A stretch of DNA of 49,642 nucleotides, taken from NCBI GenBank assembly GCA_947494695.1, contig CANLWB010000019.1:1-49642 (forward strand), given 5' to 3'. Both the position numbers and the translations under genes were made by a program. Under the pieces are notes generated by a model that saw only the letters and a program-made list of their open reading frames with translations, was not told the origin of the DNA and did no database searches. This stretch comes from an uncultured Flavobacteriaceae bacterium. GTDB lineage: Bacteria; Bacteroidota; Bacteroidia; Flavobacteriales; Flavobacteriaceae. Positions 1-49,642 of this stretch are shown here, piece by piece. How positions within the stretch are numbered: position 1 is the stretch's first letter; each line of letters begins with the position of its first letter.

Positions 1-74
1 ATCGTGTTAAATAAGGTTTAGCGCATCCCGATTTTACATCGGGAGGGTCAGGGGTTCGAATCCCTTCGCGCCCA
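1..74 (+). tRNA. 3' part of a tRNA or tRNA-like remnant (tRNA-Val-like)
   Basis: Positions 47-74 read as a T-arm (AGGGG-TTCGAAT-CCCTT), a 3' acceptor strand CGCGCCC and discriminator A, with no encoded CCA. Upstream, TCCCGA/TCGGGA forms an anticodon-type stem and is followed by GGGTC, as in many Val and Lys tRNAs. With the usual 5-bp stem the loop is 9 nt (ATTTTACAT); with a 6-bp stem a 7-nt loop would place UUA as anticodon. Neither is normal. The D-arm side (4-25) is only weakly tRNA-like, and the 5' acceptor strand lies outside the window. It may be a decayed tRNA or a tRNA 3' end left by integration. A functional tRNA is possible but not shown. Confidence 0.45.
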
Positions 75-81
75 CAAGAAT

Positions 82-115
82 ATCCTAAGGCTATATGGTT
101 TTAGGATTTTTTTTT
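82..115 (+). terminator. Rho-independent terminator after the tRNA-like sequence
   Basis: ATCCTAA (82-88) pairs with TTAGGAT (101-107), followed by a run of nine T. The same stem sequence recurs in the terminator at 3689-3722, downstream of the UpxY gene. Confidence 0.75.
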
Positions 116-382
116 GGAATTAAATAGAGCAATGTTATACGGATCAAGAGCAATTGTTGTGTTTAAGCAAAGATTTGCGTTAATCTAAAAAGAAAGAATT
201 CTACATTTTTAAGGATCAATACAAAAAATTGTGTTTGAGTAAAAAATAGCATTAAAGAGAAAGTTTTTTTGGATAGAAGCACTACAGATGGCCTTTCTTC
301 ATAAATGTCGTTAAATTTATTAATCTTCAAATAGGTTGAATGATAGTTTGTTATAAAATTTAACATTTTTTTATTGTTAAAA
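116..382. other. AT-rich stretch without a convincing gene
   Basis: Between the first terminator and the thiF promoter I see no RNA gene or supported CDS. A 67-codon minus-strand open frame at 163-366 has low-complexity hydrophobic content, no recognisable domain and no clear start signal, so it is not annotated. Confidence 0.5.
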
Positions 383-428
383 CTACTCTTTTGATTAATT
401 CAGGTATGCTTTTTTTGGTTTAAATTGG
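383..428 (+). promoter_or_regulatory. Candidate thiF promoter with a degenerate LuxR-type box
   Basis: CTACTCTTTTGATTAA (383-398) matches 8 of the 12 defined bases of the CTACAC-N4-GTGTAG palindrome seen at 2104 and 2833. TAAATTGG (421-428) is a 7/8 match to the Bacteroidota -7 motif TAnnTTTG. It starts exactly 38 bp after the box start, as at the two stronger promoters of this locus. The ATG at 447 lies 18 bp further on. The box alone would be unconvincing; the conserved spacing is what supports it. Confidence 0.4.
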
Positions 429-446
429 ACTATAAAAAAAATAACT

Positions 447-1211
447 ATGGAAACTCGATATGCCCGAAATAGGATTTATATTTCTACAGAAGAGCAAGAA
501 ATTATGAAAGACTTCCCTATTTTACTTGCTGGTGTGGGTATTGGGAGTGTTATAGCCGAATGTGCTTTACGTTTTGGTTTTGAAAATATTACTCTTATAG
601 ATGGAGATCAAGTCGAACGATCTAACCTAAATCGTCAGAACTATGAAGAAAACGATTGTGGAAGTAATAAGGTAGATGCTCTGGCCAAAAGGTTGTTATC
701 CATTAATAAAAATGCGAAAATAAAAAGATTTGATTTTTTTTTAACTGAAGAAAATATTGAAGAGCATATTAACGGACATAAAGTTGCAATAAATGCCCTG
801 GATTTTTCTTCACCAATTCCCATAATGTTTGACAGGATTTGCCAAAGACAAAGTATCCCTGTTTTACACCCTTATAATATTGGATGGGCCAGTCTTGTTA
901 CTATTATAACTCATGATGGGGTATCATTGGAGAGTATCTCAAAAGAAGGAGAGCGCTTTAATGAACTAAACGTCGTAAAATATGCCTCTAGTTATTTAGA
1001 GTTTTGGGGAGACCCTCAAAAATGGATCGATGATATCATTGAAAAATATATAGGAGAAAAAGAAGTTTTACCACCGCCTCAGTTATCAATTGGATGTTGG
1101 TCTGTTGCTGCCATGTGCACCCATTTGCTTTTTAATATAGCAACAGGTAAAAAAATTAAGAAATTCCCAAAGTTTTATTTGTCTAAAATTATTGATGACG
1201 ACTTTAACTAA
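447..1211 (+). CDS. ThiF/HesA/MoeB-family E1-like adenylyltransferase
   Basis: A 254-residue protein of the E1-like superfamily, whose members adenylate a carboxylate (usually the C-terminus of a ubiquitin-like protein or a peptide) using ATP. Visible motifs are the glycine-rich nucleotide loop GVGIGS (29-34), the acidic IDGD (51-54), SNLNRQ (59-64) with the family arginine, Lys75, and Asp119 in the NALD segment. The CxxC zinc pairs common in MoeB and ThiF are absent and no E1 catalytic cysteine is obvious, so it may only adenylate, or act as a stand-alone modifier as MccB-like enzymes do. No ubiquitin-like or ThiS/MoaD-like partner is encoded nearby. It is convergent with a LuxR regulator and lies close to an acyl-amino-acid synthase-like gene. 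The substrate is unknown; a role in making or modifying a signal molecule is inference. Confidence 0.85.
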   Translation: METRYARNRIYISTEEQEIMKDFPILLAGVGIGSVIAECALRFGFENITLIDGDQVERSNLNRQNYEENDCGSNKVDALAKRLLSINKNAKIKRFDFFLTEENIEEHINGHKVAINALDFSSPIPIMFDRICQRQSIPVLHPYNIGWASLVTIITHDGVSLESISKEGERFNELNVVKYASSYLEFWGDPQKWIDDIIEKYIGEKEVLPPPQLSIGCWSVAAMCTHLLFNIATGKKIKKFPKFYLSKIIDDDFN

Positions 1212-1229
1212 ACTAAAGGATAATAAGTA

Positions 1230-1991
1230 TTAAATTAATATGTTGTTATTGGTGGCATATGCTATGGCCTCAGAAATATTTGCGACGTCAAGCTTTGCAA
1301 ATAGCTTTCGTCTATGAAATTTAACCGTATCTGGAGATACAAAAATGGTCTCTGCTATCTCACCTACAGAATAACCTCTTATAGAAAATTGAAGAATTTC
1401 TTTTTCTCGATTGGTTAAGGTTATTTTATCCATCGTTTTCCAAAAATTACCTTGCAAATCATATTCAAATATTTTGTTATCGCCTTTTTTATAAATTTTA
1501 ATATTGCCAGAGCTTTTTGCAGGAGAAATAGAAATAATACAAATGGCTTTCCATATTTTTCCAGATTGAGTAAGGTATATGGGCGTTAGCTTTTGATTTA
1601 TAAGGATTACTTTTCCTTCAGAGTTTTTTAAATGAAAGTCGTAGCTAATGGTATGGAATATGCGTTGCTTAGGTGGGATTTTTTCGTAAAAATCAAATCC
1701 AATAGTGTTTATTTTTAAAAGTAATTCTAAATCCTCGGGAATAACATATTTGAAATAGAATGCATAGCCTAGTTTTTGGACCTCTTCCGCGGTATGCCCA
1801 CACAGAAACAGAGGGTTTTCAGAAACGTATTCGAAGCCCTTTTTTTCATAATCAATAACATAAATACTTTGATAAGTAGTTCTGGCGAATGCCTTAATTG
1901 CCTCCAAATAATAAAATGTTTGGTCTCTATCCTCTTTAGAAATACTATTAATGACATTTTTTGAAGAAAAAAAATCACTCTCATCTGCCAT
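1230..1991 (-). CDS. PAS-domain LuxR-family transcriptional regulator
   Basis: A 253-residue regulator. The C-terminal 63 residues (191-253) are a GerE/LuxR helix-turn-helix: LTNREKEIL, then GEIAETIFVSPDTVKFHRRKL, which is the family recognition-helix pattern. Residues about 25-155 look like a PAS-type sensor fold (SIYVIDYEKKGFEYVSENPLF, then YDFHLKNSEGKVILINQKLTPIY). There is no receiver domain, so activity is probably controlled by a ligand or partner at the PAS domain rather than by phosphorylation. It is transcribed away from the synthase-like gene at 2201, and the shared 209-bp intergenic region holds two 16-bp palindromes that are good candidates for its binding sites. Function and ligand are inferred from family and context. 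Confidence 0.85.
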   Translation of the reverse strand: MADESDFFSSKNVINSISKEDRDQTFYYLEAIKAFARTTYQSIYVIDYEKKGFEYVSENPLFLCGHTAEEVQKLGYAFYFKYVIPEDLELLLKINTIGFDFYEKIPPKQRIFHTISYDFHLKNSEGKVILINQKLTPIYLTQSGKIWKAICIISISPAKSSGNIKIYKKGDNKIFEYDLQGNFWKTMDKITLTNREKEILQFSIRGYSVGEIAETIFVSPDTVKFHRRKLFAKLDVANISEAIAYATNNNILI

Positions 1992-2016
1992 GGGTTCGAT
2001 TTTTAGGGGTTTTTCT

Positions 2017-2030
2017 ACTACTAAAGTAGT
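2017..2030. promoter_or_regulatory. Inverted repeat next to the luxR-type gene start
   Basis: ACTAC-TAAA-GTAGT lies 26 bp upstream of the regulator's start codon, in its 5' leader or promoter. The half-site differs from the CTACAC boxes further upstream. It could be an autoregulatory site or a small leader hairpin. Confidence 0.35.
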
Positions 2031-2103
2031 CTTTTTTTTTCATTTGCGCATTTCGAAAATTGGGGCGTTGGGAAAAATAATGATTTTTTAATAAGAATGA
2101 ATT

Positions 2104-2187
2104 CTACACCATCGTGTAGTTTTTTATCGATTAAATGCAAGCTAGCCTTTTGTGTAGCACATTCGAGTGGTTGCTTTGATAATTTTA
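2104..2187 (+). promoter_or_regulatory. Promoter with tandem 16-bp LuxR-type boxes before the acyl-synthase-like gene
   Basis: Box 1 is CTACACCATCGTGTAG (2104-2119), a perfect 6-bp inverted repeat with a 4-nt centre. Box 2 is CTAGCCTTTTGTGTAG (2142-2157), with a perfect right half and a 4/6 left half. The two starts are 38 bp apart. TAATTTTA (2180-2187) is a 7/8 match to TAnnTTTG and starts 38 bp after box 2, so box 2 is centred near -43 to -45, a typical activator position overlapping the -33 region. The gene's ATG is at 2201. Box 1 could also serve the divergent regulator gene. Confidence 0.65.
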
Positions 2188-2200
2188 ATTTAAAACTATT

Positions 2201-2815
2201 ATGATAATGAGCATATTAAACAACCTAATAAGAATAGGGCAAAGCGAACTATACAGCATGTCCAAATTTGTAGTGACAGAAAATTTTAAACACCACACGA
2301 ATGATACGTTACCAAAAAACTATAAAAAAGATATCGCGTTTATCTATATAGACGAGAAAAATAATTTAGCAAATTCTCAGATTTTTGCCGCTAAAACTGT
2401 CGAAGGAGAAATTGTTGGTACTATTAGGGTTTTAAAATGGGATTATATAAACCCATTACCGATTCAAAAAATATTTGGTATAAATCCATTATTATGTGTT
2501 AATGGAGATCTCATAAACGACATATGGCACATTGGTAGGTTTGCAATTAAAAAAGGAGTTAGTGATATTAATTTACTCAAAAAACTAATGGTTTCTGCAA
2601 TTAAGCCTATATGTAAGCATGAAAACAATATAGCTTTTGTTGAGTGCGATGCGAAGTTACTTCGTGTTATGACACTTATGGGGATTAAAACAGAAATTAT
2701 AGGAGAGTCCATTAATTATTTAGGATCCGAAACAATACCAGTGAGTATTTCTTATAGTGGATTAATTGATTTCTACGATTCGAATAAGTATTTAATAGAA
2801 ACAGATTTAAATTAA
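2201..2815 (+). CDS. GNAT-fold acyl-amino-acid / autoinducer synthase-like protein (LuxI/FeeM-like)
   Basis: A 204-residue soluble protein resembling the LuxI/FeeM branch of GNAT acyltransferases, which move an acyl chain from acyl-ACP or acyl-CoA to an amino acid or homoserine lactone. The supporting order of elements is: a core strand GEIVGTIRVLKW (about residue 68-79) after a variable N-terminus; DIWHIGRFAIKKG (about 107-119), matching the family E-x-x-R-f-a-V position; LLKKLMVSAIKPICKHENN, the helix after it; and near the C-terminus MGIKTEIIGESINYLGSETIPVSIS, the 'moderate similarity to AHL synthase' tail. The classical LuxI N-terminal R-F-W-E-D-F pattern is not evident, so an N-acyl amino acid synthase is more likely than a true AHL synthase. 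An alternative ATG is two codons in. The product is unknown. Confidence 0.6.
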   Translation: MIMSILNNLIRIGQSELYSMSKFVVTENFKHHTNDTLPKNYKKDIAFIYIDEKNNLANSQIFAAKTVEGEIVGTIRVLKWDYINPLPIQKIFGINPLLCVNGDLINDIWHIGRFAIKKGVSDINLLKKLMVSAIKPICKHENNIAFVECDAKLLRVMTLMGIKTEIIGESINYLGSETIPVSISYSGLIDFYDSNKYLIETDLN

Positions 2816-2832
2816 ATGACTAATACTTTGAA

Positions 2833-2915
2833 CTACACGAAAGTGTAAAGTTTAATTGTAAAAAACGAACTACCTTTTGGTGTAGCGTAATTAGAGCTAT
2901 ATCATATTAAATTTG
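2833..2915 (+). promoter_or_regulatory. Promoter with tandem LuxR-type boxes before the UpxY gene
   Basis: Box 3 CTACACGAAAGTGTAA (2833-2848) has 11 of 12 palindromic positions. Box 4 CTACCTTTTGGTGTAG (2870-2885) has a perfect right half. The starts are 37 bp apart. TAAATTTG (2908-2915) is a perfect TAnnTTTG -7 motif and starts 38 bp after box 4. This repeats the arrangement at 2104-2187 on the other side of the synthase-like gene. Confidence 0.65.
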
Positions 2916-3125
2916 AAAGTGTTAGAGTAAAATGATCATTGAAGTAAACGAATGTAATAATTAAAACTAAGTTTTAAAGTAGAATCTTCATTACAATTAA
3001 GCTTTAAAAGTACTTCTCTATAGCATTGTTCGTAAGGATTAAATCTTCATTATTGTTTTAAAAATGAGAAACTTATGTGACTTGGAGAGGTGGAGCCGTA
3101 TCAAATAATTAAAAATTTTTAAAAT
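2916..3125 (+). promoter_or_regulatory. Long 5' leader of the UpxY gene
   Basis: About 200 nt separate the predicted -7 motif from the ATG at 3126, with no open frame. It contains an imperfect direct repeat around AATCTTCATTA (2981 and 3043 regions) and ends with a purine-rich segment. UpxY proteins of Bacteroides act through the untranslated leader of their own operon, so this leader may be the recruitment site. That role is inferred. Confidence 0.4.
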
Positions 3126-3647
3126 ATGGTAAGAAATAAGGGGTGGTATGTACTTTATGTTAAGTCAAGGCATGAGGGCAAAGTCTACAGGTTATTAAAA
3201 GAGCAAGGAATAGAAGCCTTCTTGCCCATGACCACAGTAATCAGAAAATGGAGTGATAGAAAAAAGAAACTCAAGGTACCTTTGTTTAGTTCCTATGTTT
3301 TTGTAAAAATAAAAACAAGTATGGATTTTCATCTTGCCTGTAACGTTGCTGGAGCATGTGCATTTATAAAATTTGGAGTAGAATATGCTAAAGTGTCTGA
3401 TAAAGAAATGAATTGGATAAGAATTTTACTCAACACAGAAGGTGTTGAAGGTTTTAAAGTTATCGATAATGAGCCTACTGTAGGAGAAAAACATAAGATT
3501 GGTCATGGTCCATTACAAGGACTAGATTTTGAAGTTACCAGAGTAAATAGTAAAAGTGTAACTATGGTAAGGTTGGATTCTATAAAGCAAAATATAGCCG
3601 TTACCATTCCTAAGCAATTGTTGTATAAACATCCACTCACCGCCTAG
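3126..3647 (+). CDS. UpxY-type specialised NusG antiterminator
   Basis: A 173-residue NusG paralogue that would bind RNA polymerase and prevent early termination in a target operon. The N-terminal NGN domain spans about 5-110: GWYVLYVKSRHEGKVYRLL, then EAFLPMTTVIRKWSDRKKKLKVPLFSSYVFVKI. The C-terminal KOW-like part is about 120-170 (VGEKHKIGHGPLQGLDFEVTRV, ending in a basic tail). The length fits UpxY/RfaH-type proteins rather than housekeeping NusG in an operon with ribosomal genes. In Bacteroidota these usually sit first in a capsule, exopolysaccharide or other long operon. Here it is followed by a strong terminator and unrelated genes, so the target must lie elsewhere or be read through that terminator. 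Its promoter carries the same paired boxes as the synthase-like gene. Confidence 0.88.
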   Translation: MVRNKGWYVLYVKSRHEGKVYRLLKEQGIEAFLPMTTVIRKWSDRKKKLKVPLFSSYVFVKIKTSMDFHLACNVAGACAFIKFGVEYAKVSDKEMNWIRILLNTEGVEGFKVIDNEPTVGEKHKIGHGPLQGLDFEVTRVNSKSVTMVRLDSIKQNIAVTIPKQLLYKHPLTA

Positions 3648-3688
3648 TGCACAAAGTTTATTTGCGTTATCGAGTTACTAAAAGCAAA

Positions 3689-3722
3689 AAATCCTAAGGT
3701 AAGTTAACTTTAGGATTTTTTT
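3689..3722 (+). terminator. Rho-independent terminator after the UpxY gene
   Basis: AAATCCTAA (3689-3697) pairs with TTAGGATTT (3710-3718), followed by T residues. The stem core is identical to the terminator at 82-115. Confidence 0.85.
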
Positions 3723-3800
3723 ATGTAAAATTATCTTCTGGATTATTACAGGATAGTTCTAAATTTCACTAAAAAATTAATAATCTAAACCAACTATTGC

Positions 3801-3808
3801 TACCTTTA
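3801..3808 (+). promoter_or_regulatory. Possible -7 motif of the Crp-family gene
   Basis: TACCTTTA is a 7/8 match to TAnnTTTG, placed five bases before the ATG at 3814, which would give a very short leader or a leaderless mRNA. Weak on its own. Confidence 0.25.
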
Positions 3809-3813
3809 CTATA

Positions 3814-4371
3814 ATGAAAGAGTTTATAGCATATATTCTTCAATATGGTGATTTAACACAACAACAAGTTGACTTAATTACAGGTAAGGCAGAAGAAATA
3901 GAACTTGATAAGGGCGAGTATTTTGTAGAAGCTGGAAGTGTTTTTAAAGAAGTGGGGTATGTCCTGGATGGCATCTTTCGAATTTGCTATTACAACAATA
4001 AAGGCGAGGAAATAACTAAAATTTTCATAGAGGAAAAGCATTTGCTTTTTAATCTTAACAATGTACCTTCAACAGAATACATCCAGGCGGCAACGCATTG
4101 TAAACTATTGGTGTTTTCAAATCAGAATTGGAAACAAATTTCTAAGGCAATAGCTGGTTGGGAGAATATGATTCAAAAGATTACCAATACAGCACGTATT
4201 CAAAAACTTGAAAGGGTAAGTCCGTTAGTGTCCCAAGACGCGACTACACGCTATTTGGAGTTTTTAGAAAAATACCCAACATTGGTTAATCGTATTCCAT
4301 TATCATACATAGCTTCTTATCTGGGGGTTACGCAACAATCGCTTAGTAGAATAAGAAAAAATATTCATTAA
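3814..4371 (+). CDS. Crp/Fnr-family transcriptional regulator
   Basis: A 185-residue regulator of the type common in Bacteroidota. Residues about 25-115 form a cyclic-nucleotide-binding-like beta-barrel (DKGEYFVEAGSVFKEVGYVLDGIFRIC, then GEEITKIFIEEKHLLF). The end carries a short winged-helix HTH (PLSYIASYLGVTQQSLSRIRKNI), whose recognition helix is the SLSRIR region. The cAMP-contacting residues of E. coli Crp are not conserved and there are no Fnr-type N-terminal cysteines, so the ligand is unknown. It directly precedes an SDR gene in the same direction. A palindrome before that gene is centred where a Crp-family activator would bind, so the neighbour is its likely target. Confidence 0.9.
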   Translation: MKEFIAYILQYGDLTQQQVDLITGKAEEIELDKGEYFVEAGSVFKEVGYVLDGIFRICYYNNKGEEITKIFIEEKHLLFNLNNVPSTEYIQAATHCKLLVFSNQNWKQISKAIAGWENMIQKITNTARIQKLERVSPLVSQDATTRYLEFLEKYPTLVNRIPLSYIASYLGVTQQSLSRIRKNIH

Positions 4372-4378
4372 GTTGTTT

Positions 4379-4423
4379 TTTACCAAATGGTAAATAGATT
4401 CATTTTTTAACGCTGCAATTTTG
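4379..4423 (+). promoter_or_regulatory. Crp-type operator and promoter of the SDR pseudogene
   Basis: TTTACC-AAAT-GGTAAA (4379-4394) is a perfect 16-bp palindrome of Crp-family shape. CAATTTTG (4416-4423) is a 7/8 match to TAnnTTTG, starting 29.5 bp after the palindrome centre. This is the same geometry as the FNR-type promoters at 19.6-25.9 kb. The regulator at 3814 is the obvious candidate to bind it. Confidence 0.6.
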
Positions 4424-4447
4424 TGATATCAATTTTAAAGTTAAAAA

Positions 4448-5238
4448 ATGAACAAAACAATTTTTATTACAGGAGCCTCTCAAGGACTGGGAAAAGCTAC
4501 GGCCAAATTATTTGCGATAAAAGGTTGGACGGTAATTGCGACCATGAGAAATCCTGAAAACGAAATGGAATTATCGCAATTCTCAAATATATACCTTTTG
4601 GAATTGGATATTAACAACGAAGAACAGATTTGTGAAATTGCCACAGAGGCAGAAAAGATAAGTCCAGTAGATATTTTGTTTAATATGCTTTCGCAGGAGC
4701 CTTAGAAGCTGCAACTAACGAACAATTACGGCGACTTATAAACACCAACCTCTTAGGGACAATACTTGTTACAAAAGCTTTTTTGCCTTATTTCAGGACA
4801 AGAAGAACAGGAACAATCATCACAACAACGTCGTCAACTGCCTATATTCCTTATCCGTTTATTGCTGTTTATGAAGCAGTAAAATCAGCATTAGAAACTT
4901 GGACTGCAGGAATGAGTTATGAGTTAGATAGAATGGGCTTAACCATTAAAACCATTGTTCCAGGTTATATGCGAACGGACTTTGGCAAAAACGGTGAATT
5001 CGCTGCACACGAAGATTACCAGGAGGACTTTAATAAGTACATTGAGAAACTAATGGCAGAAACGGCCTCGCTAGCCGACAGTCCTGACGATGTTGCAGCC
5101 ATTGTTTACGAGGCTGCAACAGATAATAAAAAACAACTTCATTACATGGCTGGAAATCATGCAAAGACAGAATACAGGTGGTTAAAGAAAGAGGGGCTTG
5201 AAGTTGTTATGAATGCACTGAAGAAAAGGTTCTTTTAA
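4448..5238 (+). pseudogene. Frameshifted short-chain dehydrogenase/reductase
   Basis: A classical SDR broken into two frames. The first part (4448-4705) has the Rossmann loop ITGASQGLGKATA and ends at VDILFN followed by an off-frame stop. The second frame, readable from about 4687 (AFAGALEAATNEQLRRLINTN), holds the serine strand (TIITTTSSTAY), the catalytic YEAVK (YxxxK) and the C-terminal region to 5238. The conserved NNAG motif expected right after LFN is missing. A loss of about 10 nt (one Asn-Ala-Gly segment plus one base) would explain both the missing motif and the shift; the exact size is inferred. The rest is well preserved, so the damage looks recent, or is a sequencing error. The substrate is unknown. 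Confidence 0.85.
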
Positions 5239-5435
5239 ATAAAAGGATATGAGAATTGAAAATCGGAGTGTTCGTATAAAGTTAATATTAGTCTAAAGAA
5301 AGCAAACTCCAGAACGTTCTTACTGTAGATTAGGAGTTAGGAGAGCAAATGTTTCTCTAGTCTTAAGTACCATGAATTACTAAAATACCTACACTTTAGA
5401 TTAATTATTTTTTTAAGAGATTTTAGTATCATAAA
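5239..5435. other. Intergenic spacer without recognised features
   Basis: AT-rich sequence between the SDR remnant and the bidirectional terminator. No gene, RNA or clear repeat was seen. Confidence 0.4.
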
Positions 5436-5471
5436 AAAGTGCCCATAGTTCAAATCAACTATGAGCACTTT
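5436..5471. terminator. Bidirectional terminator between convergent genes
   Basis: AAAGTGCCCATAGTT (5436-5450) pairs, apart from one position, with AACTATGAGCACTTT (5457-5471). It lies between the plus-strand SDR remnant and the minus-strand gene ending at 5522. Confidence 0.8.
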
Positions 5472-5521
5472 AGTTTACTTAAGCACGTATTGTTTATTAT
5501 TGAGTTTGTTTGTTTTTAGTG

Positions 5522-6040
5522 TTAGATTTTAACCGAATGATACGTAAGCGTATGCATGATTTTACTGTTGTCGCTACCTAGGTTTAAAGTGATTTTGGTG
5601 TCGTGGAGTACCCAAACAGTTTCATACTTTAAGTGTCCAGAAGAAACGGCAAGGCCATAACGGTCATTATCACTTTTAAACGTATTATTATTCCAGTTTA
5701 ATTCATCAATATTCGGAGCTCCGTATTTTTTAGTGAGTATATTTTTAACCTTATTAAAGTCTTCTATAAAAGCATTTTCATTACCGTGCTGCTTTTTAAA
5801 GACACAGGATATATTTTTTAATGAATTATCGTTGAGTTCGAAAAGAATAGAGGCATCTAGAAAGTTAAGAACTGTTGTTTTAGTTAGACCCGATTTTGTC
5901 TCTTCTAAATCAGGAATTGTTGAATTTACTTTAGTTTTAGAATCCCCCCAGTTTAAGCCTTGAAAATCAAAAGGTTTTTTCGTTTCCTGAGAAAGGCACA
6001 AAAAGGGAATGAATAAAAAAATAAGCAGGATTTTTTTCAT
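5522..6040 (-). CDS. Small secreted protein of unknown function
   Basis: A 172-residue protein with a clear signal peptide (MKKILLIFLFIPFLCLSQ, cleavage probably after Ser-Gln or nearby). The mature part begins KPFDFQGLNWGDSKTKVNSTI, an opening seen in small periplasmic proteins that track a 'GLxWG' strand, and ends in beta-rich segments (VWVLHDTKITLNLG). No catalytic motif or lipobox was found and I do not recognise a family. It stands alone between terminators on both sides. Confidence 0.7.
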   Translation of the reverse strand: MKKILLIFLFIPFLCLSQETKKPFDFQGLNWGDSKTKVNSTIPDLEETKSGLTKTTVLNFLDASILFELNDNSLKNISCVFKKQHGNENAFIEDFNKVKNILTKKYGAPNIDELNWNNNTFKSDNDRYGLAVSSGHLKYETVWVLHDTKITLNLGSDNSKIMHTLTYHSVKI

Positions 6041-6116
6041 AAGATTTAAATTTTATAGTCGATTCTATATAATGCAACCAACCAAAGTTTAGATTAAAGG
6101 GCTTAAGTTTATGTTA

Positions 6117-6144
6117 TAAAACCATCCTTGTCTGGATGGTTTTA
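6117..6144. terminator. Hairpin terminator
   Basis: AAAACCATCC (6118-6127) pairs with GGATGGTTTT (6134-6143). It lies upstream of the secreted-protein gene, so it probably ends transcription coming from the other side. Confidence 0.6.
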
Positions 6145-6221
6145 TAAGACTATCAAATATATATAAATAAATATAAGTTTTTAATAACAGATGTCTTTTT
6201 TAGATGAACACGCATAAAATA

Positions 6222-6253
6222 AATAAGTCTCCCAAACTGGGAGACTTATTTTT
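6222..6253. terminator. Strong hairpin terminator after the small-gene module
   Basis: AATAAGTCTCCCA (6222-6234) pairs perfectly over 13 bp with TGGGAGACTTATT (6238-6250), with T or A runs on both sides. It can end minus-strand transcription from 6916-6321. Confidence 0.8.
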
Positions 6254-6320
6254 GACTATTTTCCCTCATTAATAATAGTCAGCGTTGATTGCGCACAATC
6301 AACATAGATACTATTAGCGA

Positions 6321-6548
6321 TTACCAAAACTCTATAACGACACCAAGGGAGGTTTTTTTAAGAGAAACGCTCGCTGGTACTTCTCGGCATAGTTTTGCTA
6401 ATTGAATAATTTGATGTTTTACAATGGGTTCTTCAACTATAGTTGATAAACCGTTAAAACCGCCGGTTTTGGTTTCGGTTTTAAAAATGTATTTAAAACC
6501 TTCTTCAATTTTCTTGTGATACTTTTTACTAATTGGCATGGTATTCAT
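6321..6548 (-). CDS. Small protein of unknown function
   Basis: A 75-residue, fairly basic protein (MNTMPISKKYHKKIEEGFKY at the start, ending LGVVIEFW). No recognised domain, signal peptide or membrane segment. An alternative start is Met4. It lies downstream of the HTH-like gene at 6635, separated by a 12-bp inverted repeat, and probably belongs to the same accessory module. Confidence 0.5.
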   Translation of the reverse strand: MNTMPISKKYHKKIEEGFKYIFKTETKTGGFNGLSTIVEEPIVKHQIIQLAKLCREVPASVSLKKTSLGVVIEFW

Positions 6549-6574
6549 AGGATTTATAAGTTACGGTTTAATAA

Positions 6575-6621
6575 AGAGCGTGCATACCGTTTAGGGCTAT
6601 GACGTGCTGTATGCACGCTCT
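6575..6621. repeat. 12-bp perfect inverted repeat between two small genes
   Basis: AGAGCGTGCATA (6575-6586) and TATGCACGCTCT (6610-6621) form a perfect 12-bp stem with a 23-nt loop. It is more GC-rich than its surroundings and has no T-run, so it is not an ordinary terminator. It could be an RNA processing or attenuation hairpin, or a small mobile-repeat end. Confidence 0.65.
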
Positions 6622-6634
6622 AAGTGCGATAAGC

Positions 6635-6916
6635 TTACTTACCGCTTTTGAGAATATTTTTAAGACGATTAGATAAGGTCTTATATTCTCTCGCTATTTC
6701 TAAAATGGCATTAAAGACTTGAATATTTTTGGTAATACCGGCTTTGGTATTCCTAACCGTTTGAGAGTCGGTGGTAATACCAGTTGACTTCAGGTATTTT
6801 ATAACTTTACCGGTATACTCTTTTGGAAGATGATTTATAAGCAAATCTTCAAGAGCTTCTTGTTCTTTGGGAAGATCTATATCATATAATGCGTATAATT
6901 TGTTTAAATTTGTCAT
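6635..6916 (-). CDS. Small probable DNA-binding protein
   Basis: A 93-residue basic protein. The middle (ITTDSQTVRNTKAGITKNIQVFNAILEIAREYK) resembles a short helix-turn-helix pattern seen in small regulators on Bacteroidota mobile elements: a VRNxKxG segment, then a helix with IL-x-IA. It is divergent from the XRE regulator at 7028, so the pair looks like a two-regulator switch. The DNA-binding role is inferred from pattern only. Confidence 0.55.
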   Translation of the reverse strand: MTNLNKLYALYDIDLPKEQEALEDLLINHLPKEYTGKVIKYLKSTGITTDSQTVRNTKAGITKNIQVFNAILEIAREYKTLSNRLKNILKSGK

Positions 6917-6925
6917 AGCTTGTTT

Positions 6926-6998
6926 ATATTTGTAGAATATTGAATGAATTTACATACAAAAATATATAAATAGTTAAATAAATAAAAAATAATTTAAC
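6926..6998. promoter_or_regulatory. Divergent promoter/operator between the two small regulators
   Basis: GTTAAAT (6973-6979) and ATTTAAC (6992-6998) form an inverted repeat with a 12-nt centre, in the 111-bp region between the divergent genes. A plus-strand TATATTTG (6926-6933) is a perfect TAnnTTTG -7 motif, about 95 bp before the XRE start. The assignment to particular genes is tentative. Confidence 0.35.
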
Positions 6999-7027
6999 AA
7001 TTTATAAAATTTAGACTGATTCTAAAT

Positions 7028-7336
7028 ATGACATTTGAGGAAAAATTAAAGCAACTCATAAAGAGTAAGTACAATAAACTTGGTGATTTAGCCGAGAAAT
7101 TTGAGATGAATTATTCTCAATTATCTCAATATGTGAATGGCAAGAAAATATCAATTGATTTCTTAAATAAAATAATTGAAGAATTTCCTGAGGTCGATTT
7201 AAATTGGTTGTTAAGGGATAGTGATGCTGTAAGAGAAGGTACTGAGGTTTATAAACCGGTCTTGAATAAGGAACAAATTATAGAAAGCATTGAAAGCTTA
7301 TTGGTCGATTTGAGAAATCAAATGGAAAAGGAATAA
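7028..7336 (+). CDS. XRE-family (Cro/CI-like) regulator
   Basis: A 102-residue protein whose first 65 residues form an HTH_3/XRE domain: GDLAEKFEMNYSQLSQYVNGKK with the recognition helix around SQLSQYV, followed by ISIDFLNKIIEEFPEVDLNWLLRDSD, the usual Bacteroidota tail of phage-type regulators. A short acidic helix at the C-terminus may dimerise. It is divergent from 6635 and convergent with murF, and probably controls the small minus-strand genes. Confidence 0.85.
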   Translation: MTFEEKLKQLIKSKYNKLGDLAEKFEMNYSQLSQYVNGKKISIDFLNKIIEEFPEVDLNWLLRDSDAVREGTEVYKPVLNKEQIIESIESLLVDLRNQMEKE

Positions 7337-7360
7337 GCAGGAACTACAGATGTCGCAGTA

Positions 7361-8644
7361 CTAAATAAAATCTAAAATACGCTCTAAAGCCATACCTCTC
7401 GATCCCTTAATTAAAATCGATGTGTTTTCTATATTAGAATTCATAACCCACACTTTAAAGTCGTTAAAAGATTTAAATTGAAGCGATTTATCCGATGTGA
7501 TTTTCGAATCAAAAAAGTTCTCACCAATAAATAAAACCTTTGTAAAGCTTAGTGATATTGCCAAATCTGCGATGTTCTGATGTTCTTTTCTGGCATCCTG
7601 TCCCAATTCAAACATATCACCAAGACATACTATTTTTTCAGGGTTGGGTGATTTATCGAAGTTTAATAAGGCAGCTTCCATACTTGAAGGATTCGCATTA
7701 TAAGCATCTAAAACAATCTCGTTAGAGTGACGCTCTATAATTTGTGAGCGATTATTAGTTGGTACATAGCCCTCAATGGCCGCTTTAATATTTTTATCAT
7801 CCACTTTAAAATAGTATCCCATAGCAATAGCCACTGCAATATTGCTGAAGTTATAGTCTCCTATGAGATGACTTTTTATTTCCAGGCTATTATAGCTGGA
7901 TTTTACAAAGGGGAGTGCTTCAATAAAATCAATGTTTAAATTGAAATCAGGATTGGTTTTACCAAATACAAATCTATCGGCACATGTTGTTTTTTCGATC
8001 TGGATAGGGTCGTCGCCATTCACAAAAATGGTTTTGTTATCGCCAATGAGGTAGTCGTACATTTCACTTTTCCCCTTAATAACACCTTTAACCCCACCAA
8101 ACCCCTCTAAATGTGCTTTCCCGAAATTAGTAATATAACCAAAATCCGGTTGAGCAATAGTACATAAAAAGGCAATCTCTTTTTGGTGATTGGCTCCCAT
8201 TTCAACAATACCTATTTCGGTGCTTTTAGACATTGATAACAATGTTAATGGAACTCCAATATGGTTATTTAAGTTTCCAACGGTTGCCGTGGTTTTATAC
8301 TTTTGGGATAAGGTAGCATGTATTAACTCTTTAGTTGTTGTTTTGCCATTGCTGCCGGTAAGTGCAATTATAGGAATGCTTAAATATTTCCTGTGGAAAT
8401 AAGCCAATTGTTGCAAAGCTTGGAGAGCGTTATCCACTAAAATGGTTTTAGGAGATGTGTTGTACTCTTCTTCATCTATAATGGCGTATTTGGCTCCGTT
8501 TTCAAGAGCCTGTTGAGCATAGGAATTGCCATTGAAATTGTCCCCCTTTAGAGCGAAGAAAATATCATTTTTTTCAATCTTCCTTGTATCGGTACTTACC
8601 GAATTACATTGCATAAAAAGAGTATGCAGTTGTTCTGGTTTCAA
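7361..8644 (-). CDS. murF: UDP-N-acetylmuramoyl-tripeptide--D-alanyl-D-alanine ligase
   Basis: A 427-residue cytoplasmic Mur ligase that adds D-Ala-D-Ala to the UDP-MurNAc tripeptide using ATP, the last soluble step of peptidoglycan precursor synthesis. The N-terminal domain has the uridine-binding STDTRKIEKNDIFFALKG (18-35). The P-loop is ALTGSNGKTTTKE (about 94-106), followed by GNLNNHIGVPLTLL and the metal-binding EMGANHQKEI and GKAHLEGFGG segments. The C-terminal domain has DAYNANPSSMEAAL, the MurF signature, and GDMFELG. Length and order are normal. It lies downstream of gldJ on the same strand, with a hairpin terminator between, so it may depend partly on its own promoter. Confidence 0.97.
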   Translation of the reverse strand: MKPEQLHTLFMQCNSVSTDTRKIEKNDIFFALKGDNFNGNSYAQQALENGAKYAIIDEEEYNTSPKTILVDNALQALQQLAYFHRKYLSIPIIALTGSNGKTTTKELIHATLSQKYKTTATVGNLNNHIGVPLTLLSMSKSTEIGIVEMGANHQKEIAFLCTIAQPDFGYITNFGKAHLEGFGGVKGVIKGKSEMYDYLIGDNKTIFVNGDDPIQIEKTTCADRFVFGKTNPDFNLNIDFIEALPFVKSSYNSLEIKSHLIGDYNFSNIAVAIAMGYYFKVDDKNIKAAIEGYVPTNNRSQIIERHSNEIVLDAYNANPSSMEAALLNFDKSPNPEKIVCLGDMFELGQDARKEHQNIADLAISLSFTKVLFIGENFFDSKITSDKSLQFKSFNDFKVWVMNSNIENTSILIKGSRGMALERILDFI

Positions 8645-8682
8645 TGGATAAGTTGTTTTTAATTTTACAAATTAAATATAAA

Positions 8683-8712
8683 AAAAGTCCTAACATTTAA
8701 GCCAGGACTTTT
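8683..8712 (-). terminator. Terminator after gldJ
   Basis: AAAAGTCCT (8683-8691) pairs with AGGACTTTT (8704-8712). On the minus strand the stem is followed by a T-run, so it should end the gldJ transcript before murF, at least in part. Confidence 0.7.
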
Positions 8713-8737
8713 GATATTATTTATTTATAAATCGAAA

Positions 8738-10426
8738 TTAATTTTTCGTTTTATTTTTTGTCTTAGATTTTGATCCTACACGAGACATAGCACATCTAAA
8801 TCCAATATAATCTGTTGCCATATCTTGAGGGAAGTAACGTCTTTGAGCTGGATCTAACCAATACTCTCTGTCTTTCCATGAACCACCTTTGTAAACTCGT
8901 ACTTCATCATTAATTAAAGAGGTTCTGTTATTTCCTTTGTCATATTCTCTAATAATATTTCCTAAAGAATCTCTTCTAATACTATGCTTTGGAGAGTTAT
9001 ACATTTTACCAGTAAAATCTTTCTTACTGTTTTCTTCACTCTCATCGTCATTAAAGCTTTCAAAATAACGAGAAGAACGTCTGTCACCATCTCTAAAGTT
9101 TATTTCATCACTTTTATCAAAATTACTACGTAGATACGTTTCATTTTCATCGATAGGGATTTGAGCAATCTCACCAGGTAAGTTTCTTGCAACAACTTTA
9201 CCATTTGATAAGGTGTCATACACAATATCATCTGCTGAAATTACTTTTACAGTACCGTCTTCATTTAATGCATTTTTAGTATAAACATTACCACGATAGT
9301 AGTTAAAGTCGTTAAATTCATCATCAATAATAGGTCTGTAAACATCGGCTACCCATTCTGCAACATTACCGGCCATATCATATAAACCAAAATCATTAGG
9401 ATCATAAGATTTCACAGCATTCGTAATATCGGCACCATCATCAGACCAACCTGCAATTCCTCCATAGTCACCTTTTCCTTGCTTAAAGTTAGCCAATTGG
9501 TCACCACGTATTTTACGTTTGCTGGAACGCGTATATTGTCCGTCCCATGGATATTTTTTACGCCCACGGTATAAATTAAAATCTCTAATTTCACTTAATC
9601 CTAATGCAGCATATTCCCATTCCGTTTCGGTTGGTAGTCTATATTTTGGTGAAATAATACCTGTTTCACGAGTCGCATAGATATTAGATTCATTGCCATC
9701 TGCATCAACTCTGGCATATCTTTTATTACGATTGTCACCATTTATTATCTCTTCATTACCACCATATGTTAAAGTAGGAGCGTTAATATAAGTATCAGTA
9801 CTAAAATTAGATTCTGCATTTACATCAATTACTTTGGCATCACGCTTTAAGTAACCAGCTCTTTCTAAGTTGTACTCATTAACACGGTCTGATCTCCAAT
9901 TAGCAAACTCCACAGCTTGAATCCAGCTTACACCAACAACAGGATACTCGCCATATCCAGGATGACGTAAGTAATTTTCTGTCATTACTTCGTTAAACCC
10001 TAAACGGTTTCTCCATACTAAAGTATCTGGTAAAGCTCCATGATAAATAGCTCTAAAATTTTCTTCAGCTGGAGGATAGACTCTTTTAATCCAATCTAAA
10101 TACTCCATGTACATGGCATTTGTAACCTCAGTCTCATCCATGTAAAAAGATTGTACATGTTGTTGTGTTGGACTGTTGTTCCAATCGTGCATTACGTCGT
10201 CTTGAACACGTCCTTTTGTGAACGTTCCACCTTCAATAAAAACTAAACCAGGAGCGGTTTCCTGTTCTTTAAAATCAGTGTTGTACTGGAAACCACCTTC
10301 TCGGGAGTTAATGTCCCAGCCCGTGGCTCTAGATGTATTTCTCGAACTCGAAGATTTTTTACAACTAGTTGATACCACTCCTAGTGCTAAAACTAATAAA
10401 ATCTTGAATGCTACTACTTTTTTCAT
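8738..10426 (-). CDS. gldJ: Gliding motility / T9SS lipoprotein GldJ
   Basis: A 562-residue lipoprotein starting at MKKVVAFK. Upstream in-frame codons would add 21 residues but would bury the signal peptide; Met at 10432 is the only close alternative. The signal ends with a lipobox and Cys22 (VVSTSC). The body is a formylglycine-generating-enzyme/SUMF1-like fold: FIEGGTFTKG, YPVVGVSWIQAVEFANW, YRLPTETEWEYAA, YDMAGNVAEW and, near the end, RVYKGGSWKDR with YIGFRCA. The oxidase cysteines of true FGE are not visible, as expected for Gld proteins. GldJ is required for gliding and for stability of the GldK/T9SS ring components in Flavobacterium johnsoniae. The porU-porV pair diverges from it, a known T9SS neighbourhood. 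Confidence 0.95.
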   Translation of the reverse strand: MKKVVAFKILLVLALGVVSTSCKKSSSSRNTSRATGWDINSREGGFQYNTDFKEQETAPGLVFIEGGTFTKGRVQDDVMHDWNNSPTQQHVQSFYMDETEVTNAMYMEYLDWIKRVYPPAEENFRAIYHGALPDTLVWRNRLGFNEVMTENYLRHPGYGEYPVVGVSWIQAVEFANWRSDRVNEYNLERAGYLKRDAKVIDVNAESNFSTDTYINAPTLTYGGNEEIINGDNRNKRYARVDADGNESNIYATRETGIISPKYRLPTETEWEYAALGLSEIRDFNLYRGRKKYPWDGQYTRSSKRKIRGDQLANFKQGKGDYGGIAGWSDDGADITNAVKSYDPNDFGLYDMAGNVAEWVADVYRPIIDDEFNDFNYYRGNVYTKNALNEDGTVKVISADDIVYDTLSNGKVVARNLPGEIAQIPIDENETYLRSNFDKSDEINFRDGDRRSSRYFESFNDDESEENSKKDFTGKMYNSPKHSIRRDSLGNIIREYDKGNNRTSLINDEVRVYKGGSWKDREYWLDPAQRRYFPQDMATDYIGFRCAMSRVGSKSKTKNKTKN

Positions 10427-10623
10427 ATCCATACTTTTAAGTAAGCTAATAAATTTTTGGTGCTGCAATATAAGAATTAAACCTAACAACGCAAGCGATT
10501 TTTTACATTATATCCAAAAAAAAGTGTATTTCACCCTATTTTTTTGACATTACACCGATGTTTTTGGCCATTTTCACCTCGGTTTTGTGTTTAAATAACG
10601 TTCGATTTACTAATTTATTATTG

Positions 10624-10631
10624 TATTTTTG
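10624..10631 (+). promoter_or_regulatory. -7 promoter motif of porU
   Basis: TATTTTTG is a perfect TAnnTTTG match, 66 bp before the porU ATG in the divergent gldJ-porU region. Confidence 0.45.
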
Positions 10632-10696
10632 GTTCAGTTTTTAAAATTGGCCTTAATTTAGAATAATAACAAGTCTTTAACTACGTTGTTTTATCG

Positions 10697-13600
10697 ATGA
10701 AAGAGAAAATTTTATTTTTATTACTAATCACGTGTTCAGTTGGTTTTGGTCAACAAAAGAGATATGCCATTACCTGGACCGAACCAACAAAAATTTCTGG
10801 CGGTAATTATACCTTCGAAATTCCATCTTTTAATAAACAGAACTTTAATTATGGTTTTGATGAAGGTCTGTTGTTCATAGATCAGTGGGAAGCCAATGGT
10901 CTGGTAAACGAAGCTTCTGTGACAGTTAGCAATGTTGTTTATAACACAATTTCTAAAGCAGATCTAAAGGATTTAGACCTAAAGAAGGTTCCTAATACGC
11001 TAGAATTTAGTTTAAAAAATACCAGGGCGAGAGATAAACGTTTCGTATTGTTTCAAATGTCCCCTATTATTAAGGATGGAAGTAATAGGTTTAAAAAAGT
11101 AGTATCCTTCCAGGTAAATTACAGAAACGGAGCTAATACAAATAGAGTGTCTTCCTTTGGAGGGCGTTTTAAAACATCTAAGGTGATTAGTAATTCGGCG
11201 TTGAGTTCAGGAGAATGGTATCGGTTTTATGTGGAAGAAAGTGGCGTTCATCGTTTGTCTAAAGGTTTTTTACAAAGGTTGGGGGTTGACGTAAATAGTG
11301 TGGACCCACGAAACATCAAGTTGTTTGGTCATGGCGGTCGCATGATTCCATATTCCAATGCAGTTGCATATCCGTTTGATGTGCCAGAGCATGCTATAAA
11401 ATTTGTAGGTGAGGCAGATGGGGTTTTCGATAATGAAGATCACATTTTATTTTATGCCGAGGGACCAAAAGAGTTTAATGCAGAAAGTAATACCAATATA
11501 AATTGTTATGCAGATAAAACCTACTATTACATAAATGTAGGAAGCGGAGCAGGTAAACGAATTCAAGCATTTACTCAACCTTCTGGTGCAGTGAATCAGG
11601 TGATAGATACGTTTGAAGACTATCAATTTCACGAACGTGATGAGCTTAATATTGCCTCTTTAGGGCGACGTTGGTTTGGTGAGCGTTTTAATGTGAATAA
11701 CAATCAGACATTCAATTTCGAGTTTCCTAATATGGTAACATCACAGCCCATACGATTAAAAGTATACGTGGCTGCGGCGGGAAGCGCACAAAGTGCTATG
11801 GATATAACAGTGAATGGGGCGCCGGTTTCAACAGAGGTCATTGGACTATCTAGATCACCAGGGTTAGCAAATGAAGGGGTGTATAATGGAAATGTCGATG
11901 TAAGTAGCTCATCAATAGAGGTTGGTCTTAATTTTGATAATCGAGGAAATCCAAGCACACAGGGCTACTTAGATTATATATCTATAGAAGCGTTGCGTTC
12001 ACTGCGTTTTGAGAATAAGCAGTTTCGGTTTAAGAACAGTTCGGTGGCTTTAACGTCGGGTATTGGACAATATAATATAACCAACGCTTCACAAGTCTCA
12101 GAAATTTGGGATGTTACAGATCTTTATAATGTCACTAATTTTGAGAATTCAACACAACAATCAAATCTTAGTTTTACATCGGCATTAGGGAGTTTAAGGA
12201 TGTATGTGGCGGTGACGCCTTCAGATTATTTCGAACCACAGATTGATGCTAAAACAACGATAATCAATCAAGACATAAAAGGAACGATTTTTCAAAATTC
12301 ACAAGGAGCATTTCAGGACATCGATTATATTATTGTGTCTCCTAATAATATGATCAATCAGGCAGAACGTTTGGCGCAAATAAACAGAAATCAGTATAAC
12401 TTGAATGTGAAAGTTTTCGGTTTAGATGAAATATATAATGAATTTAGTTCAGGTAATCAGGATATAGGTGCCATTAGAAACCTTATAAAATATGTATATG
12501 ATAATGCTAGCGCCCCTGAAAATAGAATAAAATATGTGTGCTTGTTTGGGGATGGTTCTTTCGATTATAAGGATAGAATACCAAATAATACAAATGTGGT
12601 ACCATCATGGCATTCTTATAATAGTTTCAATTTAACAACGTCGTTTGTTTCAGATGACTTCTATGGCATGATGGATGATAACGAAGGTACCATGGATAAC
12701 GGGGATCGATTAGATATTGCCGTTGGAAGAGTTTTGGCAGATACACCACAAAGGGCCAAAGAGTTGGTAGATAAAGTCGAGTCTTATTATATTAAGGAGG
12801 CCTTTGGTAGTTGGCGAAATAATTTTGTGGTTATATCTGATGATGTGGATAAAGATTGGGAGTATCAGTTACAGGAAACGACCGATAATGTAGGTAACCA
12901 GGTAGCGCAGGAAAAACCATTTATTAATGTTGTAAAAATACATTCAGACGCTTTTCAGCAGGAAACGTCAGCCGGTGGAGATAGATATCCAGAAGTTACC
13001 AATAAAATTGTTAACGCTGTTGATAATGGCGCTTTGGTTGTTAATTATTTTGGACATGGGGGAGAGGAAGGTCTTGCGGAAGAACGTATTCTTTTAAAAT
13101 CCGACGTTAACGGTCTTCGTAATGTTTGTAAGTTAAACTGTTTCGTTACAGTAACGTGCGAGTATACTAAATTTGATAATCCTTTTGTAGAAACTGCTGG
13201 TGAATTCACGTATTGGAATAAACAGGGAGGAGCTATCAGTTTAATTACTACCACTAGACAGGTTTTTGTTACTTTCGGTATTAATTTTAATAATACATTG
13301 GGACAATATTTGTTCTCGTATAGCAACAATGATACGTATTCAGATTATGAATACCCAACCATGGCCGAAGCGCTTAGATTAGCAAAGAACGACCCCGCAG
13401 TATCGGGGAATATACAAAGACGTTTAATATTTTTTATAGGAGACCCGGCAATGAAATTGGCGTTTCCCAGACCAAATATCCGGTTAACAGAAATTAACGA
13501 TGTACCCATTACGCAAGCTACCGACACACTAAAGGCATTAAGTTATGTGAAACTGGCGGGAGAAGTTGTAAACGAGTCTGGAAATTTAATAAGCAACTAT

Positions 13601-14584
13601 AATGGTATTCTGTCTACAACCCTTTACGATAAGTCAATTAACAGACAAACTCTGGCGAATGATGGTACCCAAAATGCCGGGCAGGTTGTGAGGTTAGATT
13701 TTGAAACGCTTGGGGAAATCATATTTAGAGGCCAGGCATCTGTTAGCAATGGTAAATTTGAATTTGATTTTGTGGTTCCAAAAGACATTGGGATTCCAGT
13801 GGGATTCGGAAGGGCTAGTTTTTATTCGAAAAATGAGGCTTTGCTTCAAGATCAGACAGGAGCAAGTATTAATACGGTAAGAATTGGAGGTGTAAACGAA
13901 AATGCAGCCGAAGATAATACGGGGCCGGTGATAACATTATATATGAACGATGAGAATTTCGTGTCTGGAGGTATAACCAATGAGTCTCCAACTTTATTGG
14001 CAAAATTAGAAGATGAGAACGGTATTAATACATCAAGTGGTATTGGTCATGACATTGTAGCCATAATAGATGGTGACGAAACAAATCCAGTGGTGCTTAA
14101 TGATTATTATCAAACCGAAGTTGACGATTATAAAAAAGGTCTGGTAAGTTTTCCTTTTAGAGATTTAGAGCCCGGACTCCATACCTTAACTTTAAAAGCT
14201 TGGGATGTTTATAATAATTCGGCGATATCAGAAATTCAGTTTGTTGTATTCGATGAAGATCAGGAATTGGTAATCGATAATGTGCTTAACTACCCCAACC
14301 CCTTTGTAAATTATACAGAATTTTGGTTCAATCACAATAGTTCGGAGCCTTTAGACGTTTCTATACAGATATTCACCGTGTCTGGTAAGCTGGTTCGAAC
14401 AATAAATGGCGTAACGACTGGAGGAATTAAAACGACAAGTTCGTTATCTAGAGACATCGTTTGGGATGGCAGAGATGATTTTGGTGATAAAATAGGAAAG
14501 GGTGTTTATATTTACAAATTAACAGTGCGCTCTAACCTGTTGAATAAGAAAGTAGAAAAAATTGAAAAACTTGTAATACTGTAA
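10697..14584 (+). CDS. porU: T9SS C-terminal signal peptidase/sortase PorU
   Basis: A 1295-residue, gingipain-like (C25) cell-surface protease. PorU removes the C-terminal sorting domain of T9SS cargo and, in P. gingivalis, couples the cargo to anionic LPS. The signal peptide is about 1-18 (MKEKILFLLLITCSVGFGQ). The catalytic His is 787 in YFGHGGEEG and the catalytic Cys is 821 in TVTCEYTKFDNP; both lie at the usual spacing. The C-terminal 90 residues (from NYPNPFVNYTEFWF) are an FlgD-like/CTD fold ending IEKLVIL, as in other PorU proteins, where it is retained. It is followed 85 bp later by porV, its partner in the attachment complex. Confidence 0.96.
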   Translation: MKEKILFLLLITCSVGFGQQKRYAITWTEPTKISGGNYTFEIPSFNKQNFNYGFDEGLLFIDQWEANGLVNEASVTVSNVVYNTISKADLKDLDLKKVPNTLEFSLKNTRARDKRFVLFQMSPIIKDGSNRFKKVVSFQVNYRNGANTNRVSSFGGRFKTSKVISNSALSSGEWYRFYVEESGVHRLSKGFLQRLGVDVNSVDPRNIKLFGHGGRMIPYSNAVAYPFDVPEHAIKFVGEADGVFDNEDHILFYAEGPKEFNAESNTNINCYADKTYYYINVGSGAGKRIQAFTQPSGAVNQVIDTFEDYQFHERDELNIASLGRRWFGERFNVNNNQTFNFEFPNMVTSQPIRLKVYVAAAGSAQSAMDITVNGAPVSTEVIGLSRSPGLANEGVYNGNVDVSSSSIEVGLNFDNRGNPSTQGYLDYISIEALRSLRFENKQFRFKNSSVALTSGIGQYNITNASQVSEIWDVTDLYNVTNFENSTQQSNLSFTSALGSLRMYVAVTPSDYFEPQIDAKTTIINQDIKGTIFQNSQGAFQDIDYIIVSPNNMINQAERLAQINRNQYNLNVKVFGLDEIYNEFSSGNQDIGAIRNLIKYVYDNASAPENRIKYVCLFGDGSFDYKDRIPNNTNVVPSWHSYNSFNLTTSFVSDDFYGMMDDNEGTMDNGDRLDIAVGRVLADTPQRAKELVDKVESYYIKEAFGSWRNNFVVISDDVDKDWEYQLQETTDNVGNQVAQEKPFINVVKIHSDAFQQETSAGGDRYPEVTNKIVNAVDNGALVVNYFGHGGEEGLAEERILLKSDVNGLRNVCKLNCFVTVTCEYTKFDNPFVETAGEFTYWNKQGGAISLITTTRQVFVTFGINFNNTLGQYLFSYSNNDTYSDYEYPTMAEALRLAKNDPAVSGNIQRRLIFFIGDPAMKLAFPRPNIRLTEINDVPITQATDTLKALSYVKLAGEVVNESGNLISNYNGILSTTLYDKSINRQTLANDGTQNAGQVVRLDFETLGEIIFRGQASVSNGKFEFDFVVPKDIGIPVGFGRASFYSKNEALLQDQTGASINTVRIGGVNENAAEDNTGPVITLYMNDENFVSGGITNESPTLLAKLEDENGINTSSGIGHDIVAIIDGDETNPVVLNDYYQTEVDDYKKGLVSFPFRDLEPGLHTLTLKAWDVYNNSAISEIQFVVFDEDQELVIDNVLNYPNPFVNYTEFWFNHNSSEPLDVSIQIFTVSGKLVRTINGVTTGGIKTTSSLSRDIVWDGRDDFGDKIGKGVYIYKLTVRSNLLNKKVEKIEKLVIL

Positions 14585-14669
14585 TTTTAGCTATTAATTT
14601 TAAACAAGATACAGATAACACTGACAAGTTTTTAAAAAAAAATTATATTTACAACCTTAAACTTGATAC

Positions 14670-15872
14670 ATGAAGAATAAAATAGTAATAGTCCTGACTT
14701 TAGTTTTCGCACTAAAGCTTACTGCACAAGAAACTATTGTTTCTCCTGGCCAGGATAGAAGAGTCATTACCACAGGAGTTCCTTTTTTATTAATTGCACC
14801 AGATGCGAGGGCAGCCGCTATGGGGGATCAGGGCGTAGCAACCTCTGTAGATGCATATTCTCAACAATGGAATTCGTCTAAATATGTGTTTTCCGAGAAC
14901 AAATCGGGTATTGCGGTTAGTTATACACCATATTTAAGTAAATTGGTTAATGATATCTTCTTAGGAAACGTCACATATTTTAATCGTTTAGATGAAAAAA
15001 GTGCATTTGCCGCAAGTTTAAAATATTTCTCTTTAGGGGATATTGAGTTTGTAACCGATGAATTTTCAACAGCTTTAATTCAAAGACCAAATGAACTAAC
15101 CATTGATGCTTCTTATTCGTTAAGACTGGCAGACCAATTTGCAATGTCTGTAGCTATGCGTTATTTAAGATCCGATCTAAGGTTAGATGGCGTAGATGGC
15201 GATGCAACGCCTGCAAGTACATTTGGAGTAGATATTTCGGGTTACTATCAAAGTGAGGAAGAAGCGTATAATGATTTTAACGGACGTTGGAGAGGTGGAT
15301 TTGCCATCCAGAATATAGGTCCCAAGTTTAAATATGATGAAGGTGGTGTTGAAAATTTTCAACCTACAACCTTACGTTTAGGAGGAGGGTTTGACTTCAT
15401 TTTCGATGATTATAATAAGGTTTCGGTGACTGCAGAAGTGGCCAAACTATTGGTGCCTACACCACCAGTTTATGGGTATGTTGATACCGATGGAGATGAA
15501 AACCAGGATGCCGATGAACCAACTATTATTGTTGAAGGAAAAGATCCTGATGTAAGCTTTTTATCTGGTATGTTTCAATCGTTTGGAGATGCTCCCGATG
15601 GATTTAGCGAAGAGTTAAAGGAGTTTACCTGGGCACTCGGAGCAGAATATGTATACCAAAAGTCTTTCGCATTTAGAGCTGGTTATTTTAATGAAAGTGA
15701 AGATAAAGGTGCCAGAAAGTTTTTAGCACTCGGAGCTGGTTTTAAAGCGAATGTCGTTAATGTAGACTTATCATATTTATTCTCGGCATCGAAAGTACAA
15801 AGTCCACTTGAGAATACACTGCGTTTCTCATTAACTTTTAATATCGGCGAAGGAACGTACAACGAATATTAA
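14670..15872 (+). CDS. porV: T9SS outer-membrane shuttle protein PorV (LptO)
   Basis: A 400-residue FadL-type outer-membrane beta-barrel. PorV collects folded cargo from the translocon via its sorting domain and delivers it to PorU. Signal peptide MKNKIVIVLTLVFALKLTAQ. The family signature follows at about 34-60: TGVPFLLIAPDARAAAMGDQGVATS, then QQWNSSKYVF. The C-terminus ends with alternating strands and a terminal aromatic (FNIGEGTYNEY). Its pairing with porU is conserved in Flavobacteriia. Confidence 0.95.
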   Translation: MKNKIVIVLTLVFALKLTAQETIVSPGQDRRVITTGVPFLLIAPDARAAAMGDQGVATSVDAYSQQWNSSKYVFSENKSGIAVSYTPYLSKLVNDIFLGNVTYFNRLDEKSAFAASLKYFSLGDIEFVTDEFSTALIQRPNELTIDASYSLRLADQFAMSVAMRYLRSDLRLDGVDGDATPASTFGVDISGYYQSEEEAYNDFNGRWRGGFAIQNIGPKFKYDEGGVENFQPTTLRLGGGFDFIFDDYNKVSVTAEVAKLLVPTPPVYGYVDTDGDENQDADEPTIIVEGKDPDVSFLSGMFQSFGDAPDGFSEELKEFTWALGAEYVYQKSFAFRAGYFNESEDKGARKFLALGAGFKANVVNVDLSYLFSASKVQSPLENTLRFSLTFNIGEGTYNEY

Positions 15873-15895
15873 AATATATTTAACTTAATATAAAC

Positions 15896-15928
15896 AAAAA
15901 ACTATTGTTCATCGAGCAATAGTTTTTT
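15896..15928. terminator. Terminator after porV
   Basis: AAAAAACTATTG (15896-15907) pairs with CAATAGTTTTTT (15917-15928), with a T-run in the plus direction. Confidence 0.85.
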
Positions 15929-15968
15929 GTTTAAAGTATTTCGTAAATTTAATTTTTACGTTAATATT

Positions 15969-16451
15969 ATGAAGGAAATAAAGATAGAGACCACATTATA
16001 TATGTATGAGAGCATAGACGAATTACCAAGAGATATCAATTCGTTAATGCAGAAAGCCATTGAAGCACGTAAGCAAGCCTACGCTCCCTATTCGGGGTTT
16101 CATGTAGGTGCTGCCCTTTTGTTAGACAATGGCGTGGTGGTTACCGGGAACAACCAGGAAAATGCTTCCTACCCCTCGGGTCTCTGTGCAGAACGAACTG
16201 CGATTTACTACGCAGGTTCGAAATACCCACAAGCTAAAATGCTTCAATTGGCAATTTCGGCTGGAGGCGAAAATAATCCAACCCATGAGCCAGTTCCACC
16301 TTGTGGTGCCTGCAGACAATCTATCGCAGAGTATGAAATAAAGCAAAAAACATCTATAGAAATCTATTTTATGGGAACCTCTGGAACCGTTGCCAGGTCT
16401 AACTCACTTCAAAATTTACTACCGTTTATTTTTGATAAATCTGTGCTTTAA
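15969..16451 (+). CDS. cdd: Cytidine deaminase
   Basis: A 160-residue cytosolic, zinc-dependent enzyme that deaminates cytidine and deoxycytidine in pyrimidine salvage. The zinc site reads CAERTAIYYAG (Cys and catalytic Glu) and PPCGACRQSIAE (two Cys). Together these give the three-Cys site of tetrameric Cdd. YAPYSGFHVGAALL and NQENASYPSG are substrate-pocket motifs. The ATG at 15969 is chosen over an upstream in-frame ATG at 15927, because that one lies inside the preceding terminator. Confidence 0.94.
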   Translation: MKEIKIETTLYMYESIDELPRDINSLMQKAIEARKQAYAPYSGFHVGAALLLDNGVVVTGNNQENASYPSGLCAERTAIYYAGSKYPQAKMLQLAISAGGENNPTHEPVPPCGACRQSIAEYEIKQKTSIEIYFMGTSGTVARSNSLQNLLPFIFDKSVL

Positions 16452-16621
16452 TCTTTTAAAAAAATCGTAGTAGAGTGGTTTAAATTCGTCAAAGAATTTT
16501 AAATACGATAGCTTTCAATGTTAAAAATTATTAAATAAGCAATCTACTATATAAAGTGTTTGTTTTTTGACATTTTTTTTACTTTAACCAGTTTAGGTTT
16601 TCCCAATAACAAGCAATGTAT

Positions 16622-16629
16622 TACTTTTG
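16622..16629 (+). promoter_or_regulatory. -7 promoter motif of the pdhA operon
   Basis: TACTTTTG matches TAnnTTTG perfectly, 32 bp before the pdhA ATG. The rest of the 209-bp gap after cdd shows no other feature. Confidence 0.5.
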
Positions 16630-16660
16630 TATTTGCTTAATTAAAATCTAAGATTAGTCG

Positions 16661-17659
16661 ATGCAAAAAATCACTAAAGAAACATACCTGAAGTGGTATG
16701 AAGATATGCTGTTTTGGAGAAAGTTTGAAGATAAACTGGCAGCTGTTTATATACAACAAAAAGTTAGAGGATTTCTTCATTTGTACAATGGTCAAGAGGC
16801 AGTTTTAGCGGGTGCTTTACATGCCATGGATTTGACTAAGGATAAAATGATTACGGCTTATAGAAATCATGTGCAACCCATAGGTATGGGGGTAGATCCA
16901 AAGCGTGTCATGGCCGAGTTATTTGGTAAGGCGACGGGAACATCGCAAGGACTTGGAGGTTCTATGCATATCTTTTCAAAGGAACACCGTTTTTATGGTG
17001 GTCATGGTATTGTAGGAGGTCAAATTCCTTTAGGCGCAGGTATTGCATTTGGAGATAAATACCATGGTAGCGATGCTGTAACCCTGTGTTGTTTTGGAGA
17101 TGGAGCAGCTAGACAAGGATCGTTACATGAGACTTTTAATTTAGCGATGCTTTGGAATCTTCCGGTAGTATTTGTTTGTGAAAACAACGGATATGCCATG
17201 GGGACATCTGTAGAACGTACTGCTAATCACACAGAAGTTTGGAAATTGGGTAAAGGTTACGAAATGCCTTGTGGACCTGTAGATGGTATGAATCCTGTGA
17301 AAGTTGCCGAAGCGTTTGATGAAGCGATTCAACGTGCGCGTAAAGGTGGAGGACCAACATTCTTAGAATTGAAAACGTATCGTTATAGAGGACATTCCAT
17401 GAGTGATGCGCAACATTATAGAACAAAAGAAGAAGTTGCAGAGTATAAGAAAATAGATCCTATTACTCAGGTGAAAGATATCATTATAAAGGAAAAATAC
17501 GCTTCCGATGAAGACATAAAAGTCATTGATAAGCGTGTTAAAGACCTCGTGTCTGAATGTGAAAAATTCGCAGAAGAGTCGCCGTTCCCAGAGAAGAACG
17601 TGATGTATGATGTCGTTTACGAACAAGAAGATTACCCATTTATACAACATAAAATATAA
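16661..17659 (+). CDS. pdhA: Pyruvate dehydrogenase E1 component, alpha subunit
   Basis: A 332-residue thiamine-diphosphate enzyme subunit. With the beta subunit it decarboxylates pyruvate and transfers the acetyl group to lipoyl-E2. The ThDP motif is GDGAARQGSLHE...CENNGYAMGT (about 147-185, GDG to NN). The N-terminal substrate part has KVRGFLHLYNGQEAV and YRNHVQPIGMG, and the phosphorylation-loop region YRYRGHSMSDAQHYRTKEEV follows. It is separated by 3 bp from the E2 gene, so the two are certainly co-transcribed. The beta subunit is not in this window, as is usual in Flavobacteriia. Confidence 0.95.
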   Translation: MQKITKETYLKWYEDMLFWRKFEDKLAAVYIQQKVRGFLHLYNGQEAVLAGALHAMDLTKDKMITAYRNHVQPIGMGVDPKRVMAELFGKATGTSQGLGGSMHIFSKEHRFYGGHGIVGGQIPLGAGIAFGDKYHGSDAVTLCCFGDGAARQGSLHETFNLAMLWNLPVVFVCENNGYAMGTSVERTANHTEVWKLGKGYEMPCGPVDGMNPVKVAEAFDEAIQRARKGGGPTFLELKTYRYRGHSMSDAQHYRTKEEVAEYKKIDPITQVKDIIIKEKYASDEDIKVIDKRVKDLVSECEKFAEESPFPEKNVMYDVVYEQEDYPFIQHKI

Positions 17660-17662
17660 GCT

Positions 17663-19306
17663 ATGGCTATAGTTATAAATATGCCGCGTTTAAGCGACAC
17701 CATGGAAGAAGGAACGGTCGCAGCTTGGTTAAAAAAAGTAGGAGATAAGGTAGAAGAAGGCGATATATTAGCTGAAATTGAAACCGATAAGGCGACTATG
17801 GAGTTCGAATCTTTTAACGAAGGAACTTTGTTGCATATTGGTGTTCAGGAAGGAGAAACTACGAAGGTAGATGAGTTATTAGCTATTATCGGAGAAGAAG
17901 GTGAAGATATCTCTGCTTTATTAAACGGAGATAGTGCTAGTACATCTGCCAATACAGAAGAAACTTCTGTTGAAAGTTCAAATGAAGAATCTGCAGGAGA
18001 TGAAGGCGATAATGGGTCAGTGAGCGAAGTCGAACTGCCAGAAGGCGTTATAGTCGTTACCATGCCTCGTTTAAGCGATACCATGGAAGAAGGTACCGTT
18101 GCAACATGGCTTAAGAACGTAGGAGATACCGTTGAAGAGGGTGATATATTAGCTGAAATTGAAACCGATAAAGCGACTATGGAATTTGAGTCGTTTCAAT
18201 CGGGGACATTACTACACGTAGGTTTACAAGAAGGTGAATCTGCAAAGGTAGACGCTTTATTAGCAATTATTGGTCCCGCCGGAACTGATGTGTCGGGGGT
18301 GGCAAGTAACTTTAAAGTAACATCTACCGCTGCAAAAACAGAAGAAACACCTAAACAGGAGGCTCCAAAAGCGGCGGCTCCGAAAAAGGAAGCTGCAGTT
18401 AATACGAGTACAGCAGAGAAATCTCATCGTGCAACTCCGGTAACATCAAATGGAGGAAGACTATTTGTATCGCCATTAGCTAAAAAGATTGCTGAAGAGA
18501 AAGGCATTAATTTAGCACAGGTACAAGGTTCTGGAGAAAACGGGCGTATTATTAAGTTCGATATTGAGAACTTTGTTCCAGCATCTTCTGGGGCATCTGT
18601 TGGTAAATTTGTCCCAACAGGTCAGGAAGATTTCGATGAGGTAGCAAACTCACAAATGCGTAAGGCTATTGCAAAGTCTTTAACAAAATCTAAGTTTTCG
18701 GCACCACATTATTATTTGGCTGTCGAGTTTGATATGGATAATGCTATCGGGTTCCGTAAGCAATTTAATTCAATTCCAGATACAAAAATATCGTTCAATG
18801 ATATCGTTGTGAAAGCTTGTGCTTTGGCTTTAAAACAGCACCCACAGGTAAATTCACAATGGTTTGACGATAAAATGCGTTTAAACAATCATGTGCATGT
18901 TGGTGTGGCAGTAGCAGTGCCAGACGGATTGGTAGTGCCTGTGGTTAAGTTTGCAAACGAGCAATCTTTACCACAAATTGGTGCAGCAGTTAAAGAACTT
19001 GCCGGAAAAGCAAAGAATAAGAAGTTAACACTGGAGGAAATGGAGGGGAGTACCTTTACAGTTTCTAATCTGGGGATGTTTGGTATAGACTATTTTACGT
19101 CTATTATAAACCAACCAAACTCTGCCATTTTATCTGTTGGAGCCATTGTGCAAAAACCAGTTGTTAAAGAGGGCGAAATTGTTGTTGGAAACACCATGAA
19201 ATTAACTCTGGCATGTGATCATAGAACCGTTGATGGTGCTACTGGAGCACAATTTTTACAAACTTTAAAAGGGTTTATTGAAAATCCGGTTACCATGCTG
19301 GTATAA
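17663..19306 (+). CDS. pdhC: Pyruvate dehydrogenase E2, dihydrolipoamide acetyltransferase
   Basis: A 547-residue core protein of the pyruvate dehydrogenase complex. It has two lipoyl domains with near-identical sequence; the lipoylated lysines are Lys43 and Lys170, each in EIETDKATMEFES. Acidic and Ala/Pro-rich linkers follow. A peripheral subunit-binding domain occupies about 267-305 (FVSPLAKKIAEEKGINLAQV). The catalytic domain ends with DHRTVDGATGAQFL, carrying the catalytic His and Asp. The duplication of the lipoyl domain is a normal variant. The last gene of the operon is followed by a terminator. Confidence 0.96.
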   Translation: MAIVINMPRLSDTMEEGTVAAWLKKVGDKVEEGDILAEIETDKATMEFESFNEGTLLHIGVQEGETTKVDELLAIIGEEGEDISALLNGDSASTSANTEETSVESSNEESAGDEGDNGSVSEVELPEGVIVVTMPRLSDTMEEGTVATWLKNVGDTVEEGDILAEIETDKATMEFESFQSGTLLHVGLQEGESAKVDALLAIIGPAGTDVSGVASNFKVTSTAAKTEETPKQEAPKAAAPKKEAAVNTSTAEKSHRATPVTSNGGRLFVSPLAKKIAEEKGINLAQVQGSGENGRIIKFDIENFVPASSGASVGKFVPTGQEDFDEVANSQMRKAIAKSLTKSKFSAPHYYLAVEFDMDNAIGFRKQFNSIPDTKISFNDIVVKACALALKQHPQVNSQWFDDKMRLNNHVHVGVAVAVPDGLVVPVVKFANEQSLPQIGAAVKELAGKAKNKKLTLEEMEGSTFTVSNLGMFGIDYFTSIINQPNSAILSVGAIVQKPVVKEGEIVVGNTMKLTLACDHRTVDGATGAQFLQTLKGFIENPVTMLV

Positions 19307-19322
19307 TCAATATGATAATACC

Positions 19323-19393
19323 ATTCTGAATCGTAGTTCAGAATCTCAAAATACTTTAAAAAACCTGTTTCATTGTTTTGAAATGGGTTTTTT
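19323..19393 (+). terminator. Terminator region after the E2 gene
   Basis: Two hairpins: ATTCTGAA/TTCAGAAT (19323-19344), and AAAAAACC (19358-19365) with GGTTTTTT (19386-19393) enclosing a second partly paired segment and ending in T residues. The second is the main terminator. Confidence 0.75.
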
Positions 19394-19400
19394 GTTTTTT

Positions 19401-19564
19401 GATAAAAAAACGCCGAATCATCAGTAGGTTAAATAGCACATCGCGTTTAAATTTGGCTACAAAAACCAAATATTTTAGTACAATTAATTTGCTTAACCCC
19501 CATGTTAAGAGGTTTTTTGTGGTATTATTATAAACTTTGTTAAAAGTAATCTACTGTAGTTTTA
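19401..19564. repeat. Upstream block duplicated at 23852-24014
   Basis: The segment beginning GATAAAAAAACGCCGAAT and running up to the FNR-type box is recognisably repeated (imperfectly) before the paralogous gene at 24085. The shared words include GGTTAAATAG and a TTTAGCTACA-like word, and both copies end in TTTATTGA of the box. It marks a block duplication that included the promoter region. Confidence 0.6.
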
Positions 19565-19608
19565 TTGATTTACATCAATGGAAAATGGTATGGAGGTTAA
19601 TAATTTTG
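19565..19608 (+). promoter_or_regulatory. FNR/Crp-type box and promoter of DUF285 gene 1
   Basis: TTGATTTACATCAA (19565-19578) fits TTGAT-N4-ATCAA. TAATTTTG (19601-19608) is a perfect -7 motif, starting 29.5 bp from the box centre, which is a class II activator position. Confidence 0.7.
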
Positions 19609-19635
19609 CAATTATTAACCTCAAATTTTACTACA

Positions 19636-20949
19636 ATGAAAAAAAACCTACAACTTTTGCTGCTTTTGTTAAGTAGTCTTAGCACATTACATGCTCAATT
19701 TATTACAACCTGGAAAACCACACAAGCCGATGAATCGATTACGATACCTGCAGCAGGTATTCAAGGTTATGATTACACCGTAAATTGGGGAGATGGAAGC
19801 ATAACCAATAATCATACTGGGAATGCAAGTCATACCTATAGTATGGCAAATACCTATACGGTTACAATTACCGGAGATTTTCCCAGAATCTATTTTGGGA
19901 ACCCATTTCTTAGGGACGGGTCTAATCTAAAAATACAAACTATAGAACAGTGGGGGAACAATGTATGGGAGTCCATGTCTGGTGCTTTTAAAAGATGTGA
20001 AAATTTAGAAGGTCGGGCTACCGATGTCCCAAACTTATCTAATGTTAAAAGTATGAGTGAGATGTTTTTCGAAGCTAAAAATTTCAATCAGAATATCAAT
20101 GACTGGAATGTTGAAAACGTAGAATCTTTTAACATGATGTTTAGACAAGCCACAAGCTTTAATCAGAATCTCAATGGTTGGAATGTTGGCAATGCTTTAT
20201 ATATGGAAGAAATGTTTGCAGGAGCCATAAGTTTTAATCAGGATCTTAATGATTGGGATGTTTCGAAAGTTACTACGATGTTCGGAATGTTTTCTGGTGC
20301 AACCGATTTTGATGGTGATATTACTGGATGGATTGTTTCAGAAGTTACCAATATGAATGACATGTTTGGTGCTGCTACAAGTTTTAATCGAGATATCGGT
20401 GACTGGGATGTTTCGAATGTTACTGAAATGGGGGGTATGTTTTACCAAGCTACAAGTTTTAATCAAGATCTTAGTCTCTGGAATATTTCAAATGTCACCA
20501 GTATAAGTAATATGTTTTTAGACGCTCAACTTTCAGTAGAAAATTACGATGCTTTGTTAGAAGAGTGGAGTAACCTTACGCTTAGTAATGGACTAAATTT
20601 CCATGGAGGTACTAGTTTTTATTGTAATGCCACTGCCGCCAGACAAAAACTAATAGATGATTTTGGATGGACGATTAATGACGGTGGAAGGAATTGTACG
20701 CTAAGTACTCCGGATGTCTCAAAAGCCGACTTTAAGATGTTTCCAAATCCTGCAAAAAATCATATTCAAATACGTTTAGATGGTGCAATCCAGAAAATAG
20801 CCATTTACAATTTATTAGGCGCAGAAGTATGGTCAGAAACTAACATTGAAGATAAAAGACTGGATATATCCGGTTTATCAAGTGGAACCTATTTATTAAA
20901 GATGCAAAGCGATGCTGGAACCATAGTTCGTAAACTAGTTAAGCAATAG
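19636..20949 (+). CDS. Secreted DUF285-repeat protein 1, T9SS type A cargo
   Basis: A 437-residue surface or secreted protein, subtype A of the local family. The ATG at 19636 is chosen because it starts the signal peptide (MKKNLQLLLLLLSSLSTLHAQ); an upstream in-frame ATG would read through the promoter. Next is a PKD-like domain (FITTWKTTQADESITIP, then YDYTVNWGDGSITNN with GDFPRIYFGN, about 22-110). About seven DUF285/BspA-like repeats of about 25 residues follow, of the type FNQNLNDWDVSKVTTM--MF. After a Cys-containing linker (YCNATAARQKLIDDFGW) comes a type A sorting domain (FKMFPNPAKNH to the end). The signals predict export by the T9SS handled by PorU/PorV. The ligand is unknown; adhesion is a guess from the repeat class. 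Confidence 0.9.
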   Translation: MKKNLQLLLLLLSSLSTLHAQFITTWKTTQADESITIPAAGIQGYDYTVNWGDGSITNNHTGNASHTYSMANTYTVTITGDFPRIYFGNPFLRDGSNLKIQTIEQWGNNVWESMSGAFKRCENLEGRATDVPNLSNVKSMSEMFFEAKNFNQNINDWNVENVESFNMMFRQATSFNQNLNGWNVGNALYMEEMFAGAISFNQDLNDWDVSKVTTMFGMFSGATDFDGDITGWIVSEVTNMNDMFGAATSFNRDIGDWDVSNVTEMGGMFYQATSFNQDLSLWNISNVTSISNMFLDAQLSVENYDALLEEWSNLTLSNGLNFHGGTSFYCNATAARQKLIDDFGWTINDGGRNCTLSTPDVSKADFKMFPNPAKNHIQIRLDGAIQKIAIYNLLGAEVWSETNIEDKRLDISGLSSGTYLLKMQSDAGTIVRKLVKQ

Positions 20950-20975
20950 TTTCAAACGGCTTTCAAACAATAAAG

Positions 20976-21132
20976 AAGAGGGTACCTAAAAGGTGTCATT
21001 TAGAACGGCCACCTGCCGGACGGGCAGGAAGTGAAGAATCTATCAGAAATTAAACGCATGCGTATTAAGGTTTTTGAGATTTTTTTGGGCTGAAATCAAA
21101 ATGACAATTCTAAAACGTTTAGGCACCCTCTT
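20976..21132. repeat. Large inverted-repeat element (MITE-like) after DUF285 gene 1
   Basis: AAGAGGGTACCTAAA (20976-20990) pairs, apart from one base, with TTTAGGCACCCTCTT (21118-21132), enclosing about 127 nt. Inside is a GC-rich palindrome CCTGCCGGACGGGCAGG near 21015-21031, unlike the AT-rich surroundings, and a GAAGAATCT word typical of dispersed intergenic repeats in flavobacteria. The outer stem ends in T residues, so it may also terminate gene 1. Confidence 0.6.
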
Positions 21133-21159
21133 TTTATGGCTAAAATGAATAAATATTTC

Positions 21160-21204
21160 TTGATCTAGATCAATGGGTTTATCCCTGTCATTACATTATT
21201 TTGG
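21160..21204 (+). promoter_or_regulatory. FNR-type box and promoter of DUF285 gene 2
   Basis: TTGATCTAGATCAA (21160-21173) is a perfect 14-bp palindrome. TATTTTGG (21197-21204), a near -7 motif, starts 30.5 bp from its centre. Confidence 0.7.
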
Positions 21205-21231
21205 GGTGTATTAACTCTAAAATCTATCAAA

Positions 21232-22539
21232 ATGACACAAAAGATATTACGCTTGGTATGTCTTTTAGGCTGCGTTACAGTACTACAAGCACAACCCGAT
21301 TTTATTACAACCTGGGAAACTATAACAGACAATGAGTCGATTACCATACCTACTATAGGGAGTGGTTATAATTATACCGTTGTATGGGGAGATGGTGAAA
21401 CAACCCCAGTAAATATAGGAAATGCGACGCATACCTATAGGAGCGCCGGGACTTACGAAGTTAAGATTACCGGAGACTTTCCTAGAATCTATTTTAATAA
21501 TAAGGGTGATAAATTAAAAATAAAAAGTATAAAGCATTGGGGAGAGCAGGTATGGACATCTATGGCGAATGCCTTTTACGGCTGTGAGAATCTAGTAGGG
21601 AATGCAGACGATACTCCCGACCTATCGAATGTTACAGATACGAGTGGCATGTTTTATAGAGCGACACATTTTAACCAAAATATAAATGACTGGAATGTTT
21701 CGAATGTAACGAACATGAGCTTAATGTTTTCGAGTGCCTACAGGTTTAATCAGCCTTTGGGAAACTGGAATGTTTTAAATGTGACAGATATGAGCTATAT
21801 GTTTTTTACAGCAATACGTTTTAATCAAGATATTAGTAACTGGGATGTTTCAAACGTTACCACAATGAGAGGAATGTTTACTAGCGCCTTGGCTTTTAAT
21901 CAGGACATAGGAAACTGGAAAGAGAACGTTCAAAACGTTAAAAATATGGCTGGAATGTTTTACGGAGCTTCAAATTTTAATGTGGACCTGGGCCTTTGGA
22001 ATGTTGAAAATGTTACAAATATGGATGCCATGTTTAATGGCGCTTTAAAATTCAACCAGGATTTAAGCAATTGGGATGTTTCAAATGTTCAAAACATGAC
22101 CAATATATTTAATGGCGTAACACTTTCTAATGAAAATTATGAAGCATTATTAGAGGATTGGAGTAAACGTTCTTTACAAGATGGTATAGCGTTTAATGGA
22201 GGTGATAGTAAGTATTGTGAAGAAAGTGGAAGGCAAAAACTTATTGATGATTTCAACTGGACTATCACAGATGGCGGGCAAGACTGTAGTTTGAGTACCC
22301 CAGATGTATTAACAAAAACCTTTAAGGTATACCCCATTCCAACTAGTGGAGGTATTACCGTAGATGTAGATGCTAACATCGAAGAACTAACACTTTATAA
22401 TTTACAGGGTGTTGAAGTACAATCTAAAGCACAAGAGTATGGTAAGACTATCGATTTATCTGGGCTTTCAAGTGGTACTTATGTCTTAAAAGTTCAAACC
22501 GATGAAGGTGCTGTGATTAGAAGAATCATTAAAGAATAA
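21232..22539 (+). CDS. Secreted DUF285-repeat protein 2, T9SS type A cargo
   Basis: A 435-residue paralogue, subtype B. Signal peptide MTQKILRLVCLLGCVTVLQAQ. The PKD-like domain follows (DFITTWETITDNESITIP, YNYTVVWGDGETTP, GDFPRIYFNN). About seven DUF285 repeats occupy about 125-300 (MFYRATHFNQNINDWNVSNV and similar). Then come the CxxSG linker (YCEESGRQKLIDDFNW) and the type A sorting domain (FKVYPIPTSGGITVDVDANI to IRRIIKE). A 13-nt leader AAAATCTATCAAA directly before the ATG is shared with genes 3 and 5 and with the truncated remnant. Gene 3 follows 52 bp downstream without a terminator and is probably co-transcribed. Confidence 0.9.
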   Translation: MTQKILRLVCLLGCVTVLQAQPDFITTWETITDNESITIPTIGSGYNYTVVWGDGETTPVNIGNATHTYRSAGTYEVKITGDFPRIYFNNKGDKLKIKSIKHWGEQVWTSMANAFYGCENLVGNADDTPDLSNVTDTSGMFYRATHFNQNINDWNVSNVTNMSLMFSSAYRFNQPLGNWNVLNVTDMSYMFFTAIRFNQDISNWDVSNVTTMRGMFTSALAFNQDIGNWKENVQNVKNMAGMFYGASNFNVDLGLWNVENVTNMDAMFNGALKFNQDLSNWDVSNVQNMTNIFNGVTLSNENYEALLEDWSKRSLQDGIAFNGGDSKYCEESGRQKLIDDFNWTITDGGQDCSLSTPDVLTKTFKVYPIPTSGGITVDVDANIEELTLYNLQGVEVQSKAQEYGKTIDLSGLSSGTYVLKVQTDEGAVIRRIIKE

Positions 22540-22555
22540 CCCTTATATTCCTCAT

Positions 22556-22591
22556 TATTTTTGCATTTATCAACCCCGAAAATCTATCGAA
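22556..22591 (+). promoter_or_regulatory. Internal promoter and shared leader of DUF285 gene 3
   Basis: TATTTTTG (22556-22563) is a perfect -7 motif and AAAATCTATCGAA (22579-22591) is the shared leader, but no FNR-type box lies at the expected position (about 22519-22533, inside gene 2). Gene 3 therefore seems to rely on read-through or basal transcription. Confidence 0.5.
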
Positions 22592-23674
22592 ATGAGACAA
22601 AAAATACCACTTTTGATGCTTTTTTTTTGCTGGTTTACAGCATTACAGGCACAATCAGGTTTTATCACAACTTGGATAACTACAACAGACAATGAGTCGA
22701 TTACCATTCCAATCCATAAGCCAACACCAGGATACAATTATACTGTAGATTGGGGAGATGAGAATAAAAGCTCTGGACATACCGGAGATGCTACACACAC
22801 TTATGTCAAGCCAGGCACTTACGACGTTAAAATTACTGGAGATTTTCCTCGAATCTACTTTAATAATAATGGAGATAGATTAAAAATAAGGAGTATCAAG
22901 CATTGGGGATTTCAGGTGTGGACATCTATGGGGTATGCCTTTTCTGGCTGTGAGAATTTAGAGGGTAATGCTGATGATATTCCAAACCTGTCAAATGTTA
23001 CGGATACGCGTGCCATGTTTAACGCGGCTGCACGTTTTAATCAGGATATAAATGACTGGGATGTTTCAGGCGTTAGGGATATGAGATACATGTTTTCAGT
23101 AGCCTCAAGGTTTAATCAGCCTCTGGGAAATTGGAATGTTTTAAATGTCGATAATATGGATAGTATGTTTCTTGGAGCCACAAATTTTAATCAGGATCTG
23201 GGGTCTTGGAATGTTTCAAATGTTAAAAACATGACCAATATATTTAAAGACGCAACACTTTCCAATGAGAATTATGAAGCATTATTAGAGCATTGGAGTA
23301 AACGTTCTTTACAAGACGGCATACAATTTAATGGAGGTCATAGTAAGTATTGTGAAGAAAGTGGAAGGCAAAAACTTATTAGTGATTTCAAATGGAGCAT
23401 TACAGATGGTGGGCAAGATTGTGATTTAAGTTCCCCAGATGTATTAACAGAAACCTTTAAGGTATACCCCATACCAACCAGTGGAAGTATTACCATAAAT
23501 GTAGATGCTAATGTCGAGCAGCTAACACTTTATAATTTACAGGGTGTTGAGGTACAATCTAAGGCACAAGAGTATAGTAAGACTATCAATTTATCTGGGC
23601 TTTCAAGTGGAACTTATGTCTTAAAAGTTCAAACCAATAAAGGTGTTATCATTCGAAGAATCGTTAAAGAATAA
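22592..23674 (+). CDS. Secreted DUF285-repeat protein 3, T9SS type A cargo
   Basis: A 360-residue paralogue, subtype B, the shortest of the array with about four DUF285 repeats. Signal peptide MRQKIPLLMLFFCWFTALQAQ. PKD-like part FITTWITTTDNESITIP and YNYTVDWGDENKSS. The linker (NYEALLEHWSKRSLQDGIQF, then YCEESGRQKLISDFKW) and sorting domain are nearly identical to those of gene 2 at DNA level, which points to recent duplication or gene conversion. Loss of repeats relative to gene 2 fits recombination between repeat units. Confidence 0.9.
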   Translation: MRQKIPLLMLFFCWFTALQAQSGFITTWITTTDNESITIPIHKPTPGYNYTVDWGDENKSSGHTGDATHTYVKPGTYDVKITGDFPRIYFNNNGDRLKIRSIKHWGFQVWTSMGYAFSGCENLEGNADDIPNLSNVTDTRAMFNAAARFNQDINDWDVSGVRDMRYMFSVASRFNQPLGNWNVLNVDNMDSMFLGATNFNQDLGSWNVSNVKNMTNIFKDATLSNENYEALLEHWSKRSLQDGIQFNGGHSKYCEESGRQKLISDFKWSITDGGQDCDLSSPDVLTETFKVYPIPTSGSITINVDANVEQLTLYNLQGVEVQSKAQEYSKTINLSGLSSGTYVLKVQTNKGVIIRRIVKE

Positions 23675-23679
23675 CTTCA

Positions 23680-23715
23680 ACCCACTTAATTATTGAAATT
23701 GAGAGGGTTTTTTGT
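23680..23715 (+). terminator. Terminator after DUF285 gene 3
   Basis: An imperfect hairpin around AACCCACTTAATT and AAATTGAGAGGGTT, followed by six T. It resembles the terminator after gene 4. Confidence 0.65.
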
Positions 23716-23753
23716 GATTGTAAATGTTTATACGGAGGAAAATATACTATTTC

Positions 23754-23798
23754 TTGACGTGCGTCAAAAAATAGCGCTATACCATTGCGTAAATTTTG
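23754..23798 (+). promoter_or_regulatory. Orphan FNR-type box and promoter of a lost DUF285 gene
   Basis: TTGACGTGCGTCAA (23754-23767) is a perfect 14-bp palindrome, a TTGAC/GTCAA variant of the FNR-type box. AAATTTTG (23791-23798) sits at the expected -7 position, 30.5 bp from the centre. Confidence 0.6.
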
Positions 23799-23824
23799 GA
23801 TTTATTAACCCAAAATCTATCGAA

Positions 23825-23893
23825 ATGGTACGAAAGATAACATCTTTGGATAAAAAACGCCGAATTAATTGTAGGTTAAATAGTATTGAATAG
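23825..23893 (+). pseudogene. Truncated 5' remnant of a sixth DUF285 paralogue
   Basis: The shared subtype B leader AAAATCTATCGAA (23812-23824) is followed by an ATG and about eight codons of a subtype B-like start (MVRKITSL). The reading then runs into GATAAAAAACGCCGAAT, which is the start of the upstream block also found at 19401. The frame stops at 23893. The promoter and start of a B-type gene have thus been joined to the upstream region of the A-type gene at 24085, most simply by deletion. Confidence 0.7.
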
Positions 23894-24014
23894 TAAAATT
23901 TAGCTACACGGTATATGGTTTTTTGATACAACAACCACTCTTAATTCGCTTATTTATAGATATTTATACGGTGTTGCTATAAGCTTTACCAAAAGGCAAT
24001 CTATGTTAGCTTTA

Positions 24015-24058
24015 TTGACCTAGATCAATGTAAAATAATATGGTGTTTAGCAATTTTA
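24015..24058 (+). promoter_or_regulatory. FNR-type box and promoter of DUF285 gene 4
   Basis: TTGACCTAGATCAA (24015-24028) deviates at one base from a perfect palindrome. CAATTTTA (24051-24058) is the degenerate -7 motif at the expected distance. The subtype A leader CTCAAATTTTATTACA before the ATG matches gene 1. Confidence 0.6.
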
Positions 24059-24084
24059 CATTATAAATCTCAAATTTTATTACA

Positions 24085-25731
24085 ATGAATAAAAACCTAC
24101 AATTTTTGCTACTTTTATTAAGTTTTCACGCTGCATTACATGCGCAATTTATTACAAGATGGAAGGCTACATCTGGTAGTACATTTGTTACAATTCCAAC
24201 CCATGAAGGTTCTACCTATAATTATACAGTTAATTGGGGAGATGGTAGCCCAGAGGACACTGGTATTACGGAAGATGTTAGACACATCTATGCGGCTCCG
24301 GGCGAGTACGACATAACCATTACCGGAGATTTTCCCCGTATTTATTTTAATATTGAAAATCAAAATAGTAGAAGGATAATAGCAATTTTGAAATGGGGGG
24401 ATCAGCAATGGACTTCCATGGAAGGGGCATTTGCCGGATGTGTGAATTTACAAGGAAACACAGCCTCAGATACACCAGACTTGTCGAATGTTACCAATAC
24501 GAGTAGAATGTTTCAAGGCGCCGAAAAATTTAACCAAGACATTGGTAATTGGGATGTTTCTAACGTTGAAAATATGGACTCGATGTTTTATGGTGCTTCC
24601 AACTTTAATCAGGATATTGGAAGTTGGGATGTTTCAAACGTTACAGATATGCGGGCCATGTTTCGTAGTGCGTCTAGCTTTAACCAAAATATTGGAGGTT
24701 GGGATGTTTCAAACGTTACAGATATGCAGGCTATGTTTCATGGTGCTTCTACTTTTAATGGAAATATTGAAAATTGGGGCAATAAAGTCTCCACTGTTAT
24801 CTTAATGAATAGTATGTTTAGAGGTGCCTCAAATTTCAATCGAGATATTGGCAACTGGGATGTGTCCAATGTTAGATATATGATCGAAATGTTTAATGGA
24901 GCAACCAACTTTAATGGAAATATTGGAGAATGGGGTAGTAAGGTGTCCAAGGTTCAATCTATGGCTTCTATGTTCTCTAACGCTTCAAGTTTCAATCAGG
25001 ATATTGGTGGTTGGGATGTTTCTGGCACTCAGGGTACTGCAGGATTGACCAATATGTTTTTTCAGGCCACAAGCTTCAATCAGGATATTAGTGATTGGGA
25101 TGTGTCAAACGTTACAGTTCTAAATGATATGTTTACAAATGCCACAAGTTTCAATCAGGATATTAGTGGTTGGGATGTGAGCAATGTTACTAGTATGTAT
25201 AGGATGTTTTTTGGTGCTGAAAATTTCGATCAAAATCTCGGAGCCTGGAATGTGAGTAAAGTCACCACAATGTATAGAATGTTCTTTAATGTACAGCTTT
25301 CTACAGATAACTACGATGGAATGTTACAGGGCTGGAGCAGTAAAACTTTGCAGAATGATGTCGTGTTTTCTGGAGGTGATAGTAAGTATTGTAATGCGTC
25401 TTCTGAAAGACAAAAACTTATAGATGACTTGAATTGGGTTGTTACAGATGGTGGGCTAGGTTGTAGTTTAAGTTCTCCAGATGTATTAACGGAAACCTTT
25501 ATAACGGAAACCTTTAAGGTATACCCCATTCCAACCAGTGGAAGTATTACCGTAAATGTAGATGCCAATGTCGAAGCGCTAACACTTTACAATTTACAAG
25601 GTGCTGAAGTACAGTCTAAAGCACAAGAGTATAGTGAGACTATCGATTTATCTGGGCTTTCAAGTGGTACTTATATTTTAAAAGTTCAAACCAATAAAGG
25701 TAGTATCATTCGAAGAATCATTAAAGAATAA
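24085..25731 (+). CDS. Secreted DUF285-repeat protein 4, T9SS type A cargo
   Basis: A 548-residue paralogue with an A-type signal peptide (MNKNLQFLLLLLSFHAALHAQ) and leader, but a B-type C-terminus (ETFKVYPIPTSGSITVNVDANV to IRRIIKE) like genes 2 and 3, so it is a mosaic of the two subtypes. PKD-like domain about 22-115 (YNYTVNWGDGSPEDT, GDFPRIYFNIENQ). About eleven DUF285 repeats follow (about 130-430). The start of the sorting domain has a short in-frame duplication, ETFITETFKV. Predicted to be exported by the T9SS. Confidence 0.9.
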   Translation: MNKNLQFLLLLLSFHAALHAQFITRWKATSGSTFVTIPTHEGSTYNYTVNWGDGSPEDTGITEDVRHIYAAPGEYDITITGDFPRIYFNIENQNSRRIIAILKWGDQQWTSMEGAFAGCVNLQGNTASDTPDLSNVTNTSRMFQGAEKFNQDIGNWDVSNVENMDSMFYGASNFNQDIGSWDVSNVTDMRAMFRSASSFNQNIGGWDVSNVTDMQAMFHGASTFNGNIENWGNKVSTVILMNSMFRGASNFNRDIGNWDVSNVRYMIEMFNGATNFNGNIGEWGSKVSKVQSMASMFSNASSFNQDIGGWDVSGTQGTAGLTNMFFQATSFNQDISDWDVSNVTVLNDMFTNATSFNQDISGWDVSNVTSMYRMFFGAENFDQNLGAWNVSKVTTMYRMFFNVQLSTDNYDGMLQGWSSKTLQNDVVFSGGDSKYCNASSERQKLIDDLNWVVTDGGLGCSLSSPDVLTETFITETFKVYPIPTSGSITVNVDANVEALTLYNLQGAEVQSKAQEYSETIDLSGLSSGTYILKVQTNKGSIIRRIIKE

Positions 25732-25754
25732 TTTCAGACTATAAACACGTTTAT

Positions 25755-25790
25755 AAACCCTCTTAATTATTGGTATTAAGAGGGTTTTTT
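25755..25790. terminator. Terminator after DUF285 gene 4
   Basis: AAACCCTCTTAAT (25755-25767) pairs perfectly with ATTAAGAGGGTTT (25775-25787), followed by T residues. Confidence 0.85.
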
Positions 25791-25825
25791 GTAGACGTAA
25801 AAATTAGTCGAAGTAACGTGATTTC

Positions 25826-25870
25826 TTGATCTAGGTCAATCAATTAATCCATACGATTGCTTTAGTTTTG
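25826..25870 (+). promoter_or_regulatory. FNR-type box and promoter of DUF285 gene 5
   Basis: TTGATCTAGGTCAA (25826-25839) and a perfect -7 motif TAGTTTTG (25863-25870), 30.5 bp from the box centre. The subtype B leader AAAATCTATCGAA (25886-25898) directly precedes the ATG. Confidence 0.7.
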
Positions 25871-25898
25871 CACCTAATTAATCCTAAAATCTATCGAA

Positions 25899-28475
25899 AT
25901 GATAAAAAAAACACCTCTTTTTCTGCTTCTCTTGAGCTGTTTTACAGTGTTACACGCGCAATCGGAATTTATTACAACCTGGGAAACCACATCAGATAAT
26001 GAGTCGATTACCATACCGACTACTGGAGATGGGTATGATTATACTGTTGTATGGGGAGATGGTACGACAACCCCTGCGAATACAGGAGATGCTACTCATA
26101 TCTATGCAACCGCGGGGACCTACGATGTTCAAATTACAGGAGATTTTCCTAGAATCTATTTCAATAATAGGGGTGATCGATTAAAAATAAAAAAGATCAT
26201 ACAATGGGGGGACCAAGAGTGGAGCTCTATGTTATCTGCTTTTCGTGGTTGTGCAAATTTGGAAGGAGAAGCCACAGACACTCCAAACTTATCTAAGGTT
26301 GAAAACATGAGTAGGATGTTTGATCTCGCTGTAAGATTTAACGATGATATAGGAGACTGGGATGTTTCTAATGTTAAATTAATGATAGAGATGTTTAGTA
26401 ATACGTTAAGATTTAATGGAAATATTGGAGCGTGGAAAGAAAAAGTAGGACATGTCACGAATATGAATGGTATGTTTAGAAATGCCAGAGGATTTAACCA
26501 GGATCTTGGAGAGTGGGACGTTTCTAAGGTTACATATATGGATGATATGTTTCAAAGTGCCATAATGTTTGACCAAAACTTAAGTGATTGGGATGTTTCT
26601 AGTGTTACTACTATGACAGGCATGTTTTATTTAACGGAGCTTTCCGTTGATAACTACGAAGCTTTGTTGAAAGGATGGAGTAACCGTTCTCTACAAAGTT
26701 ATGTGTCATTTTATGGAGGTGAAAGCGTTTATTGCAGTGAAGAAGCCGAACTGGCAAGGCAAAAGCTTATTAATGATTTTAATTGGGACATTTATGATAA
26801 TGGTAAAGATTGTCCATTTACAACAACTTGGGAGACAACTACAGCCAATGAATCGATTACCATTCCAACGGCCGCAGGTTCCAATTATGATTACACTATA
26901 AGTTGGGGGGATGGCAATACAGAAAAAGATATAAGTGGTAATATTACTCATACATATGATATGGCGGGTATTCATACCATTAGAATTACAGGTGATTTCC
27001 CAAGAATTTATTTTAATAACTCAGGTGATAAACGAAAAATACAAAGTATAGAGCACTGGAGTGATCAAATCTGGGAATCCATGGAAAATGCCTTTTATGG
27101 TTGTGAAAATTTACAGGTAAACGACACAGAAGCTCCTGTTTTATCCGGAGTAAGAAGTATGGAGGGTATGTTTGATGGTGCAATACGTTTTAATGCAAAC
27201 ATTGGAAACTGGGATGTTTCAAGAGTTGGGAGTATGAAAAATATGTTTCGTGGAGCAACGAATTTTAACGGTAATATCGGAGACTGGAATTCTAATATTA
27301 GCGAGGTTACAGATATGGAAGGCATGTTTGATGGAGCAACCAGTTTTGATCAAGATATAAGTGGTTGGGATGTTTCAAAAGTTGAGAATATGAAAAATAT
27401 GTTTCGTGGTGCGACAAACTTTAATGGAAGTTTGTTGGTTTGGGCTAGGAAGGTTTCCTATGTTGAAGATATGGAGGGGATGTTTGATGGTGCTGAAAAT
27501 TATAATCAGAGTATGCGAAATTGGAGTGTTGGAAATGTCACCACTATGAAGAATATGTTTAGAGGAGCCTTAGCATTTAATGGGAACCTTGAGGGCTGGA
27601 ATACAAGAGTAAGCCATGTTGAAGATATGGAGGGTATGTTTGATGGTGCCGTAGGTTTTAATCATGATCTGGCAGGCTGGAATGTAACAAGGGTAGAAAC
27701 CATGAAAAATATGTTTCGTGGCGCGACAAGTTTTAATGGAAATATAGATAATTGGCGTTTCTCTTTTTCTCCTAACATCACAGATATGGAAGGTATGTTT
27801 GATGGTGCTACGAGTTTTAGTCAGGATATTGGAGCCTGGAATGTATCCAAAGTGACTACCATGAGAAATATGTTTCGTGGCGCCACAAGTTTTAATGGAA
27901 ATATAGGTAATTGGAGTTTCTCTTTTTCTCCTAACATCACAGATATGGAAGGTATGTTTGATGGTGCTACGAGTTTTAGTCAGGATATTGGAGCTTGGAA
28001 TGTATCCGAAGTGACTACCATGAGAAATATGTTTCGAGGGGTAACGCTTTCAAGAGGACATTATGAAGCCTTATTGAAAGGGTGGAGTAATAGGAGGGTA
28101 TTCCAAAATGGTGTGTTCTTTCATGGCGGTAACAGTGTTTACTGTAGTGATGAAGTAGAAAACCTGAGAAAAGACCTGGTAGATACATATGGTTGGACGA
28201 TTACCGATGGAGGAAAAGATTGTAACCTAAGTACTCAAGATATCGCTATGGAAGATTTTGTAATACATCCCATTCCGACTAATGGAAGTATTACGATAGA
28301 TATAGATGCCAACATCGAGCAACTAACGCTTTATACTTTACAGGGTGCTCAAGTGCAATCTAAAAAACAAAAGGGTAATAAAGAGATGGACCTATCCGGG
28401 CTTTCAAGTGGTACTTATATTTTAAAAGTGCAAACAGATAAAGGAACAGTAATTAAAAGAATTGTAAAGCAATAA
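25899..28475 (+). CDS. Double-module DUF285-repeat protein 5, T9SS type A cargo
   Basis: An 858-residue paralogue with two successive PKD-like plus DUF285 modules. Signal peptide MIKKTPLFLLLLSCFTVLHAQ. Module 1 (about 22-305) has a PKD-like domain, about five repeats and a Cys linker (YCSEEAELARQKLINDFNW). Module 2 (about 306-775) restarts with FTTTWETTTANESITIP and YDYTISWGDGNTEKD, then carries alternating repeats ending in MEGMFDGA and MKNMFRGA. In DNA, units starting at 27245, 27401, 27557, 27713, 27872 and 28031 are spaced 156, 156, 156, 159 and 159 bp, the last ones almost identical. The sorting domain is at the end (FVIHPIPTNGSITIDIDANI to IKRIVKQ). It lacks the first linker's sorting domain, so fusion of two paralogues is likely. 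Confidence 0.9.
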   Translation: MIKKTPLFLLLLSCFTVLHAQSEFITTWETTSDNESITIPTTGDGYDYTVVWGDGTTTPANTGDATHIYATAGTYDVQITGDFPRIYFNNRGDRLKIKKIIQWGDQEWSSMLSAFRGCANLEGEATDTPNLSKVENMSRMFDLAVRFNDDIGDWDVSNVKLMIEMFSNTLRFNGNIGAWKEKVGHVTNMNGMFRNARGFNQDLGEWDVSKVTYMDDMFQSAIMFDQNLSDWDVSSVTTMTGMFYLTELSVDNYEALLKGWSNRSLQSYVSFYGGESVYCSEEAELARQKLINDFNWDIYDNGKDCPFTTTWETTTANESITIPTAAGSNYDYTISWGDGNTEKDISGNITHTYDMAGIHTIRITGDFPRIYFNNSGDKRKIQSIEHWSDQIWESMENAFYGCENLQVNDTEAPVLSGVRSMEGMFDGAIRFNANIGNWDVSRVGSMKNMFRGATNFNGNIGDWNSNISEVTDMEGMFDGATSFDQDISGWDVSKVENMKNMFRGATNFNGSLLVWARKVSYVEDMEGMFDGAENYNQSMRNWSVGNVTTMKNMFRGALAFNGNLEGWNTRVSHVEDMEGMFDGAVGFNHDLAGWNVTRVETMKNMFRGATSFNGNIDNWRFSFSPNITDMEGMFDGATSFSQDIGAWNVSKVTTMRNMFRGATSFNGNIGNWSFSFSPNITDMEGMFDGATSFSQDIGAWNVSEVTTMRNMFRGVTLSRGHYEALLKGWSNRRVFQNGVFFHGGNSVYCSDEVENLRKDLVDTYGWTITDGGKDCNLSTQDIAMEDFVIHPIPTNGSITIDIDANIEQLTLYTLQGAQVQSKKQKGNKEMDLSGLSSGTYILKVQTDKGTVIKRIVKQ
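27245..28035 (+). repeat. Higher-order 156/159-bp tandem repeat inside DUF285 gene 5
   Basis: Repeat starts marked by GTTTCGTGG-like words fall at 27245, 27401, 27557, 27713, 27872 and 28031. Each unit is 52 or 53 codons, made of two different 26-residue DUF285 repeats. The units at 27713 and 27872 differ at only a few bases, including a shared 20-plus-nt stretch that encodes FSFSPNITDMEGMFDGATS. Confidence 0.85.
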
Positions 28476-28503
28476 ACAGAAACCTCAAAAGTTTGTTTAT
28501 ACA

Positions 28504-28542
28504 CGTCTCTTAGTTTTAAAATTAAGAGGCGTTTTCTTTTTT
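28504..28542 (+). terminator. Terminator after the DUF285 array
   Basis: CGTCTCTTA (28504-28512) pairs with TAAGAGGCG through one G-T pair, followed by a T-rich run. Confidence 0.75.
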
Positions 28543-28638
28543 GCTAATAATTGAAGTAAAAAATGAATTGAAAAAAAATTAAACCAATTCATTAATATGA
28601 GGTCAGTTTTATATCTTTAATCTCTAAATTACTTTGGA

Positions 28639-29631
28639 ATGAAAAAACTCTCAAGCTTGATCATAATTCTGATGTTTTTCGGGTGTAAATCTCAAAAAAC
28701 AAATTCGGAGCCTAAATCTGAAAACACAGAGAAAACGATTGTAAATCCTCAAAATGAAATCCTGGCATTACAAGAAGATGTCAAGTTGAGCTTGGAGTTT
28801 TTAGCTTCAGATGATTTGGGAGGCAGAAGTACTGGAACAGAAGGGATAGAAAAGGCAGCCGTTTATATAGAGCATGTGTTCAATAAAAATGGAGTTAAGC
28901 CCTACTTTGAGACCTATCGAGATAGTTTTAATTTAGGTGATATTGTGGGTTATAATGTTGTTGGATACATCGAGGGGCAGGACCCAAAACTTAAAAAGGA
29001 ATTCGTCATATTAGGAGCGCATTACGACCATATTGGTACGGCAGAAGCTGTGAATGGAGACAACATTGCTAATGGTGCCAACGATGATGCCTCTGGAACT
29101 GTTGCTGTTTTAGAATGGGCCAAATACTTTTCTAAACAAAAAGTCAATAAGCGAAGTCTTCTATTTACCCTTTACGATGCCGAAGAAATGGGCTTGAAAG
29201 GTTCCGAGCATTTGGCAAAACGATTAAAAACGGAAGGATTGGATTTATACACCATGATCAACTTCGAAATGGTAGGGGTGCCAAGAGCCAAAAACAAAAC
29301 TATGGCCTATATAACAGGGTATAAAAAATCTAATATGGTTCACAAATTAAATGATTATGCCAAAGAACAGATCATTGGATTTTTACCACAAGCAAAAGCG
29401 TATAACCTATTCATGCGTTCTGATAACTATCCTTTTTTCAAACAATTTAACATACCCGCACAGGCTATATCTACGTTCGATTTTACAAATTTTGATTACT
29501 ATCACCATGTAGACGATGAAGCCGATAAAATGGACTTTGAACACATGACCACATTTATAAATAAAATGATTCCGGCTTTAAAAGGAATGATAAATGCCGA
29601 TACTAAAGACATAAAATTAAACGATGAGTAA
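28639..29631 (+). CDS. M28-family metallopeptidase lipoprotein
   Basis: A 330-residue lipoprotein (lipobox around FFGCKSQK, Cys17) of the M28 aminopeptidase family, expected in the outer membrane or periplasm. It releases N-terminal amino acids with two zinc ions. Metal ligands are visible in order: His in GAHYDHIGT, Asp in NGANDDASGT, the catalytic and metal Glu pair in DAEEMGLKG, Asp/Glu in MINFEMVG, and a late His in YYHHVDDEAD. It overlaps the next gene by 8 bp, so the two are translated from one mRNA, although no functional link is obvious. Confidence 0.92.
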   Translation: MKKLSSLIIILMFFGCKSQKTNSEPKSENTEKTIVNPQNEILALQEDVKLSLEFLASDDLGGRSTGTEGIEKAAVYIEHVFNKNGVKPYFETYRDSFNLGDIVGYNVVGYIEGQDPKLKKEFVILGAHYDHIGTAEAVNGDNIANGANDDASGTVAVLEWAKYFSKQKVNKRSLLFTLYDAEEMGLKGSEHLAKRLKTEGLDLYTMINFEMVGVPRAKNKTMAYITGYKKSNMVHKLNDYAKEQIIGFLPQAKAYNLFMRSDNYPFFKQFNIPAQAISTFDFTNFDYYHHVDDEADKMDFEHMTTFINKMIPALKGMINADTKDIKLNDE

Positions 29632-30307
29632 ACATATTATTATTACCGGAACAAGCAGAGGCATTGGTTTCGAATTGGTTCAGTTGTTTGCCAAAGCAGG
29701 GCATCAGGTTTTAGCGCTATCCAGAAATAATCAGCCTATTGAAAATTTACAGTTAGAACATGTTACAGCTTTTACGTTCGACTTAAGTAAGGACGATGAT
29801 TATAAAAAAGTTAGAGATTTTATCGAAACCCAGTGGAAACAGGTCGATGTGCTTATTAATAATGCTGGAGCTTTACTCAATAAACCATTTCTAGAGACGA
29901 CTATAGCGGACTTCGAGCATGTTTATAAAACCAATGTTTTTGGAGTGTCTGAAATGACTCGAACCGTACTGCCATTTATGAATGAGAACGGGCATATAGT
30001 GACTATAAGTTCCATGGGAGGTGTACAAGGAAGTATGAAGTTTCCAGGCTTGGCGGCTTATAGTTCGAGTAAGGGAGCTGTAATTACCTTAACGGAATTA
30101 TTAGCAGAGGAATATAAAGAAACGGGACCAAGTTTTAATGTACTGGCACTGGGAGCTGTTCAAACAGAGATGTTAGAAGAAGCATTTCCTGGATATGAAG
30201 CACCAACAACAGCATTGGAAATGGCGCGGTATATTTTAGATTTTTCACTCCATGGTCATAAGTATTATAATGGCAAAATGTTACAGGTTTCAAATTCTAC
30301 GCCGTAA
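29624..30307 (+). CDS. Short-chain dehydrogenase/reductase
   Basis: A 227-residue classical SDR with an intact set of motifs: TGTSRGIG (nucleotide loop), NNAGAL, the serine strand ISSMGG, and YSSSKGA (YxxxK with Tyr and Lys). It is somewhat short at the C-terminus. Cofactor and substrate are not evident. It starts inside the last codons of the M28 gene. Confidence 0.92.
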   Translation: MSKHIIITGTSRGIGFELVQLFAKAGHQVLALSRNNQPIENLQLEHVTAFTFDLSKDDDYKKVRDFIETQWKQVDVLINNAGALLNKPFLETTIADFEHVYKTNVFGVSEMTRTVLPFMNENGHIVTISSMGGVQGSMKFPGLAAYSSSKGAVITLTELLAEEYKETGPSFNVLALGAVQTEMLEEAFPGYEAPTTALEMARYILDFSLHGHKYYNGKMLQVSNSTP

Positions 30308-30475
30308 ATGGATCGCATATTTATGAGATGCCTTATTTTTTATTAAGCTCTGGCGTTTTTGAGCTGATTTTACTCAAAAACCTAAATTATGTAACTTGAA
30401 GGTGAGATTTGTGTTAAAATTATGTTATAATATTCCTGCAATAATTAACTTGCAATATAATCAACCCTATTAACT

Positions 30476-33319
30476 TTGAAAAATATCCTACTCCCTCTCC
30501 TGTTATTATCTTTTATAACAGAAATCAAAGCCCAATGCAATAGAATCGAAACCATTTCTGTATGTGACATGACCGTTGTAGATGGTCTCCCTATTGGCGC
30601 TCCAGACGGCAATCCCGATGGGGTTATTAATCTTTTTACAGCATATAACAACCAGCCAGGGGTTACCCCTATAGATGCAACTATGGGAACATGGTTCGAT
30701 CCAAATTATAATTTTGCTCTGGATAATGCATCTGGAAACTTGCGTTTATGGGACTTAGACAGGTCTTCTAGGGCAGAAACAGATCATCAGTTTCATTTTT
30801 TAAGTACTACATCCGGGTGTCCAGGTGATATTCTTGTAAGGCTTAACGTTATTATTGGACCATTTTCGGGTAACGCGCTTCCCCCTAATGACAATAATGT
30901 TAACTTACAAGTTTGTGATGTAGGATCAACGCCAAGAAATTTGTGTGGTAAGATTGAGGATATTGATCTTTTCAAAGCTCTGGATCCCATTCCTAGTCCA
31001 CATCTAAATGGAAGATGGGTATATGTCTCAGGAGGTAGCGGTTTTAGGAGTTTAAATGGCTCCATATTATCGGTGACCATTCCCTATAGACCTGGGATGG
31101 GCCTAATAGATAGGCAAATTTTTAAATTTACCTATATAGTTGATGGTATGGATCCATGTATTTCAGGACCTTATCCAGCTGATGCAAGAACCGATGTTAG
31201 CGTCTCTGTTGTGAGAAAACCGTTTTCAGGGTATCCAAAAAGCAGACGCATTTGTGAAGATGTTATTAAAGGCGGTAGTTACGATGCCAATATAAACTTA
31301 AGAGATGATGCGTTTTTAGCATTGGAAGATTTAGAAGGGACATGGACAGGAGATACATATGGACAAGTTACAAATCCGTTAGATTCCGAAATAAACATTA
31401 AAGAGATTTACGACCAAATAATAGCTAGAGATGGTGTTAGGTTTGGATGTGCTCAAGCGGATTACCAATATACAGTTAGACGTCGTTCTGCGGTTTGCGG
31501 TGATACGACATCTACGGTTAGTTTTAAAATTTATGAAGCTTTAAGACCATTTAGTCAACAAACGGCAACGCCTTTTGAATTCTGTGAAGATGACCCGGTA
31601 GGGCCGTCCTCGGTAAATTTATACGATCAACTTGAGTTTACGACCGAAGCAGGTACATTATTCGATTATAATGCCGATTCCTGCACAAGTTGGAATTATA
31701 TCTCTGGTCCTACTGACTTAGGTCTAATTACTAATGATGCAGCAAATCCTTGTTCGCCACCGGGAGCATATTCACATTTAGGAAGGGTTCATTTAAAAGA
31801 TGCAGATCCAGGAACCTATGTATTCGAATATGTGGTTTACCCACAATTTAATTGTAACCCGGATTCGTTTCAGGTTTTAGATTATAGTGGGAACGCCTGC
31901 GACCCAACAAGTGATGAAACAGGATTTTGTGGTGTGCAACGGGCTCGGGTAACACTTGTTATTCATCCTAAGAACTATGCCGGAGATGATACAGAGCTTT
32001 TTTTCTGTGAGACCGATCCTGCGCTTTCCGGTGGTGTGATAAATCTATTTGATTTTCTCGAAGATAATGGACTCGAAACGATTTATCAGGGCCCATTAGG
32101 GGAGTGGGTTGACCTATCTACAGGTAATGTTGTATCAAATTTCGTAACTATACCAACCATCAACGACAGCGAAAGATTGAGTTATGAATACAGAACCGTA
32201 ACAGCAATTCCTCCACCCGACGGTTGTACCGATAGTGCTCGTTTAATTATGCTTATATACGAAGAATATCAACCTGGAATGGATGATGATATCGATGTTT
32301 GTGATAACAATGCAGTATTCAATTTGTTCGATAGATTACCGGGAAGTCCGAATGACAATGGAACATGGACGGGGCCAAACGGATATTCGACTACAGACCA
32401 TGTAGCGATGTTTGATCCACTGTCTTCAGATGAGGGTGATTATACCTATACGGTTCCAGATAACCTGCTTGGTCTCACAGGTATAGTGGTATGCGATGGG
32501 AGTTCGGCAACGTTATCGGTAACCATGTATCAAGCACCAAGTGCAGGAGCCAGTGAAACTTTTTCAGTCTGTCGCTCAGACTTACAAATAGATTTAGAAG
32601 ATTATTTAGATAGCACTGCCGATGCCGGAGGAGATTTTAGAGATTTAGATGGTACCGGAATGCTTTCGGGAAGTGTCGTAGATGTCTCTCAATTAACAGA
32701 AGGGATCTACAGGTTTCAGTACGAAATTCAGGGGCATGCTTCCTGTAATTTGGAAACGGCCGTCATTTCCATAGAGATTATAGAGGTCGATACACCTACT
32801 TCAAACAATCAGACATTCTGTGCCATTCAGGGCGCTACCATTTTAGATCTTGAAGTGAATAACGGTATGGATTTTAACTGGTACGACACAGACACCTCTA
32901 CCAATCCACTTCCAATAAGTACGGTTTTAGTAAACAATGAAGATTATTTTGTAGCTGCACTCGATAGCGATGGTTGCGAGTCTGAGAGAATAGGAATTGT
33001 AACAACCATTCTACCATTAAACCACCCAGAATGCGAACCCTGTTTTAAGGATGGGGTTTCGGCTAATGAAGATGGACAAAATGATGAGTTTGACCTGTGT
33101 GGACTACCGAATGCTTTCCCAAATTTCGAATTAAATATTTATAATAGGTACGGGACAGCCGTTTACAAAGGGCATAAAAATACGCCACTGTTTAACGGTG
33201 TTTCAAATGTGTCTTTAACTGTTGGAGAAAAACTTCCTTCTGCAGTCTATTTTTATGTATTCGATCCCAAAGATGGTATGACCAAACCCGTACAAGGCAA
33301 TTTTTATTTAAGCAGATAA
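30476..33319 (+). CDS. Secreted protein with T9SS type B (gliding-type) C-terminal domain
   Basis: A 947-residue adhesin-like protein beginning with a TTG codon at 30476; the reading MKNILLPLLLLSFITEIKAQ is a clear signal peptide and there is no better ATG upstream. The body holds repeated beta-domains with paired Cys and shared FCEDDP/VCDNNAV-type openings (about 20-840). The last 90 residues are a CHU_C/gliding-associated type B sorting domain: CFKDGVSANEDGQNDEF, LNIYNRYGTAVYKG, LPSAVYFYVFDPKDG and GNFYLSR. Type B cargo typically needs a cognate PorP/SprF-like protein, which is the next gene, 13 bp on. Its role is presumably surface adhesion or motility. Confidence 0.9.
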   Translation: MKNILLPLLLLSFITEIKAQCNRIETISVCDMTVVDGLPIGAPDGNPDGVINLFTAYNNQPGVTPIDATMGTWFDPNYNFALDNASGNLRLWDLDRSSRAETDHQFHFLSTTSGCPGDILVRLNVIIGPFSGNALPPNDNNVNLQVCDVGSTPRNLCGKIEDIDLFKALDPIPSPHLNGRWVYVSGGSGFRSLNGSILSVTIPYRPGMGLIDRQIFKFTYIVDGMDPCISGPYPADARTDVSVSVVRKPFSGYPKSRRICEDVIKGGSYDANINLRDDAFLALEDLEGTWTGDTYGQVTNPLDSEINIKEIYDQIIARDGVRFGCAQADYQYTVRRRSAVCGDTTSTVSFKIYEALRPFSQQTATPFEFCEDDPVGPSSVNLYDQLEFTTEAGTLFDYNADSCTSWNYISGPTDLGLITNDAANPCSPPGAYSHLGRVHLKDADPGTYVFEYVVYPQFNCNPDSFQVLDYSGNACDPTSDETGFCGVQRARVTLVIHPKNYAGDDTELFFCETDPALSGGVINLFDFLEDNGLETIYQGPLGEWVDLSTGNVVSNFVTIPTINDSERLSYEYRTVTAIPPPDGCTDSARLIMLIYEEYQPGMDDDIDVCDNNAVFNLFDRLPGSPNDNGTWTGPNGYSTTDHVAMFDPLSSDEGDYTYTVPDNLLGLTGIVVCDGSSATLSVTMYQAPSAGASETFSVCRSDLQIDLEDYLDSTADAGGDFRDLDGTGMLSGSVVDVSQLTEGIYRFQYEIQGHASCNLETAVISIEIIEVDTPTSNNQTFCAIQGATILDLEVNNGMDFNWYDTDTSTNPLPISTVLVNNEDYFVAALDSDGCESERIGIVTTILPLNHPECEPCFKDGVSANEDGQNDEFDLCGLPNAFPNFELNIYNRYGTAVYKGHKNTPLFNGVSNVSLTVGEKLPSAVYFYVFDPKDGMTKPVQGNFYLSR

Positions 33320-33332
33320 TAAATCATATAAC

Positions 33333-34244
33333 ATGAGAATAAAAATATTTATATTATTCATCATATGTGGTTTATCTGCATATGCGCAACAAGAAGCACA
33401 GTATACCCAATATATGTATAATATGGGAATTGTTAACCCAGGTTACATGATTAATGAACCTAGCATTGTAAAACTGGGAAGTCTGTATCGTACCCAATGG
33501 GTTGGGGTAGAAGGTGCACCAAAAACAACAAATGTATTTGCTAATGTTCCTATAAATGAAAACATAGAGTTAGGCCTTAACTACCTAAATGATAATATTG
33601 GAGGACGAATAAATTTAAGCGAAAATGTCTTTAATATCAACGCCGCCTATAAGATCAAACTTAAAAAAGACTTAAATATTTCTTTCGGAGTTAAAATAGG
33701 GTTCGATCATTTAAACTTTAGTAGTTTAGGTAGCAATGTTAGTGATGACCCCTTATTTCAAAATACAAAAAAGACCGTTGCGAATATTGGTGCCGGAGTC
33801 TTTTTGTTTGATGAGCATTACTACGTAGGGTTGTCTGCACCTAATCTTATTCCAAGCGATTTAAATGTAAGCAGCAGTATATTGTACCAAGACAAGCCAC
33901 ATATGTTTTTAATAGGTGGCTATGTGTTCGAAATTAATAGTGATTTTAAATTAAAACCCTCTACAGTTGTTAAGCACGTTTCTGGGGCTCCATTGTCTTT
34001 TGATGTGTCTGCCAATGCTCTGTATAAAAATACTTTTGAATTAGGGGTGTCTTACCGTTATGAAGATGCCATTACTGGGCTGGCCGGAATTAATATTACT
34101 CCAAACTTAAGAGTAGGATACGCCTACGATTTTAATACGAGCCAGTTAAACAGTTATAACAGTGGAAGTCACGAGATCATGCTGCTTTTTACGTTTGATG
34201 TACTCGGACTAAGTAAAAGATATTCATCTCCAAGATTTTATTAA
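33333..34244 (+). CDS. PorP/SprF-family T9SS outer-membrane protein
   Basis: A 303-residue outer-membrane protein of the PorP/SprF family, with signal peptide MRIKIFILFIICGLSAYAQ. The family signature follows: QEAQYTQYMYNMGIVNPGY, then GSLYRTQWVGVEGAPKT. A barrel of alternating strands ends in MLLFTFDVLGL. SprF is needed for secretion of SprB in F. johnsoniae; by its position this one should serve the type B protein encoded immediately upstream. Confidence 0.93.
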   Translation: MRIKIFILFIICGLSAYAQQEAQYTQYMYNMGIVNPGYMINEPSIVKLGSLYRTQWVGVEGAPKTTNVFANVPINENIELGLNYLNDNIGGRINLSENVFNINAAYKIKLKKDLNISFGVKIGFDHLNFSSLGSNVSDDPLFQNTKKTVANIGAGVFLFDEHYYVGLSAPNLIPSDLNVSSSILYQDKPHMFLIGGYVFEINSDFKLKPSTVVKHVSGAPLSFDVSANALYKNTFELGVSYRYEDAITGLAGINITPNLRVGYAYDFNTSQLNSYNSGSHEIMLLFTFDVLGLSKRYSSPRFY

Positions 34245-34246
34245 TT

Positions 34247-36268
34247 ATGGTTAAGAAGGTTACATTCATTTTAATAAGCTTGTTTTTTATACAGTGGTCT
34301 TACGGACAAAAGAGAACACGAGCCGATCGCTATTTTGAAAAGGGAGATTATATACATGCCGCTCAGTATTACGAAGAAGAATTAAAAAAAGGAAGATATA
34401 AGAAAACGATAGAACGCCTGGCAGTCTGCTATTATAATACCTTTCAATACAGGTTGGCATCAAGGTATTTAAGATTGTTGGTTAAAGGTAAATTTGGTGA
34501 GAAAGATAAAACCTATCATAACCAATATAACTTTAAGCTGTACCAGGTACTTTCTGCATTAGGTGACTATGAAACGGGGCTAGACTATTTTAAATTGTAT
34601 AAAGAAAACGCGTCCACGCCTTTGGATAAACATGAAGCCATTGAGACTATTGAAGCATTTAAACTAAAAAATCCCGATTATACTATAAAAAAAATGCGGT
34701 TTAACTCACCGGCATCAGACTTTGGAGCGGTAAAGTTTAAAGACAGTGTCTTTTTTACATCCGATAGGGATAACAAACAATTTTTAGGTAAAACTTACAA
34801 ATGGACGCATCAACCATTTTTAGATATTTATGCCGTAAAAGTAAACGATAAAAACGATACGATAGGATCTGTTAAACCCCTTAGTAAAACGATAAACTCT
34901 AAGCTTCATGAAGGGGATTTTTGTTTTTCTAATGATGGTAATACACTTTATGTTTCTAGAAGTAATTATACCAATGGAAAGAAAGAATTTAATGAACAGT
35001 CCTATAACAACATTCATATCTACAAGACCACTCGTGAACATGGGAAATGGAGTAAATTAACCAAGTTATCTTTTAATAAAAACGGATTTTCATTCCAACA
35101 CCCAGCATTGAGTCCAGATGGAAAACGTATTTATTTTTCTTCCGATATGGAAGGCGGTTATGGGAGTTTCGATTTGTATTATGCGGAAATATATGTAGAT
35201 GGAGCAGTAGGACAACCTGTAAATTTAGGTCCTGTTGTGAATACATCAAATCGGGAACATTTTCCGTTTATATCACAAGACGGGAATCTGTTTTTTGCGT
35301 CCAACGGACATTTAGGATTAGGGATGCTCGATAATTTTGTGTCCGAGAAGGTCGATGGTCAATTTACAACGCCAATCAACCTGGGAGCGCCAATAAACTC
35401 TAGATATGATGATTTTGGTTTAAAATACTACAATGAAACAAAGGGGTTTTTTGCTTCAAATAGAAATAAAAAGAACAATGATGATATTTTTATGTTCACG
35501 CAAACCGGTGAAATTTTCATTCGGGAATATATTAATACGTTCGAAGTAAGAGATGTGGAAACACGAGACTATATACCAAATGCTCATGTCGTCTTAATAG
35601 ATAAAAAAGGAAAAGAAATATATAGTAATACCTTGGATTCTGTGGCAGCATTTAATCGGAATTTATTAGCAGGGAACTATGTGTTAAAAGCAGGTCATGA
35701 AGCCTACAATCCGGACGAAAAAAACCTTGAGGTTGTAGAAGAACAAGACCAAATTCATGTTCTATATTTAAGTAAATTACCACCTCCCGATCCCGTTGAA
35801 ATTATTATAGCCGAGAAGAAGATTGATGAGAAGTTAAAAGAGGACGATCCAGAACGTTTTACGCTCTTAACAGATACCGAAGGGCCTCCCGTAATTGAGA
35901 AAGATGGGAAACTATTCTTTAAATTAGAACCCATATATTTCGATTTTAATATGTGGAACATTCGAAAAGATTCAAAAGTCATTTTAGACGAATTAGCAAC
36001 GAAACTAGAGCGCTATCCTAAAATTTATTTAAAGATAAGTTCACATACCGATAGCCGTGGTACAACGCGTTATAATCAAATATTATCGGAAAGACGTGCA
36101 GAATCTACCAGAAACTATTTAGCTTTGGAGGCGTATATAAATGCACGTCGTATGAAGTTTCAGGGATTTGGAGAATTAGAACCTATAGTGCCATGTCCTA
36201 TGCTGGATTGCACAGAAGAGGAACATCAATTAAACAGACGTAGCGAATTTGAGATCGTTAAGTATTAA
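34247..36268 (+). CDS. OmpA-family protein with PD40 repeats
   Basis: A 673-residue periplasmic or outer-membrane protein. Signal peptide about 1-20. A TPR-like N-terminal part (ADRYFEKGDYIHAAQYYEEE) is followed by PD40/WD40-like beta-propeller repeats (LSPDGKRIYFSSDMEGGYGSFDLYYAE, about 285-400). Next is a carboxypeptidase-regulatory-like domain (about 430-510), and the C-terminus is an OmpA peptidoglycan-binding domain (YFDFNMWNIRKDSKVILDEL, then SHTDSRGTTRYNQILSERRAEST, about 560-673). This layout is typical of the third gene in type B cargo operons, where it may anchor the complex to peptidoglycan. Separation from the SprF-like gene is 2 bp. Confidence 0.93.
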   Translation: MVKKVTFILISLFFIQWSYGQKRTRADRYFEKGDYIHAAQYYEEELKKGRYKKTIERLAVCYYNTFQYRLASRYLRLLVKGKFGEKDKTYHNQYNFKLYQVLSALGDYETGLDYFKLYKENASTPLDKHEAIETIEAFKLKNPDYTIKKMRFNSPASDFGAVKFKDSVFFTSDRDNKQFLGKTYKWTHQPFLDIYAVKVNDKNDTIGSVKPLSKTINSKLHEGDFCFSNDGNTLYVSRSNYTNGKKEFNEQSYNNIHIYKTTREHGKWSKLTKLSFNKNGFSFQHPALSPDGKRIYFSSDMEGGYGSFDLYYAEIYVDGAVGQPVNLGPVVNTSNREHFPFISQDGNLFFASNGHLGLGMLDNFVSEKVDGQFTTPINLGAPINSRYDDFGLKYYNETKGFFASNRNKKNNDDIFMFTQTGEIFIREYINTFEVRDVETRDYIPNAHVVLIDKKGKEIYSNTLDSVAAFNRNLLAGNYVLKAGHEAYNPDEKNLEVVEEQDQIHVLYLSKLPPPDPVEIIIAEKKIDEKLKEDDPERFTLLTDTEGPPVIEKDGKLFFKLEPIYFDFNMWNIRKDSKVILDELATKLERYPKIYLKISSHTDSRGTTRYNQILSERRAESTRNYLALEAYINARRMKFQGFGELEPIVPCPMLDCTEEEHQLNRRSEFEIVKY

Positions 36269-36279
36269 AAAGTTTAATA

Positions 36280-36915
36280 ATGAGTAAATATAAATGCGTG
36301 ATTTTCGATTGCGATGGTGTATTAATTGATAGCGAAAGCATTGCCGTTGGGACTATGGTAGATATGGCTAACGAATTAGGAGCCAATATAGAAAAAGAAG
36401 GTGCCGTAGAACGGTTTAAAGGGAAATCTTTTAGTACCTGTTTAGAGATGATTTCAAATCAAATAGGAAGTCCCCTGCCAGATACGTTTGAAGCCGATTA
36501 CAGAGTAAAAACGTTTGAAGTCTTTAAAAGAGACATTCAACCCATTGAAGGCATAAAAGATGTTGTAGAACATTTAAAAGTACCGTTCTGTACAGCATCT
36601 AGCGGGCCGGAAAATAAAATCCGACTCAACCTGGGACTCACCGGATTACTACCGTTTTTTGAAGATCATATTTTTAGTTGCTACACCATTGGAAAATGGA
36701 AACCAGACCCAGCCGTGTTTTTATGGGCGGCAGAAACTATGGGCTTTAAACCAAACGAATGTGTGGTTGTTGAAGATAGTTTATCTGGAGTTCGAGCAGC
36801 AAAACGTGGTGGTTTTGATGTGTTTGGATATACAGCTCACGACTACCATAATGAATTGGAAGCCGAAGCAACCCAGGTATTTAACCATATGCCCGAACTT
36901 CTCGAGATGATATAA
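36280..36915 (+). CDS. HAD-superfamily (IA) phosphatase or phosphoglucomutase-like protein
   Basis: A 211-residue cytosolic HAD protein: motif I FDCDGVLIDSE (Asp nucleophile and Asp acid/base), a helical cap, motif II TASSG, motif III lysine KWKPDPAVF, and motif IV VVEDSLSGV. These match beta-phosphoglucomutase-like and sugar-phosphate phosphatases of subfamily IA. The substrate cannot be named. It follows the OmpA gene by 11 bp, so it may be transcribed with that operon. Confidence 0.92.
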   Translation: MSKYKCVIFDCDGVLIDSESIAVGTMVDMANELGANIEKEGAVERFKGKSFSTCLEMISNQIGSPLPDTFEADYRVKTFEVFKRDIQPIEGIKDVVEHLKVPFCTASSGPENKIRLNLGLTGLLPFFEDHIFSCYTIGKWKPDPAVFLWAAETMGFKPNECVVVEDSLSGVRAAKRGGFDVFGYTAHDYHNELEAEATQVFNHMPELLEMI

Positions 36916-36998
36916 CCTGCTTGTTCAATAAGAGTGTCATTATAGTTTATATAAAACCAGGTTCTTAAAATGTAACTCTAACTAAGCTCACCTTAAGA

Positions 36999-37535
36999 TT
37001 ACCAGTCGCTATCTTCCTGTATTTTACCAAAATTGGTTATGGTTTGAAAGGTGAAATCTAATATTTTGGAGGACTTTCTAAGGAAGCTAGCCTTAAAGGC
37101 TGAGTTGTCTTTGTTTAAGATAGCATGTTCGATATCATCTGTTATTTGCCTGCCTACGCGATCTGTTTGTTTTTCAACTAATTCGATAGACTTCAAAGTA
37201 ACTCTAAACTGTTTTTCTTTAAATTCTATAACAGCATAGGCTTTTATATGATAGAGACTTACTAGAGATGGCGCCGATAAAAAGGACTCTCCACATCTCT
37301 TGTAGTCGGGAGAAATTTCACGAACCCCAGCCGTTATGGTGCTTTTGTTAACAATGTCAACATTCTCGAAATAACCGGAGGTCTTTGCAATTTCTACGAT
37401 TTGTTTCTGTGTTAAATGGCTGTTATAAACTTTTTGCCAAATAACTTGTCCGTTGCTAATTTTAAAATTATTCTGCGTGTTGTTACTAAATGCGAGGATG
37501 CATGCCGAACAAAGCAGAAGAAGTAAGGATTTCAT
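36999..37535 (-). CDS. Secreted protein, DUF4468-like
   Basis: A 178-residue protein with signal peptide MKSLLLLLCSACILAFSNN. The N-terminal mature part, FKISNGQVIWQKVYNSHLTQ, followed by an alpha/beta stretch resembles the DUF4468 (TBP-like fold) proteins common in Bacteroidota. Cysteines are few (Cys112-type in YKRCGESF). Function unknown. It stands alone. Confidence 0.7.
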   Translation of the reverse strand: MKSLLLLLCSACILAFSNNTQNNFKISNGQVIWQKVYNSHLTQKQIVEIAKTSGYFENVDIVNKSTITAGVREISPDYKRCGESFLSAPSLVSLYHIKAYAVIEFKEKQFRVTLKSIELVEKQTDRVGRQITDDIEHAILNKDNSAFKASFLRKSSKILDFTFQTITNFGKIQEDSDW

Positions 37536-37705
37536 ATTAGAGTTAATTTGAGGGATTTCTCACGTCATGCCGTCAAAAACTATACCATAGAGCATACGAA
37601 AACTTCGACTCATTATGCTTTAACCTTAATCCGTTGGTTACAAGTAGGTCATTCTTAAAGATTTTTTGTCCTGTCACCTGACATATTTTCACCTGGAATT
37701 ATTAG

Positions 37706-39658
37706 CTAAAATCGGCCTGCCAAAGCTTTAATTCTATCATAGGTAGTATTCAGCCCAGGGAAGCTCGTTTGTACTTCACCCCGGTCTTCGGCGGCAAATC
37801 CTGAAGTACCTGGAGCGTGCGTGGCAAAATGCGAACTCCTTGCGACCTGAGGTACAAATGCAGGAAGGGCATTGGTAAAGCCATCGCGCACATTATTATA
37901 CTCTGTAGCCAGGTTTAGGCCGTTGTGAGTGAAAAACGCACCAAGGTTTGTGGCTAATGTAGCTAATCCTACCGCACCACCAGGAGGTGCGACTCCAGCA
38001 TTTGAAGCAGTATGGATATGTCCTCCTGGATCGGGTGCACCACCACCAAATTGAGCTGGGGTCCATATAACGCGTCCAGTTGTAGTAAGCTTCGAAGCAA
38101 AAAGAGCAAGAATATCGTTAATAACATTGGCGCGAACCGCATTAAGTGTTCCTGTAAGGATTCCAATTTGGCCGGCAGTAGGAGCTGCACCAAATGCTTG
38201 AAGCGTAACTTGATAGGGTTTAGATTTTGGGAATATATTTCTCCAGCCTTTTGCATTTCCGGCCAGGACACCTGCCCAACCGGCACCATTTACCATGATG
38301 GCCATTTTATGGATGAGGTCACCGTATAAATAGGCCATCAATAATTCCTTATCGATTCCGGGAAAGGCAATCCGGCCTGCCGAGGTACGAGCTGCAGTCA
38401 CGATATCAGGAGTAACATTTGCAAGTGTTGTTTGGTTTGGGCGAACCCGTTTGTTTAGTCCATGACTAAGTCCTTCGTATAGAATCTTTTTTGTGGTCGC
38501 GGCGCTTGTAGATTCGAATGTGATCTGGGCTGAAGCAGCATTTGTAGCTCCCAATTGAATTCGAAATGCATTGCCTGGAACGGCAGGATGATCATTTGAA
38601 GCAACAATAAGGTCATTACCAATTGGTGTGAGGGCAGTACGCAAGGCAGCACGGGCAGTGTTTATTGCGGTAAGTTCAGTACGGTAGTAACCCATATTTT
38701 GAGGGTTTGCAGGGTGATTCAGAATCCATTCGAATTCACCCGTATCTTCAGTCAAATTCACATTACCCCACTGCATCCAATTGTGCTTGTTTGTAGCATT
38801 AGCAAAGTTTGCGCCCTGACCCACGGCAGATCGTACGCTCCAGTTATGTGCACCACCCGCAGCGTCTGGTAAATTTACATGGTTCGTCCAATACGCGGTT
38901 TGAGCGCCTACCCCCATGGCAGCAAATCCGGTAGGATTAGCTTCCATAATTCTATTATTACCAGCTGTGGCCTCAGTGACTTCTACACCCATTTTGCGAT
39001 TGGGATACCTAAGGTTATCGAATATACCCTGAACAGGAGCTGAGTCAGGACAAGTAGACACGTTTAGCTTGGGTTGTAAAACCTTGCTTGGTGCTGTTTT
39101 GGATGCAGATTGTATGGCTTTTTCTCCCATTACATCTGCCTCTTTCTCCAACCCGGTATCATCATTAACATTCACTTTACCTTTCATTTGCATAGTAGGG
39201 CGCACTCGTCCTTGTTTCTGTTGTACGACATGCCAAGCCTCATGAGGTAAATGTTTTTCCTGACCGGAAGCTAAATGAATATTACTTCCTTGTGCATATG
39301 CATGAGCCTGTAGTTGGGCTGGTTTATCTGAATTATAATGAACCTTTACATCATCCATAGAATAGCCGCTTAGGTTTTCTATGCCCGTTTTGAGTTGGTT
39401 AGGTAAACCTGTATTGTTTGCTTTCCTTTGAATGGACTGCTTTCCGGTGGAATTGTTATCTGCAATAGCCTGCAATTGTGCTGTTTGATTGGTCTGCGGA
39501 CTATCATTTGCTGTTTCTCGAAGTTTTCGCTGCGCTAAAGCCATTGGTCGATTATCAATAAACTGAAAAGTAGATGCATCATGGTTTCGCTTTTGTGGTT
39601 TGGAATGTGAAACCGATTGACTTTTGTTCTGTTGTACCTTGTCTGCGTGAGTATTCAT
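37706..39658 (-). CDS. DUF4157 (eCIS-core) domain protein with unknown C-terminal part
   Basis: A 650-residue protein without signal peptide. The N-terminus has the family preamble FQFIDNRPMALAQRKLRE (31-48). The DUF4157 core is at about 83-155: LPNQLKTGIENLSGYSMDDV, KVHYNSDKPAQLQAHAYAQG, then HLPHEAWHVVQQKQGR with zinc-protease-like HEAWH at 139-143; a later Glu follows in LEKEADVMGEKA (170-180). This domain is frequent in cargo of extracellular contractile injection systems, but it also occurs alone. The remaining 430 residues (from about 210, FDNLRYPNRKMGVE) match nothing I recognise and may be the effector. No eCIS structural genes are nearby. The gene is visibly richer in G+C than its AT-rich flanks, which suggests horizontal transfer. 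Confidence 0.85.
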   Translation of the reverse strand: MNTHADKVQQNKSQSVSHSKPQKRNHDASTFQFIDNRPMALAQRKLRETANDSPQTNQTAQLQAIADNNSTGKQSIQRKANNTGLPNQLKTGIENLSGYSMDDVKVHYNSDKPAQLQAHAYAQGSNIHLASGQEKHLPHEAWHVVQQKQGRVRPTMQMKGKVNVNDDTGLEKEADVMGEKAIQSASKTAPSKVLQPKLNVSTCPDSAPVQGIFDNLRYPNRKMGVEVTEATAGNNRIMEANPTGFAAMGVGAQTAYWTNHVNLPDAAGGAHNWSVRSAVGQGANFANATNKHNWMQWGNVNLTEDTGEFEWILNHPANPQNMGYYRTELTAINTARAALRTALTPIGNDLIVASNDHPAVPGNAFRIQLGATNAASAQITFESTSAATTKKILYEGLSHGLNKRVRPNQTTLANVTPDIVTAARTSAGRIAFPGIDKELLMAYLYGDLIHKMAIMVNGAGWAGVLAGNAKGWRNIFPKSKPYQVTLQAFGAAPTAGQIGILTGTLNAVRANVINDILALFASKLTTTGRVIWTPAQFGGGAPDPGGHIHTASNAGVAPPGGAVGLATLATNLGAFFTHNGLNLATEYNNVRDGFTNALPAFVPQVARSSHFATHAPGTSGFAAEDRGEVQTSFPGLNTTYDRIKALAGRF

Positions 39659-40038
39659 AATGTTCTCTTTTCAGATTATATCATTTATAATGATTTGATA
39701 GATAGTCAGCTTAAATGTAAACCAATTTAATATATTTTTCTTACAAAACAAATAATTCAAGGTTTTTATAGCCGATCTAGATTTTAATATGCTAATATTC
39801 GGTGGTTAAATAATCCTTTAATCATATAAAGCAAAATGTATAGAGTCTATTGTTATTTTTTATCAATAAAACAGTACTCAATGCGTTCTAAGACATTGAT
39901 CTGGAATTCATCGTGAGAATTAATAGGCTACTCATGGCATTCATTTTTAGTTTAATATGATATAGTGCCGTTGATTTTGTTATCAATTTTTATAAGCTTG
40001 TTAATGGATTGAAGCTATAATTCTTATTTTTGTAGTGC
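39659..40038. other. Divergent intergenic region without recognised features
   Basis: About 380 bp of AT-rich sequence between the DUF4157 gene and the SprT-like gene. It should hold promoters for both directions, but I see no clear TAnnTTTG motif, palindrome or repeat. Confidence 0.5.
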
Positions 40039-40656
40039 ATGCAGAAATCGCTTCAAGAATATATCCCGGAAGTTGCGTTCCAAGAAGTTTCAAGACTTCT
40101 GGATCACGAACATTTAGTAGTGACGATAAAAACAGAACGCAAAACCAGGCATGGTGATTACAAACGATTGCCAAATGGGAAACATCAAATAACTATAAAC
40201 TCAAACCTTAATACATACAGGTTTTTAATTACACTAATTCATGAGATTGCTCACTTTGAGGCTTTTAAAGTATATGGGAGGTCTATAAAACCGCATGGAG
40301 TTGAATGGAAACGTACATTTCAACATTTAATGCTACCTTTCCTGCGCCCAGAAATATTTCCAGATCATTTACTTCCCCTTTTGGCCAAGCACTTTAAAAA
40401 CCCAAAGGCCAGTAGTGATACCGATGTAAACCTGGCGTTAGCCTTAAAGCAATTTGACGAACCCAGTGATAAAACATATATTTTTGAAGTACCTATAGGA
40501 AGTGCCTTTGAGCTATATAATGGTAAAGTGTTTAGAATGGGACGAAAACGAGTAAAACGTTTTGAATGTGTTGAAGTTAAAACCGGTAGAGTATATTTAT
40601 TTAACCCCAATGCAGAAGTAAATGTCATAGAAGAGTTACAGGATTCTGGTCATTAA
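40039..40656 (+). CDS. SprT-like zinc-metalloprotease-fold protein
   Basis: A 205-residue cytosolic protein with the SprT-like core: ITLIHEIAHFEAF (HExxH) and, after the insert, KPHGVEWKRTFQHLM. A zinc-ribbon-like C-terminus with Cys pairs, found in some SprT proteins, is not seen, but a beta-rich tail (KVFRMGRKRVKRFECVEVKTGRVY) is present. Bacterial SprT-like proteins are poorly characterised; in eukaryotes SPRTN digests DNA-protein crosslinks. The function here is inferred only from fold. Confidence 0.9.
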   Translation: MQKSLQEYIPEVAFQEVSRLLDHEHLVVTIKTERKTRHGDYKRLPNGKHQITINSNLNTYRFLITLIHEIAHFEAFKVYGRSIKPHGVEWKRTFQHLMLPFLRPEIFPDHLLPLLAKHFKNPKASSDTDVNLALALKQFDEPSDKTYIFEVPIGSAFELYNGKVFRMGRKRVKRFECVEVKTGRVYLFNPNAEVNVIEELQDSGH

Positions 40657-40730
40657 ACCTTTTGCTTTTGTTTGAAGGAAAAATTGTATCTTTTTACCCG
40701 TGATAAAAAAAATTATATAGACTAACATAG

Positions 40731-41846
40731 ATGAATAAAAATTATTACGCCATATTAATGGCAGGTGGTGTCGGTTCAAGATTTTGGCCGGTAAGCACTC
40801 AAGATTTTCCGAAGCAGTTTCACGACATGTTAGGAACCGGAGATACACTAATTCAAAAGACTTTTCACCGACTAGCCAAATTAATACCTACGGAAAACAT
40901 CTTTATTTTAACCAATGAGCGTTATAACGATTTGGTGTTAGAACAGTTGCCCGAAGTTACGCAACGTCAGGTCGTTTTAGAACCAGCCATGAGAAATACA
41001 GCGCCGTGTATTCTATATGCGTCGTTAAAAATTCAAAAAGAGAACCCTGATGCAGTGATGATTGTCGCTCCCAGTGATCATTGGATAGAAGATGAAGATA
41101 CCTTTACCCGGAATGTACAGCAGGCATTTGGTTTTTGTTCTGGAAATGATGCGCTTATGACCTTAGGCATAAAACCAACGTTTCCAAATACCGGATACGG
41201 TTATATTGAGTATGATAAAGCAGGAATACCTGGTAGTCATAATGACGCGGACACCGAGCGAAGTCAGGGCGTGAAGTCTGTTAATCAATTTAAAGAAAAA
41301 CCAGTTTACGAAGTCGCAAAACAGTATATAGAGCAAGGTAATTTTTTATGGAATGCCGGCATTTTTATGTGGAGTGCAAAAAGTGTGGTAGAAGCTTTTA
41401 AAAGCAATCAACCAGAATTGTTCGCTTTGTTTGAAAACGGTATTGATGTTTATAATACCGATTTTGAAGATGATTTCATACGAGAGAATTATGCTAAGGC
41501 GGAAAACATTTCAGTAGACTATGCGATTATGGAGAAGTCTAATAATGTTTATGTGATTGCCGCAGAATTCGATTGGAACGACCTTGGAACCTGGGGAAGT
41601 TTATACGATAAACTAGATAAGGACGAAACAAAGAATGCTGTGGTAAATGCCAGAACTTTATCTGAGGATGCATCTGGAAATATGATTCGTACAAAAGATG
41701 ATAAAATTGTAGTGGTTGATGGTTTGAAGGATTACATCATTGTAGATAAAGACGAAGTTTTGCTTATCTTTCCTAAAACAAAGGAACAGGATATTAAAAA
41801 AGTACTCCAAAATGTAAAGGACAAGTTTGGGGAACAGTATGGGTAA
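40731..41846 (+). CDS. manC: Mannose-1-phosphate guanylyltransferase
   Basis: A 371-residue nucleotidyltransferase that makes GDP-mannose from mannose-1-phosphate and GTP, for polysaccharide and glycan synthesis. The N-terminal signature is AILMAGGVGSRFWPVSTQDFPKQF (catalytic Arg and Lys). VAPSDHWI and GIKPTFPNTGYGYIE follow, then FKEKPVYEVAKQYI and NAGIFMWSAK, with a short left-handed beta-helix at the end. It is the GMP-only length, without the isomerase domain. An unusual insertion (GSHNDADTERSQGVKSV) sits between GYIE and FKEKP. It shares a short spacer with the DUF389 gene. Confidence 0.92.
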   Translation: MNKNYYAILMAGGVGSRFWPVSTQDFPKQFHDMLGTGDTLIQKTFHRLAKLIPTENIFILTNERYNDLVLEQLPEVTQRQVVLEPAMRNTAPCILYASLKIQKENPDAVMIVAPSDHWIEDEDTFTRNVQQAFGFCSGNDALMTLGIKPTFPNTGYGYIEYDKAGIPGSHNDADTERSQGVKSVNQFKEKPVYEVAKQYIEQGNFLWNAGIFMWSAKSVVEAFKSNQPELFALFENGIDVYNTDFEDDFIRENYAKAENISVDYAIMEKSNNVYVIAAEFDWNDLGTWGSLYDKLDKDETKNAVVNARTLSEDASGNMIRTKDDKIVVVDGLKDYIIVDKDEVLLIFPKTKEQDIKKVLQNVKDKFGEQYG

Positions 41847-41855
41847 TACGTAATT

Positions 41856-43331
41856 ATGAGCCAAGAAAGTAAATTTAATTTTTCAGAAGAAGAAACCAAT
41901 CAGGATAACGTCGTCGAGCAGTCTAAAGAAGCCGTAAAAAAAGACGCCAAAGGTTTATTTAAAAGTGTACGTACTTTTTTTAGTGAATTACTTGATTTTA
42001 GAGATGAAACCGATAGAGATGCTACCATTGAAGCAATAAAGAAAGACATTCCTTTTAAAGGCGCTACAGCATGGATTCTAATTTGTTCAATTTTTGTAGC
42101 TTCTGTAGGATTAAATGCGAACTCTCCTGCGGTTGTCATTGGTGCGATGTTAATATCTCCATTAATGGGACCCATTTTAGGTGTTGGACTTTCCATAGCC
42201 ATAAATGACATTGATACGCTTAGAAAATCGTTGATAAACCTGGCAACCATGATTGTTTTAAGTTTACTAACGGCCTATTTGTTTTTTAAGTTTTTCCCAA
42301 CGGCAGATTTAGTGACTAATGAGCTTTTTGGACGAACAAAACCAGATGTAAGAGATGTTCTTATAGCCTTTTTTGGTGGTTCGGCATTAATTATTGCAAG
42401 AACCAAGAAAGGTACGATAGCCTCGGTAATCTTCGGTGTGGCTATTGCTACGGCCTTAATGCCTCCATTGTGTACCGCTGGTTACGGATTGGCTCACAAC
42501 TGGGATTACTTTATTGGTGCCATGTATTTATTTACCATTAACACGATATTTATTGCATTAGCAACCTTTATTGTGTTAAAAGTTTTGCGCTTTCCAATGC
42601 TCAAATATGCGAATTCTAAAAAGAGAAAGCGTATAGCACAGTTGGCGTCGATATTGGCCATATTAGTTATGGCTCCGGCTATTTGGACCTTTGTGAATTT
42701 TATTCAGGAAAGCGGTATAGAAAATGACTATAATAACTTTGTAAAAGATGAAATAGCCGAAAACCGTGAGTTATGGTTTCAAAACGGAACATGGGATGCA
42801 GAAGCAAAAAAGATCACGCTGTACTTTAACGGAGAAATATTGGAAGCTACAGAAGCCGATTTAAAAAATGAATTAAAACACTACGATAAGATCAAAGACT
42901 TTGACCTTGAGATTAATGGCAACAAGAACAGAAGTTTTGATAAAATATCGGATGCATACGATCGTGCTATTAAAGATTTGGACGAAAAGGATCATATTAT
43001 ATCAGGCTTACGAAAGGAAATTGCTGGTCTGCAAGTTGAAATCACCGAATTAAATAAAAAAATAGAGGGTAGTACCTTTCAAAATGGCTCAGTATCGTTT
43101 ACCAATTTGTCACGAGATGCCAAGGTTCGATTTAGTGATTTGCAATATTTTAGTTTTGCTAAAATGTTAGAATCTAAAGATTTTATTAAGATAGATACTA
43201 TTGCAGTAGCTCGTATAAAATGGAGATCTTCCCTAAAAGATAGTCTAGCTTCTGTAAAGGAAAAACAGCTCGGCCAATGGATGAAAAAACAACTGAAACT
43301 AGACTCATTGGTGATTAGAAGGGGGGATTAG
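41856..43331 (+). CDS. DUF389 integral membrane protein
   Basis: A 491-residue membrane protein of the DUF389 (TIGR00341-like) family. After an acidic cytoplasmic N-terminus (about 1-65) come six to seven transmembrane segments (about 70-290), with family words NSPAVVIGAMLISPLMGPILG, and ARTKKGTIASVIFGVAIATALMPPLC with GLAHN. The C-terminal 180 residues are soluble and include a coiled coil (IISGLRKEIAGLQVEITELNKKIEG). The transport role of the family is not established here. It starts 9 bp after manC, probably in the same transcript. Confidence 0.9.
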   Translation: MSQESKFNFSEEETNQDNVVEQSKEAVKKDAKGLFKSVRTFFSELLDFRDETDRDATIEAIKKDIPFKGATAWILICSIFVASVGLNANSPAVVIGAMLISPLMGPILGVGLSIAINDIDTLRKSLINLATMIVLSLLTAYLFFKFFPTADLVTNELFGRTKPDVRDVLIAFFGGSALIIARTKKGTIASVIFGVAIATALMPPLCTAGYGLAHNWDYFIGAMYLFTINTIFIALATFIVLKVLRFPMLKYANSKKRKRIAQLASILAILVMAPAIWTFVNFIQESGIENDYNNFVKDEIAENRELWFQNGTWDAEAKKITLYFNGEILEATEADLKNELKHYDKIKDFDLEINGNKNRSFDKISDAYDRAIKDLDEKDHIISGLRKEIAGLQVEITELNKKIEGSTFQNGSVSFTNLSRDAKVRFSDLQYFSFAKMLESKDFIKIDTIAVARIKWRSSLKDSLASVKEKQLGQWMKKQLKLDSLVIRRGD

Positions 43332-43345
43332 TTTTTAGTGTTAGG

Positions 43346-43394
43346 AACATAGAACATAGAACAAAGAACATAGAACATAGAGGATAGAAGATGG
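43346..43394. repeat. Heptanucleotide tandem repeat AACATAG
   Basis: Five units from 43346 to 43380 (AACATAG, AACATAG, AACAAAG, AACATAG, AACATAG), then degenerating units AGGATAG and AAGATGG. It lies between the DUF389 stop and the start of the lipoprotein gene at 43480. A unit of 7 is not a multiple of three, so copy changes would alter spacing in the leader or promoter by 7 bp. Confidence 0.9.
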
Positions 43395-43479
43395 ATAGGA
43401 TGTTGGTTGGTGTTCTGGTCGGAATTCTAAAAGTACAGTAGTCTGGTGTCTTGTATTAGCCTTAATTAGTGAATTAACC

Positions 43480-44394
43480 ATGAATATAATGAGAAAACTT
43501 ACTCTAAGTACGCTTTTAGCTATTTTAATGATGGCCTTTGCTTGCAAAGACAAGCAAAAACAAGACAAAACACTTGAAGTCAATTCTAAAGAGGTGATAA
43601 CACCTAAAAAAACACCCAGGCTCGATTTGGTATGGGAAACTGATACCCTCTTAACAACTTGTGAAGCGGTACTATACCATAAAGCTCTGGATGTTATTTT
43701 TGTTGCTAATGTGAATAATAACCCTTGGAAGCAAGATAACAACGGTTTTATATCTACCATTGATACGAAAGGGAAGATTTTAGAAGCCAAATGGATTGAA
43801 GGATTGAGTGGCCCAAAAGGCATGGGGGTTTTTGATGGAAAGCTCTATGTAAATGATATAAACAGAATTGTAGAGATCGATATAGAAGCACAAAAGATAA
43901 GTCATACCTATACCATAGACGGGGAGCCGCAACTAAACGATATTACTGTGGGGCCTAAGGGAACGGTATATGCCTCTGGTTCCAATTCTAATTCGGTCTA
44001 CGTTTTAAAAAATGGAGACATACAGGACATTACATTGAATTCAGAAGGTCGATTAAATGGTCTGTCTTATCAAAAGGATAAACTATTCTTTATAGATTCT
44101 GGAAAACATAATTTTGGGAGTTACGATTTTGAATCTGGGACTTCAAAAATTTACACCGAAGCGATCGGACATGGAGACGGTATTGTGCGTTTAGAAACTG
44201 GTGATTTTGTAGTTTCAGATTGGAAGGGGCGTGTTTTTCATATCAATGCCAGCACTTGGGAAAAAACACTATTATTAGATACCAGAGATGAAAATATAAA
44301 TGCAGCAGATATCGATTATATATCCGAAACGCAAATGCTACTGGTCCCCACTTTTTTCAATAATAGTGTGATGTGCTATAAGCTTAACTTATAA
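43480..44394 (+). CDS. SMP-30/gluconolactonase-like beta-propeller lipoprotein
   Basis: A 304-residue lipoprotein (lipobox MMAFAC, Cys22; starts MNIMRKL, with Met4 as alternative). The mature protein has repeated strands of an SMP-30-like six-bladed propeller (GPKGMGVFDGKLYVNDINRIVEID, LNDITVGPKGTVYASGSNSNSVYVL, GLSYQKDKLFFIDSG). The acidic metal-site residues are only partly recognisable, so hydrolase activity is uncertain. No operon partner; the upstream leader contains the heptamer repeat. Confidence 0.8.
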   Translation: MNIMRKLTLSTLLAILMMAFACKDKQKQDKTLEVNSKEVITPKKTPRLDLVWETDTLLTTCEAVLYHKALDVIFVANVNNNPWKQDNNGFISTIDTKGKILEAKWIEGLSGPKGMGVFDGKLYVNDINRIVEIDIEAQKISHTYTIDGEPQLNDITVGPKGTVYASGSNSNSVYVLKNGDIQDITLNSEGRLNGLSYQKDKLFFIDSGKHNFGSYDFESGTSKIYTEAIGHGDGIVRLETGDFVVSDWKGRVFHINASTWEKTLLLDTRDENINAADIDYISETQMLLVPTFFNNSVMCYKLNL

Positions 44395-44675
44395 GGTAAG
44401 CTACTTTTGTGTCACGATTAAAAAAGGACCCGAAGCACTTAAAAATTTAGCGAAGTAGTAACGTCCCCATATTTTAAAAATATACTTCTGTTTCAGAATT
44501 CTTGAAAAAAAGTTTAAAGTTGATTTTCTAAACTATAAGAAAAAAACAAGAAGATGGCTCTAAGATCAATAGGTAGGTCATGTGTTAATAACTAATTGTA
44601 TGTTAAAGCAAAGCTAGAGCGCGACTCGTTAGAGAGTCAGGGAATTCCATTGTATATTCAGATTTAATGTTTTTA
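44395..44675. other. Convergent intergenic region
   Basis: No gene. The only structure noticed is a short hairpin GACTC-GTTAGA-GAGTC (44623-44638) without a T-run. A terminator for the two convergent genes is expected but not clearly seen. Confidence 0.4.
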
Positions 44676-45443
44676 CTACTGCTTTTCTTCAATATACATT
44701 TGGCGTACTTTTTTCATGAGTTCAGAAGAATAAACAAAGTCTGTAACCACTTCATTATCCGTTTTAAAAATGGTTTTATTGGAGCCTTCCCAAGCCTTTA
44801 ATCCATCTTTTAAAAACACGATCTTCTCACCAATTTCCATAACAGAATTCATGTCATGCGAATTAATAACGGTTGTAATTTGGTATTCATCGGTGATCTC
44901 CTGGATAAGATTATCAATAACAATGGCCGTCTTCGGATCAAGTCCGGAATTTGGTTCATCACAAAATAAGTACTTCGGATTGTTGACAATGGCTCTCGCA
45001 ATGGCTACACGTTTTTGCATACCACCGGAAGCTTCACTTGGCATTTTATTATGCGCATTATCAAGGTTGACACGTTTTAATACAAAATCGGCACGGTCTT
45101 CCATTTCACTTTTGCTCTGGTTGGTAAACATTTGTAGCGGGAACATAACGTTTTCAGCAATAGTCATAGAATCAAACAAAGCACTTCCTTGAAAAACCAT
45201 ACCTATCTCGGCACGTAAGTCACGCTTTTCATGTTCGGTTAATTGAGAAAATACTTTACCATCATAAGATATAGAACCCTCTTCGTAATTAAATAGCCCT
45301 AAAAGACACTTTAGGAAAACCGTTTTTCCAGAACCACTTTGTCCAATAATAAGATTCGTTTTTCCTTTATCAAATGATGTACTAATTCCCTTTAGAACTT
45401 CTACACCACTGAAGGATTTATGTAAATTGTCAACTTCTATCAT
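44676..45443 (-). CDS. ABC transporter ATP-binding protein, MlaF-like
   Basis: A 255-residue ATPase of the phospholipid/lipid (Mla) or toluene-tolerance type. The start MIEVDNLHKSF at 45443 is chosen because it overlaps the upstream stop by one base (TAATG); an upstream in-frame Met would lie inside the permease gene. Walker A GQSGSGKT, signature EASGGMQKRVAIARAI (SGGMQKR is the Mla-type form), Walker B YLFCDEPNSGLDP and the switch His in VINSHDMNSV are all present. It powers movement of lipids between membranes together with the permease encoded upstream. Confidence 0.93.
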   Translation of the reverse strand: MIEVDNLHKSFSGVEVLKGISTSFDKGKTNLIIGQSGSGKTVFLKCLLGLFNYEEGSISYDGKVFSQLTEHEKRDLRAEIGMVFQGSALFDSMTIAENVMFPLQMFTNQSKSEMEDRADFVLKRVNLDNAHNKMPSEASGGMQKRVAIARAIVNNPKYLFCDEPNSGLDPKTAIVIDNLIQEITDEYQITTVINSHDMNSVMEIGEKIVFLKDGLKAWEGSNKTIFKTDNEVVTDFVYSSELMKKVRQMYIEEKQ

Positions 45444-46180
45444 TAGCCAAGCATCATATCGGTTAGTATATAATTTAAAAGGATAATTACAACAGAAGTC
45501 CAAACGAAGGATGTTGTACTGGCCTTTCCAACTTCAAGGGCACCACCTTTCATATAATATCCATAAAAGGAAGGGATGGTCGCCAGAACAAAAGCAAATA
45601 GAAAGGTTTTTATAAAAGCGTAAAAAACATGAAACATTTGGAAATCCATCTGTATACCCGAAATATAATCTTCTAGTGTGGTATACCCACCAAACACACA
45701 AGCCGCCATACCGCCAAAAATTCCCAAAAACATACCAACAGCAATGGCAAATGGATACAGTGATAAAGCGATAGTTTTTGGTAAAACCAGATAGTTTAGA
45801 GAATTTATACCCATAACTTCAAGCGCATCTATTTGCTCGGTAACACGCATGGTCCCAATACTGGAAGTTATAAAAGAACCTACTTTACCAGCCATAATAA
45901 TGGAAGTAAATGTAGGAGCGAACTCCAATATAACAGACTGTCGGGTTGCAAATCCAACGAGGTATTTGGGGATAAGTGGATTAGTAATATTCAAAGCCGT
46001 TTGAATGGTAATTACACCACCAACAAAAAAGGATATAAAGGCGACAATCCCGAGCGATCCTATCACTAAATCATCAATATCCTTTAAGATTAACTTCTTC
46101 ATCACAGTCCATTTAGTGGGTTTGCGAAACATCTCAACGATCATGAAAAAATATGCGCCAATATTATGAAGATATGTCAT
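45443..46180 (-). CDS. Lipid ABC transporter permease, MlaE family
   Basis: A 245-residue integral membrane permease. The start at 46180 (MTYLHNIGAYFF) is preferred over an ATG at 46282, because it gives the usual family length and leaves a divergent promoter region. Family features: FVGGVITIQTALNI, the conserved RVTEQIDALEVMGINSLNYLVLPK coupling helix and a run of hydrophobic helices to YILTDMMLG. It is coupled by one-base overlap to the ATPase. The substrate-binding MlaD-type MCE gene is not in the immediate neighbourhood. Confidence 0.92.
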   Translation of the reverse strand: MTYLHNIGAYFFMIVEMFRKPTKWTVMKKLILKDIDDLVIGSLGIVAFISFFVGGVITIQTALNITNPLIPKYLVGFATRQSVILEFAPTFTSIIMAGKVGSFITSSIGTMRVTEQIDALEVMGINSLNYLVLPKTIALSLYPFAIAVGMFLGIFGGMAACVFGGYTTLEDYISGIQMDFQMFHVFYAFIKTFLFAFVLATIPSFYGYYMKGGALEVGKASTTSFVWTSVVIILLNYILTDMMLG

Positions 46181-46290
46181 AATGAAATTTGTTAGTGCTA
46201 AAGTAAAAAAAACTTCATGGTATTTAACCTTAATTTTAAATTTTGATGTTTGAAAATCTTTATTTTTGATTCGTAGAAACAAAAACGGTC

Positions 46291-47931
46291 ATGATAAAAA
46301 ATATATTTTCCCTATTACTAATTTTTATTCTTAGTTTGTCTTCAAAGGCGCAAGACAAGACAGAAATGAATTCTAACCCCAGACTTGTTGTAGGTATTGT
46401 TATAGATCAAATGCGTTACGACTACTTAACCAGATTCTATAGTAAATATGGAGAAGGTGGGTTTAAACGTATGATGAATGAGGGGTTTAATTGCAAGAAT
46501 AATCATTTCAACTATATACCAACATATACGGGCCCTGGGCATGCGTCGATCTATTCTGGAACCACACCCAAATATCATGGAATTATTGCAAATAACTGGT
46601 ACGATAAGGAAATAAAAGACATGGTGTACTGTGCTGGAGACGAAACTTACCAGTCTGTAGGAACTAAAAGTGGTGCAGGAAAGATGTCTCCCAGACGGAT
46701 GAAAACAACGACGTTTTCAGATGAAAATAGACTTTTTACGCAAATGCGAGGTAAAACCATTGGAATTTCTATTAAAGATCGAGGGGCTATTTTACCAGCC
46801 GGACACACCGCTAATGGAGCGTATTGGTTTCATGGTAAATCTGAAGGTCGATGGATTTCCAGTACGTTTTATATGAATGATTTACCTAAATGGGTAAAAG
46901 ATTTTAACGGTTCAAAAGTTGCTAAATCTTATTTGAAAGCATGGAACACATTGTACGACATTAGCACGTATACTGAAAGTGGAAGTGATTTAAATACATT
47001 CGAGGGCGGTTTTAAAGGAAAAAAAACAGCAACGTTTCCTTACAACTTAAAAGCACTACAAAAGAAAAATGGAGGTTTCGATATTATAAAATCAACAGCC
47101 TATGGAAACAGTTTAACGACCGATTTTGTCATTGCAGCAATAGATGGAGAGGCCTTGGGAACTGATGATGTTACTGATGTTTTGGCAGTTAGTTATTCAA
47201 GTACAGATTATATAGGTCATAATTTTGGAGTGAACTCCAAAGAAATTGAAGACACCTATTTGCGTTTAGATAAGGATTTAGAAAGGTTGTTTAAGGTACT
47301 CGATTCTAAAATCGGAAAGGGTGAATATACCGTGTTTTTAACAGCCGATCATGGTGCAGTCGATGTACCAGCCTATTTACAATCTGTTAAGATTCCTGCT
47401 GGCTATTTGAAAAATGAGGAGCGTAAAGAAAAATTTCGAAAGTTTCTGGTAGAAACGTATGGAACCACTGATATTTTAGAGAAAGTTAACAGTAATCAGA
47501 TTTTCTTAAACAGAGAGAAAATTAAGGCCTTAGGTTTAGAATTGAGAACCGTACAAGAAGCCATAGTAAACGAGCAAATTACATATAATAACGTGTCTAA
47601 AGCTTATACCGCTACAACCATGAGTTCGACCAATTTCATCACAGGAATAGAAGTGCTTTTGCAAAATGGTTTCAATCAAAAGCGATCGGGAGATATCTTG
47701 GTGGTAAATGATCCTGCGTATATTTCTTATTCTAAAACAGGGTCAACTCACGGTAGTGGTTTGAATTACGACACTCATGTGCCGCTTTTGTTTTTTGGAA
47801 AAGGAATAAAAAAAGGAGAAACTCTTAAAAAAACGGTGATCCCTGATATTGCTCCAACCATGTCGGCACTTTTAGGTATTAGTTTTCCAAATGGAGCTAC
47901 CGGACAACCTCTGGAGTTCGTTTTAGAATAA
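46291..47931 (+). CDS. pafA: PafA-type alkaline phosphatase
   Basis: A 546-residue secreted phosphomonoesterase of the alkaline phosphatase/phosphodiesterase superfamily, like the calcium-activated, phosphate-insensitive PafA of Flavobacteriia. Signal peptide MIKNIFSLLLIFILSLSSKAQ. Metal and catalytic motifs: VIDQMRYDYL (Asp39), the nucleophile Thr80 in IPTYTGPGHASI, SSTDYIGHNFG, and TADHGAVDVP near 350. The late metal His is in GSTHGSG. It probably releases phosphate from organic phosphates in the periplasm. It is followed 3 bp later by a nuclease gene, which suggests nucleic acid use as a phosphate source. Confidence 0.9.
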   Translation: MIKNIFSLLLIFILSLSSKAQDKTEMNSNPRLVVGIVIDQMRYDYLTRFYSKYGEGGFKRMMNEGFNCKNNHFNYIPTYTGPGHASIYSGTTPKYHGIIANNWYDKEIKDMVYCAGDETYQSVGTKSGAGKMSPRRMKTTTFSDENRLFTQMRGKTIGISIKDRGAILPAGHTANGAYWFHGKSEGRWISSTFYMNDLPKWVKDFNGSKVAKSYLKAWNTLYDISTYTESGSDLNTFEGGFKGKKTATFPYNLKALQKKNGGFDIIKSTAYGNSLTTDFVIAAIDGEALGTDDVTDVLAVSYSSTDYIGHNFGVNSKEIEDTYLRLDKDLERLFKVLDSKIGKGEYTVFLTADHGAVDVPAYLQSVKIPAGYLKNEERKEKFRKFLVETYGTTDILEKVNSNQIFLNREKIKALGLELRTVQEAIVNEQITYNNVSKAYTATTMSSTNFITGIEVLLQNGFNQKRSGDILVVNDPAYISYSKTGSTHGSGLNYDTHVPLLFFGKGIKKGETLKKTVIPDIAPTMSALLGISFPNGATGQPLEFVLE

Positions 47932-47934
47932 CGT

Positions 47935-48744
47935 ATGAAGAAAAGAATATGGTATTCATTATTGGCGGTCCTCATATTGCTTGCAGTCTTTAGTTATGAG
48001 TATTTTCTGAATGAAGAAGAACGAGCGGAGGTCATTGAAATAGGCCAGGAGGTTAAGAATGATACCAACGTGTATTTTTTACCCACAAGCACAACCGGGC
48101 AGGTTATCCACCATGATGGGTATTCATTATCTTATAGTGAACCTCATGAACAAGCAGAATGGGTCGCTTATGAGCTGAAAAAATCACACCTTTCCACCAG
48201 TAATTTTAAGCGCCCATACTTTGAAATAGATGAAGCTGTAAAAACAGGTGCAGCACATTGGCGGAATTATAAAAAATCGGGTTACGATCGTGGACATTTA
48301 TGTCCGGCAGGAGATAAACGTTACAGCAAAGAAGCTTACAATGAAACCTTTTTAACGAGTAATATAAGTCCACAGCAGCATGATTTTAATTCAGGTGTAT
48401 GGAATAGGCTCGAACAAAAAGTGAGATATTGGGCAAGTAGATACGACGGCGTCTTTGTTATTACCGGAGGTGTTTTAAAAGGCAATATGGATACCATAGG
48501 AGACGAAGAGGTATCTGTGCCAAGACAGTTTTATAAAGTTTTAATTGATAAGAATTCAGGAAAAACTAAAATGATTGCTTTTTTAATCCCTCACAAAGCA
48601 TCAAGTGCTCCACTTTATAAATTTGTTGTTTCGGTAGATACGATAGAAGATCTAACAGGAATCGATTTCTTTCCTCAATTAAATGATGCATTAGAAACAG
48701 AACTCGAGGTTTCGAGAAGCTATAAAGGCTGGAGCTTTAATTAA
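47935..48744 (+). CDS. DNA/RNA non-specific endonuclease (NucA/EndoG type)
   Basis: A 269-residue secreted or membrane-anchored nuclease with an N-terminal hydrophobic segment (about 5-24). The active-site motif is SGYDRGHLCPAGDKRYS, with the catalytic His in DRGH, followed by NETFLTSNISPQQHDFN, where the metal-binding Asn is in the FNSGVWNRLE region. Both are diagnostic of the beta-beta-alpha-metal family. It lies directly downstream of the PafA gene, probably co-transcribed. Confidence 0.93.
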   Translation: MKKRIWYSLLAVLILLAVFSYEYFLNEEERAEVIEIGQEVKNDTNVYFLPTSTTGQVIHHDGYSLSYSEPHEQAEWVAYELKKSHLSTSNFKRPYFEIDEAVKTGAAHWRNYKKSGYDRGHLCPAGDKRYSKEAYNETFLTSNISPQQHDFNSGVWNRLEQKVRYWASRYDGVFVITGGVLKGNMDTIGDEEVSVPRQFYKVLIDKNSGKTKMIAFLIPHKASSAPLYKFVVSVDTIEDLTGIDFFPQLNDALETELEVSRSYKGWSFN

Positions 48745-48770
48745 CTGCTAAAAATATTAAAATATTATAA

Positions 48771-48808
48771 ATCAAAATGTTAGGTGTCTAACATTTTGAT
48801 TTTTTTTT
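48771..48808 (+). terminator. Strong terminator after the nuclease gene
   Basis: ATCAAAATGTTAG (48771-48783) pairs perfectly over 13 bp with CTAACATTTTGAT (48788-48800), followed by eight T. Confidence 0.92.
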
Positions 48809-48851
48809 ATCATATAGCTTTACCTCAGTTAATTAATCAAGACATAATAAG

Positions 48852-49642
48852 ATGAAGAAACAACGACTTTTAGGTACTATTGAATTACCAATTCGATGTA
48901 CCAGAAATGTATTTTTGATTGTTTTCTTTTTACTAACTAATTTCAATCTGGATGCTCAACAAGAAAAACGCGGTCGGTATCTTGATGGGGGATATATTAG
49001 TACAAAAGATAATACGACCATTTGTATTGACGGAAATGCTACACCTATAAATGTGCATTTGAGAGGTGATCGAGGTAAAAAGAAACAGTGGATTATTACT
49101 GATGATGCGAATACTATTTTAGCACTCCCCAAAGCTCCTCCATTTGATTTTGAGAATGCCGGAGCTGGCGTTTGTAAAATTTGGCATGTATCCTACTGGT
49201 GGTATGTTCGAAATTTAAAAGTAGGAAAGAATTTATCCAAATTAAAGGGATGGTATGATTTATCCAATTCCATAGAAGTGGTAAGAAACGAACCCAAAGG
49301 CGGAACAATAGCCGGAGGCCCTTTTGAGTTTACCGTAGGAGATGGTATCGCAGACCAAATTTCGGAAGGTGCGATTACTTTAGAGGGTAATTCAGGAGGG
49401 AATTCTCAATGGGTTGTTACTGATGATGCAGGTAATATTTTAGGATTACCACCGAGTCCGTATGCCGTTAACTTTGATGGTGCTGGCCCTGGGACGTGTT
49501 TGGTATGGCATTTAAGTTTCGACGGATCTATAGAAGGTGCTGAGGTAGGTAAGAATGCCTCAGATTTAGAAGGGTGTTACAGCCTGTCAAATCCTATAGA
49601 AGTGATTAGAAATGATGCTGAAGTAGATGGCGGTGTTTTAAC
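48852..49642 (+). CDS. Secreted tandem-repeat protein, cut by the window end
   Basis: An open frame from the ATG at 48852 to the last base with no stop (263 codons seen). After a long N-terminal signal-like segment (NVFLIVFFLLTNFNLDAQ), the mature part has repeats of about 110 residues. Each has an opening such as GGPFEFTVGDGIADQISEGA, then NSQWVVTDDAGNILGLPPSP, VWHLSFDGSIEGAEVGKN and a Cys-containing GCYSLSNPIEVIRND. One degenerate copy comes first (residues about 40-150), then one near-canonical copy and the start of a third. Such repeats occur in flavobacterial secreted proteins; their function is unknown. The C-terminus, where a T9SS domain would be expected, lies outside. Confidence 0.85.
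   Translation, partial: MKKQRLLGTIELPIRCTRNVFLIVFFLLTNFNLDAQQEKRGRYLDGGYISTKDNTTICIDGNATPINVHLRGDRGKKKQWIITDDANTILALPKAPPFDFENAGAGVCKIWHVSYWWYVRNLKVGKNLSKLKGWYDLSNSIEVVRNEPKGGTIAGGPFEFTVGDGIADQISEGAITLEGNSGGNSQWVVTDDAGNILGLPPSPYAVNFDGAGPGTCLVWHLSFDGSIEGAEVGKNASDLEGCYSLSNPIEVIRNDAEVDGGVL

Follow-up and report, generated by a model that had tools for sequence, protein, structure and literature searches.

A conserved ThiF-like enzyme, LuxR regulator and acyltransferase cassette in Flavobacteriaceae that may act as a LuxI/LuxR-like signalling circuit

Do four neighbouring genes at the start of a flavobacterial contig make up a small-molecule signalling system? The preliminary description of this DNA had proposed such a role for an E1-like adenylyltransferase, a LuxR regulator with a PAS sensor, a LuxI/FeeM-like acyltransferase and an UpxY antiterminator that lie side by side in the window, by which we mean the whole stretch of 49,642 nucleotides that was analysed. 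All four open reading frames were found at the positions proposed:

447..1211, + strand: ThiF/E1-like adenylyltransferase, 254 aa, without a CxxC pair (Pfam ThiF, 1.8e-31)
1230..1991, - strand: PAS-LuxR transcription regulator, the proposed signal receptor, 253 aa (GerE, 3.9e-16)
2201..2815, + strand: FeeM/LuxI-like GNAT acyltransferase, the proposed signal synthase, 204 aa (FeeM, 6.1e-5)
3126..3647, + strand: UpxY/LoaP-type antiterminator, an accessory output gene, 173 aa (133.2 bits), with a box pair upstream

Related genomes indicated which of these genes belong together. The acyltransferase was present in 13 of 397 Flavobacteriaceae genomes drawn, all 13 of which also carried a related ThiF and LuxR, under family thresholds that were author-set and unequal (acyltransferase, E≤1e-8; ThiF, E≤1e-50; LuxR, E≤1e-80). 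ThiF was found in 14 genomes, the same 13 and G257, and LuxR in 20, the same 13 and 7 that lack the acyltransferase; the three draws of 397 genomes were assumed to be identical, their handles being in agreement. Fisher tests of co-occurrence gave p values of 1.7e-23 and 9.7e-20, which ignore the kinship of the genomes and are too small because the genomes are related. The ThiF of G257 terminates 37 bp from a contig end, and G066, one of the 13, has only a distant GNAT-ThiF pair, its LuxR lying elsewhere in the genome. The distribution of the cassette in flavobacteria is scattered.

The arrangement of the genes is likewise conserved. LuxR adjoins the GNAT gene in 21 of the 24 loci read, and the gene order ThiF (+), LuxR (-), GNAT (+) is kept in 16 of 21 loci, while the genomes of the five loci without an adjacent ThiF (L011, L040, L045, L048, L049) carry a triad-type ThiF elsewhere. 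In the distant loci L042 and L043, ThiF directly follows the GNAT gene on the same strand, with no LuxR in the stretch read. One TAA was flagged in the ThiF of G718, yet the frame is open across 252 aa in L093. Judged by sequence comparison, the triad of ThiF-like E1 enzyme, PAS-LuxR and FeeM/LuxI-like acyltransferase is a conserved unit. The four-family module first proposed was narrowed accordingly: the acyltransferase, E1-like enzyme and LuxR do co-occur in related genomes, but UpxY was rejected as a core member, adjoining the acyltransferase in just 4 of 21 loci. A defence system was rejected, the ThiF protein matching CBASS-type Cap2 weakly; no defence family was among the matches listed for at least two of 94 flanking genes (best 25 of 81 families).

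The designation of the acyltransferase as LuxI/FeeM-like was upheld in part, by a FeeM match of 6.1e-5 and 23.3 bits that lies below the 27-bit gathering cut-off of PF21926; among 23 GNAT homologues, 16 matched the FeeM family (Pfam, E≤0.1). The LuxI family Autoind_synth (PF00765) gave no match to the window protein and matched one of the 23 homologues with an E of 0.01, and the GNATs of L042 and L043 matched no Pfam family at E≤0.01. A genome search for canonical LuxI with PF00765 was silent in 31 genomes and is uninformative, since it was silent in all 14 control genomes as well. Structure prediction, which had been proposed as a check, placed TofI, LasI, FeeM and MesI in the ten best PDB matches but did not single out LuxI/FeeM among GNATs: the best fold match was the acetyltransferase PaiA, 515 matches reached E≤0.001, and many ordinary acetyltransferases were matched as well. 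The gene may start instead at the ATG of position 2207, in better agreement with the homologues.

The E1-like protein, inspected as the translated sequence, lacks zinc CxxC pairs, as had been described. Residues G29, G31, G33, D52, D54, N60, N62, R63, Q64, K75 and D119 are invariant in 19 ThiF homologues. Orthologues with solved structures, 9EGB, 9EGC and 9EGD, are 65% identical to the window ThiF (profile E about 1e-134) and are functionally unnamed; a literature search with a PDB code gave two entries, neither of them on a protein structure. The profile search also returned MccB and PaaA as relatives, both of which have peptides as substrates, and the score against the Rv1355c-type family, 45 bits, was far below its cut-off of 476. 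In other phyla, acyl oxazolones are made by an acyltransferase together with a ThiF-like ATP-dependent cyclase, according to two reports (PMC12856293, PMC10404671). The cassette resembles these OxzAB, TyzACB and TrzAS systems in that an N-acyltransferase and a ThiF-like putative cyclase occur together, in 13 of 13 acyltransferase genomes, and by this analogy the GNAT would yield an N-acyl amino acid, for ThiF to activate and probably to cyclise. Unlike those systems, the cassette has a regulator and an operator built in, and the flavin-dependent oxidase of the oxazolone pathways, which has a nitroreductase fold, was not found near it. No nitroreductase family was matched by at least two of the 94 flanking genes (best 25 of 81 families), and the 25 nitroreductase places in the 6 module genomes searched all lie either on a different contig or at a distance of over 100 kb.

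The regulator had been called a PAS-LuxR protein. Its LuxR half is clear, the GerE helix-turn-helix being found in 22 of 22 homologues (Pfam), whereas a PAS half is suggested by the predicted structure: the window protein gave no Pfam PAS match at E≤1, PAS_3 was matched by 5 of the 22 homologues, and PAS-LuxR proteins were among the best full-length fold matches of the predicted model. The top full-length match was 3clo, followed at ranks 3 to 10 by entries for VqmA, the PAS-LuxR quorum-sensing receptor for DPO in Vibrio (PDB entry titles). The regulator may share the VqmA build of PAS and LuxR helix-turn-helix but differs in detail, with 15 to 18% identity and a poor whole-chain superposition (TM about 0.3, rmsd 13 to 17). 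The LuxR autoinducer-binding domain was absent from the 17 families matched by the 22 homologues (Pfam, E≤0.1).

A candidate operator, an 18-bp palindrome, links the genes. The following sites were located in the window:

382..399, + strand: degenerate single box upstream of ThiF, score 9.6 against a threshold of 14, seventh in the window
421-428, + strand: TAAATTGG, after the ThiF box at 382, at the +21 distance seen with good boxes
2103..2120, no strand assigned: operator box 1 (distal) of the acyltransferase promoter, score 18.1, the best in the window, part of a double-box pattern match
2141..2158, no strand assigned: operator box 2 (proximal) of the acyltransferase promoter, score 17.7, 38 bp from box 1, in the double-box match
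2180..2187, + strand: -7-like element TAATTTTA, 21 nt past box 2 of the acyltransferase promoter
2832..2849, no strand assigned: operator box 1 of the UpxY promoter, score 17.6, part of a double-box match
2869..2886, no strand assigned: operator box 2 of the UpxY promoter, score 16.1, 37 bp from box 1, in the double-box match
2908..2915, + strand: -7-like element TAAATTTG, 21 nt past box 2 of the UpxY promoter

The boxes of the acyltransferase and UpxY promoters are the four top-scoring sites across 49.6 kb. The claim of one palindrome type at one spacing in three promoters is valid here for two of the three, the acyltransferase (38) and UpxY (37), because the ThiF promoter has just one degenerate box. 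Across the module, the GNAT, E1-like enzyme and LuxR regulator were found to have one operator type in common. The palindrome is present in the acyltransferase promoter in 21 of 21 loci, as pairs 37 to 39 bp apart in 16, and TAnnTTT follows at exactly +21 nt downstream of the box in 20 of 21 (strict TAnnTTTG in 12 of 21). The next gene is headed by the same box in 14 loci, and ThiF by one good box in 9 loci other than that of the window; a box ahead of the next gene is lacking in L007 and in the four NHLP loci.

Box counts were taken over the 21 loci with both LuxR and GNAT, omitting L042 and L043 (without LuxR) and L050 (only a partial GNAT match with a stop). In these loci (344,025 bases) there were 72 boxes scoring at least 14. 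Of these, 36 fell in the synthase promoter (in 21 loci), 26 lay at the end of the synthase gene or shortly past it and ahead of the following gene (in 14 loci), 9 belonged to ThiF (in 9 loci) and 1 preceded another gene. The scores at synthase promoters are partly circular, as these same promoters supplied the training set of the box matrix. Among 4,200 shuffles, at least one scored no lower than the weakest observed box (a fraction of 0.0005). The strict double-box pattern was matched 14 times, in 10 of 36 genomes and always at the module, with no match in 18 module-less genomes and none for the reversed pattern; 8 of 18 module genomes had no strict match. The single-box pattern was noisy, also matching module-less genomes, and its reversed control matched in 11 of 38 genomes; seven remote single-box places were picked by eye for reading. 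Of seven LuxR genes inspected that are remote from any synthase, six have a nearby box scoring at least 17. A sigma-70 scan was uninformative (13 found versus 17.6 expected).

These features bear comparison with LuxI/LuxR, in which the lux box lies near -42. Both systems set a GNAT-fold synthase next to a LuxR-type regulator, and both have a palindrome ahead of the synthase promoter, in the cassette a candidate operator seen in 21 of 21 loci. The cassette differs in that its proposed synthase falls outside the LuxI family (Pfam), its proposed receptor is PAS-like in the model and without the LuxR ligand domain, ThiF is a constant companion, two boxes stand 38 bp apart and the promoter element is of the Bacteroidota type.

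The identity of UpxY was confirmed at 133.2 bits against NF033644 (NCBIfam), above the cut-off of 100. One report describes LoaP as promoting the expression of long antibiotic operons (PMC12691694). Genes linked to boxes or neighbouring the cassette include NRPS genes, NHLP peptides with an exporter and a radical-SAM RiPP maturase; the neighbours in L007 are, by reading, aromatic amino-acid genes. In the window's own genome, a box stands ahead of exporter-NRPS genes on another contig, and a remnant of UpxY is kept in their leader, so that, unlike in the known LoaP/UpxY cases, the intact gene is at the signal locus and the remnant is in the NRPS leader. The proposal that UpxY couples the locus to a long operon elsewhere is supported in outline by this remnant, but the box-linked genes found are for an exporter and NRPS and not for polysaccharide. 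Neither a terminator nor an unusual RNA fold was found in the NRPS leader. UpxY may act in trans on the exporter-NRPS genes.

We consider it likely that the triad is a self-amplifying small-molecule circuit, similar in its working to LuxI/LuxR quorum sensing although its components are different ones. In this scheme the GNAT would join an amino acid to an acyl chain, and the ThiF-like enzyme would adenylate the carboxylate of that product and cyclise it to a lactone, an oxazolone or a lactam. This ring compound would be bound by the PAS-LuxR protein, which would dock on the paired 18-bp boxes, turning on the synthase gene, the genes adjoining it and, in most lineages, ThiF, in a manner that may depend on cell density. 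UpxY, a neighbour in the window's genome, may allow RNA polymerase to read through the box-linked exporter-NRPS genes.

Another explanation is that GNAT and ThiF make an acyl amino acid or an oxazolone, a lipid that is itself the end product, while the PAS-LuxR protein answers another cue such as redox, light or a host compound and the boxes mark an ordinary regulon with no autoinduction involved. PAS domains do often respond to cues of other kinds, and 7 of the 20 genomes with LuxR have no acyltransferase. OxzAB, TyzACB and TrzAS do yield such lipids, with a role that is called unresolved there (PMC12856293). Yet all 13 genomes with the acyltransferase carry LuxR, and a signal fits better than an end product because the boxes lie on the synthase gene and on neighbours that differ from genome to genome; we regard the end-product explanation as unlikely.

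Two further explanations give the enzymes other substrates. The GNAT-ThiF pair could carry out a tailoring step on the peptides or NRPS products of the neighbouring genes, such as N-acylation or C-terminal activation, with LuxR as a pathway-specific activator, a proposal in keeping with the NRPS, NHLP peptides and exporters among the neighbours and with the peptide-acting relatives MccB and PaaA. The triad is constant while the neighbours vary, and at least one locus, L007, has no such neighbours, which makes tailoring improbable. Least probable is that the GNAT works as LuxI does, using SAM to produce an ordinary N-acyl homoserine lactone, and leaves another job for ThiF: LuxI-type structures are in the ten best fold matches, but the window GNAT has no Autoind_synth match, and ThiF accompanies GNAT in 13 of 13 genomes and forms a direct pair with it in L042 and L043.

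Returning to the signalling circuit, a more specific form of it is put forward tentatively, at a little under an even chance: a new Bacteroidota quorum-sensing class in which the autoinducer is an N-acyl amino acid, activated with ATP and ring-closed by an E1-like enzyme where LuxI relies on SAM, PAS-LuxR and paired boxes switch on antibiotic-like clusters, and orphan receptors in other species eavesdrop. We recognised no Bacteroidota acyl-signal synthase in the titles and abstracts of open-licence papers, preprints aside. The cassette names two enzymes, one receptor and one operator as directly testable parts. If the proposal is true, it would provide a physiological role for ThiF-acyltransferase pairs, the role of whose oxazolone products is described as not settled (PMC12856293). 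The circuit may switch on clusters that make and export antibiotic-like compounds and, if true, such a LuxI/LuxR-like circuit, running on enzymes of its own, would open up cell-cell signalling in Bacteroidota.

All four open reading frames of the preliminary description (a ThiF-like E1 enzyme, a PAS-LuxR regulator, a FeeM/LuxI-like GNAT acyltransferase and an UpxY antiterminator) are present as described in the window, the complete contig G000:C19 of a 5.49-Mb genome; its observation as a whole was partly confirmed. The LuxR gene is divergent from the acyltransferase gene and convergent with that of ThiF. Reading 24 loci (the window, L006 to L011 and L034 to L050), we found LuxR and GNAT genes side by side in 21, with ThiF adjacent in the window's order in 16 of the 21. 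In the other five (L011, L040, L045, L048 and L049), the genomes carry a triad-type ThiF elsewhere (E of 6.7e-113 or better; other ThiF-family genes, 3.1e-17 or weaker), about 9 to 12 kb from GNAT in four and as two copies on other contigs in genome G657. Among 397 Flavobacteriaceae genomes drawn, GNAT occurred in 13, ThiF in 14 and LuxR in 20, and both ThiF and LuxR were present in 13/13 GNAT genomes. The exception in arrangement, G066, has only a distant GNAT-ThiF pair, with LuxR on another contig. In the one further ThiF genome, G257, the gene ends 37 bp from the contig end and has in front of it the 18-bp palindromic candidate operator, here called the box. Of 395 genomes drawn across the phylum, 12 carried GNAT, one of them as a partial match with a stop. 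The proposed co-occurrence of four families thus stood for ThiF, LuxR and GNAT, and UpxY follows GNAT in four loci. At the start of the contig, positions 1 to 75 seem, on reading, to hold the 3' portion of a tRNA gene (ARAGORN found no whole tRNA). A short-chain dehydrogenase gene at 4440 to 5238 looks interrupted: the frame at 4783 to 5238 covers the Pfam profile from position 120 onward but not before, and what would normally be the start of the gene seems, on reading, to be found further upstream in a different frame.

The distribution of the triad is patchy and its flanking genes vary between loci, which together suggest horizontal spread. Pairwise distances of the three proteins were concordant over 16 loci (r = 0.79, 0.74 and 0.70), as kinship of the genomes would likewise give. 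The Aquimarina acroporae locus, L006, has genes upstream of the triad in common with L008, whose genome belongs to the same genus as the window; on this ground, that genus may be Aquimarina. At L042:5938-7414 and L043:5968-7378, a distant acyltransferase (29% and 28%) is directly followed by ThiF (39% and 42%) without LuxR; the L043 pair adjoins a TraM conjugation gene.

These loci share a candidate operator. The 18-bp palindrome ACTACAC-n4-GTGTAGT lies between LuxR and GNAT in 21/21, and a second copy stands 37 to 39 bp away in 16, at exactly 38 in 14 of these. The best sites scored 16.3 to 26.5 with a matrix trained on these same sites, whereas 4,200 shuffled sequences averaged -1.0 and reached at most 17.6; sites not used in training are the better test. 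At a score of at least 14, there were 26 boxes, spread over 14 loci, ahead of the gene that follows GNAT, often over the last GNAT codons, nine before ThiF in nine loci, one before another gene and, outside these places and the synthase promoter, none in 344,025 bases. A strict double-box pattern gave 14 matches in 10 of 36 genomes, every one at the module; it was silent in 8 of 18 module genomes and in all 18 non-module genomes. A remote pair with 38-bp spacing lies away from the module in G352 (L082:13687 and 13725). The motif TAnnTTT starts exactly 21 nt past the proximal box in 20/21 loci (strict TAnnTTTG in 12). The -7 element of Bacteroidota promoters resembles TAnnTTT, and lux boxes lie near -41; if the motif is the -7 element, the box centre falls near -41, the lux-box position. 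The most diverged LuxR (L050, 45%) has a different palindrome, AATACCC-n4-GGGTAAT, beside LuxR and ThiF, as would be expected, in this one case, if regulator and box change together. At L050:5307 and 7050, where the diverged LuxR and ThiF genes carry this palindrome, the acyltransferase is a partial match with a stop.

Two remote matches to the single-box pattern lie in the window's genome, on contigs C4 and C3. The C4 box (18.9) precedes genes for DUF6268, TolC, HlyD, a MacB-like permease, an ATPase and an NRPS that runs to 3,091 residues or more (first 1,300 scanned). By sequence match, the C4 leader holds an UpxY remnant: in tblastn on a 60-kb set, two of its frames align with the L006 UpxY (5e-9 and 1e-6), and the window's own UpxY aligns at 2e-4. 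The C3 box (17.0) is flanked on one side by a second PAS-LuxR gene (67% identical) and on the other by reductase, ABC and glycosyltransferase genes, whose leader has a weak 20-residue UpxY-like start (E = 0.008):

L078:18389 and 18626-19387, second PAS-LuxR, box and, in the divergent genes' leader, a short remnant resembling UpxY

The window's genome has two UpxY genes above cut-off, and we infer that the window UpxY would serve the C4 genes in trans, much as LoaP serves antibiotic operons (PMC12691694). In G004, a box (26.5) precedes genes for an outer-membrane protein, a radical-SAM maturase and a C39 exporter. The acyltransferase is absent from 7 of the 20 LuxR genomes. We read seven LuxR genes away from a synthase, five in solo genomes (L088 to L092; G248, interrupted, and G329 were left out), one in G066 (L083) and the second copy in the window's genome (L078). 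A box scoring at least 17 was close to six; L088 had none close by.

The genes after GNAT vary. After UpxY comes an NRPS in L045, and in L038 a carbamoyltransferase, a cupin and a large protein clustering with the L045 NRPS. L008 has TauD and a phosphopantetheinyl transferase after GNAT. L035, L040, L048 and L049 share an operon by BLAST clustering: AraC, an NHLP-like peptide, a cNMP-binding protein, TolC, HlyD and an exporter. All five peptides scanned match the NHLP leader model, three above cut-off; in L048, where the exporter and HlyD were scanned, both exceed theirs. No box lies ahead of the AraC gene in these four loci, so transcription of the operon may start at the GNAT promoter. In L007, the genes after GNAT are, on our reading, for aromatic amino acids, with no box in front. 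Tandem NHLP-like peptide genes also occur on the LuxR side in L040, L048 and L049; past these genes, at roughly 9 kb from GNAT, L040 and L048 have a ThiF, and in the L049 genome ThiF is some 11 kb off on the opposite side. DUF4135 is matched by two of the flanking genes in the set.

The predicted GNAT model was good (pLDDT 91.5). As to the suggested likeness to LuxI/FeeM, TofI, LasI, FeeM and MesI were within its first ten PDB matches, although sugar GNATs were there too and PaiA came first of 515 matches at E ≤ 0.001; the predicted fold allows a LuxI/FeeM-like synthase and is no proof of one. By sequence, 16 of 23 GNAT homologues matched FeeM weakly. The best matches of the LuxR model (pLDDT 87.2) were 3clo and the PAS-LuxR-type quorum-sensing receptor VqmA, but full-chain superposition was poor (TM 0.46 and about 0.3). 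For ThiF, the key point is the precedent of OxzAB, TyzACB and TrzAS, in which an N-acyltransferase and a ThiF-like cyclase make acyl oxazolones from amino acids by ATP-dependent ring closure (PMC12856293, PMC10404671, PMC12479983). The triad shares that enzyme pair, but no flavin oxidase was found near it in the flanking genes or the module genomes searched; the ring would therefore remain saturated, or closure would run via the side chain, giving a lactone or a lactam. PMC12856293 terms the oxazolone role unresolved and points out a likeness to signal molecules. Close orthologues of the window ThiF are deposited without functional name as 9EGB, 9EGC and 9EGD, so another group has worked on it; no paper bearing these codes was found in the open-licence literature.

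The module is real, conserved and operator-linked. It is very likely regulatory, probably tied to specialised metabolism, and probably a LuxI/LuxR-like circuit; none was recognised in Bacteroidota from titles and abstracts of open-licence journal papers. Acyl-homoserine lactones have been reported in Tenacibaculum, to our knowledge without a known synthase. The triad is present in Tenacibaculum agarivorans (L007) and may bear on those reports.
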